A stretch of DNA of 64,000 nt from Christensenella massiliensis (GTDB lineage Bacteria > Bacillota > Clostridia > Christensenellales > Christensenellaceae), in the NCBI GenBank assembly GCA_900155415.1, contig LT700187.1, positions 1,054,001-1,118,000 of the forward strand, read 5' to 3'. Under the pieces are notes generated by a model that worked only from the letters and a program-made list of their open reading frames with translations, had not been told where the DNA came from and did no database searches. Shown here piece by piece: positions 1 to 64,000 of the stretch (position 1 is its first letter; each line of letters begins with the position of its first letter). Both the position numbers and the translations under genes were made by a program.

Positions 1-1347
1 TTTCTGCTTATCGTCGGGCTGATAACCTCTATCCTGATGTTTGCGTTCGCGGGGCAGATCGCGGCGCTCCAGCAGCTCCCCGACGCGAAATATTCCCTGA
101 TGGCGCTTGCACCCGCCCTGTTCTTTGTATCGGTCATGTGCGCATACCGCGGTTATTTCCAAGGCCTGCAAAACATGAAGCCCACGGCGCTTTCGCAGAT
201 CGTCGAACAGCTCGTTAAGGTGGGCATGGGCCTTGCGCTCGCCTATTTGCTCCTGAAATGGACGGGCAGACTCGAATTCGGCGCGATGGGCGCGCTGCTC
301 GGCATCACGATTTCCGAGATCACGGCGCTTTTCTATGTCATGGGGGCATTCGGGAAAGAAAAACGCCGCATGACCGCGGGCATGGTCGCGGCCTATAAAG
401 GAAAGCTTTCCTTTGAAGACGCAAAGCCGCTTTTGAAAAAAATACTGGTGATCGCGCTCCCCGTTACAGTGGCGGGGCTCGTCATGCCGATCATCACGTT
501 TGTAGATTCGGTCATCATACCGCGCAGCCTGTTCAACCTCGGTTATGACACGCAGACCGTACGCAGCATGTATGGCGCCCTCACAGGAGGCGTGCTCACG
601 CTCATCAACCTCGCGGCCATCGTTTCGCAGGCGCTGCAGATGAGCGTCGTGCCCGCGATCTCCGAAGCGCTCAAGCTGGGGGACAAGGACCGCGTCCGGG
701 CGAACGTCCTGCACGGGATAAAATTCGCGTTCCTTGAGGGGATACCGGTCACAGCGGCGTTCTTCGTCTTTGCGTATCCGCTGCTGCACTTCCTCTATCC
801 AACGGCGTCGCAGGAAGAGATGGCGCTTTCCACCGGGCTCTTGATGACGATGTGCTCCGTTGCAGTATTCCTCCCGTTTATGCAGACCATGACGGGCATC
901 CTGCAGGGGATCGGCAAGCAGAACCTTCCCCCGATCTCGCTCGCGGTCGGCGCGGGGACCAAGGTCGCGCTCAGCCTGTATCTGATGACGTTCCCGCAGA
1001 TCAATATCTATGGCGCGGTCATCGGTACAGTCGTGTGCTATATCATTGCGGCATGCATGAACTATTACTTTGTACGGAAATATACGGGCGTACGCATGAA
1101 TTTCGGCGAACACCTCCTGAAGCCAATTATTGCAACGGCGGTCATGGCGGCGGCTGCTTATCTGGTCTATAGCCTAATCGCGCCGTATTCCAATACGGTG
1201 GGCGTGATCGCCTGCGTGCTGGTAGGGCTCGTGGTCTATTTCATCATGCTTATCCTTGTAAAAGCGGTCACGGAGCGGGAGATGGAGCAGATACGCGGCG
1301 GAAAGAAGCTTGCCCGGATTTTGAAGCGGATGCATGTCTGGAAATAA
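1..1347 (+). CDS. MurJ/SpoVB-family lipid flippase, 5'-truncated
   Basis: The reading frame is open from base 1 (Phe-Leu-Leu-Ile), so the true start lies upstream. About 448 residues are visible, and full-length family members run about 510-550. The protein is almost entirely hydrophobic, with about 12 membrane segments, conserved Pro/Gly-rich helices and a short basic C-terminus (KRMHVWK). This fits the MVF/MATE-like polysaccharide exporter family (SpoVB, MurJ), which flips lipid-linked cell-wall precursors across the cytoplasmic membrane. MurJ and SpoVB cannot be separated from this fragment. A strong hairpin follows the stop codon. Confidence 0.85.
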   Translation, partial: FLLIVGLITSILMFAFAGQIAALQQLPDAKYSLMALAPALFFVSVMCAYRGYFQGLQNMKPTALSQIVEQLVKVGMGLALAYLLLKWTGRLEFGAMGALLGITISEITALFYVMGAFGKEKRRMTAGMVAAYKGKLSFEDAKPLLKKILVIALPVTVAGLVMPIITFVDSVIIPRSLFNLGYDTQTVRSMYGALTGGVLTLINLAAIVSQALQMSVVPAISEALKLGDKDRVRANVLHGIKFAFLEGIPVTAAFFVFAYPLLHFLYPTASQEEMALSTGLLMTMCSVAVFLPFMQTMTGILQGIGKQNLPPISLAVGAGTKVALSLYLMTFPQINIYGAVIGTVVCYIIAACMNYYFVRKYTGVRMNFGEHLLKPIIATAVMAAAAYLVYSLIAPYSNTVGVIACVLVGLVVYFIMLILVKAVTEREMEQIRGGKKLARILKRMHVWK

Positions 1348-1352
1348 AAAAG

Positions 1353-1382
1353 AAAAAACGGCGTAAGAGCCGTTTTTTTTTT
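1353..1382. terminator. Bidirectional intrinsic terminator
   Basis: A 10-bp stem (AAAAAACGGC / GCCGTTTTTT) with a 6-base loop carries A and T tracts on both sides. It sits between the convergent flippase and ktrA-like genes and should serve both. Confidence 0.85.
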
Positions 1383-1386
1383 GACG

Positions 1387-2043
1387 TTATTTTTCCCCGT
1401 ATTGCTCGAGTCGGCTGATGCTGTCCTCCTCGCCGATCACGACAAGTACATCGTCCTCGGCGATCACGTCGCCGGGCAGCGGGCTGACATTGACGGAATG
1501 GCCGTTTTTGATGGCAATGATGTTCACGCCGTATTTTTTACGGAAATCGAGGTCGACGAGCGTTTTGCCGACCCATGGAGCATGCACCTCTATTTCCGCG
1601 ATGCCGTAATCGTCTGAAAGCTCGATGAAGTCGAGAATGTTGGAGGAGATCAGGTTGTGTGCCACACGGATGCCCATATCGCGCTCCGGGAAGACGACCT
1701 TGTCCACACCCATCTTATAGAGCACCTTTGCGTGTACCTCGCTCTGCGCTTTCACGAGCACGAGATCGATCCCCTGCTCCTTGCAGATGAGCGCCGCCAT
1801 GATGCTCGACTGGATCTCGCCGAGACATACGCACGCCACGTCGAAATTGCGGATGCCGAGGGACCTTAGGGCCTGCTCGTCTGTGGCGTCCGCCTGAACG
1901 GCATGCGTCGCATAGCTGATGGCCTGATCCACCTTTTCCTCATTTGCGTCGATTACCAGAACGTCTGCTCCCTGCTCTGCCAATGTTTTTGCGACACTCG
2001 TACCGAACCGTCCGAGGCCGATCACTACATACTGTTTTTTCAT
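1387..2043 (-). CDS. ktrA: Potassium uptake regulatory subunit (KtrA/TrkA, RCK)
   Basis: A cytoplasmic gating subunit of 218 residues. The N-terminal Rossmann domain (RCK_N, about 1-125) has GLGRFG (G9-x-G11-x-x-G14) and an acidic D32 at the end of strand 2 for nucleotide ribose binding. A C-terminal RCK_C domain (about 135-215) follows. An upstream in-frame ATG exists at 2067, but AGGAG lies the right distance before 2043, which is taken as the start. The gene follows the ktrB-like channel gene after 16 bases, so the two form an operon. Family knowledge: the RCK ring binds ATP/ADP or NAD(H) and opens the KtrB pore. Confidence 0.9.
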   Translation of the reverse strand: MKKQYVVIGLGRFGTSVAKTLAEQGADVLVIDANEEKVDQAISYATHAVQADATDEQALRSLGIRNFDVACVCLGEIQSSIMAALICKEQGIDLVLVKAQSEVHAKVLYKMGVDKVVFPERDMGIRVAHNLISSNILDFIELSDDYGIAEIEVHAPWVGKTLVDLDFRKKYGVNIIAIKNGHSVNVSPLPGDVIAEDDVLVVIGEEDSISRLEQYGEK

Positions 2044-2059
2044 ATCGTTTCTCCTGCTG

Positions 2060-3436
2060 TTATCCAATCATTACCCGGTCCTCGGGATAGCGTATATTGC
2101 TTGTATCTTGCTTACGCATGCGTTTTGCCACCGCTAAAGACATCGTAAACACGCCCACCCTGCCTGCAAACATGGTGAGCATGATAAGGATTTGGCTCAA
2201 AGGGGATAAAGTATAGGTGATGCCGGTGGAAAGCCCTACCGTGCCGAAAGCGGAGACCGTTTCGAACAGCAGGTCGGATGCGGCAATATGATGCTGCTCG
2301 ATGATGCACAGCAGCATGGTGATAAACCCGACGAATACGAAAGCGAGCGTCGCGATGGTAATGGCGCGCATCATCACGTCCTTGTTCATCCGGCGCTCCA
2401 TCACGACGGTGTCCTTTTTACCCGTCACGACGGTCACGACAAAGAAGAGCAGCATGAGGGCGGTCGTCGTCTTGATACCGCCGCCCGTACCGGAGGGGGA
2501 AGCGCCGATAAACATCAGGGCCGTCGTAGCGATCTTGGAAGCCGGCATCAGATCGCCCTGCGGGATAGTCGCATATCCGGCGGTACGCGGCGTAACAGAC
2601 TGGAACATGGCGCCCAGGACCTTATCGCCCACGGAAAGCCCCTCCGCTCCCAGTGTTTTGGGATTGTTCCACTCCGCGACCAGAAAGAAAAGAAAGCCGG
2701 CAACGATCAGAATACCGGAAGTAATCAGTACGATCTTCGTATGCAGCTTCAAATGATATTTGCGGCCCAGAAGCGCTTTGCGGTAGAGCTCCACCACAAC
2801 AAAAAAGCCAAGGCCGCCAACAGTGATAAGAGCCATGACGGTGATCGTCACAAGAGGGTCGTACGCATAGGGAATGAGGCTCGTTCCAAGCCCGAATACG
2901 TCGAATCCGGCGTTGCAGAAAGAGGAGATCGAATGGAACACGCTGTAATAAAGGCCGCGGAGGACGCCGTATTCCGGAACAAAGCGAATAGATAAAAGCA
3001 GGATACCTGCCGCCTCCGCAACGGCGGTCACGATCAAAACATTGCGCGTCATGCGCACCACGCCCTGAAGATTCGTTTCATTCAGCGAATCCTTGATTAC
3101 GATACGGTCCTTGAGCGTAATGCGGCGGCCGATCAGCATATATACCATAGAGGTCGCCGTCATGAAGCCGATACCGCCGAGCTGGATCAGGACAAGCATC
3201 ACGAGCTGGCCGAACAAAGACAGGCTTGCGCCTAATTCCACCACGGAAAGCCCGGTCACGCAGACCGCGGACGTAGAGGAAAACAGCGCGGATAAAAAAC
3301 CGATCGATTCGCCCGTAGCGGAAGCAGCGGGCAGGGTCAGCAGGACCGCGCCGATCAGGATCATTCCGCCGAAGCCAAAAACCAGTATTTCGGCGGGATT
3401 CAAAGCTCGTTTACGTTTCAAGATCCTCAATTGCAA
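2060..3436 (-). CDS. ktrB: Potassium channel subunit (KtrB/TrkH family)
   Basis: A 458-residue integral membrane protein with the four-fold M1-P-M2 repeat of Trk/Ktr/HKT transporters. The four filter regions are visible around CVTGLS, CNAGFD, TPRTAG and TVGLSTG, each keeping the filter Gly. It conducts K+ (or Na+-coupled K+) inward under control of the downstream RCK protein. The start is a TTG at 3436 preceded by AGAGG; the next in-frame starts would cut into the first helix. A promoter-like TATAAT lies about 110 bases upstream. I looked for a c-di-AMP riboswitch in the leader and did not find convincing conserved blocks. Confidence 0.9.
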   Translation of the reverse strand: MQLRILKRKRALNPAEILVFGFGGMILIGAVLLTLPAASATGESIGFLSALFSSTSAVCVTGLSVVELGASLSLFGQLVMLVLIQLGGIGFMTATSMVYMLIGRRITLKDRIVIKDSLNETNLQGVVRMTRNVLIVTAVAEAAGILLLSIRFVPEYGVLRGLYYSVFHSISSFCNAGFDVFGLGTSLIPYAYDPLVTITVMALITVGGLGFFVVVELYRKALLGRKYHLKLHTKIVLITSGILIVAGFLFFLVAEWNNPKTLGAEGLSVGDKVLGAMFQSVTPRTAGYATIPQGDLMPASKIATTALMFIGASPSGTGGGIKTTTALMLLFFVVTVVTGKKDTVVMERRMNKDVMMRAITIATLAFVFVGFITMLLCIIEQHHIAASDLLFETVSAFGTVGLSTGITYTLSPLSQILIMLTMFAGRVGVFTMSLAVAKRMRKQDTSNIRYPEDRVMIG

Positions 3437-3547
3437 ATACCTCTGCGGGCTGCCCGGCGTTTCCGCCGGCCGGATGGCGCGGGCGGGAGAGCAGACTGCC
3501 GCAAAACAAGACCCCGGAAGATCTTATGGAACCAAATTCTCTGTACC

Positions 3548-3575
3548 ATTATACACTCTTTCGCGTAAAAGTACA
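3548..3575 (-). promoter_or_regulatory. Candidate promoter of the ktrB-ktrA operon
   Basis: On the minus strand TATAAT (3548-3553) is preceded, after 16 bases, by a weak -35 TGTACT (3570-3575). This would leave a roughly 105-base leader before ktrB. Confidence 0.45.
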
Positions 3576-3635
3576 TACGATTCCATGCAGGACGTAAAAA
3601 ATTATGAAAAAATTTAGAAAAACCGGAATATTTTT

Positions 3636-3664
3636 TTGTTTTCATGAATATAAGCTTATAGATA
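3636..3664 (+). promoter_or_regulatory. Candidate promoter of the spo0A-like gene
   Basis: TTGTTT, 17 bases, TAGATA. Transcription would begin near 3671, which argues against the ATG at 3681 and for the ATG at 3705 or 3714. Confidence 0.4.
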
Positions 3665-3704
3665 TCAGCCGATAAACGATATGAAACAAGGCGCGGAAAG
3701 GACG

Positions 3705-4475
3705 ATGAAAGAAATGAAGCGGGAGAAGATAGCGATATTACTGATAGATGACGATGCCCGGCAGGCAGAGGAAATGAAGCGGTTCCTTGTCCGGCAGGAG
3801 GAAGTGAGGCGGGTGGACTGCGCCTGCTGTGTGCGGGAAGCGGCGGAATACTGCGCGCTCGAAGCGTATGATATCGCCGTGCTGGACCTTATTATGCCCG
3901 GTGAGGACGGCTTCAGCTTTCTCGAGCATACAGCGGGGCAGAAAGCTCCCGGAAGTATCGTCGTATCTGCGGTCAGCAGTGAAGATGTGATACGGAAAGC
4001 ATTTTCCAAGGGGGCGAAATATTATATGGTAAAGCCCTTTCAAAAAGAGATCCTATATCGCAGGATATGGGATGTTCTGCGCCTGTGCAGCGGGGAAGAA
4101 GCACAGGCGGAGGCGGCCGGCGGGGCGGGTATGGAGCAGCGCATCACAGAATTGTTTTTGCGTATGGGGGTGCCGCCGCACCTGAAAGGCTATCAATATC
4201 TCAAGGAAGCGGTAAAGCTTACGCTGGCAGACCGGATGATCATCTACAGCATCACAAAGGAGCTTTATCCGAAGATCGCTGCGGCGTTCGGCGTTACGAC
4301 AACAAAGGTAGAGCTTGCCATTCGCCACACGGTGGAAGTGATGTATGACAGGGATGGAATGCGCCGCATGAAAGAGGCGTTGGGCCTCCCGGCGGACGCG
4401 CACAGCCAGAAGCCCACCAACGGTGAGCTGATCGCGCTCATAGCGGACTGGATACTCAGCGGAACAAACGAATAA
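3705..4475 (+). CDS. spo0A: Spo0A-family response regulator
   Basis: A DNA-binding response regulator of about 256 residues. The receiver domain (about 1-125) has the acidic triad in LLIDDD, the phospho-acceptor Asp in LDLIMP and the Lys in MVKPF; the switch position is Ser (VVSAVSS). The C-terminal domain is Spo0A-specific: GVPPHLKGYQYLKEAV, then the recognition helix region VELAIRHTVEV, then KPTNGELIALIAD. These match the sporulation master regulator rather than OmpR or NarL types. No spoIVB is adjacent, so this may be the true Spo0A or a paralogue. Starts at 3681 and 3714 are also possible; GGAAAGGA precedes 3705. A cluster of DnaA-box-like repeats begins 46 bases after the stop. Confidence 0.85.
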   Translation: MKEMKREKIAILLIDDDARQAEEMKRFLVRQEEVRRVDCACCVREAAEYCALEAYDIAVLDLIMPGEDGFSFLEHTAGQKAPGSIVVSAVSSEDVIRKAFSKGAKYYMVKPFQKEILYRRIWDVLRLCSGEEAQAEAAGGAGMEQRITELFLRMGVPPHLKGYQYLKEAVKLTLADRMIIYSITKELYPKIAAAFGVTTTKVELAIRHTVEVMYDRDGMRRMKEALGLPADAHSQKPTNGELIALIADWILSGTNE

Positions 4476-4488
4476 TTATGCAGGAATC

Positions 4489-4509
4489 TGTTTCACGGAA
4501 ATGTTTCAC
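4489..4509 (+). repeat. Two direct TGTTTCAC repeats (parS half-site-like)
   Basis: TGTTTCAC occurs at 4489-4496 and 4502-4509. The octamer equals one half of the Bacillota parS palindrome, but the second half is not present in inverted orientation. Function is therefore uncertain; it is noted because it abuts the DnaA-box cluster. Confidence 0.3.
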
Positions 4510-4521
4510 AAAATGTATAAT

Positions 4522-4614
4522 TGTGGATAACGTGGATAAAATTGTGGATAACTTATGCCCAAAAGAGGCTTTTCCGGGCTGATTTGTGGATAGACTCGTG
4601 GATAACGTGGATGA
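4522..4614 (+). promoter_or_regulatory. Cluster of six DnaA-box-like sites
   Basis: Six 9-mers in the same orientation: TGTGGATAA (4522, 4543), TGTGGATAG (4585), CGTGGATAA (4531, 4597) and CGTGGATGA (4606). The first form is the exact complement of the DnaA box TTATCCACA; the others differ by one or two bases. Start-to-start spacing is 9, 12, 42, 12, 9, a mirror-symmetric layout. An A/T-rich stretch (about 4621-4650) follows. This could be a replication origin element or a DnaA-titrating or regulatory cluster. No dnaA or dnaN gene is in the window. Confidence 0.7.
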
Positions 4615-4938
4615 CTGCGTATGAATAATAAAAAAGCTTATGAATAAATTTGCCGTACAGGAACGGGTGTTATCTATGCGAAAGTGGATATTCCATGCAT
4701 ATTTTTCTGATAAATATACGGATCGCCGCCGCTGTGCGCAGAAGCAGAGCAGAACAAAATCATCTGAAAGCCGCGCTTATGCCCGGCTTTCAGACTGTTG
4801 GCAGAATAATACCGCCTGCGGACAAGAGAACCGTATCCACCCGTTTATATGGCAGTTTTACAGCTATGCGGTTCCCGCCGCAGCACGGAAAATCTTCGGA
4901 GGCGCAGCGCTTTTCAACAAGCCCGAACCAGAGACAGC
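4615..4938. other. Intergenic region after the DnaA-box cluster
   Basis: A/T-rich to about 4650, then ordinary composition. The open frames here have no ribosome binding site or recognisable sequence, and no terminator or RNA gene was recognised. A further weak DnaA-like 9-mer (AAGTGGATA) lies near 4682. Confidence 0.4.
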
Positions 4939-5589
4939 TTATTGCAGAAGCTCCCTGAAGCTGCGGATATAATAGTCCGCAGCTTCGGCAAGCCCCTCCT
5001 GCTCTTCAAAAGACCACGGCTCATAGACGCCGCAGGTGAAAAAACCGCCCGCTTTCGCGCCGAGCACACCGGTACGGATATCCTCAAATACCATGCATTC
5101 CGCCGGACTTACGCCGATGCGCTGCGCCGCCAGCAGATAAACATCCGGAAACGCTTTGCTGCGCGGCACCTCGCAGGAGGAGGCGAACGCGTCGAATAAG
5201 CCGTATATGCCGTTATGCTCAAGGACGGGGCGGTATAGGCGGCTGGTAAGCGCGGTCGCTACACCGAGCTTCACGCCCGAATCCTTCAGCTTTCGCAGAT
5301 ATTCGCCCGCACCGTTTTTCAGTGTTACCTTGCCTGCGTAAACGCAGAGCGCCATTTCATCCCATTCGCGGAGCAAGTCCTCCGGCTCGTCGGAAAGGCC
5401 AAGCGTACGGATCGCGTAATCTGCCGCCTCGTCGGAAAACATCGGGGCGATTTTTTCAATATACCCGTCCGGCGCAGTAAGGCCGCGTTTTTTTAAAAAA
5501 TCCCGGTTGACGTCCGACCAGACGTACATCGAATCAAGAAGCGTTCCGTCGAGGTCAAAGACCGCGCCGTTCAATACTGGAAGCTGCAT
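4939..5589 (-). CDS. HAD-superfamily phosphatase, beta-phosphoglucomutase-like
   Basis: A soluble 216-residue HAD hydrolase. Motif I is FDLDGTLLDS (nucleophile D12, acid/base D14), followed by an alpha-helical cap (about 20-85). Motif II Thr lies in VATALTS, motif III Lys in SKAFPD, and motif IV in VFEDIRTG. The cap type and the SKAFPDVYLLAA stretch match the beta-phosphoglucomutase / sugar-phosphatase branch, and the substrate cannot be named. AGGAG precedes the ATG. It lies just after the pckA terminator on the same strand, so it probably has its own or read-through transcription. Confidence 0.85.
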   Translation of the reverse strand: MQLPVLNGAVFDLDGTLLDSMYVWSDVNRDFLKKRGLTAPDGYIEKIAPMFSDEAADYAIRTLGLSDEPEDLLREWDEMALCVYAGKVTLKNGAGEYLRKLKDSGVKLGVATALTSRLYRPVLEHNGIYGLFDAFASSCEVPRSKAFPDVYLLAAQRIGVSPAECMVFEDIRTGVLGAKAGGFFTCGVYEPWSFEEQEGLAEAADYYIRSFRELLQ

Positions 5590-5607
5590 ACTGTTCTCCT
5601 AACGACA

Positions 5608-5641
5608 AAAAATGCAGCGGAAGAAATTCCGCTGCATTTTT
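5608..5641 (-). terminator. Terminator of pckA
   Basis: A perfect 15-bp stem around a GAAA loop, with A/T ends, directly after the pckA stop codon. Confidence 0.9.
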
Positions 5642-5651
5642 ATATGCGTTT

Positions 5652-7238
5652 TCAGCCTCTCGGGCCTGCGTCCACAATGTGCTTGGGCATGTTCGGATAT
5701 TTCTTTGCAAAATTATCGGCGAACATCTTCGCGAGCTTCTTCGCGGATTCATCGTAAGCAGCCTTGTCTTCCCATGTATCGCGCGGATTCATGATCTCGT
5801 CCGGCACATCCGGGCAGCTCTGCGGTACGTCTACGTTGAATACCTCGTCATGCTTGAACTCGGCGTTCTCAAGCGTTCCGTTCAGTGCGGCGGTGATCAT
5901 CGCACGCGTGAATTTCAGCTTCATGCGGCTGCCCACGCCATACGGGCCGCCCGACCAGCCGGTGTTCACAAGGTAAACCTTCGTGTTGTATTTTTCGATC
6001 TTCTCACCCAGCATTTCCGCATAAACGGAGGGGTCCATCGGCATGAACGGCGCACCGAAGCAGGTGGAGAAAGTCGGCTGCGGCTCGGTCACGCCGCGCT
6101 CCGTACCCGCCAGCTTGGACGTGAAGCCGGTTACGAAGTGATACATCGCCGCATTCTCGTCAAGACGGCTGATGGGCGGAAGTACGCCGAATGCATCCGC
6201 CGTCAGGAAGATGATGACCTTCGGAACGTCGCCGACGCCCGGGATCGCCGCATTGGAGATAAAATCGACCGGATAGCCCACGCGGGTGTTTTCCGTGAGG
6301 CTGCCGTCATTGAAGTCGGGCGTGCGCGTTTCAGGGTCGAGGACCACGTTTTCCATCAGCGCGCCAAAACGGATCGCGCCGTAGATTTCCGGCTCGCCCT
6401 CCGGATCGAGATTGATGGTTTTTGCATAACAGCCGCCCTCAAAGTTGAAGATGCCGTGTTCGGACCAGCCGTGCTCGTCGTCGCCGATGAGCTTGCGGTT
6501 CGGGTCAGCGGAAAGCGTCGTTTTGCCCGTTCCGGACAGGCCGAAGAATACCGCCGTGTCGCCCGTTTCAGGATCCATGTTTGCCGAGCAGTGCATAGGC
6601 AGAACATCCTCTTTCGGCATCAGGTAGTTCATGACGGAGAATACGCTCTTTTTGATTTCGCCCGCATACTGGGAGCCTGCGATCACAACGAGCTTCGCTT
6701 CATAGTCTATCATGATGGCGGCCTCGCTGTTCACGCCGTCCTCCTCCGGAATGCATTTAAAGCCCGGAGCGGCGATGATCGTGAAATCCGCCTCGCCGTA
6801 GGAAGCGAGCTGCTCCGCTGTCGGACGAATGAGGAGCTGGTGAATGAACAGGTTTTCGCTTGCCAGCTCGTTCACAATACGGAATTTTTTCGTGCAGGCC
6901 GGGTCTGCGCCTGCGAATCCGTCAAAAATAAAAATTTCGCGGTTCTGCAGGTAAGCGGCCATTTTGTTTTTGATCGCGTTGAACTTTTCGCGGCTGATCG
7001 GCACGTTCACGCTGCCCCATGCGATCTCGTCATGCACGCCGGGCGTGTCGACGACAAATTTATCCTTAGGGGAACGCCCCGTATATTTACCGGTCGTGAC
7101 GGTAAGAGCGCCCTTATCGCTCAAAACGCCTTCGCCCCTTCTCAGCGCGGCTTCCACAAGCGCGGCGGGGGACAGGTTGCGGTAAACTGCCGTGGGATTC
7201 AGGATCCCCAATTTTTCCAAACCGTAAGTCTCCATCAT
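5652..7238 (-). CDS. pckA: Phosphoenolpyruvate carboxykinase (ATP)
   Basis: A 528-residue enzyme interconverting oxaloacetate + ATP and PEP + CO2 + ADP (EC 4.1.1.49), linking gluconeogenesis and anaerobic anaplerosis. Diagnostic blocks are visible: TGKYTGRSPKDKF near the N-terminus, the P-loop GLSGTGKTTLSADPNR (about residue 235), the metal-binding GDDEHGW shortly after, and the R-rich ENTRVGYPVDFI substrate region. Length is normal for the ATP type. Two tandem ATGs (7238 and 7235) follow AGGAGG; the second has better spacing. A strong hairpin ends the gene. Confidence 0.97.
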   Translation of the reverse strand: MMETYGLEKLGILNPTAVYRNLSPAALVEAALRRGEGVLSDKGALTVTTGKYTGRSPKDKFVVDTPGVHDEIAWGSVNVPISREKFNAIKNKMAAYLQNREIFIFDGFAGADPACTKKFRIVNELASENLFIHQLLIRPTAEQLASYGEADFTIIAAPGFKCIPEEDGVNSEAAIMIDYEAKLVVIAGSQYAGEIKKSVFSVMNYLMPKEDVLPMHCSANMDPETGDTAVFFGLSGTGKTTLSADPNRKLIGDDEHGWSEHGIFNFEGGCYAKTINLDPEGEPEIYGAIRFGALMENVVLDPETRTPDFNDGSLTENTRVGYPVDFISNAAIPGVGDVPKVIIFLTADAFGVLPPISRLDENAAMYHFVTGFTSKLAGTERGVTEPQPTFSTCFGAPFMPMDPSVYAEMLGEKIEKYNTKVYLVNTGWSGGPYGVGSRMKLKFTRAMITAALNGTLENAEFKHDEVFNVDVPQSCPDVPDEIMNPRDTWEDKAAYDESAKKLAKMFADNFAKKYPNMPKHIVDAGPRG

Positions 7239-7390
7239 ATACCTCCTAAAATGTTTTTATAATAATATTTTGATAGCATGCTCACTCCATCAGAGATGGA
7301 AAAGGATACAATTTGAACGTACCCCATATTTTAAATATTCTACATATACCCCTCTATTCCTGCCTGAAATCAAAAAAATTGTGAAAAAAT

Positions 7391-8230
7391 TTACAAATTT
7401 TGAAAAATGGATTTTGCGATATCGCAGAATTGTGCAGGAGAAAGCTCCTGTGCCCGTGCATTCGGGTCTATTTTGCAGGATTCCAAAATGGATTTTGCGC
7501 GACCCTTTGCGAGCGGCTTCAAATTGTTGAAAATGGTCTTGCGGCGCATGGAAAACGCCGCGCGGACGACTGCCGTATAGTCTTCCCGCGGTACGCCGCT
7601 TATGGGATGAAGCTCCATGCGGATGATGGCTGAGTCTACGTCGGGCGCGGGATAAAAGCAATTGCGGGATACGGTAAACAGCGTCTCCGGCTTTCCGAAA
7701 TACAGGCAGGACGCAGTGAGCGCGCCGTAATCCGTATCGCCCGGCCGTGCGGACAGGCGCTGCGCGACCTCTTTTTGTACCATTGCAGTGATGGAGCGGA
7801 CAGGCGCACCGCTTTCCAAGATGTGAAGCAATATTTTGCTCGTGATATAGTAGGGCAGGTTCCCGCAGACATGAAAGGGCGCGCCGCCGAATTGCGCGCC
7901 GCACAGGGCTTTCAGGTCGAATTTGAGGATATCCCCTTCGAGCACGGTAACATTGGAAAGCCCATGAAGCGTCCTTTCGTGCAGGGCAAGAAGCCCCCGG
8001 TCGATCTCTATGGAGACGACCTTTTTCGCCCGCGCGCAAAGAGCGCGCGTGAGCGCGCCGAGCCCCGTGCCGATCTCGAGGACGAAATCCTGCGGAAAAA
8101 GCGTCGCGCCGTCCGCGATCTTTTGCACGACGTTTTCGTCGCACAGGAAATTCTGGCCGAATTTTTTCAGCGGGGAAAGCCCGCTCTCCGCGAGCAGGCA
8201 TGTGATCTCACGCGGGGATGTTATGTTCAT
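7391..8230 (-). CDS. rsmA: 16S rRNA (adenine1518/1519-N6)-dimethyltransferase
   Basis: A 279-residue SAM-dependent methyltransferase (KsgA/RsmA) that dimethylates two adenines in helix 45 of 16S rRNA during small-subunit assembly. FGQNFL (24-29), the SAM site LEIGTGLG (51-58) and the catalytic NLPYY (124-128) are all intact. A C-terminal helical domain with MRRKTIFNNLK follows. GAGGAGG precedes the ATG. As in Bacillus, it is beside a G5/3D protein gene, here upstream on the same strand but separated by a terminator. Confidence 0.96.
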   Translation of the reverse strand: MNITSPREITCLLAESGLSPLKKFGQNFLCDENVVQKIADGATLFPQDFVLEIGTGLGALTRALCARAKKVVSIEIDRGLLALHERTLHGLSNVTVLEGDILKFDLKALCGAQFGGAPFHVCGNLPYYITSKILLHILESGAPVRSITAMVQKEVAQRLSARPGDTDYGALTASCLYFGKPETLFTVSRNCFYPAPDVDSAIIRMELHPISGVPREDYTAVVRAAFSMRRKTIFNNLKPLAKGRAKSILESCKIDPNARAQELSPAQFCDIAKSIFQNL

Positions 8231-8282
8231 AGAACCTCCTCATTGCAGGCGGCGGAAATGCTCCGCCTCCGGTCAGAGTCAT

Positions 8283-8309
8283 AAAAAACGGCGGGCAATC
8301 TGCCCGCCG
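8283..8309 (-). terminator. Terminator of the G5/3D protein gene
   Basis: A 9-bp GC-rich stem (CGGCGGGCA / TGCCCGCCG) followed by six T on the minus strand, lying between this gene and rsmA. Confidence 0.85.
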
Positions 8310-8320
8310 CCCGGTATTTT

Positions 8321-9709
8321 CTATCCGATGACATAAACGGTAACGTTTCGTTTTCGTCCAAAAGCGTTGCATACATCGTCGTTCGGCTGCTCACCCATAT
8401 AGATATCGATCACATTTCCGCCCATACCGCCGCGGTCCTCCACGACGTATTCTCCGTAGCCCTCGATATAGATGCGCGTTCCAAGCGGGAGGAAATTGCA
8501 CGCGACTGTCCGGCCCGCCGTGGGATAGATCCCCATAGATGTTGTGCTGCCGCTGTTGCAGTACGAGCAGTAGGCGGTAAGCTGTACCTTCATGCCCTTG
8601 CTCCCGTTGAGATCGGAGTCAGACGAACCGCCCGACGAAGAACTGCCGGAGCTGCCCGAAGAGCTGCTTCCCTTGTTGGAACTGCCGGAGCTGCCCTTGC
8701 CCTTAGAGCCGGAATTCTTTTTGGGAGTTTCCTCCGGCTCCGGTTCTACATACGTGCCGATCGCCATGACCTGATCGACAGGCGCCTGGATCACTTCCTC
8801 CGACACCGCCTCCTGCGAGATGAGCACGCCGTTCTTATAAAGCTGCTTATAGGTGATACGCTTTATGCCCTCCTGACCCTCCTGTACGATCTGGTGCTTG
8901 CCCTTTTCAAGCTCAGGGTCCTCTTTCGTCGTATTATCGAACGGAATAGACTGATCCTCTGTCGTTTCCTGCGTCGTTACCACGATATGGTCGATCACCA
9001 TGCCGGAACGGACGATGGTGTCTGAGGACGGATATACCTCGTCGTCCGGCGCAGGGGAGATGCCCGCCATGTCGAGCGCATCCTGCACGGTATGCCCGGC
9101 CACGATGCTTATCTGTGTCTCCGCTCCATTGCTTTTTACGGTGACGGGCACAGCGCGGTAGATGGTAATGGTCTGCCCCTCATAAATTGGAGCGGAAAGG
9201 TCTGTGGAAACGACGTCCTCCTCTCCGAGCTCGACCGCATTGTCGGTCAAAAATTCACCGACCGTCTGGGCAGTGGTCTCGCATTCAAGCTCCCGGCCGT
9301 TGTCGATCAGCGTGATCGGCACCCCCGGCTTTGCAAATGTCGTCTGTACGGTAATGAGCGATACCGCGACGACGGCGATACACACGAGTGATGTGGTCCG
9401 CAGGAGCTTATCGTGGAAAAAGCTGTTTTTACTCTGCCGCGGCTGCTGTGTGCGCAGCACTCTTCCGCTTCCTGCGGCCGGCGCGCCGCTCTGCTGTTTT
9501 ACCGGAGCCGTATTGAATGGCTTCCGGCGGAGTCTGCTGAAAAACGTTCCTGCCGGTTTTCCGGCCGGAGGGCGGCGGCGTTCCTTCCGCGGGAGCGGCG
9601 GCAGATCGTCCGGCGCAGAGCGCCGGCTTCCCGTATACAAGATCCCTTTATATTTTGTTTCCGGATGGACCGAAAGGTCGATATCCTTTTTCCGTCTTCC
9701 AAAAGGCAT
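8321..9709 (-). CDS. YabE-like cell-wall protein with G5 and 3D domains
   Basis: About 462 residues. A longer frame upstream exists, but GGAGG sits before the ATG at 9709 and the extra part would run into the PBP promoter. The order is a basic Arg/Pro-rich cytoplasmic N-terminus, one membrane anchor (TSLVCIAVVAVSLITV), two DUF348 ubiquitin-like repeats, a G5 domain, a long Ser/Gly linker, and a C-terminal 3D domain (QLTAYC...DRGGMGGNVIDIYM) with the three Asp of the lytic fold. Family knowledge: YabE/Sps proteins cleave peptidoglycan during stationary phase or spore revival. It is divergent from the PBP gene. Confidence 0.88.
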   Translation of the reverse strand: MPFGRRKKDIDLSVHPETKYKGILYTGSRRSAPDDLPPLPRKERRRPPAGKPAGTFFSRLRRKPFNTAPVKQQSGAPAAGSGRVLRTQQPRQSKNSFFHDKLLRTTSLVCIAVVAVSLITVQTTFAKPGVPITLIDNGRELECETTAQTVGEFLTDNAVELGEEDVVSTDLSAPIYEGQTITIYRAVPVTVKSNGAETQISIVAGHTVQDALDMAGISPAPDDEVYPSSDTIVRSGMVIDHIVVTTQETTEDQSIPFDNTTKEDPELEKGKHQIVQEGQEGIKRITYKQLYKNGVLISQEAVSEEVIQAPVDQVMAIGTYVEPEPEETPKKNSGSKGKGSSGSSNKGSSSSGSSGSSSSGGSSDSDLNGSKGMKVQLTAYCSYCNSGSTTSMGIYPTAGRTVACNFLPLGTRIYIEGYGEYVVEDRGGMGGNVIDIYMGEQPNDDVCNAFGRKRNVTVYVIG

Positions 9710-9866
9710 GTATTTCCTCCGTCTTTTTGCGGGCCTGCCCGCAAAATGTATGGGTATTATACTCCAAAACAGGCGGGAAGTCAAACCGGGCGAAAGGCCG
9801 TCCGTCCGCATTTTCAGGAGAAACGGCGGATTTGCAGGGCATAGATATGAATAAAACGTAACGTTT

Positions 9867-9895
9867 TTGCAATCAAAGCGAAAGAATAGTATAAT
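9867..9895 (+). promoter_or_regulatory. Promoter of the PBP gene
   Basis: TTGCAA, 17 bases, TATAAT, ending 55 bases before the PBP start codon. Confidence 0.65.
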
Positions 9896-9950
9896 GATAC
9901 AAAGCCGCGCGGCGGCTGCGCAAACACTTAAGCAGGAATAAAGGAAACCT

Positions 9951-12122
9951 ATGAAGAAAAGAATTCTGATCTGTATCGTGGCGGTCCTCTTTCTGGCGGC
10001 GTCCACGGCCGGCTTCTTTACCGGATGCTCGTCTTTTACGGAAAGCGCGGACAGCGTGGGAAACACATTTGTGAACAAGCTCGTGTCGCGGGACTATTCC
10101 GGCGCGTTCGATTACGTCTATGTGCTGACCTCCGATGTAAACACGCGGGACGAATTCGTAGCGCGGTTCACGAACATCTACGACGCGCTTGAGATATCCG
10201 ACATCAAGCTCGTGTCGCGCAGCGTAGAGCCGGTGTCGGAAGACGAGTATAAGCTCAGCTATACGCTTGCGCTGACCAGCAAGCTCCTCGGCGTACTTAC
10301 CTACGATTATTCGGCAGACATCGTTTCCGGCCCGCAGGGCTATACGGTTCTGTATACGCCCAGCCTGATCCTGCCGCAGCTCGAGGAGGGAGACCGTGTG
10401 CGCACCACCACGCAGGAGGGGCAGCGCGGCGAAATCTTCTCCGCGGACGGCGCAGTGCTCGCCAAAAACGATTACGCGGAAAGCATTTATATCGACCTTG
10501 AAAAGGGGCCGGACATCGAAGAGGTCAAGGCGTTCCTCGCGCAGAATTTCGGCGCGGACGCAGAGACGGTGCAGAAAAAATACGACAATGCAGTGGAAAA
10601 GGGCTATCCGCTCGAGGTGCTGCTCACCTATCCGAGGGGCACGCTCACAGAGGAGCAAAAAGAGTCCGTACAAACTGTGAACGGGCTCGGCTTCGACGAT
10701 TCGCGGCTCACACCCACGCGGTATTATCCGCTGAAAGACGATGCGGCACATATCATCGGTTATCTTGGCTCGCCGTCGGAAGAGCAGCTTGCGGAAAATG
10801 AGGAGCTGACGGAATATTCCACGGTGGGCAAGTCCGGCCTTGAACTGCAATATGAGGATATCCTGCGCGGCAGCGACGGGCGCATCATCTATATCGAGGA
10901 TGAAAAGGGCAATCTGAAGGAGGTGCTGTTCGAGGACGCGAAGACCGACGGGCAGAACATCGAGCTTTCCATCAATTCGCGGACGCAGGAGCGCGCCTAT
11001 ACGCTCATGGCGTCCAACCTTGTGGACGGGCAGAGCGGCACGGTGATCGTTATGGACTATACGACGGGCGCGGTGGAGGCGATGGTCTCCTATCCGTCCT
11101 TTGACAATAACCTGTTCAATTTCCCGCTGGACGAAGCGACGTGGAACTATTATAACGACGACGAGGACCACCCGCTCATCAACCGCGCGACGCAGTCGGC
11201 CTATATGCCCGGCTCGTCCTTTAAGCCGTTTTCTTCCGTTCCGGCAATCGAAGCGGGACTGCTGGACGAAAGCTCCGTGCCGCCTATCCAGAAAAAATCG
11301 CCCCATTCGGCGGGCAACGACAGCGGCTCCTACAGCTGGACGCCGGATATCGAGGGCTGGCATTCTGGCTCGATCTATTCCAAAACGGTCGCGGATACGC
11401 CATATACCTATGAGATGGCGATGAAATCGTCGGATAACATCTTTTTTGCCTACTATGCGCTCCAAACGGGAGTAGAGCCCTTCAAATCCTATCTGGAGCA
11501 GATCGGCATCGGCGAAGCGCCCTCCTTTGAGCTTCCGGTCGCTTCGTCCAGCATGCTCAGCCAGTCCGAAGACGAGGTGGACTGGCTCGACTGGCTGGCG
11601 CGCACGGGCTACGGAACGGGCGAGCTCGTCATCACACCGCTCCAGCTCGCCTGCCTGTATACGGCGATCGAGAACAATGGAACGATGATGAATCCCACGA
11701 TCGTAAACCGGATATTCACCATAGACGAAGAGGAAAATGAAACGGCAGTCAGCCAAACGGAGCCGTCCGCCTACCGGGAAAACACGATGAGCGAAAAAGC
11801 GATCAGCATCATAAAGCCCGCCCTGAAGCGCGTTATGGTGGACGGAACCGGCTATGAGGCGCGTTTAGGGGATATGCAGGTCCTTGGCAAGACGGGAACG
11901 GCGCAGGTCGGCGCGAACAATTCCCGCGAGGTCAACTGGATCATCGCCTTAAACGAGGAGGACGGCAAGCTGTACCTTGTGGTCGTAGAAACGGATACGG
12001 ACGAGGGAACGGAACCGAAAACGGCGATATTGCGAGGGCTCGTGAAGCAGGAGGACTATTCTGTGGCGCTCAATGCAAGCAGCGGAGCCGCGGATGGGGA
12101 CGGCGCGGGAAGCGGAGAATAA
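9951..12122 (+). CDS. Lipoprotein-type class B penicillin-binding protein
   Basis: 723 residues. The N-terminal signal ends in a lipobox (FFTGC, Cys26), so the protein is likely lipid-anchored outside the membrane. An NTF2-like MecA_N domain (about 30-145) precedes the PBP dimerisation region and the transpeptidase domain. Active-site motifs are SSFK (S422-K425), SDN (494-496) and KTGTA (K647-G649). This layout matches PBP3/MecA-like D,D-transpeptidases that crosslink peptidoglycan. The C-terminus is rich in Gly/Asp/Ala. AAGGAA precedes the start, and a consensus promoter lies upstream. Beta-lactam susceptibility cannot be judged from sequence alone. Confidence 0.9.
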   Translation: MKKRILICIVAVLFLAASTAGFFTGCSSFTESADSVGNTFVNKLVSRDYSGAFDYVYVLTSDVNTRDEFVARFTNIYDALEISDIKLVSRSVEPVSEDEYKLSYTLALTSKLLGVLTYDYSADIVSGPQGYTVLYTPSLILPQLEEGDRVRTTTQEGQRGEIFSADGAVLAKNDYAESIYIDLEKGPDIEEVKAFLAQNFGADAETVQKKYDNAVEKGYPLEVLLTYPRGTLTEEQKESVQTVNGLGFDDSRLTPTRYYPLKDDAAHIIGYLGSPSEEQLAENEELTEYSTVGKSGLELQYEDILRGSDGRIIYIEDEKGNLKEVLFEDAKTDGQNIELSINSRTQERAYTLMASNLVDGQSGTVIVMDYTTGAVEAMVSYPSFDNNLFNFPLDEATWNYYNDDEDHPLINRATQSAYMPGSSFKPFSSVPAIEAGLLDESSVPPIQKKSPHSAGNDSGSYSWTPDIEGWHSGSIYSKTVADTPYTYEMAMKSSDNIFFAYYALQTGVEPFKSYLEQIGIGEAPSFELPVASSSMLSQSEDEVDWLDWLARTGYGTGELVITPLQLACLYTAIENNGTMMNPTIVNRIFTIDEEENETAVSQTEPSAYRENTMSEKAISIIKPALKRVMVDGTGYEARLGDMQVLGKTGTAQVGANNSREVNWIIALNEEDGKLYLVVVETDTDEGTEPKTAILRGLVKQEDYSVALNASSGAADGDGAGSGE

Positions 12123-12160
12123 AGCGAAGACTGTTTTTATAGCATTGGATGTAAAAAAGG

Positions 12161-12190
12161 GCGGACCGGCAATAGGCAGGTCCGCTTTTT
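12161..12190 (+). terminator. Terminator after the PBP gene
   Basis: A 7-bp stem (GCGGACC / GGTCCGC) with an 11-base loop, followed by five T. Confidence 0.75.
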
Positions 12191-12347
12191 GCATTGCAAA
12201 AAATTTAAAAAAATAAAACCTTTCGCCCTGAACGCCTGTCTTATAGACAGAAACCAAAATGGAAGCCGAAGAACCGTTCAAAAGCCCGGTGGAAAAGCCG
12301 GAGACAAGAGCGCGCCGACGGCTTCGGAAAGAGAAAGGAAAAAAGAA

Positions 12348-13076
12348 ATGAAACCTATCAGAAACTTTATCGCCCGTCATAAAAAAGCCGTGCTCTTCAC
12401 CACTGTCCTCGTAGCCGCCATAGCAGTTGGACTCTGTTTCACGGCACAGCCGATACCGTCCCCAACGGCGCGGGCCGCCGGGGACGTGCAGCAGGCCGGG
12501 GAACAAACGGAAAAGCTGCACACGGCTGCACAGGAATCGGCAGCCGGAGGAAAGGAGCCTGCCTCCGCCGCTTCCACGGCCCCGGCCGGATCCCAAGCGG
12601 TCTCCGCAGGGGAGGACGGGGCAGTATCAACGGAGCCGGAAGAGGCGTCTGCGGAGCCGACGGAGGAAAACGGAGAAAATACGCCTTCTTCCGCCTCCGG
12701 AAAGGGAGATGAAACAGCGCGATCTCCGGAAGAGCCCGCCCATACGCATAGCTGGCAGCCTCATACTGCACAAAGATGGGTCCCCGAGCTCGTGACCGTT
12801 GTAGACACTCCCGAGCAGACGATATACGGTGCACAGCTCTATACGGAAAATGCAGACGGCACATGGACGAGCAACGGAGAGACCTATTGGTTTGAAAACG
12901 GCTTTACAATGGAGGATTTCAAGGCCCTGCTTGTGGATAAGATGAAAAACGAAGGGTATATCGGGAATTATGTGAACCGCACCAAAACGGTTCCGGCCGT
13001 AACACACGAGGAAGACAGAGGGCATTACGAGAGCTATACTGATTTCTACTTCTGCTCCTGCGGCGCAGTAAAATAA
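12348..13076 (+). CDS. Secreted or membrane-anchored Cys/His-motif protein, unknown function
   Basis: 242 residues from the ATG at 12348 (AAAGGA upstream); a longer frame from 12189 lacks a site. There is a membrane segment near residues 15-35, then about 100 low-complexity residues rich in Ala, Glu, Ser, Thr and Pro, as in cell-wall spacers. The C-terminal 100 residues start with HTHSW, contain a Tyr/Trp-rich core and end in FYFCSCG. Similar His-Trp / Cys-x-Cys tails occur repeatedly in clostridial surface proteins, possibly as metal sites (inference). No catalytic motif is recognised. Confidence 0.65.
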   Translation: MKPIRNFIARHKKAVLFTTVLVAAIAVGLCFTAQPIPSPTARAAGDVQQAGEQTEKLHTAAQESAAGGKEPASAASTAPAGSQAVSAGEDGAVSTEPEEASAEPTEENGENTPSSASGKGDETARSPEEPAHTHSWQPHTAQRWVPELVTVVDTPEQTIYGAQLYTENADGTWTSNGETYWFENGFTMEDFKALLVDKMKNEGYIGNYVNRTKTVPAVTHEEDRGHYESYTDFYFCSCGAVK

Positions 13077-13104
13077 AAAGGCATTTCCCATGGAAATACC
13101 TTTT
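13076..13104 (+). terminator. Terminator after the secreted protein gene
   Basis: A hairpin AAAAGGCATTTCC / GGAAATACCTTTT with one mismatch. It ends in T on the plus strand and can also serve the opposing gene. Confidence 0.7.
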
Positions 13105-13125
13105 GCAGGGCCGTTGCTGCACGCT

Positions 13126-13644
13126 TTATTCGTGCAGCGTGAACAGCCACGCACATGCGCACGAATCGTCCGTCACGTCGGGGTAACAGCTCACACATTC
13201 ACAGGTGAAGCGTTCGTCGATGACGCGCGCAAAGCCGGAATATTCAATTTCGCCGACGGGCTTGCAGGGGTGCAGCTCCATGCCCTTGCGGCTGCGGGCG
13301 TTCTGCACGCGGCAGGCCGTCATACGGAATAAAAGCGTGTTCCCCTCCGTAATGCACTCATATTCGTTGATATTCGCATAAAACCGGAACGACAGAGCCT
13401 TTTTCAGTCCCTCGATCCCGGCATGCTCGGGCAGGCCGAGAAATTCCTTCAGCCTGCGCGCCTCGATAACGGTGAACCGTTCCCATGCGCGCGCGTCGTG
13501 CAGCATAGCCTCGTCCATCCCAAATTTCTGCTCGACGGATTGGAACCATACGCCGTCCAGCGCCAGCCAGTTTTTGGAATACAGGCCGATGAGCCGGATC
13601 AGCTCTTCCTTGGAAAGCGCCTCGAGCGCTTCATTTTGCTTCAT
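13126..13644 (-). CDS. DUF6125-like protein
   Basis: 172 residues from the ATG at 13644 (AAGGAAG upstream). The N-terminal part is helical, with a WFQSVEQKFG stretch. The C-terminal part carries conserved-looking cysteines: CRVQNARSRKG, HPCKPVG, CECVSCYPD and DSCACAWLF. This arrangement matches the uncharacterised DUF6125 family as I recall it, some of whose members are annotated near L-2-amino-thiazoline-4-carboxylate hydrolase-like proteins. The cysteines suggest metal or thiol chemistry, but no reaction is known. It is transcribed alone after the serA cluster on the same strand. Confidence 0.6.
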   Translation of the reverse strand: MKQNEALEALSKEELIRLIGLYSKNWLALDGVWFQSVEQKFGMDEAMLHDARAWERFTVIEARRLKEFLGLPEHAGIEGLKKALSFRFYANINEYECITEGNTLLFRMTACRVQNARSRKGMELHPCKPVGEIEYSGFARVIDERFTCECVSCYPDVTDDSCACAWLFTLHE

Positions 13645-13744
13645 AAGGCTTCCTTTCTTTCGCAATAAAAAGACGGCGGGCACGGAAATCCCCGGCGATG
13701 TGGTGCCGGGAAAGACCTAAGCCGCGCCGCCCTTGTTTCGGTGG

Positions 13745-13954
13745 TCAGTATTTCCTGCTCCGCTTGAATGCCTTGGCAAACAGGATGAATACAGTAAACT
13801 GCGCTGCGCACGCCGCGACGGCAAAAATGCGGACGCCCCACTGCGCCTCCGTGCCCATGTCCGGCGCCTTCAGACTGTAAAACAGGAGAGAAATCGCTGT
13901 GACGAGCACAACGCTCGTGATGATGAGCGCAACGCCCCACTTCTTTTCATTCAT
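13745..13954 (-). CDS. Small two-helix membrane protein
   Basis: 69 residues with two hydrophobic segments (about 8-27 and 40-62) and a basic C-terminus (KAFKRSRKY). Its ATG lies one base after the serA TGA, so it is probably translated by coupling and belongs to the serC-serA operon. No family is recognised. The tight coupling and a clean Lys-rich N-terminus (MNEKKWG) support it being real. Confidence 0.6.
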   Translation of the reverse strand: MNEKKWGVALIITSVVLVTAISLLFYSLKAPDMGTEAQWGVRIFAVAACAAQFTVFILFAKAFKRSRKY

Positions 13955-13955
13955 A

Positions 13956-15119
13956 TCAGATCACGCGCACCTTGACGATGCCGTCGATCGCGCGGATCTC
14001 GGAGAGCGCCTCGTCTGTGATATCGTGGTCGAGGTTCAGCACCGTATAGGCGATATCCCCGCGGGATTTGTTCGCCATATCTGCGATATTGAGGCCATAT
14101 TTGGCGACGGTATTCGTGATTTGGCCCACCATGTTCGGCAGGTTCCTGTGAATGATCGTCACGCGCACCGCGTCAGACGGCGGAACGATGCATTCCGGCA
14201 TATTGACGGAATTGACGATCGTGCCCGTCTCAAAGAAATCACGCAGCTGCTTTGCCGCCATCACCGCACAGTTTTCCTCGCTCTCCGGCGTGGAAGCGCC
14301 GAGGTGCGGGATCGCAAGGATATTCGGATGGCACAGCATGTCGTCGTCCGGGAAATCCGTCACATATTTTTTCACCTTTCCGCTCTCCATCGCGTCGAAC
14401 AGGGAGGTGGTCTTCACGAGCCCTCCGCGCGCGAAGTTGAGGACGATCACGCCGTCCTTCATTTTGGAAAACTCGGGCGTGCTCAAAAAGCCCTTCGTTT
14501 TTTCATTCTGCGGAATGTGCAGCGTGATGAAGTCCGATTTTTCCAGAAGCTCGTCCAGCTTTTCCGCCTTGTGCGTATACATGGAGATAGACCACGCACG
14601 GTCAACGGACAGGAACGGGTCGTAGCCGATGACGTTCATACCGATGGCCGATGCCGCGTTTGCAACCATGATACCGATCGCGCCGAGACCGATCACGCCG
14701 AGCGTCTTTCCCTTGACCTCGCCGCCCACAAACTGGCCCTTGCCCTTTTCCACAAGCGCGGGAACGCCCTCCTGTCCTTTCAGCGTTTTTGCCCAGTCGT
14801 ATGCCTCGGGCAGATTGCGCGAGGCGGAGATCATCGCGCCGATCACGAGCTCTTTCACGCCGTTTGCGTTCGCGCCCGGCGTATTGAACACGACGATGCC
14901 CTTTTCGGTGCATTTATCGATCGGGATATTGTTGGTGCCCGCGCCGGCCCGCGCAATGGCGACCGTGTTTTCCGCAAAATCCATTTCATGGCAGCTTGCG
15001 CTGCGCACGATGAACGCGTCGCTGTCGTCCTCCAAATGGGAAGACACGTTATAGTTTTCCTTCGGCAGGTAATCGTAGATCACCGGGGATATTTTATTCA
15101 GCTTTTTGATCGTATGCAT
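13956..15119 (-). CDS. serA: D-3-phosphoglycerate dehydrogenase
   Basis: 387 residues from the ATG at 15119 (AAGGAG, 7 bases). It oxidises 3-phosphoglycerate with NAD+, the first step of serine synthesis. The NAD motif is GLGAIG (145-150), the catalytic Arg lies in FARGG (R231), the His in PHLGAS (H272), and a C-terminal ACT domain (about 318-387) may sense serine. This is the short form without the intervening ASB domain. The gene lies downstream of serC on the same strand. Confidence 0.95.
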   Translation of the reverse strand: MHTIKKLNKISPVIYDYLPKENYNVSSHLEDDSDAFIVRSASCHEMDFAENTVAIARAGAGTNNIPIDKCTEKGIVVFNTPGANANGVKELVIGAMISASRNLPEAYDWAKTLKGQEGVPALVEKGKGQFVGGEVKGKTLGVIGLGAIGIMVANAASAIGMNVIGYDPFLSVDRAWSISMYTHKAEKLDELLEKSDFITLHIPQNEKTKGFLSTPEFSKMKDGVIVLNFARGGLVKTTSLFDAMESGKVKKYVTDFPDDDMLCHPNILAIPHLGASTPESEENCAVMAAKQLRDFFETGTIVNSVNMPECIVPPSDAVRVTIIHRNLPNMVGQITNTVAKYGLNIADMANKSRGDIAYTVLNLDHDITDEALSEIRAIDGIVKVRVI

Positions 15120-15195
15120 TCCAAAACTCCTTACGCTTTTCCATAATGATGGATCGAGAAACGGAGCGCCGTGCGGCATTCCGCAGTCCGGTCCC

Positions 15196-16281
15196 TTATT
15201 TGTGCTTCGCCTCAAATTCAGCCATGAAAGCGATCAGGCTGCGCACGCCGTCCATGGGCATCGCGTTATAGATGCTCGCGCGCATGCCGCCCACGCTGCG
15301 GTGGCCTTTCAGGTTCACAAGACCCGCTTTTTTCGCTTCGGCAACGAATTCCTTGTCGAGCTCCGCGTCGCCCGTTACGAACGGAACGTTCATCATAGAA
15401 CGGTCCGCGCCGGAAACCGTCGCGCGGAACAGGCTTGAATTGTCGAGAAATTCATACAGCATAGCGGCCTTTTCCTTATTGATCTTTTCCATTTCGGCTA
15501 CGCCGCCCAGCTTTTTCAGATTCTTGAATACAAGGCCCGCGATATAGATGGCGTAGGTCGGAGGCGTGTTGAACATCGAACCGTTATCCGCATGCGTCTT
15601 ATAGCGCAGCATGGTCGGGATATCCTCCGGCGCGTTTTCCACAAGGTCCTTGCGCACGATGACGATGGTCACGCCCGCCGGGCCGATGTTTTTCTGCGCG
15701 CCCGCATAAATGAGGGCATAGTCCGAAACGTTGAACACCTCGGACAGGATACAGGAGGACATATCCGAAACGAGGGGAAGCCCGCCCACGGGGGGAAGCT
15801 TCGTATATTTTGTTCCGTAGATCGTGTTGTTGGAAGTGATGTGTACATAATCCGCGTCCGGCGTGAACATATCTGCGGACAGCTCCGGAATATAGGAGAA
15901 CGTCTTGTCCTCCGACGACGCGACGACGTTCACCTCGCCGAACTTTTTCGCCTCGGCGATCGCCTTTTTCGACCATTGCCCCGTGTTGACCGCATGGATC
16001 TTTTTATATTTTGTCATCAGATTCATAGGGACCATGCAGAACTGCATAGACGCGCCGCCCTGCAGGAATAATACATCGTAGCTGTCCGGGATATTGAGCA
16101 GCTCGCGCAGGTCGGCCTCCGCTGTGTCGATGATATCCTGATATTCCGCGCTGCGGTGGCTCATTTCCATCACGTTCATGCCGCTTGCGCCATAGGAAAT
16201 GAAATCCTTCTGCGCTTGCTTCAGAACCTCGATGGGCAGGCACGCCGGGCCGGCCGAGAAGTTGTACACTCTTTCTTCCAT
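15196..16281 (-). CDS. serC: Phosphoserine aminotransferase
   Basis: 361 residues from the ATG at 16281, preceded by AGGAGG. It is a PLP-dependent class V aminotransferase converting 3-phosphohydroxypyruvate and glutamate to O-phosphoserine. The N-terminal block VYNFSAGPACLP and the PLP-Lys motif GAQKNIGPAG (K197) are diagnostic. With serA 76 bases downstream it forms a serine operon; the serB phosphatase is not in the window. A consensus sigma-A promoter is 85 bases upstream. Confidence 0.96.
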   Translation of the reverse strand: MEERVYNFSAGPACLPIEVLKQAQKDFISYGASGMNVMEMSHRSAEYQDIIDTAEADLRELLNIPDSYDVLFLQGGASMQFCMVPMNLMTKYKKIHAVNTGQWSKKAIAEAKKFGEVNVVASSEDKTFSYIPELSADMFTPDADYVHITSNNTIYGTKYTKLPPVGGLPLVSDMSSCILSEVFNVSDYALIYAGAQKNIGPAGVTIVIVRKDLVENAPEDIPTMLRYKTHADNGSMFNTPPTYAIYIAGLVFKNLKKLGGVAEMEKINKEKAAMLYEFLDNSSLFRATVSGADRSMMNVPFVTGDAELDKEFVAEAKKAGLVNLKGHRSVGGMRASIYNAMPMDGVRSLIAFMAEFEAKHK

Positions 16282-16363
16282 GTTGTAAGACCTCCTAAAA
16301 ATTGAAGGACAGGATACGGCGTCCTCATCGGCCGCTCTGCCCAAAATATCGTGGTATAAACCT

Positions 16364-16392
16364 ATTATAATATGGGAAAGTTGCATTTTCAA
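16364..16392 (-). promoter_or_regulatory. Promoter of the serC-serA operon
   Basis: On the minus strand: TTGAAA (16387-16392), 17 bases, TATAAT (16364-16369). Confidence 0.8.
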
Positions 16393-16430
16393 TAAAATTT
16401 GCCGCAGACGCGCGCCCTATAGTTAAAATT

Positions 16431-16460
16431 TTCGCAAACGGACAGCAAATGGTATATAAT
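16431..16460 (+). promoter_or_regulatory. Candidate promoter of rarA
   Basis: TTCGCA, 18 bases, TATAAT; divergent from the serC promoter. Confidence 0.5.
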
Positions 16461-16548
16461 AGGTAAAAGAGAATCAAGGAAGGAGATGCGGCGCCGCCGG
16501 GCGGCTCTTCCGCATGCCGGCCCTGAATATTTCCAAAGGAGTTTGCCA

Positions 16549-17865
16549 GTGGATTTGTTTTCCGGAAATATGGAAAAAAGCGCTCCGCTCGCGGACCGTA
16601 TGCGTCCGCGCAGCCTCGACGAATTTCTGGGGCAGGAGCATATTGTTGGGAAAAACACCCTGCTTCGCCGGGCGATCGAAGCGGATAAGCTTGGCTCGTG
16701 CATTTTCTGGGGCCCGCCCGGGTGCGGGAAGAGCACCCTCGCGGCGATCGTCGCGCATACGACGGGCAGCGATTTTTATAAGCTGAACGCGGTCACGAGC
16801 GGCGTAAAGGACGTGCGCGAGGTGATAGATAAAGCGGAAAACAGCCTGAAGCTATATGGCAGGGAAAGCTTCCTGCTGCTCGACGAGTGCCACCGATGGT
16901 CAAAATCCCAGTCGGACAGCGTGCTCCCCGCCATGGAAAGCGGGGTCATCAAGCTGATCGGCTCCACAACGGAAAATCCGATGGCCGCGATGACGAGCGC
17001 TATCGTTTCGCGCTGCCGCCTGTTCGAGTTTTACGCCCTTGGAAAAGAGGATATCAAAAAAGCCATATTCCGTGCCGTGCAGGATAAGGAGCGCGGATTC
17101 GGAAATATGGACCTTATGGTCGACGAGGCCGCGGCGGAGCACTGGGCGTCCGTCTCAAACGGAGACGTGCGGAGCGCGCTCAATGCGCTCGAGCTTGCGG
17201 TGCTCACCACAAAGCCGGACGCAAAGGGCAGGGTGCATATCACCCTTGAGATCGCAGAGCAGTCCATCCAGCGGCGCGCCGTGCGCATGGACGACAACGA
17301 ATATTATGACATGCTGTCCGCGTTCTGCAAATCCCTGCGCGGAAGCGACAGCGACGCGGCTCTTTTCTGGTTCGCGCGCCTCATTTATGCGGGGGTGGAC
17401 CCGCGCGTGCCCGTGCGGCGTATGATCGCGCACGCCTCGGAGGACGTGGGGCTGGCGAACCCGAGCGTGCTCAACCAGTGCGTGGCAGCCATGCAGGCGC
17501 TTGAGTTCAACGGCATGCCGGAGGCGCGGCTCAATATCGCGCAGGCCATCATCTATCTGTGCGAATCCCCCAAAAGCAACAGCGTGCTCCTCGCGGTGGA
17601 CGCCGCGGCAAAGGCCGCGCGGGAGGCTTCGCGGCAGGACGTGCCCGCCTATCTTCAGGACGCGAATTTCGAGAAAGCCAAGCACGAAAAGAAAAGCAGG
17701 GAGTATAAATACGCGCACGATTACCCGCGCCACTATGTCGAGCAGCAATATCTGCCGGACGAAATGAAAGGCCGGGTGTTCTACCGCCCCTCCATGCAGG
17801 GCTACGAACAGAAGGTGCACGAATACCGCCGGTTCATCGGCAAGGAAAAGAAACGGGAAGAATAA
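16549..17865 (+). CDS. rarA: Replication-associated recombination protein A (MgsA)
   Basis: About 438 residues from a GTG at 16549, chosen because AAAGGAG lies 7 bases before it. An AAA+ ATPase of the clamp-loader clade that acts at stalled forks. Walker A is GPPGCGKS (55-62) and Walker B LLLDECHR (109-115). The sensor block is GSTTENP, and the C-terminal tetramerisation domain (PVRRMIAHASEDVGLAN, then YLPDEMKGRVFY) is complete. The more usual DEIHRFNK after Walker B reads DECHRWSK here. It is a single gene followed by the T-box-ileS unit. Confidence 0.95.
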   Translation: MDLFSGNMEKSAPLADRMRPRSLDEFLGQEHIVGKNTLLRRAIEADKLGSCIFWGPPGCGKSTLAAIVAHTTGSDFYKLNAVTSGVKDVREVIDKAENSLKLYGRESFLLLDECHRWSKSQSDSVLPAMESGVIKLIGSTTENPMAAMTSAIVSRCRLFEFYALGKEDIKKAIFRAVQDKERGFGNMDLMVDEAAAEHWASVSNGDVRSALNALELAVLTTKPDAKGRVHITLEIAEQSIQRRAVRMDDNEYYDMLSAFCKSLRGSDSDAALFWFARLIYAGVDPRVPVRRMIAHASEDVGLANPSVLNQCVAAMQALEFNGMPEARLNIAQAIIYLCESPKSNSVLLAVDAAAKAAREASRQDVPAYLQDANFEKAKHEKKSREYKYAHDYPRHYVEQQYLPDEMKGRVFYRPSMQGYEQKVHEYRRFIGKEKKREE

Positions 17866-17939
17866 AAAGAGGCCGCGGCCATGGCGGGAATGAAAAATAC
17901 GCCGCCCGGCCGAATGCTGTGAGATGCCCGTTTTCCCCC

Positions 17940-17968
17940 TTTACAAAGCCCGGATCGTACCATATAAT
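17940..17968 (+). promoter_or_regulatory. Promoter of the T-box-ileS transcript
   Basis: TTTACA, 17 bases, TATAAT, just upstream of the T-box leader. Confidence 0.85.
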
Positions 17969-17974
17969 GATAAT

Positions 17975-18211
17975 AATTGAAATATGCTTCGGCGCAGGAC
18001 CGACAAACGTCCTTTCAAGTGGCCCACTAAGCGAGCGGGAGAGGGTGGAAGCCCCGCGGCAACGCTTTTCAGGATTATCACGCGTCCGCACTTTGCGCCG
18101 CGCGTTCCGCGCGTTACAGCGGAAACGAGCGCTTTTCTTTCTGCGGAAAGAAAAGAATTCAGGTGGTACCGCGAGCTTTCGTCCTGATGTGGACGGAAGC
18201 TTTTATTTTTG
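17975..18211 (+). ncRNA. T-box riboswitch leader of ileS
   Basis: A structured leader of about 235 bases. The conserved T-box sequence AGGTGGTACCGCG is at 18161-18173. The terminator (18174-18201, 11-bp stem with one G-T pair, then TTTATTTTT to 18210) follows. A GAGAG-type stem I element lies near 18038. A candidate Ile specifier ATC is at 18077-18079; this exact codon position is inferred from the gene served. Uncharged tRNA-Ile would favour the antiterminator and switch on ileS. Confidence 0.92.
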
Positions 18212-18234
18212 AATCTGATTTGTGAGGTTTGACT

Positions 18235-21200
18235 ATGTACAAAAAAGTTCCTACAGACCTAAAGTTTGGAGAGCGCGAGCTTGAGGTGCTCGATTTCTGG
18301 CACAAAAACAAAATATTCGAGCAGAGCATGAAGGAAAATGAGGGCGGCCCCAAGTTCACCTTCTATGACGGCCCGCCGACGGCGAACGGAAAGCCGCATA
18401 TCGGCCATATCCTGACGCGCTGCATCAAAGACCTGATCCCGCGCTATAAGACCATGCAGGGCTATCATGTACTGCGCAAGGCAGGCTGGGATACCCACGG
18501 GCTTCCGGTGGAGCTTGAGGTGGAGAAGCTGCTCGGCCTCGACGGAAAAGAGCAGATCGAGGAATACGGCGTGGAGCCGTTTATCCAGAAATGCAAGGAA
18601 TCCGTGTGGAAATATAAGGGCGAATGGGAGAAGATGTCCGACCGCGTCGGCTATTGGGCGGATATGGACGACCCATACGTCACCTATGAAAACGACTATA
18701 TCGAGTCCGTGTGGTGGTCCTTAAAGGAGATACACAAAAAGGGACTGCTCTATAAGGGACATAAGATCGTGCCCTATTGCCCGCGCTGCGGGACGGCGCT
18801 TTCTTCGCATGAGGTGGCGCAGGGCTATAAGGACGTCAAGGAAACGTCTATCTTCGTGCGCTTCAAAGTGAAGGGCGAGGACGCGTATTTCCTTGCGTGG
18901 ACGACGACGCCGTGGACTCTGCCCTCAAACGTCGCGCTGTGCGTGAATCCAAACGAAGAATATGTGCTCGCGCAGGACAAAAACGGCGACCAATATTATC
19001 TTGCGAAAGCGCTGTGCGAAAAGCTTTTGGGCGAGGACGCGCATATCGTCCGCAAATTCACGGGCAAGGAGCTCGAGTTCAAGGAATACGAGCCGCTGTT
19101 CGATTTCGCGCAGCCGGACGAGAAAGCGTGGTACGTGGTGTGCGACACCTACGTCACGCTGACGGACGGCAGCGGCATCGTGCACATCGCGCCCGCATTC
19201 GGTGAAGACGACGCGAATGTCGGCCGCAAATACGGCCTCCCGTTCGTCCAGCTCGTGAAGCCGGACGGTACGCTTTCGGAGGAAACAAAGTGGGCGGGCG
19301 TGTTCGTGAAAAAGGCGGATAAGCTCATCATCGAGGACCTCAGGGAGCGCGGCCTGCTGTTTGCGGAGGTGCCGTACGAGCACAGCTATCCGTTCTGCTG
19401 GCGGTGCGATACGCCCCTCATTTACTATGCCCGCTCGACATGGTTCATCAGGATGACGGCCCTGCGGGATAATCTTCTGAAGAATAACGCCGGCGTGAAC
19501 TGGCTGCCCGAAACTATCAAAAACGGGCGCATGGGTAACTTCCTTGAAAATGTCATCGACTGGGGCATCTCGCGCGAGCGCTATTGGGGAACGCCGCTTC
19601 CGGTGTGGACGTGCGGCTGCGGACATGTGCATGTGGTCGGCTCGCGGGCAGAGCTGCGCGAAATGGCGGAGACAGACGTTCCGGAGGATATCGAGCTGCA
19701 TAAGCCGTTCCTTGACCCCATCACCCTCAAATGTCCGGAGTGCGGAGGCAGCATGCACCGTGTGCCCGAGGTCATCGATTGCTGGTACGACAGCGGCTCC
19801 ATGCCCTTTGCACAGTGGCACTATCCCTTTGAGCATAAAGAGGAATTCGAGAGCCATTTCCCGGCGAACTTTATCAGTGAAGCGGTAGACCAGACGCGCG
19901 GCTGGTTCTATACGCTGCTTGCCATCGGCACGCTGATCTTTGATAAAGCGCCCTTTGAAAACTGCATCGTGCTCGGCCATGTGCAGGATAAGGACGGCCA
20001 GAAAATGAGCAAGCATAAAGGCAACGTTGTCGATCCGTGGAGCGTGCTCGATAAGCAGGGCGCGGACGCGGTTCGGTGGTATTTCTATTCGGCAAGCGCG
20101 CCGTGGCTGCCCTCGCGCTTCTATGACGAAGCGGTGAGCGAGATGCAGCGTAAATTCATGGGCACGCTGTGGAACACCTATGCTTTCTATATCCTGTATG
20201 CGGATATCGACGGGTTCGACCCGACGCAATATGAGCTGAAACCCACGAACATCATGGATAAGTGGGTGCTGTCCCGCCTCCATTCTCTGGTAAAAGCCGT
20301 GACGGACGACCTCGACCATTACCGCATCGTAGAGCCGTCGCGCAGCCTGAGCCAGTTTGTGGACGAGCTTTCCAACTGGTATGTGCGCCGCTGCCGCGAC
20401 CGCTTCTGGGGAAGCGGGATGGAGCAGGATAAGGTCGACGCCTATATGACGCTGTATACGGTGCTCGAGACGCTTACGCGCCTGCTCGCGCCGTTCACGC
20501 CGTTCATGACGGAGAGCATTTATCAGAACCTCGTGCGCACGAACGACAAAAACGCGCCGGTGTCCGTACACCTGTGCAAGTGGCCGCAGGCAGACGAGGC
20601 ACTCATCGATACCAAGCTGGAGCGCGATATGGACGCGGTGCTGAACGTGGTCAACCTCGGACGCGCGTGCCGCAACACGGCAAACATCAAAAACCGCCAG
20701 CCCATTGCAAAGATATTCGTTTCGGGCATCGACCATCTTGACGAGACGTTCCTTTCCGTCATCCGCGGAGAGCTGAACGCAAAAGAGGTCGAGCTCGGCG
20801 CGGCCGCTGCGGAATATATCACCTATAACGTCAAGCCGCAGATGCGCACGCTGGGGCCGAAATACGGCAAGCTTCTGGGCGGCATCCGGGCGCATCTCGC
20901 GCAGGCGGACGGCATGCTCGTGGTCAGCACCGTGCGGAGCGGCGCGGCCTACGAATTTGAAGTGGACGGAAACAGAATATCGCTGCTGGAAGAGGACGTA
21001 TTGGTCGAACCCGCGCAGCGCGAGGGCTTTGTAGCGGAAACGGGCGGCGATTTCGCAGTCATCATCGATACGACCCTGACGCCCGAGCTCATCGAGGAGG
21101 GCAACGTGCGCGAAATCATTTCCAAGGTCCAGACGATGCGCAAGGAAGCGGGCTTTGAAGTGACGGACAAGATCAGCCTTTCTGTAACGGATAACGATAC

Positions 21201-21345
21201 GGTCGCGGCGGTCATCCGCGCCAATGAAGCGCAGATCAAAAAGGAAGTCCTCGCACAGGCCGTGGAATACGGCGCTGCGGACGGCTATGCAAAGGAATGG
21301 AGCATCAACGGGGAAAAGGTGACGCTTGCGGTGAAAAAAGCGTAA
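18235..21345 (+). CDS. ileS: Isoleucyl-tRNA synthetase
   Basis: 1036 residues from the ATG at 18235 (GAGGT upstream; a TTG at 18229 is less likely). Class I aminoacyl-tRNA synthetase with HIGH at 55-58 (PHIGHILTR) and KMSK at 590-593 (KMSKHKGN). The CP1 editing domain includes WTTTPWTLPSN. The length and C-terminal extension match the IleS2-like type shared by many anaerobes, eukaryotes and mupirocin-insensitive bacteria (type assignment inferred from motifs). It is controlled by the upstream T-box. Confidence 0.97.
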   Translation: MYKKVPTDLKFGERELEVLDFWHKNKIFEQSMKENEGGPKFTFYDGPPTANGKPHIGHILTRCIKDLIPRYKTMQGYHVLRKAGWDTHGLPVELEVEKLLGLDGKEQIEEYGVEPFIQKCKESVWKYKGEWEKMSDRVGYWADMDDPYVTYENDYIESVWWSLKEIHKKGLLYKGHKIVPYCPRCGTALSSHEVAQGYKDVKETSIFVRFKVKGEDAYFLAWTTTPWTLPSNVALCVNPNEEYVLAQDKNGDQYYLAKALCEKLLGEDAHIVRKFTGKELEFKEYEPLFDFAQPDEKAWYVVCDTYVTLTDGSGIVHIAPAFGEDDANVGRKYGLPFVQLVKPDGTLSEETKWAGVFVKKADKLIIEDLRERGLLFAEVPYEHSYPFCWRCDTPLIYYARSTWFIRMTALRDNLLKNNAGVNWLPETIKNGRMGNFLENVIDWGISRERYWGTPLPVWTCGCGHVHVVGSRAELREMAETDVPEDIELHKPFLDPITLKCPECGGSMHRVPEVIDCWYDSGSMPFAQWHYPFEHKEEFESHFPANFISEAVDQTRGWFYTLLAIGTLIFDKAPFENCIVLGHVQDKDGQKMSKHKGNVVDPWSVLDKQGADAVRWYFYSASAPWLPSRFYDEAVSEMQRKFMGTLWNTYAFYILYADIDGFDPTQYELKPTNIMDKWVLSRLHSLVKAVTDDLDHYRIVEPSRSLSQFVDELSNWYVRRCRDRFWGSGMEQDKVDAYMTLYTVLETLTRLLAPFTPFMTESIYQNLVRTNDKNAPVSVHLCKWPQADEALIDTKLERDMDAVLNVVNLGRACRNTANIKNRQPIAKIFVSGIDHLDETFLSVIRGELNAKEVELGAAAAEYITYNVKPQMRTLGPKYGKLLGGIRAHLAQADGMLVVSTVRSGAAYEFEVDGNRISLLEEDVLVEPAQREGFVAETGGDFAVIIDTTLTPELIEEGNVREIISKVQTMRKEAGFEVTDKISLSVTDNDTVAAVIRANEAQIKKEVLAQAVEYGAADGYAKEWSINGEKVTLAVKKA

Positions 21346-21383
21346 ACGCAAAATATATGCGCCATACTCCGAAAAAGCGCAGG

Positions 21384-21411
21384 AAAGACGGCACCCGGTG
21401 CCGTCTTTTTT
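21384..21411 (+). terminator. Terminator of ileS
   Basis: An 11-bp stem (AAAGACGGCAC / GTGCCGTCTTT) with a CCG loop and T tail, overlapping the stop codon of the convergent small gene. Confidence 0.85.
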
Positions 21412-21613
21412 ACCGCTGGATGATAAATACGTTATAGGGCCTATTCTCCTGTGTGCAGGCCTCCCGCGCCCGCTGCACGAGCGGATTGCCGCGCGTGCAG
21501 ATCGTCACCGCACGGTCGACGGTCTTGAGTGCATCCTCGGGCGTCAGCAATGATTTGAGCTTGTTGTAATCGACCAGCTCGATATCTTCCTCCGTAAAAA
21601 TCAGAATTCTCAT
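21410..21613 (-). CDS. Small conserved-looking protein, unknown function
   Basis: 67 residues from the ATG at 21613, preceded by AAGGAGG at good spacing. The sequence (MRILIFTEEDIELVDY at the start, basic Arg-rich middle, VFIIQR end) looks like a compact alpha/beta cytosolic fold with one Cys pair spaced by about 14 residues. No family is recognised. It is divergent from the ribbon-helix-helix regulator gene, which might control it (inference). Confidence 0.6.
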   Translation of the reverse strand: MRILIFTEEDIELVDYNKLKSLLTPEDALKTVDRAVTICTRGNPLVQRAREACTQENRPYNVFIIQR

Positions 21614-21671
21614 AAAATGCCTCCTTAATGAAATCATAATAAATGATATTTGCATTCATTTTTGCCAAATG

Positions 21672-21692
21672 GCTGTAAAATACAGCTATAAT
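21672..21692 (+). promoter_or_regulatory. -10 box with an adjoining inverted repeat before the RHH gene
   Basis: GCTGTA-AAA-TACAGC (21672-21686) runs straight into TATAAT (21687-21692). No good -35 is present. The repeat is placed where a ribbon-helix-helix dimer could repress its own promoter. Confidence 0.5.
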
Positions 21693-21742
21693 GAAAACAG
21701 AATAGATGCAATCATCATTCAAATTGGAGGGAAAAGCAAAGT

Positions 21743-21952
21743 ATGAGCGCAAAACAGCTTATGCAGACTGCTGCAAAACCCATCAAGGCAAGCATAGCTA
21801 CCTATACGCTGCGCCTGCCCAGAAACCTGTTGGAACAGCTCCACTATATTGCGGATTACGAGGGACGTTCTGCCAATATGGAGATCATCCAGCTCATCAA
21901 AAAACACATCGCCGCGTTTGAAGAAAAATACGGCGAAATCAAAATGAAGTGA
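21743..21952 (+). CDS. Arc-type ribbon-helix-helix DNA-binding protein
   Basis: 69 residues. The beta-strand/helix pattern TYTLRLPRNLLEQLHYIADYEGRSANMEIIQLIKKHI is the classic Arc/MetJ ribbon-helix-helix, which binds DNA as a dimer through the antiparallel strand pair. GGAGGG lies 11 bases before the ATG, rather far. No toxin gene is adjacent in the same direction, so this is more likely a stand-alone repressor than an antitoxin. A strong terminator follows. Confidence 0.8.
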   Translation: MSAKQLMQTAAKPIKASIATYTLRLPRNLLEQLHYIADYEGRSANMEIIQLIKKHIAAFEEKYGEIKMK

Positions 21953-21955
21953 TTG

Positions 21956-21988
21956 AAACAGCCCCGCATGAACATGCGGGGCTGTTTT
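21956..21988 (+). terminator. Terminator after the RHH gene
   Basis: A perfect 15-bp stem (AAACAGCCCCGCATG / CATGCGGGGCTGTTT) ending in T. Confidence 0.9.
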
Positions 21989-22053
21989 GAACAAATAAGT
22001 ACAAAAGATGTTAATTTATAACATTCAAAGAAAGAATCGATTGCCTTTTCCGG

Positions 22054-22082
22054 TTGAAATGGATGCGGGAATCCGTTATAAT
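22054..22082 (+). promoter_or_regulatory. Promoter of the transketolase gene
   Basis: TTGAAA, 17 bases, TATAAT. Confidence 0.8.
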
Positions 22083-22141
22083 AAAAGTGTTTTTCAAGAC
22101 CCATCATCACTGTAAAGATTTCACAGGAGGTTTCAACCAAT

Positions 22142-24124
22142 ATGAGTAAAGTGGATAAACTTGCGGTCAATACCATCCGTGTGCTTTCGGCGGAAGCGAT
22201 CCAGAAAGCAAACAGCGGCCATCCGGGCCTGCCGCTCGGCAGCGCGCCTATGGCATATACGCTGTGGTCAAAGTATTTGAAGCATAATCCGAAAGACCCG
22301 AAATGGGAAAACAGGGATAGGTTCATTTTAAGCGCGGGCCACGCGTCCATGCTGCTGTATTCTCTGCTCCACATGTTCGGCTATCAGGTGTCTATGGAGG
22401 ATATCAAGAATTTCCGCCAGTGGGGATCCGTAACGCCCGGACATCCGGAATACGGCCTTACGGACGGCGTGGAAGCAACGTCCGGCCCGCTTGGGCAGGG
22501 CATCGCGATGGCGGTCGGCTTTGCGATGGCGGAGGCGCACCTCGCGGCGCAGTTCAACAAGCCGGGCTATAATGTGGTAGACCACTACACCTATGCGCTC
22601 ACGGGCGACGGGTGTCTGCAGGAGGGCGTTTCCGGCGAGGCAAGCTCCTTTGCGGGCACGCAGAAGCTTGGAAAGCTCATCGTGCTGTATGATAAGAACG
22701 ATATTACCATCGAGGGAAATATCGGTACGGCGTTCGACGAAGATGTGAAAAAGCGCTATAAAGCTTACGGTTGGCAGGTGCTCGAGGTGGAAGACGGCAA
22801 TGAGGACATGAAAGCCATCGCCGCAGCCATCGAAGAAGCAAAAGCAGAAAAGGAAAAGCCGTCCCTCATTATCGTCAAGACGGCGATCGCATACGGCTGC
22901 CCGGCAAAGCAGGGCAGCGAATCCAGCCACGGCTCCCCGCTTGGGCAGGAGAATATCGACGCAATGAAAAAGAACCTCGGCTGGGAATACGAAGAAGCGT
23001 TCGTAGTGCCGGAAGAGGTGAAAAAGCATATCGCAGAGCTGCAGGAAGTCTATTCCGCGGAGGAGGCGCAGTGGAAAGACCTCTTTGCGAAATATGAAAA
23101 GGAATATCCGGAGCTTGCAAAGGAATATAAGGCCTATATGGCTCCGGTGCCGGAGGATGTGTTCGACGACGCATATTGGAATTTTGAGGATAAGCCGATG
23201 GCAACGAGAGACACCTCCAACGTCATCCTGAACAGGCTCGCCGCAAAGGTGCCGAACCTCATGGGCGGCAGCGCGGACCTCGGCCCGGCGAACAAATCCA
23301 TCATGAAAGAGCGCGCTTGGTTCTCGCCGGAGGACCGCAAAGGAACGAACGTGCACTTCGGCATCCGTGAATTCGCGATGGCGGCGATGTGCAACGGTAT
23401 GATGCTGCACGGCGGCATCCGTCCGTACTGCGCAACGTTCCTTGTGTTCAGCGATTATATGAAGAGCGCGATCCGTATGTCTGCGCTGATGAAGCTCCCC
23501 GTTACGTATGTTCTGTCGCACGACTCCATCGGCGTCGGCGAAGACGGCGCAACACACGAGCCGATCGAGCATCTGGCGGCGCTGCGCGCAACGCCGGGCG
23601 TATATATGTGGCGTCCTGCAGACGGACACGAGACGGCGGCGGCTTATAAGGCTGCGATGACGGCGAAAGCGCCGAATGCCATCGCTCTTTCCCGTCAGAA
23701 CCTGCCCCTGCTGAAGGAAACGGGCGAGGGCGCGCTGCGCGGCGGCTATATCTTAAAGGACGGCGGCGGGAAACCGGACGTGATCCTGATTGGAACGGGC
23801 AGCGAGGTAGAGCTGTGCATGAACGCGGCAGAGGAGCTCGGCAAGGAAGGAATTTCCGCCCGCGTAGTCTCCATGCCGTGCATGGACCTGTTCGAAGAGC
23901 AGGACGCAGCCTATCAGGAAAGCGTGCTTCCGAACGCGGTGCGCGCAAGAGTAGCGGTAGAAGCGGGTACATCGTTCGGCTGGGCGAAATATGTGGGGCT
24001 CGACGGTGGCTATGTGACGGTCGACCACTTCGGCGCTTCCGCTCCGGCGGGCGTGCTGTTCGAGAAATTCGGCTTTACGACGGAAGCGGTCGTCAAAAAA
24101 GCAAAAGAAGTGCTCGGAAAATAA
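22142..24124 (+). CDS. tkt: Transketolase
   Basis: 660 residues, full length. A TPP-dependent enzyme of the non-oxidative pentose phosphate path moving two-carbon ketol units. Visible are the N-terminal [17 protein letters not shown], the TPP motif GDGCLQEG...NDITIEG, the pyrimidine domain [11 protein letters not shown], and [19 protein letters not shown]. All three domains (PP, Pyr, C-terminal) are present in one chain, unlike the split clostridial form. AGGAGG precedes the ATG; promoter and terminator are both clear, so it is monocistronic. Confidence 0.97.
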
Positions 24125-24132
24125 AAAGAATA

Positions 24133-24168
24133 AAAAAGACGCGTCCGGTAAGCCGGACGCGTCTTTTT
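24133..24168 (+). terminator. Terminator of tkt
   Basis: A 16-bp stem (AAAAAGACGCGTCCGG / CCGGACGCGTCTTTTT) with a TAAG loop. Confidence 0.92.
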
Positions 24169-24316
24169 TACATCTGAAAACCAATCGTTAGGCAAGCGGT
24201 TAAATTTTGAACAATGGAGAAAAGAAACTTCCTTTCTATCCCCCTTGCAGTGCTATACCTAAGAACCATCGAAATACAAGACATTCATAAGACTTAACTA
24301 TCCAATATATGCTTCG

Positions 24317-24345
24317 TTGCCGAATAAAAAAGGCTATGCTATAAT
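24317..24345 (+). promoter_or_regulatory. Promoter of the nitroreductase-radical SAM pair
   Basis: TTGCCG, 17 bases, TATAAT, 38 bases before the start codon, inside an AT-rich segment. Confidence 0.7.
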
Positions 24346-24382
24346 CAATTTAGTAATAGATCCTGATAAAATAGGTGGTAAA

Positions 24383-25009
24383 ATGGAATTCTATGAAGCT
24401 GTCAATAAAAGAAGAACGGTACGGGAGTTTTTGGATAAAGCGGTCGATTTTGAAATTATCAAAAGAATTCTGAGGGCCGGTAATCAGGCTCCAACATGGA
24501 ATCATAATCGCAATTGGAGTTATATCATATTAAGAACTGACGAAGAAAAAGAATATGCATTTGAACACGCAAAAAAGATAGCCGGGCGGTTTGATGCTGA
24601 AAAGTATCTGAATGCGCCGAGGCCGTATCCGACTACGTTTGCTCAAAAAATGTATGCCTACGCAATGCCAAGACAATATACGATGTTAAAGGATGCACCC
24701 TATGTGGTCATCCCCGTATTCAAATCAAAGGAACTGAATGGCGAATATGTGTCTAAGCTGAATTCATTTTCCACAATTTGGTGTGTCATAGAAAACATAT
24801 TCCTTGCGGCAACCGCCGAGGGATTAGCTTGTTCTATGAGGATCCCGTTGAATGAAGAGCATGATATTGTGAAAGCAAAATTAAAAGTACCTCCCACATA
24901 TATGATCCCTGTATTTATCGGAATTGGTTACGCAGACCCAGCGGAAAGGGAATTGGAACAGAATATTGCCGATCTTGATAAGCAGCTGCATTTTGGAAGA
25001 TGGAAATGA
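24383..25009 (+). CDS. Nitroreductase-family flavoprotein
   Basis: 208 residues from the ATG at 24383 (AGGTGG upstream). The FMN-binding start EAVNKRRTVREFLDKAV and NQAPTWNHNRNW match NAD(P)H-dependent nitroreductases; the C-terminal IGIGYAD loop is typical. The substrate is unknown. Codon use is AT-rich compared with the genes before it, and it is probably co-transcribed with the radical SAM gene 28 bases downstream. The pair may have been acquired together (inference from composition). Confidence 0.85.
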   Translation: MEFYEAVNKRRTVREFLDKAVDFEIIKRILRAGNQAPTWNHNRNWSYIILRTDEEKEYAFEHAKKIAGRFDAEKYLNAPRPYPTTFAQKMYAYAMPRQYTMLKDAPYVVIPVFKSKELNGEYVSKLNSFSTIWCVIENIFLAATAEGLACSMRIPLNEEHDIVKAKLKVPPTYMIPVFIGIGYADPAERELEQNIADLDKQLHFGRWK

Positions 25010-25037
25010 CCTGACTAACGATGAAAAGGGGCATAAG

Positions 25038-25925
25038 ATGAAAGCTGCCGTAAAAGAAAGAACTGTAAAATCGATCGTCACTCGGTCAAATCTTCCGGTA
25101 TGCGATTATTCCGTGAATCCTTATGTGGGCTGTACGCATGCCTGCAAGTACTGTTATGCCAGCTTTATGAAGCGCTTTACAGGACATACAGAGCCATGGG
25201 GCGATTTCCTTGATGTTAAGCATTGGCCTGAAATCAAAGATCCGCAAAAATATTGTGGAAAAGAATTCTTCGTTGGCTCGGTGACAGACCCCTATAATCC
25301 GTTTGAAGAACACTTTGGCAAAACAAGAGAATTTCTTGAGCAAATGCAGGGCAGCGGTGCAAAACTAAGTATACAGACAAAATCTGATTTGATCCTGCGC
25401 GATTTAGATTTGATCAAGACTTTTCCCGATGCAAGGGTAGGTTTCAGCATTAACACACTCGATGAAAAATTCAGAGAGGATATGGATCATGCTGTCAGTA
25501 TTGAACGCAGATTTGCGGCGATGAAAGCGTTTCACGATGCCGGCGTCCGCACGACTTGCTTTATTTCTCCTATTTTCCCCGGTATAACGGATGCAGGCTC
25601 GATCATCGACCGTGCCAAGGCTCACTGTAATTTGATTTGGCTGGAAAATCTGAATCTGCGTGGAAGCTATAAAGCTGTGATCATGGACTATATTCGTGAC
25701 AAATATCCGAAGCTGTTTCCGTTATATCAGGAAATCTATTCTGACGGAAGCAGGCTGTACTGGAAAATGCTTGATGCCTCTTTACATGGATATGCTAAGA
25801 AAAATGCACTTGATTATGTCCGAAACGATGATACAATGAAACGCCCATTCAGTGCACCGCCCGTGATGGTAAATTTCTTTTATCATGAAGAAATAAAAAA
25901 ATCTGCAGGAAAACCGAACCAATAA
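25038..25925 (+). CDS. SPL-family radical SAM protein
   Basis: 295 residues from the ATG at 25038; a longer frame from 24924 overlaps the previous gene. The cluster motif is C32-x3-C36-x2-C39 (GCTHACKYCY), followed by a TIM-barrel-like body (FFVGSVTDPYNPFE, TKSDLILRDLDLI). It matches the spore photoproduct lyase-like / Rv2578c family of radical SAM enzymes. No neighbouring gene points to its substrate. AT-rich codon use is shared with the nitroreductase upstream. Confidence 0.85.
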   Translation: MKAAVKERTVKSIVTRSNLPVCDYSVNPYVGCTHACKYCYASFMKRFTGHTEPWGDFLDVKHWPEIKDPQKYCGKEFFVGSVTDPYNPFEEHFGKTREFLEQMQGSGAKLSIQTKSDLILRDLDLIKTFPDARVGFSINTLDEKFREDMDHAVSIERRFAAMKAFHDAGVRTTCFISPIFPGITDAGSIIDRAKAHCNLIWLENLNLRGSYKAVIMDYIRDKYPKLFPLYQEIYSDGSRLYWKMLDASLHGYAKKNALDYVRNDDTMKRPFSAPPVMVNFFYHEEIKKSAGKPNQ

Positions 25926-25991
25926 TGAAAAGATTTATCTCCGGAGAGCCGAATAAGAGAGCCAACGAAAAGGATCGGTGCACAAGTCTGT

Positions 25992-26864
25992 TTATTCCTT
26001 TTGGTCCTGCGCCTCCCGCACCAGCATGGGGATCATGTAGCTTAAATTCAGATCAAAGGCCTTTTCCGGCTGCAGGCTTGCCGTTACGTCGTTGTAAAAC
26101 AGAGCCTTGAATTCACGGGCGAGCATTTCCGCCGTTTTGCCCGCGCGCAGGCCGTCGCGCACCCGCCGCATCGCTTCTTGGTTCCAATAAACGGCCCGTT
26201 CGATGAAATTCCGGCACGCTTTTCCCGTAAATAGGCCGCGGTGCGGAACCAAAACAGCCTCCGCGCCGAGCGCCGCAAGCTTCTTGATGGATCGCATCGC
26301 AAGCCCGTAGCCCACCAGATAGCAGGGAACGACAAGTCCGCCTCCGGCGTCCACCCCCAGCGTCTCGCACGAGATGAGAAGCTTCTCCTTTTCACACCAA
26401 AAGGCGATACAGCATTTCGTATGTCCGGGCGCCTCGACTGTTTCGAGCTTCATGGGGCCGAGCGAGAGCACATCGCCCTCCGAAACGGTTCTGTCAAGCC
26501 GCAGTCTATCTATGCGGTCGTCATACGGATAGGCGCCCGCAAGCCGGGCGGCGTTGTCGTTCATCTCCCGCATCACAGCCCGCGCGGAGGGTTTTGCAAA
26601 AATTTTTTCCGCGTATGCGCTGCCCACGATCTGCACATCCGGCCATTCGTCCCGCACGAAAACGCTGCCCGAAGCATGGTCGTAGTGCGAATGGGTCAGC
26701 AGCACATACCGCAGGGGACGGCCGCAAAGCCGCTCCCTGATTTTGGCGGCCATACGTTCCGCGCAGAACGCAAAGCCGGAATCGATAAGCGCGCAGCCCT
26801 CCTCCGTTTCGAGCAAAAACGCTTCGCCGCCGGGCGCGCCGCTCACATCTGTTATCGTATACAT
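25992..26864 (-). CDS. Metallo-beta-lactamase-fold hydrolase
   Basis: 290 residues. The metal motif is THSHYDH (H58, H60, D62, H63); H148 lies in APGHT and H208 in VPHRG. The residue that usually bridges both metals as Asp is Glu here (SCETLG, about E167), which is unusual and may change metal use. The C-terminal helical part (about 215-285) resembles that of MBL hydrolases acting on esters or lactones. The substrate is unknown. GAGGGAG precedes the ATG. It is transcribed alone, opposite its neighbours. Confidence 0.85.
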   Translation of the reverse strand: MYTITDVSGAPGGEAFLLETEEGCALIDSGFAFCAERMAAKIRERLCGRPLRYVLLTHSHYDHASGSVFVRDEWPDVQIVGSAYAEKIFAKPSARAVMREMNDNAARLAGAYPYDDRIDRLRLDRTVSEGDVLSLGPMKLETVEAPGHTKCCIAFWCEKEKLLISCETLGVDAGGGLVVPCYLVGYGLAMRSIKKLAALGAEAVLVPHRGLFTGKACRNFIERAVYWNQEAMRRVRDGLRAGKTAEMLAREFKALFYNDVTASLQPEKAFDLNLSYMIPMLVREAQDQKE

Positions 26865-26957
26865 TTCAATGCTCCCTCAAAGCTCCCGCAGTCCCGCCGC
26901 CGGAGCATATTCCGGGCACTATTATAATCCATGCGCGCGGGGGCGCGCAAGGCGCTA

Positions 26958-26986
26958 TTGTACTTCCTGCAAAAATGATGTATATT
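26958..26986 (+). promoter_or_regulatory. Promoter of the amino acid kinase operon
   Basis: TTGTAC, 17 bases, TATATT, 47 bases before the start codon. Confidence 0.6.
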
Positions 26987-27033
26987 TAAACTGTTGAAAT
27001 TTTGTGTAAATTTGTGTAAAGGACAGGACAAAA

Positions 27034-27921
27034 ATGGCAGAACAAAAGCTGCGGGGGAGCTTTTCCAATTTTCCGGTGAACCCGGAGGATGCGGAAATGA
27101 TCAACTTTGACGTGGTCGTCAAAATCGGCTCTATGGCTCTCATCCGCAAGGAAGACAATGACATCGACTACAATATCTTTTCGAGGCTCGCCGCCAGCCT
27201 GAAGCCGGGCTATATCCTCGTTTCGTCCGGCGCGGCGGAGATCGGGCGCATCGACTATATGAAGCGCAACGGCGGACGCGAGCTCAAGGGCAATCTTGCG
27301 GCGATCAAAACGGCGTACTCCGCGCAGGGGCAGCCGATTCTGATGGAGATGTACCGCCAGTTCGTGAACCCCAAATATTCAGTGCGGCAGGTGCTTGTGG
27401 AGCACAGCCATTTCAACGACGCGCGCAAGGTGAACCATATCCGCAATCTGCTTTTCTCGGCGGCGAACCAGAACGCCATCCCCATCGTCAACTATAACGA
27501 CGCGGTGTCCGATACCGAAAATATGAAGCTTGAGCTGCGCGACCTCAAGCGCAAAACGGACCACGTTGTGGAATGCGTGGACAACGACGAGACCGCCGCG
27601 GTCATCGCACGGCTCGTGAATGCGCGCATCCTCGTGCTCCTCACAAGCGTGGAGGGCATCTATGCAGACCCAAAGGATCCGTCCACCCTCATCGAGGAAG
27701 TGACGGGCGGCACCTATGAAGAGGTGGAGCAGAAAATAGACGCCATGATGGAAAACTGCAGCGGCGCGTCCCGGCAGGGGGCGAACGGCGCAAAGGCCAA
27801 GCTCCAGTTCGCAAAGGGGCCGCTGCGGAACGGCACGACGGTCATCATCGCGCACGCGCGGCATAAGCTGTCCGACATTATCAAGGGGAATGTAAAACGC
27901 ACGCTCCTGCATGTGGAATAA
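27034..27921 (+). CDS. Amino acid kinase, glutamate 5-kinase-like
   Basis: 295 residues with an AAK fold. It shows VVKIGS (K30), LVSSGAAEIG (64-70), a NYNDAVS loop and VDNDETAAVIARLV, which parallel glutamate 5-kinase positions for phosphate and substrate binding. There is no PUA domain, and about 20 extra residues precede the fold. No proA is nearby. True ProB usually has NENDTV and GDNDxLSA, so the changes (NYNDAV, DNDETAAV) leave room for another substrate. It is followed after 10 bases by a nitroreductase gene. Confidence 0.75.
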   Translation: MAEQKLRGSFSNFPVNPEDAEMINFDVVVKIGSMALIRKEDNDIDYNIFSRLAASLKPGYILVSSGAAEIGRIDYMKRNGGRELKGNLAAIKTAYSAQGQPILMEMYRQFVNPKYSVRQVLVEHSHFNDARKVNHIRNLLFSAANQNAIPIVNYNDAVSDTENMKLELRDLKRKTDHVVECVDNDETAAVIARLVNARILVLLTSVEGIYADPKDPSTLIEEVTGGTYEEVEQKIDAMMENCSGASRQGANGAKAKLQFAKGPLRNGTTVIIAHARHKLSDIIKGNVKRTLLHVE

Positions 27922-27931
27922 GGAGGAAGCT

Positions 27932-28657
27932 ATGGATCACGAAACCCTGTATCAGGCGATTTTTCATCGGTGCTCAGTTCGCAAATACGACGCAGCTCCG
28001 CTCCCGAAACAAACGCTTGAAGAGCTGCGTTCGTTTATGAGCGGGCTCCTGCCGCTGCTCCCGGAAATCAAAACAGAGCTTAAGCTGCTGGGGCCGGACA
28101 GCATCAAAATAAATGCGCCGCACGCCGTATGCCTGTATTCTGAAAAAAAGGACGGCTGGCGCATGAACGCCGGTTTTCTGATGGAGCAGATCGACCTCTA
28201 CCTCTCGGCGGGCAATATCGGCGCGTGCTGGCTCGGCATGATCAAGCCGGACAAAGGAAAGACTGCTCCGCCGGAAGGGATGGAATGGCTGGCGACGCTA
28301 TGCTTTGGTACGCCCGCACAGCCCATGCACCGCACGGGCGCAGAGCAGTTCAAGCGAAAGAGCCTGAACGAGATATCCGGGCTGACGGACCTCTATCATG
28401 TGCTTGAGGCGGCGCGCCTCGCGCCCTCCGCTATGAACAGCCAGCCCTGCTTTTACAGCGGCGACACACACAGCATCGTGGTGAGCCGGAAAAAGAACCT
28501 GATGCTCGGCAAGCTGAACCAGATCGATACAGGCATCGCACTGTGCTGCCTGTGGCTCTCTCTGCTGCATCAGGGCATGACGGCGGAATTCTCCTTTGAA
28601 CCGCAGCCCGTGCCCGAAAAGCACATTTTTATGGCTTCGGTCAAAACCGGAAAATAA
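27932..28657 (+). CDS. Nitroreductase-family protein
   Basis: 241 residues from the ATG at 27932 (AAGGAGG upstream). It has an N-terminal FHRCSVRKYDAAPL block and a second conserved block LEAARLAPSAMNSQPCFY, as in the TM1586-like nitroreductase subgroup with two half-domains in one chain. FMN binding is expected; the redox partner and substrate are unknown. It is the second gene of the kinase operon, and a bidirectional hairpin follows. Confidence 0.8.
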   Translation: MDHETLYQAIFHRCSVRKYDAAPLPKQTLEELRSFMSGLLPLLPEIKTELKLLGPDSIKINAPHAVCLYSEKKDGWRMNAGFLMEQIDLYLSAGNIGACWLGMIKPDKGKTAPPEGMEWLATLCFGTPAQPMHRTGAEQFKRKSLNEISGLTDLYHVLEAARLAPSAMNSQPCFYSGDTHSIVVSRKKNLMLGKLNQIDTGIALCCLWLSLLHQGMTAEFSFEPQPVPEKHIFMASVKTGK

Positions 28658-28692
28658 ACGGCGCGCAGCGTTGTGCTGTCTGCGCGAAGCAT

Positions 28693-28718
28693 AAAAAAGA
28701 GCCTTTCGGCTCTTTTTT
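28693..28718. terminator. Bidirectional terminator
   Basis: AAAAAAGAGCC-TTTC-GGCTCTTTTTT between convergent genes. Confidence 0.9.
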
Positions 28719-28729
28719 CCGTTTGTTTC

Positions 28730-29383
28730 TTATTTCCTGCATGCCAGCTTGCCGGAGCAGGCTTCCGCAAACAACGCGACGCCCCCGACAATGAGATAAA
28801 ACGCGAAGATCCATTCCAACGTAAAGAACCCTGTGATCGGCGCGCAGATGATCAAAATACCTAAGATCAGATTGATGATACCGCTTGCGAGTATCCATCC
28901 CGTTCCCGGTTCACCTGCACGCTTGAACGCTCCGTAGGAAGATATCTGCGCGATACCGCCGAACAGAGCGAAAAAGCCGATGATAAACGAGAACGTGGAC
29001 AGCATATTCAGCTTGCCGATGTGGCTTCCCAGCGCCTCGATCAAAATCAAAAGGCCGATCAGCGTGAAAATAATACCGTTGGCCAGCGTCCAGCCGTTTC
29101 TGAGGTCAGGATGGGTCCGCACATAAGCGATGATCTCAAAAATGCCGTACACAATAAAGCCAGCCGTTACGAAATACCCAATGCCGATTCCCATCGTATA
29201 GGGAGCCAAAAGAATCAGGACGCCGATCACGACCATGCAGATCGCAATCACGATCCCCGCCGTTTTATTGCCGCCGCTCATCTTCCGCGCTATGCCGTTC
29301 ATATCCATTCTGGACTTAGGCGGCTCCTCATTGGAGCTCGGGTCATTTGGACCACGGCTGCCCCATGTTTCATCAGACATCAT
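28730..29383 (-). CDS. HdeD/DUF308-family membrane protein
   Basis: 217 residues. A polar N-terminus of about 40 residues (Ser/Pro/Asn-rich) is followed by six hydrophobic segments in the paired pattern of the HdeD family (for example VIAICMVVIGVLILLAPY and WILASGIINLILGILII). HdeD in Escherichia is an acid-stress membrane protein; in clostridia the role is unknown. GGAGG precedes two tandem ATGs. Confidence 0.82.
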   Translation of the reverse strand: MMSDETWGSRGPNDPSSNEEPPKSRMDMNGIARKMSGGNKTAGIVIAICMVVIGVLILLAPYTMGIGIGYFVTAGFIVYGIFEIIAYVRTHPDLRNGWTLANGIIFTLIGLLILIEALGSHIGKLNMLSTFSFIIGFFALFGGIAQISSYGAFKRAGEPGTGWILASGIINLILGILIICAPITGFFTLEWIFAFYLIVGGVALFAEACSGKLACRK

Positions 29384-29488
29384 ATCGATTTTCCTCCTTC
29401 ATGCCCGTATGGGCGTATCGGTCTTGCCGGATACTCCGGCTTTCTTTTTTATTAAACGGATTTCCGCCCGTTTAAACAACGGGAAAAC

Positions 29489-29518
29489 AAAAAGGCTCTC
29501 CGCTTTCGCGAAAGGGCC
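29489..29518 (-). terminator. Candidate terminator of the ferredoxin-like gene
   Basis: An irregular hairpin around CTTTCGCGAAAG closed by GGC/GCC, followed by five T on the minus strand. Confidence 0.5.
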
Positions 29519-29546
29519 GTTTGCCGCCGCTTCAAACACGGCGCTT

Positions 29547-30257
29547 TTATTGTTCCAATATGCTTCCGTCCGTATCTACGATGGTCACGTTCCACGGGAT
29601 CATTTTTCCGCAGTTTTTCAGCGCCTCTGTTGCCGCGAGGGCAAGACCACCGCAGCAGGGTACGGACATCCGCACGATCGTCACGCTCCTGATGTCGTTT
29701 TGCTTCAGGATATCCGTCAGCTTTTCGGTGTATTCCGCATCGTCGAGCTTAGGGCAGCCGATCAGCGTCACTTTCCCGCGGATAAAATCATTGTGGAAAT
29801 TACCGTACGCGAACGCGGTGCAGTCCGCGGCAATGAGTAAATGAGCGCCGTTGAAATAGGGGGCGTTCACCGGAACGAGCTGAAGCTGTACCGGCCATTG
29901 GGAAAGCTGAGACTCCATTGCCGCGCTTTGTGACGGGGCCGCGGGCGCAGAACTCAGCCTGCGGTCGATGACTTTGGTGCGCATGCCGGGGCACCCTCCC
30001 GGAATAGGGGGCGTTTGTTTGGCCTCCATGTTCTTCCTGACTGCCTCCGCGTCATACGCCGCGGCCTCGCGTTCTTCAAAAGAGATCGCGTCCGTCGGGC
30101 ATACGGGCAGGCAGTCGCCGAGCCCATCGCAGTAATCGTCGCGCAGGAGCTTCGCTTTCCCGCCGACGATACCGATCGCCCCCTCGTGACAGGCCTGCGC
30201 GCACAGTCCGCAGCCGTTGCATTTTTCTGCATCTATCCGAATGATTTTCCGTTTCAT
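29547..30257 (-). CDS. 4Fe-4S ferredoxin-type protein associated with Hcp
   Basis: 236 residues from the ATG at 30257 (GAGGTG upstream). The first cluster motif is CNGCGLCAQAC; the second is spaced differently (YCDGLGDCLPVCP), which is typical of this family. A linker of about 60 residues leads to a C-terminal domain with ADCTAFAYGNFH, LIGCPKLDD and VPCCGGL, suggesting further cofactor or thiol chemistry. Relatives commonly sit with hcp and a Crp/Fnr regulator and are thought to pass electrons to Hcp. Here its promoter shares an inverted repeat with the hcp promoter 5 kb away, supporting co-regulation. Confidence 0.85.
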   Translation of the reverse strand: MKRKIIRIDAEKCNGCGLCAQACHEGAIGIVGGKAKLLRDDYCDGLGDCLPVCPTDAISFEEREAAAYDAEAVRKNMEAKQTPPIPGGCPGMRTKVIDRRLSSAPAAPSQSAAMESQLSQWPVQLQLVPVNAPYFNGAHLLIAADCTAFAYGNFHNDFIRGKVTLIGCPKLDDAEYTEKLTDILKQNDIRSVTIVRMSVPCCGGLALAATEALKNCGKMIPWNVTIVDTDGSILEQ

Positions 30258-30286
30258 TTCGATCACCTCGTTGCTTTGATATTCTT

Positions 30287-30328
30287 ATCATACCAGATGC
30301 CCGGGGAAAAGATGTTGCAAATGCAACA
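30287..30328 (-). promoter_or_regulatory. Operator and -10 of the ferredoxin-like gene
   Basis: The inverted repeat TGTTGCA-AA-TGCAACA (30313-30328) is centred 28.5 bases upstream of the -10 TATGAT (30287-30292 on the minus strand). This is close to the -41.5 position used by class II Crp/Fnr activators. No good -35 box is present, as expected for an activated promoter. Confidence 0.75.
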
Positions 30329-30331
30329 AAA

Positions 30332-31231
30332 TTATCGGCGGGATTTTTTTCTGTGCGACGGTATGCTTATTTCCCGAAAGCCCTCGCCGGTGATCTCGCC
30401 TGCGTCTCCTACAATAATAAAGGCGTCCGGGTCAAGCTCGTGAATGAGATGATAGACTTTGTATACCTCCGGGCGGCGGACGGCGCACAGCAGTACCTCG
30501 CCCTCCGCGCCGCTGTAGCTGCCGCGCGACTTGAGTTCGGTCACGCCCCGCTCCATTTTTGTCAGGATCTCCTGTGCGATCTCTTTGTTTTTAGGAGAGA
30601 TGATAAACATCATTTTTCCCGTGCCGAGGCTCGTGCCGTAAAGCACTGCGTCGATGACGCGGGAGGTGATGAAAATAACGAGAACGGCATAAAGCGGGCC
30701 TTCAAATTCGCGGTATACCACCGCGGAGATCAAAACGACGATCACGTCCAGCACCATGATGAGCTTGCCGAGAGACAGATGCGGGAAGCGTATGGCAAGG
30801 AGGTTCGCCGCAAGCTCCGTGCCGCCCGTCGTTCCGCCGCGCATCAGGATGAGCGCGAGGCCAAGCCCGGCGAACAAACCGCCGAATACGACGGTAATGA
30901 GGGGCTGGCCCGTATAGGCGGGCATGATCCCGGCCGTCGCGTCGATCACAACGGAAGACAAAATGGTGGCGACCACCGTTTTGATTACGAAGCGGTATCC
31001 GAAGAACAGAAAACCAAAAATGAACAAGGGAATGTTCATCACAAGGATCATGGTACCGATCGGCAGATCGAACGCGTAATTCAGCATCGTCGCAATACCG
31101 GTCAGACCGCCGGGGGCAATGTTGTTCGGCGCGGTAAAGATATTGACTGAGGCAGCATACAGCAGGCTGCCGAGCAAAAACAACACGCCGTCGAAAATAT
31201 GCTCTTTTATTTTTGAGGAACGCAGCTTCAT
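30332..31231 (-). CDS. YitT-family membrane protein (DUF2179)
   Basis: 299 residues from the ATG at 31231. Five or six membrane helices (YitT_membrane) are followed by a cytoplasmic DUF2179 domain (about 215-290; LTKMERGVTELKSRGSYSGAE). ILMRGGTTGGTELAA is the family hallmark. The substrate is unknown; annotated family names such as UPF0750 carry no function. Its stop lies 4 bases from the Crp-type operator of the next gene. An upstream in-frame start at 31276 overlaps the promoter and is rejected. Confidence 0.88.
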   Translation of the reverse strand: MKLRSSKIKEHIFDGVLFLLGSLLYAASVNIFTAPNNIAPGGLTGIATMLNYAFDLPIGTMILVMNIPLFIFGFLFFGYRFVIKTVVATILSSVVIDATAGIMPAYTGQPLITVVFGGLFAGLGLALILMRGGTTGGTELAANLLAIRFPHLSLGKLIMVLDVIVVLISAVVYREFEGPLYAVLVIFITSRVIDAVLYGTSLGTGKMMFIISPKNKEIAQEILTKMERGVTELKSRGSYSGAEGEVLLCAVRRPEVYKVYHLIHELDPDAFIIVGDAGEITGEGFREISIPSHRKKSRR

Positions 31232-31271
31232 TCCTGTTTCTCTCCCTTCTGCTTCAAGCAAGACTGCATTT

Positions 31272-31300
31272 ATCATACTCTTTTCCTATAAACAGGAAAA
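31272..31300 (-). promoter_or_regulatory. Promoter of the yitT-like gene
   Basis: Minus strand TTTTCC, 17 bases, TATGAT. A 7-bp inverted repeat (TTTTCCT / AGGAAAA, 31281-31300) covers the -35 region and could be an operator. Confidence 0.5.
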
Positions 31301-31463
31301 GCGCCGCCGTATTAAAATTCCGTTAAGATTTAGAAAAGATCCGCGGAAAGAAAATGCGCCGTTCCATGACAGAAAATCAGAAAGGCCCGCAAAAAGCGGG
31401 CCTTTCGATGCAAGTACGCCGGTCTGCCGGAAAAGCGGGGCTTATCCAAACGGCGCGGGAGCA

Positions 31464-32036
31464 TCAGCCGACGCATTTCCCGCAGGGGTCAAGCCCCCGT
31501 GCAAGTGCTTCCTCCAAGCTGCACGGATAATAGGTTCCATTGCCGCAGGGATTGGCATAGTGGTATTTTGAGCCCGTCCGCGTATAGTAAACAGTCCTGC
31601 CGCCGCTTGGTTCGGACGGCTCGGCCGCAGCCTGAACGGCAGCAGCGGAGCTCTCCTCCATGTTTTTGGCTGCAAGCTCTTCGCTCGCCCTGCTTTCCTG
31701 TTCGGTCCGAAGAGCTTCATAAGCCTGCTCAAGCTCCGCATGCTTACGCGTCAACACATCGTGCTCGGCGGTCAGGGAAGCTTTTTCTGCTGTTACCGTT
31801 TCTAACTCTGCCTGCGCCTGTGCTAAATCGTCAGTCAGGCTCTCGTTTTGTTCCTCAAGCATACCGACGGTCTCCTGAAGCGTCTCGGCGGACGCCGCTT
31901 TTTCAGATAAGACCTTGTTCTGTACGCCTGCGGCATAATTGGATATACCGAGAGAAATACATACTACGGCAAAAGCGATCGCCACGATCAAGAGAAACAC
32001 ACGGAGAAATTTTACGTTGCTCAAAAGATCTTTCAT
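31464..32036 (-). CDS. Membrane-anchored coiled-coil protein with a C-terminal Cys motif
   Basis: 190 residues from the ATG at 32036 (AAGGGGG upstream). One N-terminal membrane helix (FLRVFLLIVAIAFAVVC) precedes about 90 residues of heptad-like coiled coil rich in Glu, Ala and Leu, then an Ala/Ser/Pro linker. The last 45 residues, TVYYTRTGSKYHYANPC...DPCGKC, match the short zinc-ribbon-like tail found at the end of many Gram-positive surface and competence-type proteins. It probably faces outward. Role unknown. A terminator hairpin lies within its leader. Confidence 0.65.
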   Translation of the reverse strand: MKDLLSNVKFLRVFLLIVAIAFAVVCISLGISNYAAGVQNKVLSEKAASAETLQETVGMLEEQNESLTDDLAQAQAELETVTAEKASLTAEHDVLTRKHAELEQAYEALRTEQESRASEELAAKNMEESSAAAVQAAAEPSEPSGGRTVYYTRTGSKYHYANPCGNGTYYPCSLEEALARGLDPCGKCVG

Positions 32037-32073
32037 AAAAAATACCCCCTTTATAATTCGTGGATTTTCGTAA

Positions 32074-32217
32074 CAAAAAAGCACGGGCTCCCGTGCTTGC
32101 GTTCTGTCTGAAAAATAGCGGCGCGCTGCCAAGCGCACGATTTGTAAAACAGGCCCATCCTTTTCCGTTCCCACCTTTATCTGTTTACACGATATCACAA
32201 AAAAGGCGCGGAATCAA
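32074..32217 (-). ncRNA. Candidate short leader RNA or sRNA with terminator
   Basis: On the minus strand: TTGATT (32212-32217), 17 bases, TATCGT (32189-32194). An uninterpreted stretch of about 85 bases follows, then a hairpin AAGCACGG / CCGTGCTT (32079-32098) and six T. The hairpin ends 38 bases before the coiled-coil gene. It could be a premature-termination leader or an independent small RNA. No known riboswitch class was recognised. Confidence 0.45.
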
Positions 32218-32300
32218 CCGCGGCTCTGTGCGGACACAGAAAAACAGGCATACGCCGCCGGAAAGGGCGCATAATCTTCCTGCCGCCGCAGCCTAAAACA

Positions 32301-32325
32301 AAAAGCGGCATGCACAGCATGCCGC
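32301..32325 (-). terminator. Terminator of the KTKEGV-repeat gene
   Basis: GCGGCATGC-ACA-GCATGCCGC with a T tract on the minus strand. Confidence 0.85.
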
Positions 32326-32336
32326 AGTCGAATCAA

Positions 32337-32528
32337 TTATTTTTGCCTTCCGGCCTTATCCTGTATTGCCCTGTCAGCTTTTTCCACAGCCTCGCGGGTC
32401 TTCTCCGAAGCCTTGCTGATCCCCTCTTTCGTCTTTTCCGAGGCGATACTCACACCCTCGCGCGTTTTGTCCGCGACTTTTTTGAAAGCATCGTCGATCT
32501 TTCTGCCGGCGTCCTCTAATTTTCCCAT
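32337..32528 (-). CDS. Small amphipathic 11-residue-repeat protein
   Basis: 62 residues from the ATG at 32528 (GGGAGG, 8 bases). It consists of tandem 11-mers: EKTREGVSIAS, EKTKEGISKAS, EKTREAVEKAD, flanked by similar KKVADK and DRAIQDKAG turns. There is no Cys, Trp or Pro. Such repeats form a continuous amphipathic helix (11/3 type), as in LEA proteins, YtxH-like stress proteins and alpha-synuclein. A membrane-surface or stress role is an inference. It has its own terminator. Confidence 0.75.
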   Translation of the reverse strand: MGKLEDAGRKIDDAFKKVADKTREGVSIASEKTKEGISKASEKTREAVEKADRAIQDKAGRQK

Positions 32529-32954
32529 GCATAACACCTCCCTTTGTGTTCTGATTTTAATATAACCATAAAATCCGGAACGGAAACAAAAAAGCCGTTC
32601 CCTGCGGACGTAAAAACGGCTGTGACCGAAAAGGCTCCCTTACGGGAGCCGGAATAAGGTGGGGAATCTATATAAAACGCCGGAGGCGGTGTTTTTGGAC
32701 TCCCCCGGGCGCAGGGCCCTTCGCCCGAAGGAGAATTTTGATGTTTTTAAGATAACCGGTTTTCATGAACCCGATGTGAAACAGGTTTGAATAAATTGTA
32801 AAGAAGATGTCGATTTTCACACATAATTTATCCGTGGAAAAATCGGCACTGTTTTTATGTAAGAGATCCGTTCCGAAATAGAACGATCCTCCGTGTTATT
32901 TTTTACGATAGGGAGAGAAACGGGAAAAATTCATAAAAATTTTGCAGGGTTTCG
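32529..32954. other. Long intergenic region with strong RNA-like structure
   Basis: No credible gene. Minus-strand hairpin AGCCGTT / AACGGCT followed by six T (about 32590-32620) acts as a terminator. GGCTCCC-TTAC-GGGAGCC is at 32633-32650. Nested GC-rich arms lie at 32660-32735: AACGCC/GGCGGT, GGGCGCAGGGCCC and CTTCGCCC. The part from 32760 to 32954 is AT-rich and featureless. It could encode an unlisted structured RNA on the minus strand ending near 32590. Confidence 0.45.
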
Positions 32955-33431
32955 TTATTTTTCCGGCAGCTTCTTTTGTTTTCCGCTGATTTCCCGCAGT
33001 ATGATCTTCACGATACCGGTGCGCGAGAGTGATCTGCGGATGGCTTCGTCAAAGCCCGCCATATTGTCCGCCGCATATTTCCCGCAGATCAGGCGCAGGG
33101 CATAAATCTTTTCTTCGTCATCTGTTACGGTTTCCGCCCGCCCGAATGCGACCGTGCTTTGGTATGCCGTGGAAAATTGCTCGGGGATCGGCACGACACC
33201 GTCCGCACAGACGAGGCACACCTCCGGCTCGTGCTCCAAGCATTCGAGCTTATAGCCAGCGGGAGCGCAATGGAAATAGACTGTATCTCCGGAAACGGCG
33301 GGAGATATGGGAACAGCATAAGGCTTCCCGTCCGGCCCTGTCATGGAAAGCACCGCATATTCGCATCCGGCAAGCAGCCTGCGCGCTTCTTCTTCTGTCG
33401 TCGCACGTTCTTTTCGTCTCATTTCCCGCAT
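32955..33431 (-). CDS. Pyridoxamine 5'-phosphate oxidase-like flavin-binding protein
   Basis: 158 residues, split-barrel flavin fold. N-terminal RRKERATTEEEARRLLAGCEYAVLSM and GKPYAVPISPAVSGDTVYFHCAPAGYKLECL fit the NimA/PNPOx-like family that binds FMN or F420. Family members act on nitroimidazoles, haem or quinones; no specific substrate can be assigned. GGCGGAG precedes the ATG. It sits beside hcp on the same strand, but the hcp terminator is between hcp and this gene's start. Confidence 0.82.
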   Translation of the reverse strand: MREMRRKERATTEEEARRLLAGCEYAVLSMTGPDGKPYAVPISPAVSGDTVYFHCAPAGYKLECLEHEPEVCLVCADGVVPIPEQFSTAYQSTVAFGRAETVTDDEEKIYALRLICGKYAADNMAGFDEAIRRSLSRTGIVKIILREISGKQKKLPEK

Positions 33432-33495
33432 TGTTTTTCTCCGCCTTTTGTTTTTTAACAGTATATCATAAAAACGGGTTTGCCGTTGCGGAAAT

Positions 33496-33526
33496 AAAAA
33501 GGGGAAAGCGCGGAGCCGCTTTCCCC
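33496..33526 (-). terminator. Terminator of hcp
   Basis: GGGGAAAGCG-CGGAGC-CGCTTTCCCC followed by T on the minus strand. Confidence 0.85.
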
Positions 33527-33532
33527 CGCCCC

Positions 33533-35086
33533 TTAGGAGCCGAGAATTTTTTCCAAATCCTCACTGGGCGTCGAGATCGGGCTGATACTGAACTTTTCCA
33601 CGAGGAGCTTAAGCACGTTTGGCGATACGAATGCGGGCAGCGTGGGGCCGAGATAAATATTTTTGATACCAAGAGAAAACAATGTCAGCAGAATACATAC
33701 CGCTTTTTGCTCGTACCACGAAAGCACCATGGAAAGCGGCAGGTCGTTCACGCCGCATCCGAATACGTCCGCAAGTGCTGTGGCCACCTGAATGGCGGAA
33801 TATGCGTCGTTGCACTGGCCCATGTCCATGATGCGCGGCAGCCCTGCCACCGTGCCGAGGTCGAGGTCGTTGAAGCGGTATTTCCCGCAGGCCAGTGTCA
33901 GGATCACAGAGTCGTCCGGCGTTTGTTTGACAAATTCAGTATAATAGTTCCGGCCGGGCTTCGCGCCGTCGCAGCCGCCTACGAGAAAAAAGTGTTTGAT
34001 CGTTCCGGACTTTACTGCGTCCACCACCTTGTCTGCAACGGAAAGCACGGTATCCACGCCAAAACCGGGCGTCAGCACATGCCCGCCGTTCAGCCCGCTC
34101 ATCTCGCGTTTTTCCGCATAGCCGCCGAGCGCGAGAGCCTTTTCGATCACGGGCGTGAAATCTTTCCGCTCATCGATATGCGTCATGCCGGGATAGCCCA
34201 CCACAGAGGTAGTGAATATGCGGTCCGAATAGGAGGGCGCCGGCGGCATCAGACAGTTCGTTGTAAAAAGGATAGGCGCGGGGACGTCCGCAAATTCTTT
34301 TTTCTGATTTTGCCATGCCGTGCCGAAATTGCCCCTGAGATGCGCATATTTTTTTAACTCCGGATATGCGTGAGCGGGCAGCATTTCACCGTGCGTATAG
34401 ATGTTTATGCCCTTGCCCTCCGTCTGCTCAAGCAGCAGCTTTAAATCGTGCAGATCGTGTCCGGTCACGATGATAAACGGCCCCGCTTCGATGTCTGTGG
34501 AAACGGGCGTAGGCTCGGGCTTCCCGTATGCGCCTACGTTCGCATCATTTAAAAGCGCCATACACTTGAGATTCACCCGCCCGCATTCCATCACGAGGGC
34601 GAGCCGTTCGTCCGCCGTCAGGTCTTTCGCAAGAGACGCGAGCCCCTTGTAAAAGAATGCGTTCACCTCCGGGTCCTCTTTACCGAGCACGCGTGCATGA
34701 TGGGCGTATGCCGCCATGCCGCGCATACCGAACAGCAGAAGCGATTCAAGGCTTCGCACGTCCTCGTCCGCATGCCACACATCCGCCGCCGCGAACGGGC
34801 AGCTGCCGCCGTAGCTGCGGATCAGCGCGTCGCCCCGGCTGCACAGCGCCTCGATATCCGCGTCGTCAAAATTTACGTTCGTGATGGTCGTAAACAGGCC
34901 GTCTATCATAAAATCATCCGTTTCGGCGTCGTGCGGTTTTCCCTCCGCAGCGCAGGCAAGCTCTACTAATTTCGAGGTAAGCTCATCCTGTAAAAGCGCT
35001 GTATCTATTTTTTTACCGCATACTCCGCCGCGGGTACACCCTGTACCGTTCGCGGTCTGTTCACATTGAAAACAAAACATTTCCAT
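33533..35086 (-). CDS. hcp: Hydroxylamine reductase (hybrid cluster protein)
   Basis: 517 residues. N-terminal Cys pattern C5-x2-C8-x8-C17-x5-C23 (class I) binds a 4Fe-4S cluster. The hybrid 4Fe-2S-2O cluster ligands are in the C-terminal half (GGCDGAKPGRNYY, LTLACGKYRFN, DMGQCNDAYSA, and a Glu in SWYEQKAV). Family roles: reduction of hydroxylamine and, more physiologically, NO detoxification to N2O. It is divergent from a Crp/Fnr regulator gene with a 16-bp inverted repeat between them. The partner ferredoxin-like gene with the same operator is 5 kb away. Confidence 0.96.
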   Translation of the reverse strand: MEMFCFQCEQTANGTGCTRGGVCGKKIDTALLQDELTSKLVELACAAEGKPHDAETDDFMIDGLFTTITNVNFDDADIEALCSRGDALIRSYGGSCPFAAADVWHADEDVRSLESLLLFGMRGMAAYAHHARVLGKEDPEVNAFFYKGLASLAKDLTADERLALVMECGRVNLKCMALLNDANVGAYGKPEPTPVSTDIEAGPFIIVTGHDLHDLKLLLEQTEGKGINIYTHGEMLPAHAYPELKKYAHLRGNFGTAWQNQKKEFADVPAPILFTTNCLMPPAPSYSDRIFTTSVVGYPGMTHIDERKDFTPVIEKALALGGYAEKREMSGLNGGHVLTPGFGVDTVLSVADKVVDAVKSGTIKHFFLVGGCDGAKPGRNYYTEFVKQTPDDSVILTLACGKYRFNDLDLGTVAGLPRIMDMGQCNDAYSAIQVATALADVFGCGVNDLPLSMVLSWYEQKAVCILLTLFSLGIKNIYLGPTLPAFVSPNVLKLLVEKFSISPISTPSEDLEKILGS

Positions 35087-35145
35087 TTCAAATATCCTCC
35101 TGATAAATTTCTACATTCATACCCTGCCGTTGCGTTCTGTAAACA

Positions 35146-35188
35146 AGAATAGTACAATAAGAACAAATAATATGTTGCATTTGCAACA
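35146..35188 (-). promoter_or_regulatory. Shared hcp / crp operator with hcp -10
   Basis: TGTTGCA-TT-TGCAACA (35173-35188) is identical in both arms to the repeat before the ferredoxin-like gene. Its centre is 29.5 bases from the hcp -10 TATTCT (35146-35151 on the minus strand), i.e. about -41.5. It also lies 13 bases before the crp ATG, so the regulator may repress itself. Confidence 0.78.
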
Positions 35189-35201
35189 AAAAGGAACGGG
35201 A

Positions 35202-35882
35202 ATGGAACGATATTATGAAGTCCTGCGGAAAAATGAACTGTTTAAGGACGCGGGAGCGGAGGAGCTGCGCTCTATGCTTGCCTGTCTTGGATATACGGTC
35301 AGGCAGTACCCCAAAAACGATATGATCTGGAACGTTGGCGCAGACGCGCGCAGCTTCGGCATCGTCCTTGCAGGGCAGGCGCAGGTGATACGCGAGGATT
35401 GGGACGGCGCGCGCAGCATCATAGCCGCGGTCCCGCCGGGCGGCGTGTTCGGAGAGGCATTTGCGTGTGCGGGAATAGAAAAAAGTCCGGTCGCCGTCCG
35501 CGCGGGAGTGGACAGTACGGTGCTCTTTTTGCGCGCAGAAAAGCTCCTGACCGTATGCAGCAGCGCCTGCGGGTTCCACAGCAGGCTGATCCGCCGCCTT
35601 ACGCGTATGCTGGCGCGGAAAAATATTGAGCTTAACCGCAAAATAGAATTTATGGGCCGGCACACTACAAAAGAAAAGCTCATGGCCTATCTGCTTTGGG
35701 AATATGGACGGCAGGGCAGGAACCCATTTTCAATCGCCTTCAGCCGCGCCGAGCTCGCAGATTATCTCGGGGTGGACCGCAGCGCTATGTCGCGCGAGCT
35801 ATCGCGCATGAAGCGGAAGGGAATCATCGACTACTGGAAAAACAGCTTTAAGCTGCTCGTGCCTGAAAAAGAGGAAAAGTGA
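35202..35882 (+). CDS. Crp/Fnr-family regulator, HcpR-like
   Basis: 226 residues from the ATG at 35202 (AAGGAAC upstream). An N-terminal cyclic-nucleotide-binding-like barrel (about 10-120) is followed by a dimer helix and a winged helix (FSIAFSRAELADYLGVDRSAMSRELSRMKRKG). The barrel lacks the cAMP-binding phosphate cassette and there is no FNR-type N-terminal Cys cluster, so it may sense NO or redox through haem as HcpR does (inference). Cys at about 113 and 117 are present. The operator pair and the divergent hcp gene argue for a nitrosative-stress regulon. Confidence 0.85.
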   Translation: MERYYEVLRKNELFKDAGAEELRSMLACLGYTVRQYPKNDMIWNVGADARSFGIVLAGQAQVIREDWDGARSIIAAVPPGGVFGEAFACAGIEKSPVAVRAGVDSTVLFLRAEKLLTVCSSACGFHSRLIRRLTRMLARKNIELNRKIEFMGRHTTKEKLMAYLLWEYGRQGRNPFSIAFSRAELADYLGVDRSAMSRELSRMKRKGIIDYWKNSFKLLVPEKEEK

Positions 35883-36080
35883 TTGAAAGCAGCTGCTTGC
35901 CTGTTATTGCATCTGCAGCGGCCCACTGCCCTTTTCAGCAGAAAAATGCTGAGCGGATAATCGAAATCTCCGGTTGATGCATTTTCGTCCCGATAATACC
36001 TGTGATGACAGAGCACATAAAGGTATGATTTCATTAATTGCGATGATGAAAAAGAGAAACAATTATGATGAAAAAGCAAA

Positions 36081-36110
36081 ATAAAACGGCTGCCTGCGCA
36101 GCCGTTTTAT
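36081..36110. terminator. Bidirectional terminator
   Basis: ATAAAACGGCTGC / GCAGCCGTTTTAT with a 4-base loop between the convergent crp-like and hydrolase genes. Confidence 0.88.
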
Positions 36111-36117
36111 GATAAAT

Positions 36118-36843
36118 TCAGTTTATCCACTCGGCAATTCTCTGCGCGGCGGCCTCCTGCTGCGCGGCGGGAGAGAGCGTGGCCTCACCGTCGCCCTCCT
36201 GCGCGCCATAGCTGCCGAAGCCCGCGTGATTGCCACCCTCTATTTCAGAAAAAATGGTGTCTGCGGGAAAGGAGGGAAGCGCCGCATCATATTTTTCCCG
36301 GTTCAGCACGCCGTCGTTTGAGGCAGTGAGGGAAAGGGCCCTAAGGCCGCTCCGCGAAAGGTCGGAATTGGGATAAGCCGCAAGGAACACGACCCCCGAA
36401 ATACGCTCGTCCTTTGCGGCGTAATCCGCCGCCATCACACCGCCGAGCGAATGCCCGCCGATCGTCCAGCTTTCTATCTCCGGATAAGCGTCAAGCACCT
36501 TTGACGCTCCGCCGCTGCCGAAGACCGCGAGGTCAAACGGCATTCTTACGATCACGGAAAAAATTCCCTCATCCGCAAGCGCATGCGCGAAATAGGCGTA
36601 GGCCTCAGCGTCCACCTTGCCGCCCGGATAAAAGATGAATCCGCGGCCGGCCAGCTGCTCCGACGGCGAAAAAACGATCCTGTCGCCCATATCCTCAACT
36701 GTTACGGTTTCGGTGGACATGAGCGCGCCAAGCGCCTCCTCGTTGGGCGGATGGCTGCCGGTCAGCAAATAGACCAGCAGGACAGCACATACGGTCGCCG
36801 CTGCACACACGGCGATCAGAAGCTTTCTTTTTTTCTTTTTCAT
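36118..36843 (-). CDS. Alpha/beta hydrolase, membrane-anchored
   Basis: 241 residues from the ATG at 36843 (GGAGG upstream). A Lys-rich N-terminus and one hydrophobic segment (about 8-29) form a signal anchor. The catalytic Ser is in GGHSLGGVMA, the Asp probably in ASNDGVLN and the His in EGGNHAGFGSYG. IFYPGGKVDAEAYAYFA is typical of the clostridial family that acts outside the membrane. The ester or lipid substrate is unknown. Monocistronic by position. Confidence 0.8.
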   Translation of the reverse strand: MKKKKRKLLIAVCAAATVCAVLLVYLLTGSHPPNEEALGALMSTETVTVEDMGDRIVFSPSEQLAGRGFIFYPGGKVDAEAYAYFAHALADEGIFSVIVRMPFDLAVFGSGGASKVLDAYPEIESWTIGGHSLGGVMAADYAAKDERISGVVFLAAYPNSDLSRSGLRALSLTASNDGVLNREKYDAALPSFPADTIFSEIEGGNHAGFGSYGAQEGDGEATLSPAAQQEAAAQRIAEWIN

Positions 36844-36876
36844 CAAACGACACCTCCGTTTTTGTCAGACGGGCGC

Positions 36877-37776
36877 TCAACGTACCGCCGGAACCCCGAG
36901 CGGTCTGGTGAACCAGTCGACGCATTGCCAATTTTCATGCTTCGTCACCCTGTTGAACGCGCTGCGGAAAAACGTGTCGATCGCGGCGTCGGGCTCCGGG
37001 TAGGAAAGCGCGTCCTCAAGCGAAAGAAAATATTCCATTTTCTGCGGACTCCAAACAGCCCTATCCGGCGCTGCCGCCATATCGTCCTTGATGAATGGGT
37101 AAGGCATGATAAAGAATGACGGAGCCGCAAGGTTCTCGTCTCCGGCCCAAAAACCAAATTCAATAAACTGTTCGTCAAATCCGTTCGTTCCGATCACTCC
37201 GCCGCCCGGATAAGGGCTGGGCTTGCCGGAAAAAAGTATCGCCGAAACGTCGAACGTACCCCAGAAAAATGCGGGAAGCAGCTTTTTTCCGCGAAACGGC
37301 GATGTGAATCTGAGAAGCGCATTGCGCGCATATACGTACATGCGGAAAAAATCCCGTGCCGCACAGCCGTCGTAATCCCGTTTGGTGCGGTCGTCATAAA
37401 ACGGGATCCTTGTGCTCATTTCCTGCGGCAGCGCATTGATCGGCGTATCGCATGCCAGCGTATGGAGCATCTTTTGGAAATCATTGTAATACTCGCTGAC
37501 AGATGTGTTGCCGCGCAGCGAAAGCCCTGCTGTCTCGCCGGAGACTGTCTGTGCAAATGCGGTCGATGTGTCAAGATTCAGAGAAACGGAAAAGCTGTTT
37601 TCCCCGTTCGGGATCAGCCCGGTCGTCAGCCCCTGTGCGGTAAAATACAGCACGACGTGCCCCCATTCGGGCTGCGCGGGCATGCGCGCAAGCTTGACCT
37701 TACCCATCATCTGCGTGATCATGTGCAGGGTATACGCTGTTTCTGCCCACTCGTTGTAATCGATTTTTTTTATCAT
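36877..37776 (-). CDS. DUF5996-family protein
   Basis: 299 residues from the ATG at 37776 (AAGGAGG, 9 bases); the longer frame upstream runs across the FeoB-associated gene and is rejected. YTLHMITQMMGKVKLARMP, GHVVLYFTAQGLTTGLIP, and later FFWGTFDVSAILFSGK and EFGFWAGDENLAAPSFF are hallmarks of DUF5996. The protein is soluble, Trp- and Phe-rich, with no catalytic motif known. No informative neighbour. Confidence 0.8.
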   Translation of the reverse strand: MIKKIDYNEWAETAYTLHMITQMMGKVKLARMPAQPEWGHVVLYFTAQGLTTGLIPNGENSFSVSLNLDTSTAFAQTVSGETAGLSLRGNTSVSEYYNDFQKMLHTLACDTPINALPQEMSTRIPFYDDRTKRDYDGCAARDFFRMYVYARNALLRFTSPFRGKKLLPAFFWGTFDVSAILFSGKPSPYPGGGVIGTNGFDEQFIEFGFWAGDENLAAPSFFIMPYPFIKDDMAAAPDRAVWSPQKMEYFLSLEDALSYPEPDAAIDTFFRSAFNRVTKHENWQCVDWFTRPLGVPAVR

Positions 37777-37837
37777 AATAAAAAGCCTCCTTAAAGAATG
37801 ATAACGATACCGGAGGCCTATCATGATATACCGCGCG

Positions 37838-38002
37838 TCAGCGCTTTTTTTCCTCTGCCTGCGGGCAGCCTGCACAGCCGTTTTCACTTCTGCTGCACGC
37901 GCTGCAGCCGACGCATTCGCCCTTTTTCCGCTTCCGTACGATATATGCGACGGCCGCAAAGACTGCAGCCATGACTGCAATGATCAAAATAATATCAGCC
38001 AT
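37838..38002 (-). CDS. FeoB-associated Cys-rich membrane protein
   Basis: 54 residues translated by hand: MADIILIIAVMAAVFAAVAY forms one membrane helix, followed by RKRKKG and a tail with C30, C33, C36, C43 and C46 (GECVGCSACS...NGCAGCPQ). GAGG lies before the ATG, 6 bases after the feoB stop. This is the small FeoB_associated type that follows feoB in many Bacillota. The Cys tail may hand Fe2+ on or act as an Fe-S site (inference). It completes a feoA-feoB-small protein operon. Confidence 0.88.
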   Translation of the reverse strand: MADIILIIAVMAAVFAAVAYIVRKRKKGECVGCSACSRSENGCAGCPQAEEKKR

Positions 38003-38008
38003 ATTTCC

Positions 38009-40006
38009 TCATCCGCCTAAAATAAGCGAGCCGACTTGGAAAATGATGAACGCGACCACCCATGCAGCAAGGGTTTGATAGAGGATCGTGAGCAACGCGT
38101 TTTTTCCGCCGATCTCGCGCTTTGTCGTGGCGACCGCAGCCACGCACGGCATATAGAGCAGCACGAATGCGAGAAAAGAATATGCGGTGAGCGGCGTGAA
38201 GAGCGTCCCTAACATCTGTTCGCCTCCGGTCAGTACCGACAGAGTACTGATAACCGTTTCTTTAGCGGTCAAACCGGTAATGAGGGCGGTGGAGGCCTGC
38301 CAGCTTCCGAAGCCGAGCGGCGCGAACACAGGAGCAATGGCTTTGCCGATACCGGCAAGGATGCTCTGACTGTTGTCCGTAACAAAATTGAACTGGAAGT
38401 CAAACGACTGCAGGAACCAAATGACGATGCTCGCAAGGAAGATGATCGTAAATGCCCGTACCAGAAAATCCTTCGCCTTTTCCCACATATGGAGCAGTAC
38501 GCTTTTGAGGGAGGGCAGGCGGTAGGCGGGCAGCTCCAGCACAAACGGAACGGGATTGCCCTTGAAAAGCGTCTTTTTAAAGAGAAGTCCGGTCAAAACA
38601 GCGATCACGATCCCCAGCAAATACAGGGAGATCATGACCAAAGCCTGATTCTGCGCGAAAAAGGCCGCCGTAAACAGAGCATAGATGGGAACCTTCGCCC
38701 CGCACGACATAAACGGCGTGATGAGGATGGTCAGCTTCCTGTCACGTTCGCTTGCCAGCGTCCGCGCAGACATGATCGCAGGCACGCTGCATCCGAACCC
38801 AATCAGCATGGGAACGAACGACCGCCCGGAAAGGCCGATCTTGCGGAGAGAGCTGTCCATCACGAACGCCACACGCGCCATATAACCGGAATCCTCCAAA
38901 ATGGAAAGAAAAAAGAACAGGATCACGATGACGGGCAGGAAAGACAGCACCGTTCCAACGCCTGTAAACACGCCGTCGATCAGAAAAGAGTGCATCCAAA
39001 GCGATACGCCCGCATCCGAGAGCGCATTGCTTGCCGCGTCCGTCGCGAACGAGATCGCGTCCTCGAACGCCCCCGAAAGAGAACCGCCAAGCGGCCCGAA
39101 TGTTAAATAGAAAATAAGCGCCATGATGCCGATGAAGATCGGGATCGCCCAAATCTTATGGGTCAGGATACGGTCCGCTTTCACAGAACGCTGCATTTCC
39201 CGCGTCATGCTTTTTTGACTTACACATGCGTCGTATAGCTGTTCGATGAACTGATAACGCATATCGGCCAGCGCAGCCTCGCGGTCTGTGCCCGTTCCCT
39301 CCTCCATCTGGTCGATGATGTGCTGCAGGATATCCTTATCCGATTCGTCGAGTTCAAGAACCGCCTCGAGAGGCTCGTCGCCCTCGATCAGCTTGGAAGC
39401 AGCGAACCGCGCGGGATAGCCTGCCGCCGCCGCATGGTCTTCGATCAGATGCTTCGCCGCATGCAGGGCCTTGTGTACCTCTCCCTCACAAAAATCTGTG
39501 CGCGCAGGCAGCTGCCGTGCACGCACCACGCGCCGCAGCTCCTCAACAAGCTCTTCCACGCCTTGGTTTTTGGCAGCAGAAATAGGAACGACGGGAACGC
39601 CGATCTCTTCGCTCAGTTTTTTGATATCAATAGAAATACCGCTGGAACGCACCTCATCCATCATGTTGAGGGCGATCACCATCGGTTTGCCAAGCTCGAT
39701 GAGCTGCAGCGTCAAATACAGGTTGCGCTGCAGGTTGGTCGCGTCTACGATATTTAAAATGGCGTCGGGGTTCTGCTGAATGATGAAATCGCGCGAAACG
39801 ATCTCCTCCGGCGTATAGGGCGAAAGGGAATAGATGCCGGGCAGGTCCACGACGGACATATCCTTTTCTCCTCGAATCTTTCCTTCCTTGTGCTCCACGG
39901 TCACACCGGGAAAATTGCCGACGTGCTGATTTGCACCCGTCAGTTGATTGAACAGCGTTGTCTTGCCGCAGTTTTGGTTCCCTGCGAGCGCGATCAGAAT
40001 ACTCAT
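38009..40006 (-). CDS. feoB: Ferrous iron transport GTPase-permease
   Basis: 665 residues. The N-terminal G domain has G1 GNQNCGKTTLF, G2 (PGVT), G3 DLPGIYS and G4 NMMD, then a GDI-like helical linker (about 170-260). The membrane part has two Gate motifs (FGCSVPAIMSAR, and later VLLYMPCVAAVATTKRE). It imports Fe2+ in anaerobes. The start overlaps the feoA stop by 4 bases (ATGA), so translation is coupled. Confidence 0.97.
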   Translation of the reverse strand: MSILIALAGNQNCGKTTLFNQLTGANQHVGNFPGVTVEHKEGKIRGEKDMSVVDLPGIYSLSPYTPEEIVSRDFIIQQNPDAILNIVDATNLQRNLYLTLQLIELGKPMVIALNMMDEVRSSGISIDIKKLSEEIGVPVVPISAAKNQGVEELVEELRRVVRARQLPARTDFCEGEVHKALHAAKHLIEDHAAAAGYPARFAASKLIEGDEPLEAVLELDESDKDILQHIIDQMEEGTGTDREAALADMRYQFIEQLYDACVSQKSMTREMQRSVKADRILTHKIWAIPIFIGIMALIFYLTFGPLGGSLSGAFEDAISFATDAASNALSDAGVSLWMHSFLIDGVFTGVGTVLSFLPVIVILFFFLSILEDSGYMARVAFVMDSSLRKIGLSGRSFVPMLIGFGCSVPAIMSARTLASERDRKLTILITPFMSCGAKVPIYALFTAAFFAQNQALVMISLYLLGIVIAVLTGLLFKKTLFKGNPVPFVLELPAYRLPSLKSVLLHMWEKAKDFLVRAFTIIFLASIVIWFLQSFDFQFNFVTDNSQSILAGIGKAIAPVFAPLGFGSWQASTALITGLTAKETVISTLSVLTGGEQMLGTLFTPLTAYSFLAFVLLYMPCVAAVATTKREIGGKNALLTILYQTLAAWVVAFIIFQVGSLILGG

Positions 40007-40296
40007 GCCTGTCCGCCTCCTTTGCGGAAGCGGTGACGGGATCGCCGCCGGGCGGCCTGCTCTGCCGCATCGCCGGACAGTATCTCGATTTCCGCCGCGT
40101 CCTCTTTTCTTAAAGTAAGCTGATACCCGCGGATATGGATCTCGATCGGGTCGCCGGACGGCGCCATTTTCTGTACCATCACGCTGGTTCCGGGCGTGAG
40201 CCCCATTTCAAGCAGGCGGCGGCGAAGCGCACCCTGCCCGCCCACCGTACCGATCACGCCGGATTCGCCGGGCTTCAAAGTGTCAAGCGTATGCAT
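40003..40296 (-). CDS. feoA: Ferrous iron transport protein A
   Basis: 97 residues from the ATG at 40296 (GGGAGG, 11 bases). SH3-like FeoA fold: LDTLKPGESGVIGTVGGQGALRRRLLEMGLTPGTSVMVQK and the RGYQLTLRKEDAAEIEI end are diagnostic. The C-terminus has an extra basic tail (about 20 Arg/Lys/Gly-rich residues). It binds and stimulates FeoB. An inverted-repeat operator lies 20 bases before the start. Confidence 0.93.
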   Translation of the reverse strand: MHTLDTLKPGESGVIGTVGGQGALRRRLLEMGLTPGTSVMVQKMAPSGDPIEIHIRGYQLTLRKEDAAEIEILSGDAAEQAARRRSRHRFRKGGGQA

Positions 40297-40315
40297 TTTT
40301 TGGACCGACCTCCCT

Positions 40316-40335
40316 GTATTAGCTTTTGCTAATAC
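40316..40335 (-). promoter_or_regulatory. Metalloregulator-type operator before feoA
   Basis: Perfect 8-bp arms GTATTAGC-TTTT-GCTAATAC. The TTAG...CTAA pattern resembles DtxR/IdeR-family iron boxes more than the ATAATnATTAT Fur core. Confidence 0.65.
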
Positions 40336-40399
40336 CAATCCGTAAAAGAGGAGTTTAGGAAACGGTTTCCAAAACTCCTTTCAAATTCTCCTAACTCTA

Positions 40400-40428
40400 A
40401 TGGTAATGGAAAACGGCTGTGTTGTCAA
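40400..40428 (-). promoter_or_regulatory. Candidate feo promoter
   Basis: Minus strand TTGACA, 17 bases, TACCAT. A hairpin GGAGTTTaGGAAAC / GTTTCCaAAACTCC (about 40351-40379) lies in the leader between this promoter and the operator. Confidence 0.5.
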
Positions 40429-40488
40429 TCGCACACAGCCTGCCGGAAAATATTTTCGTAGGAAATGGTACTGTTTTTCTGTATGGTC

Positions 40489-41280
40489 TTACGTAATGCC
40501 CGCCCCGAACACATACGTTGCGAGCAGCGCGAGCGACTCGCGCATATAAGAGGGCGGCGCGGTATACGGCAGCGTATGGTACGAAAGCCCGTGAACGTCC
40601 GTCATACCGGCCTCCTCCGCGTTCAGGTATCCGCGCAGAATATGGTAATCGTTGGTCACGAATACCGTCGTATAGCTTCCCTCGCCGAACCGTTCGTCAA
40701 GCAGCCTCTTTGAATTGACAAAGTTTTCATGCGTGCTGCGCGACTGGTCCTCCACTAAAATGCGGTCCTCGCTGATGCCGCGGCCGATGAGGTAATCCCG
40801 CATGGCGTGGGCCTCGGGAATGTCCTCCTGCGGACCCTGCCCGCCGCTTACGACGATGACCGCCTCCGGATTTTCCTGCGCGTAGGCGATCGCCGTATCC
40901 AGTCTGCGCGCAAGCGTATCCGACGGCTCCGTTCCCTTCAGCGCCGCACCAAGCACGAGAACAGCATCCGCATTCTGCGGCGGAGCAGTGTTCGCCGCTG
41001 TTCCCATCATGATGCCGAACACAGTAAAAACACCGATCAAAAACAGGTAACCGGCGATAAATATCCACTTGACGGCTTTTCCGAGCCCATGCGAGAACCA
41101 GCGGTTCAAAACGGGCGCGAAAATTCCATATATGAGAAGAGGAAGCCCAAGAAGCCCGGGCAGCACGTTGCCAAGATTAAAATTGTTGACCGCGAGCAAT
41201 ACGCCGGAATAGGCCGCGAGCAGCAGACCAAGCACGAGCAATACAGCGCGCAGTATTTTCAGCCCTTTTTTTCTTTTCAT
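40489..41280 (-). CDS. YdcF/SanA-type DUF218 membrane protein
   Basis: 263 residues. Three to four N-terminal hydrophobic segments (to about 95) are followed by a DUF218 domain: ADAVLVLGAALKG, TLARRLDTAIAYA, VIVVSGGQG, EDQSRSTHENFVNS and FVTNDYHILRGY. The family (YdcF, SanA, ElyC) is tied to envelope precursor metabolism and vancomycin sensitivity in Enterobacteria; the reaction is not established. GGAGA precedes the ATG. Confidence 0.85.
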   Translation of the reverse strand: MKRKKGLKILRAVLLVLGLLLAAYSGVLLAVNNFNLGNVLPGLLGLPLLIYGIFAPVLNRWFSHGLGKAVKWIFIAGYLFLIGVFTVFGIMMGTAANTAPPQNADAVLVLGAALKGTEPSDTLARRLDTAIAYAQENPEAVIVVSGGQGPQEDIPEAHAMRDYLIGRGISEDRILVEDQSRSTHENFVNSKRLLDERFGEGSYTTVFVTNDYHILRGYLNAEEAGMTDVHGLSYHTLPYTAPPSYMRESLALLATYVFGAGIT

Positions 41281-41410
41281 ACGCCGTCTCCGTTTTTTTC
41301 GGCGGCACGAAACGAATGCCGCGCAGCCTATCAGTATTATGCAGGGGAAAGGGAAGCGGTGTCAACCGTCCGCGGCGTATCTTCAGGAAATCTTCATAAT
41401 GCCGGGCCGC

Positions 41411-43315
41411 TCACTTCTGCTGCTTTTCCTTCACGACGCCCCTGCGGTATGCGTCGAGGAGCGCAGTCAGATCGTCGATATCACGCTGGAGGGCGCGCCC
41501 GATGTCCGTTTCTCCCACCGTGATACGGGATTGGGCCGTATCGAACACCACATGCGTGGAAAGGATGTCCTTGTTGTTCTTCACCGCGTCCGAAAGGCCG
41601 GGAAACGGCTCGTGCGATACGAGACGGATGCCATAGGAACTGTAAAACATCGTATAGCCTGCGATCCCCGTCTGTTCCTGATACGCCCGGCAGAACCCGC
41701 CGTCGATGACGATCGCTTTCCCGCCGCCGCGTACGGGAAGCTCCCCCTCGCGCGCGCGTACCGGAACATGCCCGTTCACGATGTGCGAATACTGCCCGGT
41801 CAGCCCGAATTCAGCCAATATTTTCGCGCACATCTCCGGCTCGTCGATAAAACGGTAGTATGGGTCCTTTTCCTCCCGCCATGCGGCTTTATCGTCGATA
41901 AACATGCGCTCGAACGTGGCGATCTTGGAGCGCCCGAACAGCGGGGAACGCCGCCCGCACCATAAATACCACAGAAAATCCTGCCCGTATTTCCGTTCAT
42001 CCGTGCCCTCTTTCGCATAATACCCCTGCCGGGCAAGTGAGTCGGCATAGTCCATCAGCGCCCGCCCGGAAAGCTTTTTCCCATCCGCGTCGAATTCATA
42101 AAAGCCGCCGTCCTCCGTCATGGGAATACAGCCGTGAAACAGGAGGTTCCCGTTGAAAACCAAATAAATGCTGCCCTGCGAATAGAGAAACTTCACATGC
42201 CTCTGCAGCTTTTCGCTCTGCGTGAACGAATAGATGAGCTGCGCAACGACGTCAGCCTCGCCGGGCGTCAGGTCGTATGGATGCTCAGGGTCGATGGTGG
42301 GAAAGTCGTGGTCGTTGAGAGCATATTTTACACCGTCTACCATAACGGTCCTGTCTGAAAAGTCGATCTTGTCAAGCAGGAGGCGGTCTTTCATGTCGAA
42401 TTCCGGCCGCCGCATCATGATCTGTCCCTCCAGCTTGAACTGAATGATGGCGATGGCCTTGTGCATGTGGTCAAGAAGGTCCGTATCGTCCGTATAGGTC
42501 TCCTGCGCAAACAGGGCGAGCGGACGCAGGTTGATGCCGTATGCCGTTTCCACAAAATCAATGTTGGAATAACGGGTGCTGATGTTGAGTACGCAGGCGA
42601 TGCACGCGCCGCTTCCCGCCGCCGCGCCCATCCACAGCACATCGTGGTTTCCCCATTGGATATCCACGGCATGGTGGGCGGTCAGCTTGTCGAGGATCAC
42701 GTCCGCATGCGGGCCGCGGTCGAATACGTCGCCCACTACGTGCAGACGGTCCACGACCAGCCGCTTGATGACGGATGCAAGCGCGATGATAAATGCGTCT
42801 GCACGGCCGATGTCTGTGATCGTGGAGATGATATGCTCGTAATAGGCCCGCTTGTCCTTATCGTCCGAGGGAGTGTGCAGCAGTTCGTCGATGATATATT
42901 CAAAGTCCTTTGGAAGCGCCTTCCTCACTTTGGAGCGCGTATATTTGGAAGCGCACAGGCGGCACACCTCGATCATACGGTAAAGCGTGATACGGTACCA
43001 CTCGTCGTCCGTCTCGCCGCGCAGCTCCTCCAGCTTGCGGTCGGGATAGTAGATGAGCGTACACAGCTCGGTGCGCTGCCGTGCGGTCAGCGTTTTCTCG
43101 AATAAGAGGTCCACCTTTTCGCGGATCACGCCGGAAGCATTGTTCAAAATATGGCAGAAAGCCTCGTCCTCTCCGTGGATATCGCTTACGAAATGCTCCG
43201 TGCCCTTCGGCAGGCTCATGATGGCGTTCAGGTTGATGATCTCCGTACACGCCGCCTGTACGGTCGGGTATTTCTGCGACAGCAGCTCCAGATATCTCAA
43301 ATTCTGTTTTGGCAT
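41411..43315 (-). CDS. fbp: Fructose-1,6-bisphosphatase class III
   Basis: 634 residues. Calcineurin-like metal motifs FVSDIHGE, VGDVFDRGPHAD and IQWGNHD, and a C-terminal NGHVPVRAREGELP. It hydrolyses fructose-1,6-bisphosphate in gluconeogenesis, fitting with pckA in the same window. This Mn-dependent Bacillota type is unrelated to class I Fbp. AAAGGA precedes the ATG. Monocistronic by position, divergent from the methionine operon. Confidence 0.95.
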   Translation of the reverse strand: MPKQNLRYLELLSQKYPTVQAACTEIINLNAIMSLPKGTEHFVSDIHGEDEAFCHILNNASGVIREKVDLLFEKTLTARQRTELCTLIYYPDRKLEELRGETDDEWYRITLYRMIEVCRLCASKYTRSKVRKALPKDFEYIIDELLHTPSDDKDKRAYYEHIISTITDIGRADAFIIALASVIKRLVVDRLHVVGDVFDRGPHADVILDKLTAHHAVDIQWGNHDVLWMGAAAGSGACIACVLNISTRYSNIDFVETAYGINLRPLALFAQETYTDDTDLLDHMHKAIAIIQFKLEGQIMMRRPEFDMKDRLLLDKIDFSDRTVMVDGVKYALNDHDFPTIDPEHPYDLTPGEADVVAQLIYSFTQSEKLQRHVKFLYSQGSIYLVFNGNLLFHGCIPMTEDGGFYEFDADGKKLSGRALMDYADSLARQGYYAKEGTDERKYGQDFLWYLWCGRRSPLFGRSKIATFERMFIDDKAAWREEKDPYYRFIDEPEMCAKILAEFGLTGQYSHIVNGHVPVRAREGELPVRGGGKAIVIDGGFCRAYQEQTGIAGYTMFYSSYGIRLVSHEPFPGLSDAVKNNKDILSTHVVFDTAQSRITVGETDIGRALQRDIDDLTALLDAYRRGVVKEKQQK

Positions 43316-43438
43316 TTTTCAGTTTCCTTTAGAGTTGATCGTTCCTTTTTGCGACAGCAGATAAAACATCCATTTTTTATTTTACCTCAAAAATAATAGA
43401 ATAGGAATAAATTTCATCAAATTCTTGCGGTGAAAATA

Positions 43439-43447
43439 TGATATAAT
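43439..43447 (+). promoter_or_regulatory. Extended -10 promoter of the methyltransferase operon
   Basis: TGATATAAT with no clear -35; about 27 bases before the start codon. Confidence 0.5.
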
Positions 43448-43470
43448 GGCTTCAACACAAAAAGGAGTAA

Positions 43471-45213
43471 ATGATGGACCTGCTTCAAAGTAAAAATTAT
43501 ATCCTGTTCGACGGCGCGATGGGGACCTATCTTGCGGAACGCTATGCAGGCGGCGTCGGACGGTGTGAAGAAAACAACCTCAAGCATCCGGAACGCGTGG
43601 TGCAGGCGCACCGGGATTATATCGCGGCGGGTGCGGACGCGGTCAAGACGAATACGTTCGGCGCGAACACGCTCGCGTTGGGCGCGGATATGGAAACGGT
43701 GCTGCGTGTGGTGGACGCAGGCTGCGCCTGCGCGCGGGAAGCGGCGGGAAAAGATACGCTCATTTTTGCGAGCATGGGGCCTATTCTGTATGATGAGCAG
43801 GAGCGGTGCGATGCGGAGCGTGAAAAGATCATAGACCGTTTTCTCGAAAACGGGGTCACAGGCTTCCTGCTCGAAACCTTTGCGGAAGCGGACGTGCTGG
43901 TGCGCGCCGCGCGGTATATCCGGAAGCATTGCCGGGAAGCGTATGTCATCGCGGAATGCACGGTCGCGCCGGATGGATATACGCAGAGCGGTATCTCTGC
44001 GCAGAGCATTATAGACGCCATGAAAGACGCGGAGGAGATCAACGCGTATGGCTTCAACTGTACGTGCGGGCCGATGCACATGGCGCATATCGCGGAAACG
44101 ACGGAATTTTATGGGAAAACAGTCTCTATTATGCCGAATGCGGGCTATCCGACGATAGAGGCGGGACGCACCGTGTTCAAGAGCGCGCCGGATTATTTTG
44201 CGGAACAGCTGAAACGGAGCTTCCTTGCCGGGGCGCGTATCCTCGGCGGCTGCTGCGGCACTACGCCGGAGCACATCAGAGCGGCGAAAGAGGCGCTGAA
44301 CGCAAACGAAGCCCCTGCCAAGCCAAAAGGGCCGGAAGCGCCGCGCATGGCGCGCAGAAAGGAGGCGGCGCCCGCGCTCTGCGGAAAGCCGGTCGCAGTA
44401 GAGCTCGATTCCCCGCTGGACGCGGACGGAAGCTTTTTTGTGCATGCGGCACAGGAGCTCCGCGCAGCAGGCGCGGATTATATCACGATAGCGGACTGCC
44501 CCATCGGCCGCGCGCGCGCGGACAGCAGCATGCTTGCCGCTATGCTCAAAAACCAGTATGGAATAGAAGCCATTCCGCACCTTACCTGCCGCGACAGGAA
44601 CCTCAACGCGTCGAAAGCCCTGCTGCTCGGATTATCTATGCAGGACATACGGAACGTGCTCGTCGTGACGGGCGACCCGATCCCAAACAACCGCCGGGGC
44701 GAGATCAAAAGCGTGTTCCAGTTCAATTCCGTGCTGTATGCGGACTTCATCCGCGACCTCAACCGCACAACGTTTGCGGAAAGGCCGTTCCGCATCATGG
44801 GGGCGCTGAACGTGAATGCCAAGAATTTTGAAGCGGAGCTGAAAAAAGCGCAGAAAAAAGAAGCGGCGGGCGTTACCTGCTTTCTTACCCAGCCGATTTA
44901 TGACCGCCGGGCTGCGGAGAATCTTGCACAGGCGAAGAAAACGCTTTCTTCCGCCCTGTGGGCGGGGGTCATGCCGGTGGTGAGTTATAAAAACGCCTGT
45001 TTTATCAATAACGAGCTTGCCGGGATCGAGATCCCGGCAGACGTGTGCGAGCGGTTCCGGAATGCAGATCGGGAGCAGGCGGCAGATATTGCCGTGGAAA
45101 CGACGCTCGGCGCCGCAGAACTGATAAAGGATATCGCAGACGGTTACTATATCGTCACACCGCTCCGGCGCGCGGATATCGTGTGCCGCATCATAAAGGA
45201 GTTGAAAGTATGA
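43471..45213 (+). CDS. Homocysteine S-methyltransferase / methylene-THF reductase (YitJ type)
   Basis: 580 residues, two domains. The N-terminal S-methyltransferase barrel (about 1-285) has FDGAMGTYL, zinc Cys in FNCTCGP and the GGCCGTTP pair. The C-terminal MTHFR domain (about 310-575) has ITIADCPIGRARADS, HLTCRDRN and VTGDP, with FLTQPIYD. It methylates homocysteine and reduces 5,10-methylene-THF. Start is at 43471 or the next ATG at 43474 (AAAGGAG). Its stop overlaps the next start (ATGA), so the two are coupled. Confidence 0.93.
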   Translation: MMDLLQSKNYILFDGAMGTYLAERYAGGVGRCEENNLKHPERVVQAHRDYIAAGADAVKTNTFGANTLALGADMETVLRVVDAGCACAREAAGKDTLIFASMGPILYDEQERCDAEREKIIDRFLENGVTGFLLETFAEADVLVRAARYIRKHCREAYVIAECTVAPDGYTQSGISAQSIIDAMKDAEEINAYGFNCTCGPMHMAHIAETTEFYGKTVSIMPNAGYPTIEAGRTVFKSAPDYFAEQLKRSFLAGARILGGCCGTTPEHIRAAKEALNANEAPAKPKGPEAPRMARRKEAAPALCGKPVAVELDSPLDADGSFFVHAAQELRAAGADYITIADCPIGRARADSSMLAAMLKNQYGIEAIPHLTCRDRNLNASKALLLGLSMQDIRNVLVVTGDPIPNNRRGEIKSVFQFNSVLYADFIRDLNRTTFAERPFRIMGALNVNAKNFEAELKKAQKKEAAGVTCFLTQPIYDRRAAENLAQAKKTLSSALWAGVMPVVSYKNACFINNELAGIEIPADVCERFRNADREQAADIAVETTLGAAELIKDIADGYYIVTPLRRADIVCRIIKELKV

Positions 45214-46007
45214 TCATTATTGGAGAAAAGCTCAACAGCTCTATCCCGTCCACCCTCAAGGGGCTGAATGAAAAAAACGAAGCGTTCGTAACGGAGCTTG
45301 CAGGGCGGCAGGCCGCCGCCGGGGCGCACTATCTCGATCTCAATACAGGCATGTGCGAAAATGAGAGCGAAATGCTCGTATGGGCGGCGGAGCTTGTACG
45401 GAAGGCTGCTCCGGGCTGTGCCATCATGGCGGATTCCACTGATCCGCGGGCGCTCCGGCGCCTGTTTGAAAGCATGGAGCTTCCGGGCGCGGTCATCAAT
45501 TCGGTCACGCTCGAGGAAGAACGGCTCGCCGGCGTGCTCCCTCTCGTGCAGGAATTCAAAACAGGCGTCGTGGGTATGCCGGTGGGCGAGGGCGGGATCC
45601 CTAAAACAGCGGAGCAGCGTGTGGAAAATGCCCGCAGGCTGATCGGTATCCTGCGGGAAAACGGCAGTACGGATGCGGATATCTATATCGATATCGTGGT
45701 AGAGGCCGCTGCGACCGGGTGGGATGCGCCCGCTGCGGCGCTTGAGGCCGCCCGCTTGCTGCGTGAGGAATTTCCGGACGTGCATCTCCTTGCGGGGCTG
45801 TCCAACATTTCTTTCGGACTTCCCAAAAGAAGCGTGATCAATCAGGCTTTTCTTGCCTGCGCCCTTGTCTGCGGCGTGGACGCCGCCATCATGGATATCA
45901 CGAGCCCGGCCATGAAGCTGCACCTGCGCGCGGCGGAGATGCTGCTCGGGCAGGACGAATACTGCGCGGGCTATCTCGAAGCGTTCCGGGAAACGGAAAA
46001 CGGGTGA
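45210..46007 (+). CDS. Methyltetrahydrofolate-binding (pterin-binding) methyltransferase
   Basis: 265 residues from the ATG at 45210. It starts MIIIGEKLNSS, with DLNTG, MADSTDP, INSVTLEEERL, TGVVGMPVGEGGIPKT and LAGLSNISFGLPKR. These match the pterin-binding barrel of MetH and the methyl-THF:corrinoid methyltransferases (MtgA/AcsE-like). A corrinoid protein or B12 domain is not in the operon, so the acceptor must be encoded elsewhere. It overlaps the preceding gene by 4 bases. Confidence 0.9.
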   Translation: MIIIGEKLNSSIPSTLKGLNEKNEAFVTELAGRQAAAGAHYLDLNTGMCENESEMLVWAAELVRKAAPGCAIMADSTDPRALRRLFESMELPGAVINSVTLEEERLAGVLPLVQEFKTGVVGMPVGEGGIPKTAEQRVENARRLIGILRENGSTDADIYIDIVVEAAATGWDAPAAALEAARLLREEFPDVHLLAGLSNISFGLPKRSVINQAFLACALVCGVDAAIMDITSPAMKLHLRAAEMLLGQDEYCAGYLEAFRETENG

Positions 46008-46038
46008 GCGTTTTTTCAAAAACAGGGGGGGAAATAAA

Positions 46039-46383
46039 ATGAAAAAGTGTAGGATCACGGTGCTCAAAAAGACTCTTGACGAGGAATTGGCGCGCGAATA
46101 CGGCGCGGAGGGGCTCACGGCCTGCCCGATGCTGCGGACAGGACAGGTGTTTTATGCCGATTACGCAAAGCCGGAGGGCTTTTGCGACGAAGCGTGGAAA
46201 GCGGTCTATCAGTATGTGTTCGCGCTCTCTCACGGCGCGGGCGGCGGGCTTTTTTATTACGGAGACTGGATCAGGAAGCCGGGCGTCGCCATTTGCAGCT
46301 GCAACGACGGCCTGCGGCCCGTGATCTTCAAGATCGAGGCGACGGACGAGGAATCGGAGATCGGTTACGAGCCGGTTGAATAA
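46039..46383 (+). CDS. TIGR04076-family protein
   Basis: 114 residues. VKxT-like start (CRITVLKKTLDEELAREYG), C-P-M-LRTGQVFYADYAKPEGFCDEAW, and C-terminal CSCNDGLRPVIFKIEA fit TIGR04076. Conserved Cys (about 29, 49, 86, 88) suggest metal or redox function. Members often sit beside B12- or folate-dependent methyltransferase genes, as here; the role is unknown. GGGGGGA lies upstream of the ATG, 31 bases after the methyltransferase gene. Confidence 0.8.
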   Translation: MKKCRITVLKKTLDEELAREYGAEGLTACPMLRTGQVFYADYAKPEGFCDEAWKAVYQYVFALSHGAGGGLFYYGDWIRKPGVAICSCNDGLRPVIFKIEATDEESEIGYEPVE

Positions 46384-46390
46384 GCTGTGC

Positions 46391-46780
46391 TCATCTCATA
46401 TTGCCAATGTGCCGCTGGTAGCGCTTGGGGATATTGATGCCCACGAGGAAGCCGAGGGATTCCAGCGTATGGGCAATGACGCTGAAGCCGTCCTTATAAA
46501 ATGCCGCGATGCGTCTTTGCTGATCTGCGATCCCCTTGTAGTCGGGCGGGCAGGCGAACGTCCAATCCGCGCCGGAATCGTCTAATACGATGCGGAAATA
46601 TTGATCGATATCCCGGCTGTCCCTGCCAATGTTCATAAGCAATATATGATGCTCGACACTGTCGTCGACCGGGCTGATGATCGTTTCGCTCCCGTCAAAT
46701 GAGATGAGGACCAAGAGAGGCTCCTTATTTTTGATCGCGTCGGCGGCTTTCTGCTCCGACGGATAATAGACGATAGACAT
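46391..46780 (-). CDS. Unknown small cytosolic protein
   Basis: 129 residues with GCAGGAG before the ATG. It starts MSIVYYPSEQKAADAIKNKEP and has an Asp-rich middle (ISPVDDSVEHHILL, GRDSRDIDQYFRIVLDDSGADW). No membrane segment or known motif. It overlaps no other gene and ends 8 bases from the convergent TIGR04076 gene. Good codon structure supports it being real, but no family is recognised. Confidence 0.6.
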   Translation of the reverse strand: MSIVYYPSEQKAADAIKNKEPLLVLISFDGSETIISPVDDSVEHHILLMNIGRDSRDIDQYFRIVLDDSGADWTFACPPDYKGIADQQRRIAAFYKDGFSVIAHTLESLGFLVGINIPKRYQRHIGNMR

Positions 46781-46904
46781 AGCATTCTCCTGCTTTCCTG
46801 CGTTTTTCTCATTATACCATTGCCGCGCAGGATAGAAAAGCTTTTCATGGAGCGTCCCGCGAACGGAGACAAATGAAGTTTACAAAATATTAACGCTGTG
46901 GGTG

Positions 46905-46944
46905 GCCCGATTCAGCGGCATTCTGTTGAATCCGGGCTTTTTTT
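46905..46944 (+). terminator. Intrinsic terminator upstream of the phosphoesterase operon
   Basis: GCCCGATTCA / TGAATCCGGGC hairpin with one bulge, then seven T. It overlaps the -35 box of the next promoter and would block read-through into the operon. Confidence 0.7.
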
Positions 46945-46954
46945 ATACTATAAT
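46926..46954 (+). promoter_or_regulatory. Promoter of the phosphoesterase-lysA-sortase-pfkB operon
   Basis: TTGAAT, 17 bases, TATAAT. Confidence 0.7.
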
Positions 46955-46981
46955 TGAACTCTAAAGATAAAGGAGCTGCGG

Positions 46982-47755
46982 ATGTTCAATAACAATACGG
47001 TAGAGATCACGTCATACGGGATCCTGAGCGACAAAGTAAAAAACGGGATCGTAGTGGCCCACCTTTCCGATCTCCATGAAAAGGAATTCGGGCCGGAGAA
47101 CGCTCAGCTATTCGAAAAGGTAGAGGCGCTTGCGCCCGATCTTATCGCCGTTACGGGCGATATGGTAGCGCATGAAAATCAAAAAGAGGTAGACGAAGGA
47201 TATACGCGGCGGTTCGCGCATAGCTTAAGGCGGATCGCGCCCGTCTATTTCGTAACGGGAAACCATGAGCGCAATTTTGACGGGCGTGTCGAAGCGATCA
47301 TGGAGGAAGAGGGCGTGCGCGTCCTGCACAGCGGAGATATGGTCTGCGCAGCGGTAGGAGAGAGCAGGCTCAATATTTCGGGCATGGACGACGTTTCGTT
47401 TGAGGACACGAACGTTTCGCAGGCAGTGGGCGTGTTCCGGGAGAGGCGCAGGGGCTTCAATCTGTTTCTCGCCCACCGGCCGGAATATTATCCGCTCTAT
47501 CTGCACAAAAACATCGACCTCGTGCTTACCGGCCATACCCACGCCGGGCAGATACGCTTTCCGAAGATCGGAACATTCGCCATGAACGGACAGGGCTTCC
47601 TGCCGAAATATGTGCAGGGTGAGTTTACGGACGGAGCGACGACGATGATCATCAGCCGCGGCCTCGGGGCGAGCGGCTATCCGAAAATCAGGATCAATAA
47701 TCCGCCGGAGCTGGTCGCGGTCTATATAGAGCCGGAGCCGGAGGATATGCAATAA
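46982..47755 (+). CDS. YkuE/YaeI-type metallophosphoesterase
   Basis: 257 residues. Calcineurin-like motifs HLSDLHEKEFG, AVTGDMV, VTGNHERN and LTGHTHAGQIRFP give a complete binuclear metal site. No signal peptide, so it is cytosolic or peripheral. Relatives hydrolyse lipid-linked or cyclic phosphates; the substrate is not known. GGAG lies before the ATG. First gene of an operon with lysA. Confidence 0.87.
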   Translation: MFNNNTVEITSYGILSDKVKNGIVVAHLSDLHEKEFGPENAQLFEKVEALAPDLIAVTGDMVAHENQKEVDEGYTRRFAHSLRRIAPVYFVTGNHERNFDGRVEAIMEEEGVRVLHSGDMVCAAVGESRLNISGMDDVSFEDTNVSQAVGVFRERRRGFNLFLAHRPEYYPLYLHKNIDLVLTGHTHAGQIRFPKIGTFAMNGQGFLPKYVQGEFTDGATTMIISRGLGASGYPKIRINNPPELVAVYIEPEPEDMQ

Positions 47756-47778
47756 GTTTTCAGGAAGAGGGATACAGT

Positions 47779-49035
47779 ATGGAAAAGAAACCGTTTGTCA
47801 CAAAGGAAAAACTGGAGGAGATCGCGGCGAAATACCCCACGCCCTTCCACCTGTATGATGAAAAGGGGATACGGGAAAACGCGCGCCGGATGAACAAGGC
47901 GTTTTCATGGAATAAGGGCTTCCGCGAATATTTTGCGGTCAAGGCGACGCCCAATCCCGTGCTCATGAAGCTTCTGAAAGAGGAAGGCTGCGGCGTCGAC
48001 TGCTCATCCTATACCGAGCTCATGCTTTCGGACGCGTGCGGCTTCCATGGGCACGACATCATGTTTTCATCCAACGATACCCCGCCGGAGGATTTCAGGC
48101 TGGCCAAGCAGCTCGGCGTCATCATCAATCTCGACGACCTGACGCATGTGGATTTTTTAAATGAAGTCGCGGGCATACCGGAAACGATCTGCTGCCGTTA
48201 TAATCCCGGCGGCGTGTTCAAGACCGCGAACGGCATCATGGATAATCCGGGCGACGCCAAGTATGGCATGACCTACGACCAAATGGAGGAGGCATACCGG
48301 AAGCTGATGAAGCTCGGAGCAAAGCGCTTCGGTATCCATGCGTTCCTCGCAAGCAATACGCAGACAGACGAATATTATCCGGAGCTTGCACGCATTTTGT
48401 TTCAGCTCGCGGTCAGGCTGCGGGACGAAACGGGCGCGGATATCCGCTTTGTCAATCTTTCGGGCGGCGTGGGTATTCCTTATACGCCGGAGGGCGAGCC
48501 AGTCGATATCCTCAAGGTAGGAGAGGGCGTGCGAAAAGCGTTCGAGGAGGTGCTCGTTCCCGCGGGAATGGAAAACGTGGCGATCTTCACAGAGCTCGGC
48601 CGTTTCATGCTCGGGCCGTACGGCTGCCTCGTGACACGCGCGGTGCACGAAAAGCATACCTATAAGGATTATATCGGTGTGGATGCGTGCGCGGCGAACC
48701 TCATGCGCCCGGCCATGTATGGGGCCTACCATCATATCACGGTCATGGGAAAGGAAAATGCGCCCTGCGACCATAAATACGACGTGACGGGAGGCCTGTG
48801 CGAAAACAACGACAAATTTGCCATCGACCGTATGCTTCCCAAAATAGATATCGGAGACCTGCTTGTGCTCCACGATACGGGGGCGCACGGTTTTTCGATG
48901 GGCTATAACTATAATGGAAAGCTGAGAAGCGCAGAAATTCTGCTGAAAGAAGACGGAAGCTTCGAGCTGATCCGCCGGGCGGAAACGCCTGCGGACTATT
49001 TTGCGACGCTCGATTTTCTGCATCTGTTCGGCTAA
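47779..49035 (+). CDS. lysA: Diaminopimelate decarboxylase
   Basis: 418 residues. A fold III PLP enzyme making lysine from meso-DAP. The PLP Lys is K55 (YFAVKATPNP); also SSNDTPPEDF, HAFLASNT, ELGRFMLGP and GGLCENNDKFA. The last block replaces the usual CESGD by CENND, and the enzyme is of the subgroup with a modified active-site loop. A carboxynorspermidine or other decarboxylase cannot be fully excluded. It follows the phosphoesterase gene after 23 bases. Confidence 0.87.
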   Translation: MEKKPFVTKEKLEEIAAKYPTPFHLYDEKGIRENARRMNKAFSWNKGFREYFAVKATPNPVLMKLLKEEGCGVDCSSYTELMLSDACGFHGHDIMFSSNDTPPEDFRLAKQLGVIINLDDLTHVDFLNEVAGIPETICCRYNPGGVFKTANGIMDNPGDAKYGMTYDQMEEAYRKLMKLGAKRFGIHAFLASNTQTDEYYPELARILFQLAVRLRDETGADIRFVNLSGGVGIPYTPEGEPVDILKVGEGVRKAFEEVLVPAGMENVAIFTELGRFMLGPYGCLVTRAVHEKHTYKDYIGVDACAANLMRPAMYGAYHHITVMGKENAPCDHKYDVTGGLCENNDKFAIDRMLPKIDIGDLLVLHDTGAHGFSMGYNYNGKLRSAEILLKEDGSFELIRRAETPADYFATLDFLHLFG

Positions 49036-49065
49036 AGCGGAACAAAAAACAAAGGGAGAAACGGA

Positions 49066-49896
49066 ATGGACCGGAACCGGCTTGGAGGAAATGAAAACGG
49101 CAGAGCGGAACGCGCAGAGGCTGGAGAAAAGCCGCAAGCGGCACAGGCCGCGCCGCGGAAAAAAGGCGCTGTCCTGTCATGGGTCATTATTGCGGCGGCG
49201 GCCGTGGTGCTCGTTTTTGCGCTCGTCAACATCATTGGCATCAAAAGCGAGGATATGGCAAACGAACAGACCTATGAGCATCTGAAGATCGTGGCGCAGG
49301 GAACGGCCGAAGAGACCGCCCCGGCGGACCCGCGCGACAGAAAGATCGATTTCGCCGCGCTTGCAGAGGTCAACGAGGATATCATAGCTTGGCTCTATAT
49401 TCCAAATACGAAGATCGATTATCCGGTCGTGCAGGGGGAAGACAACGACTATTACCTCACACGGGGCGCGAGTAAGGAGGAAAACCGTGCGGGCGCGGTC
49501 TTTCTCGATTACCGCAGCAGCGCAGACCTCTCGGACCCCAACACGCTCATCTACGGGCACCGTATGAACGACGGCTCCATGTTTGCGGATCTGCACCAAT
49601 ATGAGGATGAAAACTTCTTCCGTGAGAACCGCAATATCTATTTATATCTTCCGGACGGAACGGTAAATGTATATGACATTTTCGGGGCAGGCGTCGTCGG
49701 CGACAGCGACGAGGCTTATACCATTTCCTTTGCGGACGACGAGGCCTTTCAGGACTATTTGACCAAGATGAAAAACCGGTCGGCTGCATCCTTCGATATG
49801 GAGCTTTCGCCGCAGGACAGGATCATCACGCTGTCTACCTGTGTGCGCGGAGAGGATACGAGCCGCTATATCGTGCAGGCAAAATTGGAGCAATAG
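49066..49896 (+). CDS. srtB: Class B sortase
   Basis: 276 residues. Polar N-terminus, one membrane anchor (about 34-58, LSWVIIAAAAVVLVFALV), then the sortase fold: H165 (YGHRMNDGSMF), C259 (TLSTC) and R267 (DTSRYIV) form the catalytic triad. It cleaves sorting signals and links proteins to the wall. No substrate with a sorting motif is in the window. Placed between lysA and the PfkB kinase in one operon (30 and 18 base gaps). Confidence 0.93.
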   Translation: MDRNRLGGNENGRAERAEAGEKPQAAQAAPRKKGAVLSWVIIAAAAVVLVFALVNIIGIKSEDMANEQTYEHLKIVAQGTAEETAPADPRDRKIDFAALAEVNEDIIAWLYIPNTKIDYPVVQGEDNDYYLTRGASKEENRAGAVFLDYRSSADLSDPNTLIYGHRMNDGSMFADLHQYEDENFFRENRNIYLYLPDGTVNVYDIFGAGVVGDSDEAYTISFADDEAFQDYLTKMKNRSAASFDMELSPQDRIITLSTCVRGEDTSRYIVQAKLEQ

Positions 49897-49914
49897 AAAG
49901 CAGGAGAATTTCTG

Positions 49915-50826
49915 ATGATTTATACGGTAACCTTTAATCCGGCGCTCGACTACATCATGTATATGGACGGCCTGCGGGAGGGCGAGGTCAACCGTGTGCG
50001 CGCGTCTAAAATTTTGTGCGGCGGCAAGGGCGTCAATGTGTCGTGGGTGCTGCATAATCTGGGTGTGGAAAGCGTCGCGCTCGGTTTTATCGCCGGATTT
50101 ACGGGAGAAGAGATCGACCGCCTGCTGCGGGCGCATGGATGCAAGACGGATTTTGTCCGTCTCCCGGAGGGGCTTTCGCGCATCAACGTGAAGCTCGTTG
50201 CGGATAGGGAAAGCGACCTCAACGCGCCCGGACCGCAGGTGCAGAACATAGAGCCCTTTTTGGAAAAGCTCGACGGACTGACGGGGAAAGACACGCTGGT
50301 GCTCGCAGGCAGCCTGCCCGCCGAACTGCCGCGGGATACGTACGAACGGGTGCTCGCGTGTGCGGGAAAGGCAAGGTGTGTGGTCGATACGACGGGAGAG
50401 GCCCTGCGCGCCGTGCTGAAATACCGCCCGTTCCTCATCAAGCCCAATCATCATGAGCTGGGGGAATTGTTTGGAAAGGCGCTTGAGAGAACAGAAGAGA
50501 TCGCGGCCTGTGCCCGAAAGCTACAGGAGGAGGGCGCGCGCAATGTCCTCGTCTCTATGGCGGGCGCGGGTGCGCTCATGGCGGGAGAGGACGGAAAAAT
50601 TTACCGCTGCGCCGCGCCGAAAGGAACGGTGCGCGGCTCTACAGGAGCGGGCGACTCTATGGTCGCGGGCTTCCTCGCGGGCTATCAGGAAAGCGGAAGC
50701 CTTTCTCATGCGTTCCGCATGGGCGTTGCTGCGGGAAGCGCGAGCGCGTTTTCAGAGGAGCTTGCAACGCGGGGCGAGGTGGATGCGCTTCTGGGAACGC
50801 TCAGAGATATCACGGCCGAATCATAA
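49915..50826 (+). CDS. 1-phosphofructokinase / tagatose-6-phosphate kinase (PfkB family)
   Basis: 303 residues. TVTFNPALDYIMYMDG at the N-terminus, GGKGVNVSWVL, KPNHHELGELFG, and the C-terminal GSTGAGDSMVAGF with catalytic D247. These fit FruK/LacC. No fructose PTS gene is adjacent, so the substrate could also be another sugar phosphate. AGGAG lies upstream. Last gene of the phosphoesterase-lysA-sortase operon. Confidence 0.88.
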   Translation: MIYTVTFNPALDYIMYMDGLREGEVNRVRASKILCGGKGVNVSWVLHNLGVESVALGFIAGFTGEEIDRLLRAHGCKTDFVRLPEGLSRINVKLVADRESDLNAPGPQVQNIEPFLEKLDGLTGKDTLVLAGSLPAELPRDTYERVLACAGKARCVVDTTGEALRAVLKYRPFLIKPNHHELGELFGKALERTEEIAACARKLQEEGARNVLVSMAGAGALMAGEDGKIYRCAAPKGTVRGSTGAGDSMVAGFLAGYQESGSLSHAFRMGVAAGSASAFSEELATRGEVDALLGTLRDITAES

Positions 50827-50967
50827 GCTTTGTACTCAGGCAGCTTCTGTAAATAAAGCGGCGGGGCTTTACGATAGCTCCACCGTTTCTTTTTTGACTT
50901 TATAAAAATTTTTTCAGGATAGATAAAACTTTTTTCGTTCTCCGCTTGTCTTAGGTATGAAAGCGAG

Positions 50968-51102
50968 GTGAGCGGGCTGAAAAAAGGAGGCTTCATCCAA
51001 TGGCTGGTCCGCCTGATCAGGCGGGATATGGAGGGCTTCCGGGAGGATACGGAAGCAAAACGGAGCATTTACGATTTAGTCAGAAAGAGATCGAAGAGGT
51101 GA
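50968..51102 (+). CDS. Possible small basic protein before the sigma factor
   Basis: 44 residues from a GTG at 50968 to a TGA that overlaps the sigma gene's ribosome binding site. The peptide (GFIQWLVRLIRR, then MEGFREDTEAKRSIYDLV, then RKRSKR) is amphipathic and basic. It competes with the reading of the strong AAGGAGG at 50984 as the site of an upstream sigma start at 51000. Possibly a translational leader. Not confirmed. Confidence 0.35.
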   Translation: MSGLKKGGFIQWLVRLIRRDMEGFREDTEAKRSIYDLVRKRSKR

Positions 51103-51107
51103 AGAAG

Positions 51108-53099
51108 ATGGATTATCGAAAAGCGGTCGCGCTTGCAAAAGAGGGAAAAGAAGAGGGATTTCATTTTCTATACGAAGCGACCTACCGGAGCAAATACTAT
51201 TTAGCGCTCCAATATATGAAGAACGGGGAAGCGGCAAAGGATGTGCTTCAGGACGCATACATCAAAGCGTTTTCCAAGCTGGATCAGCTGAAAGAGCCGG
51301 ATGCGTTTCCGGGATGGCTGGGGAGGATTGTTGCCAATACGGCAAAAAATAAACTGGCAAGAAACGAACCGCTTCTGTTTTCGGACGTGGGCACAGACGA
51401 AGATGCGGAAGGGTTTGAATACCGGATTGAAGATGAGACGATTGAAAACCAGCCGGAGCTTTCCTATACGAAGCAAGAGGTGCGGGATTTGGTGCACGAG
51501 CTCATCGGTTCGCTCTCCGAGGAGCAGCGGATGTGTATTTTGCTGTTCTATATAGAAGGGGCGTCCATAAAGGAGATCGCCGCCACACTGGACTGCTCGG
51601 AAAATACGGTAAAATCCCGCCTGAATTACGGCAGGAAAAACCTGAAAGCGAAGGCCGAGCAGCTGCAGAAGAAAGGCTACAGGCTGTATGGCGTGGCGCC
51701 GCTGCCGCTGCTGCTCTTCCTGCTCCGGACGCAGGAAGCAGGGCTGTCCGAAAGCGGCGCGTTTGCGGAAGCGGGCAGGGAGGTCGCAAAGGAAATATTC
51801 CGCCATTCTGCGGCGCCGAAAAGCATGGCGTCCTCCGGCATACGGCATACTGCGGAGGGCGGCGCAAAAACAGCCGCAAAGACTGCGGCAAAAAGTGGAT
51901 TTTTGCATACGGCGGCAGGAAAGGCAGTCGCGGTCATTGCCTGCGCGTGTATTGCGGGCGGCGTGATCTACGGCGCGTCAACGATGGCACCGCAGCCGGC
52001 CGAGACAGAAATAGCAGTACAGGAAACGGAAGAAGCGGCGCCGGAGAGAACGCCGGAAGCTACCCCGGAACCTACCGCAAGGGAACTGTCGGAAGCGGAA
52101 TATCCGGAGCTGCTCGCCGGACAGCTTACCAAAGAGGAGCTGGAATTTGTTCTTGCCTATGGGCCGGATGAGATCCCGGAGGGGGGCTTCACGTCTTCCG
52201 ACTATACGGATCTCATCAATTCGTTATGCCAAGGCTCCGATTCAGAGAATGGCGCCATAAAAAACTATGGGACCAACGAGCAATGGGAATCGCAGTATTC
52301 CATCGGGGATATCAACCGTCTGTTTTCCATGTTCACCGGTTACCGCCTTGCGGAAGGAAATGAACCCTCGGAAATGTTCCGTATCAGTGGGGACACGCTC
52401 GTGTTTTTCCCTGCCACACTCAGCTATACGGCGGCGGCCGACATCACAAAAACGGAATATACGGACAGCGAGCTCGATATTTATTATACTCATGTGCACA
52501 ACAGCTATGAGAACGGCGAGAGTACATCTTTCAAAAAAGCGGTGCTCATGCCAAACGAGGACGGTGTGTATCAGATCGTAAGAATCGAGGAGGCCGGGCA
52601 GCCGACCGGAACGCCTGCTGCGGAGGCAACGCCCGAAGCGGGCGGCGCAGCAATAGGAGAGCTTTATGCGGGTGCATTGGACGAATCGGAAAGCGGGAGC
52701 GACTATTATTTTGTATACGACATGAACGGAGACGGAATACAGGAATTGATCGTAGGAACGGAATTTGCGGAAACGGCGTTTATCTATAGCGATATTCGTG
52801 TGTATACCTGTGAGAAACAAGCGGCAGGTTATGTGCTGAAGCCGATAAGCGGGGAAGTCACGACGCTGGGGCTTTGCATAGCAGAGGATGGAAACGGATT
52901 GTTTACACAGGATATCTCGCGCGGCACCGGCGCGATCGATATCTACCGGATCACGATACAGGACGGGGCGCTCGTAAGGGGAGATTCGGAACAGGAATAC
53001 ACACTGGGAGATGCCGGATATCAGGAATTCGGTAATGCGAATCCGACAGTCGAATGGCTCGAGCTTTCCGACCGTTCGGCTCTCGCTGTGATCGGCTGA
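51108..53099 (+). CDS. ECF-type sigma factor fused to a membrane-anchored outer domain
   Basis: 663 residues from the ATG at 51108 (GAGGTG upstream); an alternative ATG at 51000 follows AAGGAGG and would add 36 residues of unusual Gly/Pro-rich sequence. Sigma region 2 (about 10-80; AAKDVLQDAYIKAF, PGWLGRIVANTAKN) and region 4 (about 125-185; SLSEEQRMCILLFYIEGASIKEIAATL) are intact. An Ala-rich linker leads to one membrane helix (about 272-292), then about 370 outer residues with Glu/Pro/Thr repeats and a DMNGDGIQE EF-hand-like loop (about 538-549). A sigma domain tethered to an outer sensor could be regulated by proteolysis or ligand (inference). No anti-sigma gene is adjacent. Confidence 0.88.
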   Translation: MDYRKAVALAKEGKEEGFHFLYEATYRSKYYLALQYMKNGEAAKDVLQDAYIKAFSKLDQLKEPDAFPGWLGRIVANTAKNKLARNEPLLFSDVGTDEDAEGFEYRIEDETIENQPELSYTKQEVRDLVHELIGSLSEEQRMCILLFYIEGASIKEIAATLDCSENTVKSRLNYGRKNLKAKAEQLQKKGYRLYGVAPLPLLLFLLRTQEAGLSESGAFAEAGREVAKEIFRHSAAPKSMASSGIRHTAEGGAKTAAKTAAKSGFLHTAAGKAVAVIACACIAGGVIYGASTMAPQPAETEIAVQETEEAAPERTPEATPEPTARELSEAEYPELLAGQLTKEELEFVLAYGPDEIPEGGFTSSDYTDLINSLCQGSDSENGAIKNYGTNEQWESQYSIGDINRLFSMFTGYRLAEGNEPSEMFRISGDTLVFFPATLSYTAAADITKTEYTDSELDIYYTHVHNSYENGESTSFKKAVLMPNEDGVYQIVRIEEAGQPTGTPAAEATPEAGGAAIGELYAGALDESESGSDYYFVYDMNGDGIQELIVGTEFAETAFIYSDIRVYTCEKQAAGYVLKPISGEVTTLGLCIAEDGNGLFTQDISRGTGAIDIYRITIQDGALVRGDSEQEYTLGDAGYQEFGNANPTVEWLELSDRSALAVIG

Positions 53100-53160
53100 A
53101 GCCGGCGCGCCCGGAAAGGGCAGAGCCTGCCGCGGCGGACGAACAGCAAACCAAAAAGTC

Positions 53161-53191
53161 AAAACAGCGGATAGTGTGTTCGCTGTTTTTT
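53161..53191 (+). terminator. Terminator of the sigma factor gene
   Basis: AAAACAGCG / CGCTGTTTT stem with an 11-base loop and T tail. Confidence 0.8.
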
Positions 53192-53307
53192 GTTGGCAAT
53201 AAACAGGCGGAAAACGCCGCGATATGCGGAAATATGGCGTGCATCGTATAGATGGAATGCCGCGGATCGGAAGCTGTGGTTTGAAATTTCAAAGGAGGAA
53301 GAAGAGC

Positions 53308-53576
53308 ATGAATGAAGAAATGGAAAAAACAGGCAGAATGGAACGGATCGAAGCATTATAGCAGATAGAGGTGGGAAGAAAAACGCTGCGCGCGGCCAAA
53401 CTGCGTACAGCCCTGCTCGCTCTATGCACGGTCATCCTGATCATCGGAGCAGCTGCAGCCGGAAGTACGCTTTCTCAGACAGCGGATGTGCTCGAACAGC
53501 ATTAGCGACGCAGCGGCGGGGATTGCTTACAGATATCGTAAGGCCGCTTGCAAACCTCGTGAATTTCTTTTCATGA
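53308..53576 (+). pseudogene. Decayed small membrane-protein gene with in-frame TAG and frameshift
   Basis: AAAGGAGG precedes the ATG. The frame reads MNEEMEKTGRMERIEAL, then TAG (53359), then QIEVGRKTLRAAKLRTALLALCTVILIIGAAAAGSTLSQ in two pieces of one frame with a clear membrane helix. After a shift near 53510, a +1 frame gives DIVRPLANLVNFFS and a stop at 53574. Such short N-in membrane proteins ending in (V/I)xPLAxxxxFF are common in clostridia. At least two lesions point to a dead gene. Confidence 0.6.
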
Positions 53577-53960
53577 CAGGGTGCGGAAGAAAACCAGTGC
53601 GCCTTTGTTCGTCAGACAGCTTCTGAAAAGCAGGACTGCATGGCCTATGGGCGCGCATTCCTTGCCCGCAAATCAGAAAAAATGCTTGATTATCTGTAAT
53701 AAGAGTTTATAGAAAGCTCAAGGTCTTCTCCCGTGTGGGAGGAGACCTCGCTTCTATAAAAAAGAGGAAATGAAAAAACTTATTTGCTATCGTTATTTTA
53801 AACGGCTTTTGTAAAAGCGGAACGAAAAAAACGTAAAGCCTTTGTAAAATAGCTGAGCCGTATAGGAAAACAATTTCCCGGAGCATATCATCGGATTATG
53901 GAGCCGTGCCTGTTTTTCAGATTTTCCGGCCGGACAGGAGTTCCCGCGTTTTATAAAATA
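53577..53960. other. Intergenic region, no gene seen
   Basis: A 12-bp hairpin (AGGTCTTCTCCC / GGGAGGAGACCT, 53721-53748) without a T tail is the only feature noted. The minus-strand open frame at 53793-54020 lacks a ribosome binding site and looks spurious. Confidence 0.4.
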
Positions 53961-54009
53961 AAAAACAGGTATTCCCGACCCCCAATCATTTGCGGGAACA
54001 CCTGTTTTT
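53961..54009. terminator. Hairpin terminator of the Fur-family gene
   Basis: AAAACAGGT-A-TTCCCG paired with CGGGAA-C-ACCTGTTTT around a 15-base loop, with A/T tails on both strands. Confidence 0.7.
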
Positions 54010-54037
54010 CGGTATATCAAATTGCCATATAGGCTGT

Positions 54038-54421
54038 TTAGGAGGAGCCTTGCTTACAATTCCTGCACGTTCCATAAAACAGAATAGAATGCCCGGAGAT
54101 ACGGCAGCCCGTTTTTGCTTCAACCTCATTGTCAAAGGCGGGAACATATTCCTTTGGGATATCCACCATCGTTCCGCATTTTTCACAGATCATATGGTAA
54201 TGCGGTTCCAGCGTTCCGTCAAAGTGGTCCGCTCCGTTTGGAACGGGTACCCGTACAAGCAGACCGCTTTTCGCCAGATGATTTAAATTGCGGTAAACGG
54301 TCGCGAGGCTCAGTTCCGGATGACTCGGCTTCAAAAGGGCGTAAACTGCGTCTGCCGTCGGATGGATTCTGTTTTCAAGGACTGCTGTGAGGATCAGTTC
54401 TCTTTGCTTTGAATATGCCAT
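54038..54421 (-). CDS. Fur/PerR-family metalloregulator
   Basis: 127 residues. Winged helix with LSLATVYRNLNHLAKSGLL, then CxxC zinc pairs C79/C82 and C119/C122. Candidate regulatory ligands H20, D68, H74, H76 and D87 line up with the five PerR ligands, including the Asp used by PerR rather than the Fur Glu. Yet the box before the gene is of the Fur type. Call kept at family level. AAAGGGG lies before the ATG; its own box suggests autoregulation. Confidence 0.88.
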   Translation of the reverse strand: MAYSKQRELILTAVLENRIHPTADAVYALLKPSHPELSLATVYRNLNHLAKSGLLVRVPVPNGADHFDGTLEPHYHMICEKCGTMVDIPKEYVPAFDNEVEAKTGCRISGHSILFYGTCRNCKQGSS

Positions 54422-54452
54422 AGGAGTCCCCTTTCCACCGCAAATAAAATAA

Positions 54453-54467
54453 TGATAATTATTATCA
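54453..54467 (-). promoter_or_regulatory. Perfect 7-1-7 Fur-type box
   Basis: TGATAAT-T-ATTATCA, an exact match to the Bacillus Fur box, 32 bases before the Fur/PerR gene in a very AT-rich promoter. Confidence 0.85.
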
Positions 54468-54530
54468 ATATTTATTATATAGAAATATAGAGGAAAGTCA
54501 ATCCTTTTTGCAAAATTTTTTTGAAATATG

Positions 54531-54566
54531 AAAAAGCACCGGCCATGGTTTTCCGGCCGGCGCTTC
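54531..54566 (-). terminator. Terminator of the aldo-keto reductase operon
   Basis: A GC-rich stem around CCGGCC / GGCCGG (one mismatch), followed by five T on the minus strand. Confidence 0.82.
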
Positions 54567-54568
54567 GG

Positions 54569-55684
54569 TCATGCTTCGAATGCTGCGGCAACCTCTTTCA
54601 TCAGGTCCGCGATTTTCAGATGCTGCGGGCAGGCATGCTCGCAGCGTCTACAGCCGATACAATCCGAAGCTTTCCCGAACGTTTGAGCATAATTATCGTA
54701 ATAGACGGTATGCAGAAAGCTTCTGGGGTTTGTACTTTGCTTCTGCCCGTTAAACAGGGCGAAATATTTCGGGATCGGGATGTTTTTCGGACAGCCGGCC
54801 GTACAGTACTGACAGGCAGTACAGGGAATTGCGATGGACTCGTTGATGAGATCCGCCGCTTTGCGCAGAAGAGCCGTCTCTTCGCCGGACAGCGGAGAAA
54901 AATCACGCATAGCTCCGGTGTTGTCGAGCAGCTGCGGCATGGACGACATCCCGCTCAAAACGACCGCCGTATTTTCAAGACTGGCCGCAAAGCGGAGCGC
55001 CCAAGAGGGGATGGACCAGTCCGGGTGGCATTCCTTTAGAAGGCGTTCGGCCTTTTCCGGGATATTTGCCAGCATTCCGCCTTTAACGGGCTCCATAACG
55101 ATTACTTTTTTCCCGTGCCGCACGGCTGTTTCGTAGCACAGGCGGGACTGGATGCTTACGTCCTCCCAGTCGAGATAGTTGATCTGCAGCTGCACAAAAT
55201 CGACCTCCGGGTGCTCGGACAAAATACGGTCCAGAAGCTCGGCGCTGTCGTGGAAGGAAAAACCGGCCTTCCGAATATAGCCCTCCCGCTTTTTGCGGGC
55301 GAGAAAACCGAAGCTGTCCATTCGCCGCGCGATCTCATAATGCTCCGTTCCAAGATTGTGCAAAAGGTAATAATCAAAATAATCCACACCGCATTTTTCA
55401 AGCTGCTCTTCAAAGATACGCGTCTGCTCCGTCTTTTGCTCCAATATGGCTACGGGCATTTTGGTAGCCAGTATGAAGCTGTCGCGCGGATGCCGCCGGA
55501 CGATCGCCTCGCGTACGGCATATTCGCTTTTTTTATCGTGATAGACATAGGCGGTATCAAAATAGGTGAAGCCGCGTTCCAAAAAGACGTCCGCCATACG
55601 GGAAACCGTATCGATATCGATGCTTTCCTGCCTGTCCGGGTCGGTAAGCGGCAGCCGCATCAAGCCAAAGCCCAATTTTTTCAT
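54569..55684 (-). CDS. Aldo-keto reductase with C-terminal 4Fe-4S domain
   Basis: About 371 residues from the ATG at 55684 (AAAGGAG). AKR barrel with D43 and Y48 (YFDTAYVY), K75 (ATKMP) and a His in YYLLHNLG, so the catalytic tetrad looks complete. The C-terminal 90 residues carry two ferredoxin motifs, CTACQYCTAGCPKNIP and CIGCRRCEHACPQHL. Members of this Fe-S AKR group are common in anaerobes; the electron donor may be ferredoxin rather than NADPH. Last gene of the operon. Confidence 0.88.
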   Translation of the reverse strand: MKKLGFGLMRLPLTDPDRQESIDIDTVSRMADVFLERGFTYFDTAYVYHDKKSEYAVREAIVRRHPRDSFILATKMPVAILEQKTEQTRIFEEQLEKCGVDYFDYYLLHNLGTEHYEIARRMDSFGFLARKKREGYIRKAGFSFHDSAELLDRILSEHPEVDFVQLQINYLDWEDVSIQSRLCYETAVRHGKKVIVMEPVKGGMLANIPEKAERLLKECHPDWSIPSWALRFAASLENTAVVLSGMSSMPQLLDNTGAMRDFSPLSGEETALLRKAADLINESIAIPCTACQYCTAGCPKNIPIPKYFALFNGQKQSTNPRSFLHTVYYDNYAQTFGKASDCIGCRRCEHACPQHLKIADLMKEVAAAFEA

Positions 55685-55747
55685 CACAGTTATTTACTCC
55701 TTTCTGAGTTGCCTGCAATTTCCGTCCATTGTTCGGAACGATACGAG

Positions 55748-56893
55748 CTATCCGCGAAAGAGCTGCTTTGCCCGCCGCATATTCCGGCGGACAGGAACGT
55801 CGAAGGGGCAGCGTTTTTCGCATGCGCCGCATTCGGTACATTCACCGGCGTGATGCGCAAGAGCGGCATAATGCTCGCGCACCGTTTCAGGAACTGTATT
55901 TTGTGCCTGCGCAAGGTTCAGGAATTTGGTAACAGCCGCCACATCAATGCTCTGCGGACAGGGCGCGCAATGGCCGCAATACATGCAATGCCCGCGCCAG
56001 CTGATTCGCGGAAATGAGGCGAGTGCCGCCGCATAATCCCTTTCGCCGTCCGATGCAGTCTCATACGCGAGGCTTGCCTGAAGCTCTTCCAAAGAGTGGG
56101 CGCCGGTGAACACCGTTGCCGCGGCAGGCCGCGTCAAAGCGTAATGGATGCACTGGTTCACCGAAAGCGCCGCGCCGGCAGGGGAATCGGCAGTTAAAAG
56201 ATCGCCGCCGCCAAAGGCTTTCATGACGGTAATACCGACGCCCATACGCTGACAGGTCTCATAAAGGGCCTGACGGTCAGGGTCCATGTTCAGCAATTCT
56301 TTTTCATAGCTTTCATCGGCCCACAAGGCTTCCACATCCTCGCTGCCCGGCTGCAGGTCATAGCAGGGGTTCACGCTGAACATCAAAACACGGATGAGGC
56401 CGCTTTTCACCGCTTCCATAGCGGCGACCGGGTTATGGCTGGAAAGGCCGATCTCCCGTATCTTTCCGGCCGCTTTCAGCTCTTCGGCATAGCGCATGAC
56501 CTCTCCGTCCCTGATTCTGCGCCAAGTATCGACGGAATCCACATAGTGGATCATGCCGACGTCGATATGATCCGTATTCAAGCGGAAAAGCAGATCGTCA
56601 AAGGAGGCGCGCACCTCGCGGATATCCCGCGTCGCCTTATACTGCCCGTTTTTCCAGACCGTACATAAATGAGCCTGCAAAATAAAATCATTCCGGCGTC
56701 CGTACAGAACAGAGCCGATACGGCTGCGCAGGTCGGGATCGGGACTGTAAAGATCCATGCAGTTTATCCCGTTCTCTAGAGCATACGCGAACATCTCGCG
56801 GTCAAAAGCCTCGTTCCGGCCGGAAAATCCTTCGCAGCCAAGGCCGATCTCACTTACCATAAGGCCGGTATTGCCAAGCTCACGGTATTTCAT
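55748..56893 (-). CDS. Divergent aldo-keto reductase with 4Fe-4S domain
   Basis: 381 residues from the ATG at 56893 (AGGAGG), overlapping the DUF1893 stop by 4 bases. N-terminal MKYRELGNTGLMVSEIGLGCEG is AKR-like and D47 is kept, but the usual catalytic Tyr region reads LYSPDPDLR and the Lys position reads ILQAHL (Gln73). The active site is therefore altered. Fe-S motifs CMYCGHCAPCP and CTECGACEKRCP close the chain. It may act on an unusual substrate or as an electron-transfer partner to the other AKR (inference). Confidence 0.85.
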   Translation of the reverse strand: MKYRELGNTGLMVSEIGLGCEGFSGRNEAFDREMFAYALENGINCMDLYSPDPDLRSRIGSVLYGRRNDFILQAHLCTVWKNGQYKATRDIREVRASFDDLLFRLNTDHIDVGMIHYVDSVDTWRRIRDGEVMRYAEELKAAGKIREIGLSSHNPVAAMEAVKSGLIRVLMFSVNPCYDLQPGSEDVEALWADESYEKELLNMDPDRQALYETCQRMGVGITVMKAFGGGDLLTADSPAGAALSVNQCIHYALTRPAAATVFTGAHSLEELQASLAYETASDGERDYAAALASFPRISWRGHCMYCGHCAPCPQSIDVAAVTKFLNLAQAQNTVPETVREHYAALAHHAGECTECGACEKRCPFDVPVRRNMRRAKQLFRG

Positions 56894-57327
56894 ACGCTTT
56901 CCTCCTGCTTTTTGCGAAGCGCTTCCAAGGTATGCCGGACCGCGGCAAAGGCCTCCTGAGGCGTACAAATCCCTGCGACGGCCTTTTCCATCGGGCACGG
57001 ACCCGTACCTGCACGGTTTTCGATAGACGGCGTGAGTATGCCATAGGAATAGGCGATCCCACTTTGCTGCAATACGGGCAGGGCGGCCCCGCTCATTACA
57101 GAAGCATATATCTCACGCACACCGAGCAGTACGAATAAAAATGCAGCGGCCCTGCCGACGATCTTATCTGCTGCGGAAAAGCCGGTCAGGTCGGCTCCGG
57201 AGGAAAGAAATTCCACTAAGGGAAGAATGCCTGTTTTCCGGCTGATGGAAATACTGTTCCCTTTTACCAGAACACAGGAACAATTCTCTGACGCCAGCAG
57301 ACTCTTTGCATGTTCAATATCACGCAT
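56890..57327 (-). CDS. DUF1893-family protein
   Basis: 145 residues from the ATG at 57327. IEHAKSLLASENCSCVLVKGNSISISRKTGILPLVEFL and the GRAAAFLFVLLGV block match DUF1893, a deaminase-superfamily-like fold of unknown function. It has Cys near GPCPMEKAV and GICTP, as in family members that may bind a metal or be thiol-active. It overlaps both neighbours (8 and 4 bases), so it is tightly coupled to the S-component and the AKR. Confidence 0.85.
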   Translation of the reverse strand: MRDIEHAKSLLASENCSCVLVKGNSISISRKTGILPLVEFLSSGADLTGFSAADKIVGRAAAFLFVLLGVREIYASVMSGAALPVLQQSGIAYSYGILTPSIENRAGTGPCPMEKAVAGICTPQEAFAAVRHTLEALRKKQEESV

Positions 57328-57877
57328 GACGCTTCTCACGGTTTTGCAGCCAAAAGACGGCGAGCGGAATGAGGCACCACTGGAGTGCAAGCCCCGGAAG
57401 ACCGGCGGCGATGCTTGTCCAGATGGAGCTTACGGCAATGGATTCGCTGCCCATGCCATAAACAGCGATCAATACGGCGGCAGCGCGCAGCGCGCGTCCG
57501 GCGAGCTGGGCAAGCAGGAGCTTTGCAATAACGGGCATCTTCGTTTGCATGAGCAGGCCGGCGAAAAGACCGTAGCCCGCGAGCTCGATCATCATGAAAG
57601 GAACTATTGCCGCAACGGGCATACCAGTCAAAGCAAAGCTCAGGAGCGGGCTTAACGCGCCCGCTGTGGCCCCCACAAAAGGGCCCGCTAAAAGGCCGAT
57701 GAGCAGGATCGGCAGATGCATCGGCAGGAACGCCTGACCGAGAGCCGTTCCTGTTCCGGATACAGCGCCTGCGATATGAAAGAGCTGCGGAAGCGCCACC
57801 GCCAGCACGACGGCTGTCAGGATGGCGGCCGATTTGGTTTTCAACGTTTCTTTTTGAAGCGCGATCGTACGTAACAT
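57320..57877 (-). CDS. ECF transporter S-component, substrate unknown
   Basis: 185 residues, about six membrane helices. FLPMHLPILLIGLLAGPFVGATAGALSPLLSFALTGMP is the hallmark of a subgroup of vitamin-type ECF S-components. No A or T component is in the window, so a shared ECF module elsewhere is expected. First gene of an operon with DUF1893 and two Fe-S AKRs behind a MerR-type promoter; the operon suggests uptake and reduction of one compound (inference). Confidence 0.85.
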   Translation of the reverse strand: MLRTIALQKETLKTKSAAILTAVVLAVALPQLFHIAGAVSGTGTALGQAFLPMHLPILLIGLLAGPFVGATAGALSPLLSFALTGMPVAAIVPFMMIELAGYGLFAGLLMQTKMPVIAKLLLAQLAGRALRAAAVLIAVYGMGSESIAVSSIWTSIAAGLPGLALQWCLIPLAVFWLQNREKRHA

Positions 57878-57909
57878 AAATTGATTCTCCTATCCGTTTT
57901 TGTAGTATA

Positions 57910-57940
57910 AGGATATCACTTGGAGTACACTCTAAGTCAA
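57910..57940 (-). promoter_or_regulatory. MerR-type promoter with 19-base spacer
   Basis: Minus strand TTGACT (57935-57940), 19 bases, TATCCT (57910-57915). The spacer holds the inverted repeat CTTAGAGT-GT-ACTCCAAG (57919-57936; 7 of 8 positions pair). Overlong spacers with a central dyad are the signature of MerR-family activation. No MerR gene is in the window. Confidence 0.85.
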
Positions 57941-58085
57941 TAGGATATTTTGTAAAATGAGAAATCTGACCATGTGCGGGGGCAGGGAAGAGCGGATCGG
58001 GATATCTCACAGGCTATGCCATAAAGAGGATAGAAACGGGCGTATAGAGTGAAAATGAAGCGGAAAATATTTTTGCCCGCAGCCG

Positions 58086-58114
58086 TTGACTTCCTAAATG
58101 CTTTATTATATAAT
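58086..58114 (+). promoter_or_regulatory. Promoter of tRNA-Arg
   Basis: TTGACT, 17 bases, TATAAT, 23 bases before the tRNA. Confidence 0.85.
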
Positions 58115-58137
58115 AATAGAGCTTCAATTTTATAGTT

Positions 58138-58214
58138 GTGCCAGTAGCTCAGCTGGATAGAGTGTTTGACTACGAATCAAAAGGTCGGGGGTTCGAATCC
58201 CTTCTGGCACACCA
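58138..58214 (+). tRNA. tRNA-Arg (anticodon ACG)
   Basis: The 77-base gene includes an encoded CCA. Acceptor GTGCCAG / CTGGCAC, D arm with AGCTCAGCTGGATAGAG, anticodon arm TTTGA-CTACGAA-TCAAA (anticodon ACG), and T arm GGGGGTTCGAATCCC. A mobilizable element remnant begins just downstream, but no second copy of the tRNA 3' end was found in the window. Confidence 0.95.
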
Positions 58215-58223
58215 AACCAAGAT

Positions 58224-58261
58224 AATCCGAACCTGATCCCAATCGGAGAAGGGTTCGGATT
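58224..58261 (+). terminator. Hairpin after tRNA-Arg
   Basis: AATCCGAACC / GGTTCGGATT with an 18-base loop; the T tail is poor (TATTGTTTT). Confidence 0.55.
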
Positions 58262-58318
58262 TATTGTTTTCTTAGCGCCTTCTGAAGATAAAAAACCAAT
58301 CAAACGGAGGCGTAAAAA

Positions 58319-58624
58319 ATGAGCAGAATCAAAATCAATGAATCAAAAATCGGCAGGTACGGACGGATGCGGCTTGTATTCATCAAGGAGCACCGGAAAG
58401 ATTTATACACAGAGCTTCTCTTTTCGGGTAGTCTGGAAGATTATCTATGTGAATTGAATAAGGAAGTGCTGGATCGGATATGGGAATATACCTGCCAGAT
58501 TGCAAAAGAGCAAGGCATCGACGAAGAATTGAAAGCGCACGATCAAATGGCGTGGGTTGGAACGATGAATGCGATTAAAGCGCAGGTGGAGGAAGTTATC
58601 CTTAATGAGATAATCAGAGAATAA
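58319..58624 (+). CDS. tnpV: TnpV-family transposon protein
   Basis: 101 residues. IGRYGRMRLVFIKEHRKDLYTELLFSGSL and the end DQMAWVGTMNAIKAQVEEVILNEII match TnpV proteins of clostridial mobilizable transposons (as recalled from Tn4451 relatives). Function unknown; it is not a recombinase. GGAGG precedes the ATG. The N-terminus is shorter than in many relatives. Confidence 0.75.
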   Translation: MSRIKINESKIGRYGRMRLVFIKEHRKDLYTELLFSGSLEDYLCELNKEVLDRIWEYTCQIAKEQGIDEELKAHDQMAWVGTMNAIKAQVEEVILNEIIRE

Positions 58625-58690
58625 TACCCTATAATACGTAGATTGCAAGAACGATATGATATACTTATAATATAGGTGAGAGGATTAGAT

Positions 58691-58906
58691 ATGATGGAGA
58701 AATTCCAGATTGCTGTAGCAACATTGCCCAAAAGCAGATTGGAGGTCCATCTGGATATTGATATAATAAAAGTGGCGTTGATGTATGGCGATGAGGTAAA
58801 ACTGTATAGTTTATCAGCCGAGTTTAGTACATATACACAAATAATATCGGGAATGAATAATGACCAATTTGGAGATTTCATGTTAGAAGTGCTAAGGAAA
58901 CTTTAA
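58691..58906 (+). CDS. Small hypothetical protein, possibly truncated
   Basis: 71 residues from the ATG at 58691 (GAGAGG upstream). FQIAVATLPKSRLEVHLDIDIIKVALMYGDEVKLYS resembles the start of longer proteins from mobile elements, so a C-terminal truncation is likely. AT-rich. No function assigned. Confidence 0.5.
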   Translation: MMEKFQIAVATLPKSRLEVHLDIDIIKVALMYGDEVKLYSLSAEFSTYTQIISGMNNDQFGDFMLEVLRKL

Positions 58907-58971
58907 CCTAAGTCAGAGTATCCAACGATAAGGCGGACGGTATCCATATGAATACCGTCCGCCAATTCATA

Positions 58972-59136
58972 TTACCCGATTTTCTTTTTCTTTAATTTTT
59001 GTTTCCGCTTCCACTCCCGAAACTCTTTCTGACCTTCCTCGCTCTCAAAGAATCTTTGTATCTCCGGGAGCAGGCAGCGGGCCAGTGTGTCGATCTCGTG
59101 CTGTGGTACTTTCTCCTCCTTTGCCTTCCTTGTCAT
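58972..59136 (-). CDS. Small charged helical protein of the mobile element
   Basis: 54 residues translated by hand from an ATG with GGAGGG four bases before it. The sequence runs MTRKAKEEKVPQHEIDTLAR, CLLPEIQRFFESEEGQKEFR, then a Lys-rich end (KQKLKKKKIG). Such a small LLPEIQxFFESEEG protein next to a MobV gene is seen in clostridial mobilizable elements (recalled). It follows the relaxase gene on the same strand and is likely co-transcribed. Confidence 0.6.
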   Translation of the reverse strand: MTRKAKEEKVPQHEIDTLARCLLPEIQRFFESEEGQKEFREWKRKQKLKKKKIG

Positions 59137-59184
59137 GTATCCCTCCGTATTCAGTTGTCAGACTCTATTCAGTTTTCAAGGTGC

Positions 59185-60408
59185 TTACCGTATCGGGGCG
59201 TTATTGCGGCCGCGGCTTTCCCGGCGCATCTGCCGCTCCCGCTCCCGTTCCGCACGGTCTTTGGCAAAAATATCTTCCAATAATTCCTTTACTCTTTTGG
59301 GCGCGATCTTCACCGCCCGGAAGAAATCCCGCGTACTCTCCCATAGCCGGTCAAAGTCTCCCCGCAGATCCCGCAGTTTCCATTCCTTCTCCGCCAGCTC
59401 CCGCTTCAATTCCGGGATCGCAGAGCGGGACACGATCCCCTCCTTGGCCAGCGTGAGCATCCCGTCAAATTCCTCCCCGGTCAGTTCCACCTTTCCGAAG
59501 ATCTTCTTCTTTCCGGTATGTTCCAATTCATAAAAGGTCTTATATACCTTCCGTTTGGGCTCCAGTACCTGCTCGATCCTGTTCAGTTCCTGCTGCTGTG
59601 TCCGCGCTTTCCGCCCAATTTCTCTTGCTTTCTCCTGCTCCCGCTGCAGCTTGTAATCCAGTACGGATAAATGATCCGCAGTGCTCCCACGCACTCCGCG
59701 TTCAAAGTCCATATATCCCGCGTCCCTCATGTGTTCGTAGAATCTGTCCTGCAACAGGCTGTACGAATGCACCAGACGCGCCTTTCCATTCCCGTCCCGT
59801 ATCGTGTTTCCGCGTTCGTCCGTCATTTTCCTCGACTCCCATTTCTTGGAATGGCTGACCTGATGAACCACCTCCTTGACCTTGCCTATAAGGACTTTGT
59901 CTCTGCACCGCTTTGTCCACCGGATCTCCTTTTCCACTACGGGGATATACACGACGTGCAGGTGGTAATGGTATACGTCGTATCCGTATTCGGCGGACAG
60001 GCTGCGGTTCCGCTCGTCCGCGTGCATGACCGCCGAGATAATATACTGCTCGCCGCCCGCGATCTCTGCGGCGAGCTTGTATGCCTCCCGGTAGAACCTT
60101 ACGGCATACGCATAGCCGCCGTGCCGCTCAAAGTACGCGGTGTTGACGTCGAATACCATCTCGTCGAATACGTTGGCGTCCTGCCTGAGCCCCCGTATGC
60201 TGACGGCCTTGTCCTGTACCAGCCTGTCAAAGGCCTGTGCATAGGTCACTTCGCATTTTTTGAAATACACATTGTTCCCGCTCCGCTCCGGTATGACGTC
60301 CGGGTTGCTGTACGATTCGTTCTTCCGCTCGTTGTGCCGCTCACGGATACCGATCGCTTTCTTCGTGTAGGGCTTGTTGCGCACGACGGTGCGGTCTGGT
60401 TTGGGCAT
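59185..60408 (-). CDS. MobV/TnpZ-type relaxase (plasmid recombination enzyme)
   Basis: 407 residues from the ATG at 60408 (AAAGGAAGG upstream); the longer frame is rejected because it crosses the promoter. N-terminal RERHNERKNESYSNPDV is typical. The metal/catalytic segment reads HADERNRS, then YHYHLHVVYIPV, as in the TnpZ-like MobV subgroup with an insert between the two His blocks. A long charged coiled-coil C-terminus follows. It nicks an oriT for transfer by another element's conjugation machinery. Confidence 0.88.
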   Translation of the reverse strand: MPKPDRTVVRNKPYTKKAIGIRERHNERKNESYSNPDVIPERSGNNVYFKKCEVTYAQAFDRLVQDKAVSIRGLRQDANVFDEMVFDVNTAYFERHGGYAYAVRFYREAYKLAAEIAGGEQYIISAVMHADERNRSLSAEYGYDVYHYHLHVVYIPVVEKEIRWTKRCRDKVLIGKVKEVVHQVSHSKKWESRKMTDERGNTIRDGNGKARLVHSYSLLQDRFYEHMRDAGYMDFERGVRGSTADHLSVLDYKLQREQEKAREIGRKARTQQQELNRIEQVLEPKRKVYKTFYELEHTGKKKIFGKVELTGEEFDGMLTLAKEGIVSRSAIPELKRELAEKEWKLRDLRGDFDRLWESTRDFFRAVKIAPKRVKELLEDIFAKDRAERERERQMRRESRGRNNAPIR

Positions 60409-60475
60409 GAACTTCACCTTCCTTTCGCCGCCTGCCGCGGGGTGCGCCGGGAGAATACTTTGGAAAAGTATTTGA

Positions 60476-60521
60476 CCCACTATGACACTTTCAGGCTCCG
60501 CTCCGAAAGTTGTCATGTGGG
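60476..60521 (-). other. Candidate MobV oriT
   Basis: An imperfect inverted repeat CCCACTATGACACTTTC ... GAAAGTTGTCATGTGGG with a 12-base loop, 68-113 bases before the relaxase start. The CACTATGACACTTTC block resembles MobV recombination-site sequences. A second inverted repeat, AATACTTT / AAAGTATT-like, lies at about 60454-60472. Confidence 0.65.
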
Positions 60522-60568
60522 CTCTCCGAGGGCCCTGCGGGGCTGCATGGCTGAGATAGATGCAAATA

Positions 60569-60664
60569 GCAGTTCGTATACGAACTGCCTGTGATATGAT
60601 TCTATCAGTACAAATATGAACTGTCAATAAAAATATTTCAGAAATGAACTGTTTGTGATATACT
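60569..60664. promoter_or_regulatory. Three operator-like repeats over divergent mob and xre promoters
   Basis: O1: GCAGTTCGTATACGAACTGC (60569-60588), a perfect 20-bp palindrome. O2: CAGTAC-AAATAT-GAACTG (60606-60623). O3: half-site GAACTG with a weak left half (about 60634-60651). The minus mob promoter is TTGACA (60622-60627), 17 bases, TAGAAT (60599-60604), with O2 inside its spacer. The plus xre promoter has -10 TATACT (60659-60664) and O3 near its -35. This is a typical repressor switch layout. Confidence 0.78.
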
Positions 60665-60701
60665 GGTCACAGGCAGGAAACACAAAGAAGGAGAACCAGG
60701 A

Positions 60702-61169
60702 ATGACGGTAGGGGAAAAGATACGGAAATACAGGTTGGAACGGGGGCTTTCCCAGAAAGAACTAGGGCTGCGGGCAGGGATGAGCGAACCTGCGGTACGT
60801 AACTATGAGCTGGGGAACCGTATCCCGTCGGTCAAGCGGTTGGAGGCTTTGGCGGGTGCGCTCGGGGTGAGCCGGTTCGCCCTGTCTGATCCGGACCTTG
60901 ACACTTACATCGGGGTGATGCACGCCTTATTTTATTTGGAGGATACCTATGGACTGGAGCCGATTGACCGCAGCGGGGAGATCGTGCTGAAGTTCCCGAT
61001 TGAAAATTCCCTTTATGAGGATGTGCGTTCATGGTGCAAAGAGCGGCAGGCGCTTGCGGAGGATGAGATATCCCGCGAGGGCTATGACGAATGGCGGCAC
61101 ACCTTTCCCAAAATACGGACGGAACGAAACATACAGGCCGTGCGCGAGCTGCAAAAGAAGCAGAAATAG
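60702..61169 (+). CDS. XRE-family (Cro/C1-type) repressor
   Basis: 155 residues. HTH_3 domain (about 5-60): LERGLSQKELGLRAGMSEPAVRNYELGNRIPSVKRLEALAGAL. The C-terminal 90 residues are a conserved-looking domain without a known name, rich in Glu/Arg. GAAGGAGAA precedes the ATG. It faces the relaxase gene across the three operator-like repeats and probably represses both. Confidence 0.87.
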   Translation: MTVGEKIRKYRLERGLSQKELGLRAGMSEPAVRNYELGNRIPSVKRLEALAGALGVSRFALSDPDLDTYIGVMHALFYLEDTYGLEPIDRSGEIVLKFPIENSLYEDVRSWCKERQALAEDEISREGYDEWRHTFPKIRTERNIQAVRELQKKQK

Positions 61170-61233
61170 CTTTGAGCCTTGTTCAGCTGCAAAAAACAAC
61201 AAAAAAGAGAAGGGCGTGTCCTTTGCAAGCATC

Positions 61234-61253
61234 GCAAAAGTATATACTTTTGC
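61234..61253. repeat. Perfect 20-bp palindrome after the repressor gene
   Basis: GCAAAAGTATATACTTTTGC. It may be an element-end or protein-binding site. A related AATACTTT/AAAGTATT repeat lies near the oriT. A short GGGAC / GTCCC hairpin follows at about 61261-61274. Confidence 0.6.
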
Positions 61254-61410
61254 AGCTTGTCAGGGACTCGCGTCCCTATGACCCTAAGCGGATTAGCTGA
61301 TGATTCAAGTAAATAAAGATGACCTATAAAAATTTTTTATAGTAGGTAGCAGCTTCTTATAACCAACAGATAAGTTGTCCATGAGGAGCTGCTATGGTCA
61401 ATGAACGAAA

Positions 61411-61740
61411 ATGGAAAAAGTAATATTTACCGAAATAAAAAACATTTACGAATATCATTTAGCGGAATGTAGGAAAGAGTTAACAGCTCTTTTAGAGACA
61501 TTAGACTTCTGTTTGTATGAACAGCGGGATTGGAAATTTTTTACCGTTGCGGGGAAAGCCGCAATCACTATAAAAATAATATTTGAGACTGATCGTATAC
61601 CCATTATATAAAATAGGCCGGAGAAATGGAAATACGGATATATTTCCGTTGATAGACGAAATTTTATCTGCGGAGATAATAGGCTGCTTTTCTATTTGTG
61701 TTGCGCAAAAATTAAAGAATTGCGGAAACAAGGTGAAGCA
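61411..61740 (+). pseudogene. Fragment of an ISLre2-type (UPF0236) transposase
   Basis: First frame (61411-61611): EYHLAECRKELTALLETLD...AITIKIIF. A second frame continues with YKIGRRNGNTDIFPLIDEIL and SAEIIGCFSICVAQKL to about 61735. The order matches the N-terminal part of ISLre2 transposases as recalled (TIKTLFG..., then LLDE.L). A frameshift near 61600 and loss of the rest show it is dead. No ribosome binding site. Confidence 0.5.
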
Positions 61741-61775
61741 TAGTCAAGAGAGTAGACACAAAAAAGAGAAAAAAA

Positions 61776-62292
61776 TTAGGGAAAACGAGCATCGGCTCCA
61801 TCGGGAGTCAAATAACCAAGAGAAGCGTGGGGACGTTTGGCATTGTAGAAACCTTCAATATAGGAAAAAACAGCCAACCTTAAATCAAGGAAATAAGAGT
61901 AGCTTCTACGATTAGTCTCTTCCTTTTTCACATATTTGAAAAAAGATTCATATACAACATTGTCAAACAGATACCTTTTCTTAGAAAAAGACTGAGCAAT
62001 ATGAAGGGAGTCAAAAAGTAAAAGCAGTATATTGAATCCCGCAGTCAGAGTGGAACATCAGACCCTTGAGAACATTGTTGGCTACATAAGCTTTGCGAAA
62101 AGCAGTAATCGTATGCTCCGCATCCTGCTTGGAAGATAAATGCGATGCATGACCTTACGGAAAAAAAGGTCAATTACAACGCAGGAATAATACCATTTTC
62201 CATCAACTCGCAGATAAGTGATGTCACTCACTTAAACAAGATTAGGGTCATCTTGAGTAAAGTTTTGCCGAAGACGGCTGGGATAAAGACTG
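61776..62292 (-). pseudogene. Degraded IS3-family transposase (orfB C-terminal half)
   Basis: Reading the minus strand across several stops and shifts gives VSDITYLRVDGKWYYSCVVIDLF, in-frame pieces with FHSDCGIQYTAF, then LFDNVVYESFFKYVKKEE, and IEGFYNAKRPHASLGYLTPD near the end. These hold the two Asp and the Glu of the DDE core of IS3 (IS150-like) transposases. It lies directly against the stop of the ABC gene and the ISLre2 fragment, suggesting nested insertions. Confidence 0.75.
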
Positions 62293-63762
62293 TCAATGGA
62301 AAGCGGTATTTGCTACGATTTTATCCCTGGATAATTCATCATGGTTCAAAAAGCAGGATGGAGTTCCGTTTTTCATAATCATAACGCGGTCACACATTCC
62401 GGAAATCTCCGAAAAATCAGATGAAATCAATAGAATAGAACGCCGTTTATTTACATATTCATTCATAAAATTATATAAATCAGATTTTGCTGCTGAATCT
62501 AGCCCTATAGTAGGTTCATCAAGAATTAAAATATCAAGATCAAGATTCAGTAGCTTAGAAAGCGCGATTTTCTGCTGGGTTCCTCCACTTAAATATTTGA
62601 TAGGAATGTCCAGTTCAGGAAGGTTGATCGCGAGTGTTTTCTGAAAAAAAGAACCAAGCTGTTTCTCGGCTTTAATCCGCAAAAGTCCAAATTTAGTCAA
62701 TGCTGTTAAATTTCCGAGAGATACATTTTTACTGAGATCAAAATCTGGAATCAAATTCTGTAATATTTCATCAGAAAGATATCCACATCCGGATGATAAC
62801 ATATATTTAGGAGAAAAATTTTGGACTTTTTTTCCATTTATATAGACGGAACCGGAAACAATATCCTCCAATCCAAAAAGAGCACGTGCTATACTGGATT
62901 TTCCGCATCCAACAAGGCCGGTGATTCCTAATATTTCGCGTTCATATAAAGTAAATGAAATATTTTTTATATAATTGTTATTAAGATTTCGTATTTGCAG
63001 TAAAGGGGCCCCCTTTTTTTGTATAATTTTAGGATATCTATTTTTTAATTCATTTCCCGTCATCATTTTGAGCAATGTACGTTCTGAAGCATTCTCTGCT
63101 TCCAAATTACCGGAAACAGTTCCATCATGCAGTACAGTCACACGGTCACACATTTGAGCGACTTCAGATATTTTGTGTGTTGCAATTATTACGATTTTAT
63201 TCTGTGCTTTCAATTCATGGAGGATACTAATAAAGATATTGACTTCATGTTGGGAAAAAGATTCAGTAGGCTCATCGAAAATAAAAATATCAGCATCGCT
63301 GACAAGTGCTTTTGCAATTTCTATCATTCGTTTTTGAGCAAGCGAAAGATTGGATAATGGTATATGTCCGGGAAAATTAAGTTGCAAGCGGGAAGCGATC
63401 TTATCATATAGACGATAAACTTTACTGTAATCGATAAAAGATGGAAGAGCCTTAAAAAATATGTTTTCCGAAATAGAGAGTTCATCAAAAAGTGTAGGGG
63501 ATTGATAAACCGTCTCAATAGAAAAGGGCTGCTTTTGTTTTTGCAGCTTTAGTGGAATAAGTTCCCCATCCCAGTATAATTCCCCTTCCTCTGGGATTTC
63601 AAGATTGGAAAGGACTTTGATGAGTGTCGATTTTCCCGAAGCGTTTTCGCCGCATAAAGCATGAACTTCTCCGGATAAGAAATCGATGGAAACATGATTT
63701 AATATACTCTTCCCATTATAATATTTACTGATGTTGCGGATACTCAGTTTATGCGCGAACAT
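62293..63762 (-). CDS. Sugar ABC transporter ATP-binding protein (RbsA/MglA type)
   Basis: 489 residues with two ATPase domains. First: Walker A GENASGKS, degenerate signature LSLAQKRM, Walker B FIFDEP. Second: Walker A GLVGCGKS, signature LSGGTQQK, Walker B LILDEP. This CUT2 layout energises ribose/galactose-type uptake; the permease and binding protein must lie beyond the window. AT-rich. GAGGT lies before the ATG. The transposase wreck begins right at its stop codon, and the C-terminus looks almost normal. Confidence 0.88.
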   Translation of the reverse strand: MFAHKLSIRNISKYYNGKSILNHVSIDFLSGEVHALCGENASGKSTLIKVLSNLEIPEEGELYWDGELIPLKLQKQKQPFSIETVYQSPTLFDELSISENIFFKALPSFIDYSKVYRLYDKIASRLQLNFPGHIPLSNLSLAQKRMIEIAKALVSDADIFIFDEPTESFSQHEVNIFISILHELKAQNKIVIIATHKISEVAQMCDRVTVLHDGTVSGNLEAENASERTLLKMMTGNELKNRYPKIIQKKGAPLLQIRNLNNNYIKNISFTLYEREILGITGLVGCGKSSIARALFGLEDIVSGSVYINGKKVQNFSPKYMLSSGCGYLSDEILQNLIPDFDLSKNVSLGNLTALTKFGLLRIKAEKQLGSFFQKTLAINLPELDIPIKYLSGGTQQKIALSKLLNLDLDILILDEPTIGLDSAAKSDLYNFMNEYVNKRRSILLISSDFSEISGMCDRVMIMKNGTPSCFLNHDELSRDKIVANTAFH

Positions 63763-63798
63763 AACGATTACCTCACATTATGAAATGAAAGACGAGTT

Positions 63799-64000
63799 TC
63801 AATCTGTTCTTGATAAAATGTCTGCTTGGTTTAGAGCTACAGAGCTTAAAGTGGTAAACAATTGAACATTTGCATCGTAGAAAGCTTTTTTATAGTCATC
63901 GCTAATATCTTCATTTGTTATAACCGTGGGAATTTGCTCCAATGGCATAAAAGGAATCAAGGAAGTTTGACCAAATTTTGCAGATTCCACAACGACAGCG
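63799..64000 (-). CDS. DeoR-type regulator, C-terminal part (cut by window edge)
   Basis: About 66 residues visible. AVVVESAKFGQTSLIPFMPLEQIPTVITNEDISDDYKKAFYDANVQ matches the end of the DeoR sensor domain (phospho-sugar binding; SSKFG ... ITD). The frame runs through base 64000, so the N-terminal HTH is outside. It is upstream of the sugar ABC gene on the same strand and probably regulates it. Confidence 0.7.
   Translation of the reverse strand, partial: AVVVESAKFGQTSLIPFMPLEQIPTVITNEDISDDYKKAFYDANVQLFTTLSSVALNQADILSRTD

Follow-up and report, generated by a model that had tools for sequence, protein, structure and literature searches.

What is the role of a dense group of DnaA-box-like sites that lies directly after a gene of the Spo0A family and away from dnaA? 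The question was raised by a stretch of 64,000 bases of the Christensenella massiliensis chromosome, here called the window (G000:C1:1054001-1118000), from a genome assembled in one contig of 2,560,186 bases and 99.94% complete. A preliminary description made from the sequence of the window had offered two answers, a non-canonical origin of replication not beside dnaA, or a DnaA-titration or regulatory cluster linking replication with Spo0A. The array was therefore characterised in the window, placed relative to the replication origin and compared with related loci in the genus, the order and the class.

The box array and its surroundings

The preliminary description had recognised six DnaA-box-like 9-mers in one direction with a mirrored spacing, and the array was recovered in that form (Table 1). 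Mismatches to TTATCCACA number zero in two boxes, one in three and two in the last. The view that such a density is unlikely to arise by chance was also upheld. Of 400 dinucleotide-shuffled versions of the whole window, 365 had at most one box in any 93-bp stretch and the other 35 at most two, against five boxes of the same direction in the array, which thus shows the packing beyond chance that marks a non-oriC DnaA-box cluster (DBC). The 64-kb window contains 23 matches with at most one mismatch, compared with a shuffled mean of 8.5, and the genome contains 41 exact boxes, compared with 17 occurrences of the reversed control word. In 396 kb of the organism's own sequence (40 stretches and the window), a density of at least three boxes per 130 bp was reached only at the array and between dnaA and rpmH. 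Among the exact boxes of the genome the only other tight group is a trio within 100 bp at G000:C1:1465134-1465233 (L231 2134-2233), two of them facing each other, which sits between two genes on the minus strand.

Table 1. Array, component boxes and flanking features, numbered from the first base of the window.
Feature	Position	Strand	Description
spo0A paralogue (receiver + Spo0A_C)	3681..4475	+	Pfam Response_reg 1.4e-17, Spo0A_C 3e-30
Direct repeat TGTTTCAC-N5-TGTTTCAC	4489..4509	+	just before the first box
DnaA-box cluster	4522..4614	-	six boxes, one direction, start-to-start spacing 9-12-42-12-9
Box 1	4522..4530	-	TTATCCACA, exact; + strand reads TGTGGATAA
Box 2	4531..4539	-	TTATCCACG; + strand reads CGTGGATAA; one mismatch
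Box 3	4543..4551	-	TTATCCACA, exact; + strand reads TGTGGATAA
Box 4	4585..4593	-	CTATCCACA; + strand reads TGTGGATAG; one mismatch; most variable box within the genus
Box 5	4597..4605	-	TTATCCACG; + strand reads CGTGGATAA; one mismatch; in the 12-9 triple
Box 6	4606..4614	-	TCATCCACG; + strand reads CGTGGATGA; two mismatches; in the 12-9 triple
AT-rich stretch	4615..4660		GC 0.30; two TATGAATAA motifs
HAD-family hydrolase gene	4939..5589	-	convergent with the spo0A paralogue
rsmA (ksgA)	7391..8230	-	TIGR00755 250 bits, cut-off 171

Since the HAD gene is convergent with the spo0A paralogue, the array has a 3' end on either side and is intergenic (between 4475 and 4939), as is expected of a DBC. 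The paralogue scored 179 bits against TIGR02875, under the cut-off of 200 bits. The other neighbours and the AT-rich stretch after the array were as the preliminary description had them, the YabE-like gene encoding a G5/DUF348/3D protein that is found, as is RsmA, further along past the HAD gene. The direct repeat before the first box is present at the same locus in four of six Christensenella genomes and absent elsewhere in the 1.54 Mb examined (loci and window, overlaps included); it could be read either as parS half-sites or as weak forward DnaA boxes. Rfam returned no match at gathering scores across positions 3500-5700, on which ground an RNA element at the array was rejected, and no terminator was found in 4400-5000.

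Position relative to the replication origin

GC skew was sampled in 40 stretches and in the window. Before 910 kb it is negative or close to zero; the sign switches between 906 and 914 kb, and from this switch to 2248 kb the sampled stretches other than the window have positive skew, those from 2336 kb onward negative skew. The array lies at 1058.5 kb, where the window shows weak skew (8-kb bins between -0.034 and +0.092, three of the eight slightly negative) and no sustained sign change. The dnaA gene was located at 910801-912174, 146 kb from the array, with rpmH (recognised by eye) adjoining; the gap between them carries five boxes with at most one mismatch, of which three are exact. Near dnaA, at about 918.7 and 919.8 kb, are two exact parS words; in the window none was found with up to three mismatches.

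The skew switch, the genes dnaA and rpmH with the boxes between them, and the parS words, all about 139-148 kb from the array, put the origin at dnaA. The array is thus outside the replication origin, as a DBC should be, and has neither a skew switch nor dnaA, dnaN or rpmH beside it. The first answer of the preliminary description was consequently abandoned: that the array is an ectopic or second chromosomal origin, for which the dense boxes followed by AT-rich DNA and the weak local skew with its three slightly negative bins might speak, is scarcely credible with the sustained switch, the rpmH-dnaA boxes and the parS words all elsewhere. The origins of Clostridia are described as bipartite and flanking dnaA, and the array resembles them in that a box cluster adjoins AT-rich DNA (PMC7561715), but differs in having no dnaA, sustained skew switch or parS. 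The distance between the array and dnaA was compared over five genomes and amounts to 146 kb here, 187 kb in G296, 254 kb in G109, 258 kb in G295 and 376 kb in G200, with the side differing.

Conservation of the array and of related clusters

The spo0A paralogue was found in all six Christensenella genomes searched, with boxes directly after it in each. Five boxes with at most one mismatch follow the paralogue in G000 (C. massiliensis), G109, G294 and G293. Among named relatives, C. intestinihominis and C. hongkongensis have the closest gene, and their arrays are identical in reading to those of G294 and G293. The arrays of G295 and G296 are decayed, two exact boxes remaining at matching places with the others degenerate. 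A spacing of 9-12-(40 to 42)-12-9 can be traced through the six-row alignment. Pairwise identity in this alignment, whose limits were set around the boxes, averages 0.81 over the 54 box columns and 0.42 over the 39 spacer columns. The match to the paralogue in G109 (L133 1501-2289) contains one TGA. A second spo0A locus in the same six genomes holds no box or one box each; in C. massiliensis this copy (G000:C1:2319129) adjoins recN, a link checked in this genome. The recN-linked Spo0A of C. massiliensis (L088 1489-2226, about 2319 kb) has a glutamate (VLAEAILP) at the position of the phospho-acceptor aspartate, as does L138 of G293.

A protein search gave 35 loci, 15 of which have rsmA or veg close to the spo0A-type gene (L015 through veg). 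Thirteen of these 15, all but L033 and L041, have a downstream cluster of three boxes or more within 130 bp; no such cluster occurs in the 290 kb of the 20 unlinked loci, of which L044-L047 match the receiver part of Spo0A only. In Caldicoprobacter the gene order is rsmA, an open reading frame, spo0A, an arsR-like gene, an oxidoreductase gene, the array, a zinc-ribbon gene, veg, SipL, ispE (recognised by eye) and spoIIR. Boxes at -54, 0, +12 and +21 occur in most distant arrays, as they do in the window when counted from 4585, so that a box stands at the place of box 2. These arrays carry two further boxes, a forward one at about -35 and another at +44, and the +12 box is degenerate in some. 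In several other families, too, the rsmA-spo0A-veg locus carries an array of related form.

The orientation of the flanking genes varies from convergent (window, L107) to co-directional (L013, L022) and divergent (L021, L100, L246), which makes a fixed promoter role unlikely. The recurring neighbour of the array is the locus, not a single transcription unit. A tie to veg alone was unsupported, since none of the 30 best-scoring veg loci, out of 128 genomes with a match, had three boxes within 130 bp in 1.5-kb flanks. Two loci without a match to the spo0A query, L113 and L114 (G031 and G057), carry an array of boxes spaced -52, 0, 12, 21 between oxidoreductase and cysteine desulfurase genes (checked in L113).

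Two sequence models were used to search for further arrays. Model R1, built from eight distant arrays, matched 123 of 293 genomes of the class at a threshold of E <= 0.001. Fifteen matches were strong (E <= 3.4e-11), nine with spo0A inside 1.5 kb and six with the oxidoreductase, zinc-ribbon and veg layout, in which spo0A would fall beyond the 1.5-kb flank; at least five of the 15 (L098, L099, L100, L102 and L103) look by their identities like training genomes or near copies. At E <= 0.001 this model misses the Christensenella arrays, G000 and G109 being without a match, which argues against simple homology with the distant arrays. The relation between the two therefore rests on the locus, the spacing and the intermediates L015 and L112.

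The source of model R2 was the Christensenella arrays, where it matches by construction; it found 141 of 297 genomes of the order. Thirty of its loci were examined (L232-L261). Twelve adjoin spo0A, of which L232-L240 belong to the model genomes or the same species and L242, L243 and L255 fall outside the model. L244, L246 and L248 lie by SipL- or veg-like genes, with spo0A not found in the 1.5-kb flanks, three lie by tsaD (L254, L256 and L261) and 12 by none of the queried genes. Because both models consist of DnaA boxes they find box clusters anywhere, and the informative part of a match is its location. A separate DnaA-box cluster was seen at L119 (1505-1534 and 1635-1652), flanked by murC and by a gene whose product has DnaB_2 domains (replication initiation and membrane attachment).

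Clusters also recur beside tsaD (gcp). DnaA-box clusters were present at 14 of the 30 best-scoring tsaD loci, out of 191 genomes with a match, and of the 62 genomes in which both positions were compared, 32 had a weaker R1 match no more than 700 bp from tsaD. The tsaD-linked clusters are L115, L116, L120, L121 and L123, and L202, L203, L206, L207, L209, L210, L212, L213, L218, L219, L226, L227, L229 and L230; several tsaD clusters carry the 12-9 triple. Five R1-matched tsaD loci were checked by protein family. No cluster was found at the tsaD locus of C. massiliensis itself (L128). The address is the same as that of the gcp-ydiF DnaA site of Bacillus subtilis, a gap reported to bind DnaA with preference for the ATP form (PMC4447404). 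That about half of the compared genomes have a cluster at a known DnaA-binding address, which was not built into the model, is the strongest evidence, of an indirect kind, that such arrays bind DnaA.

Role of the array

The array is probably a lineage-conserved DBC that binds DnaA and tempers initiation, a type of mechanism that appears the best supported of those considered. Cooperative binding of DnaA, preferentially in its ATP form, would span both groups of boxes, 9-12 and 12-9. The array would be copied early in the round and thus be doubled soon after initiation; the doubled array would then pull DnaA off oriC and delay the next initiation. In B. subtilis, removal of six non-oriC clusters is reported to cause early initiation, with partial relief when one is restored (PMC5295017). 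Six boxes, two of them exact, beside 41 exact boxes genome-wide would make a modest sink by count unless binding were cooperative, and the conserved geometry is no more than suggestive of tight cooperative binding.

The closest likeness is with the non-oriC clusters of B. subtilis, especially that of gcp-ydiF, in the dense DnaA boxes outside oriC (PMC4447404) and in the place between two 3' ends. The tsaD-adjoining clusters of class relatives, moreover, often share the 12-9 module with the window array. The neighbours differ, being here a spo0A paralogue, rsmA and veg, and so do the numbers, with 10 boxes counted in 300 bp at gcp-ydiF (PMC4447404) against six here; the two are likened by description, DnaA binding at the window array being predicted. 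Some findings count against the DBC reading. Two of the 15 linked loci (L033 and L041) are without an array, two of the six Christensenella arrays are decayed and 12 of the 30 R2 loci lie by none of the queried genes. The range of 146 to 376 kb in the distance to dnaA over five genomes, with differing side, weighs in the same direction.

A regulatory region under DnaA control, at which bound DnaA alters how the spo0A paralogue or a neighbour is transcribed and couples replication to Spo0A output, is unlikely. It would account for the array following this type of spo0A at 13 of the 15 linked loci; in addition, a promoter-like match has its end at 4521, and at L013 a padR gene begins downstream in the same direction. 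Against it stand the location of the window array between two 3' ends, the persistence of the array while flanking genes and orientations change, the arrays of L244, L246 and L248 by SipL- or veg-like genes, where spo0A was not found in the 1.5-kb flanks, and the yield of the promoter-like scan, two sites in total where 0.9 were expected. At the sda promoter of B. subtilis, DnaA boxes are reported to tie replication to Spo0A control (PMC4447404, PMC5295017), but sda is a promoter and the window array lies between convergent genes.

A link between DnaA and Spo0A at the array is nevertheless possible, and room for it is left by three features: the paralogue retains the aspartate at the acceptor position, its recognition helix reads TKVELAIR in Christensenella and SKVERAIR in most distant linked loci, and the recN-linked copy bears a glutamate. 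In its most explicit form, a DnaA array of related geometry and a Spo0A-family regulator would have been inherited as a pair at the rsmA-veg locus from a time before Christensenella and the Caldicoprobacter-type lineages parted. The pair would form a replication-development switch, in which DnaA occupancy reports the state of replication to the paralogue or the paralogue displaces DnaA, and which would be kept even in Christensenella with a glutamate-bearing recN-linked Spo0A (as read in G000 and G293). We consider this proposal quite doubtful. From the second answer of the preliminary description, the cluster itself is retained, on the Christensenella box positions, the distant arrays at the same locus and the tsaD modules; its link to Spo0A is weakened by the persistence of the array while flanking genes change and by the absence of TGTCGAA.

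It is very unlikely that the array inactivates or reactivates DnaA, beyond simple titration, in the manner of datA or DARS of Escherichia coli. The box geometry related across distant families suggests a defined DnaA complex and more than a number of sites, which would suit such an element; datA and DARS use IHF or Fis sites, which was counted against it. The likeness is that these, too, are non-oriC DnaA-binding loci setting DnaA activity (PMC4585315), but their gene context is unrelated to that of the window array.

That the array is an operator for the Spo0A paralogue itself, with the likeness to DnaA boxes secondary, is highly improbable. Spo0A and DnaA boxes are said to resemble each other (PMC5295017), the gene is linked to the array and the helix of the Christensenella paralogue differs. 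The Spo0A box TGTCGAA, as worded in PMC5295017, does not occur in the array, however, its two exact copies in the window being at 42394 and 47287, and an array of 0A boxes was rejected on this count. The same DnaA-box consensus is moreover found in arrays by SKVERAIR-type Spo0A and in clusters by tsaD.

Among the matches listed in the open-licence PMC literature, as represented by titles and the beginnings of abstracts, no spo0A- or veg-linked DnaA-box cluster was described, and little in print was found there on where extra DnaA-binding sites lie, or how far they are conserved, in clostridia and their kin. If the array is a DBC, as seems probable, it and the tsaD clusters together suggest that the genomic addresses of non-oriC clusters, and the 12-9 module, recur across the class. 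Such addresses make initiator titration testable, by genome comparison and with one defined element of 100 bp.
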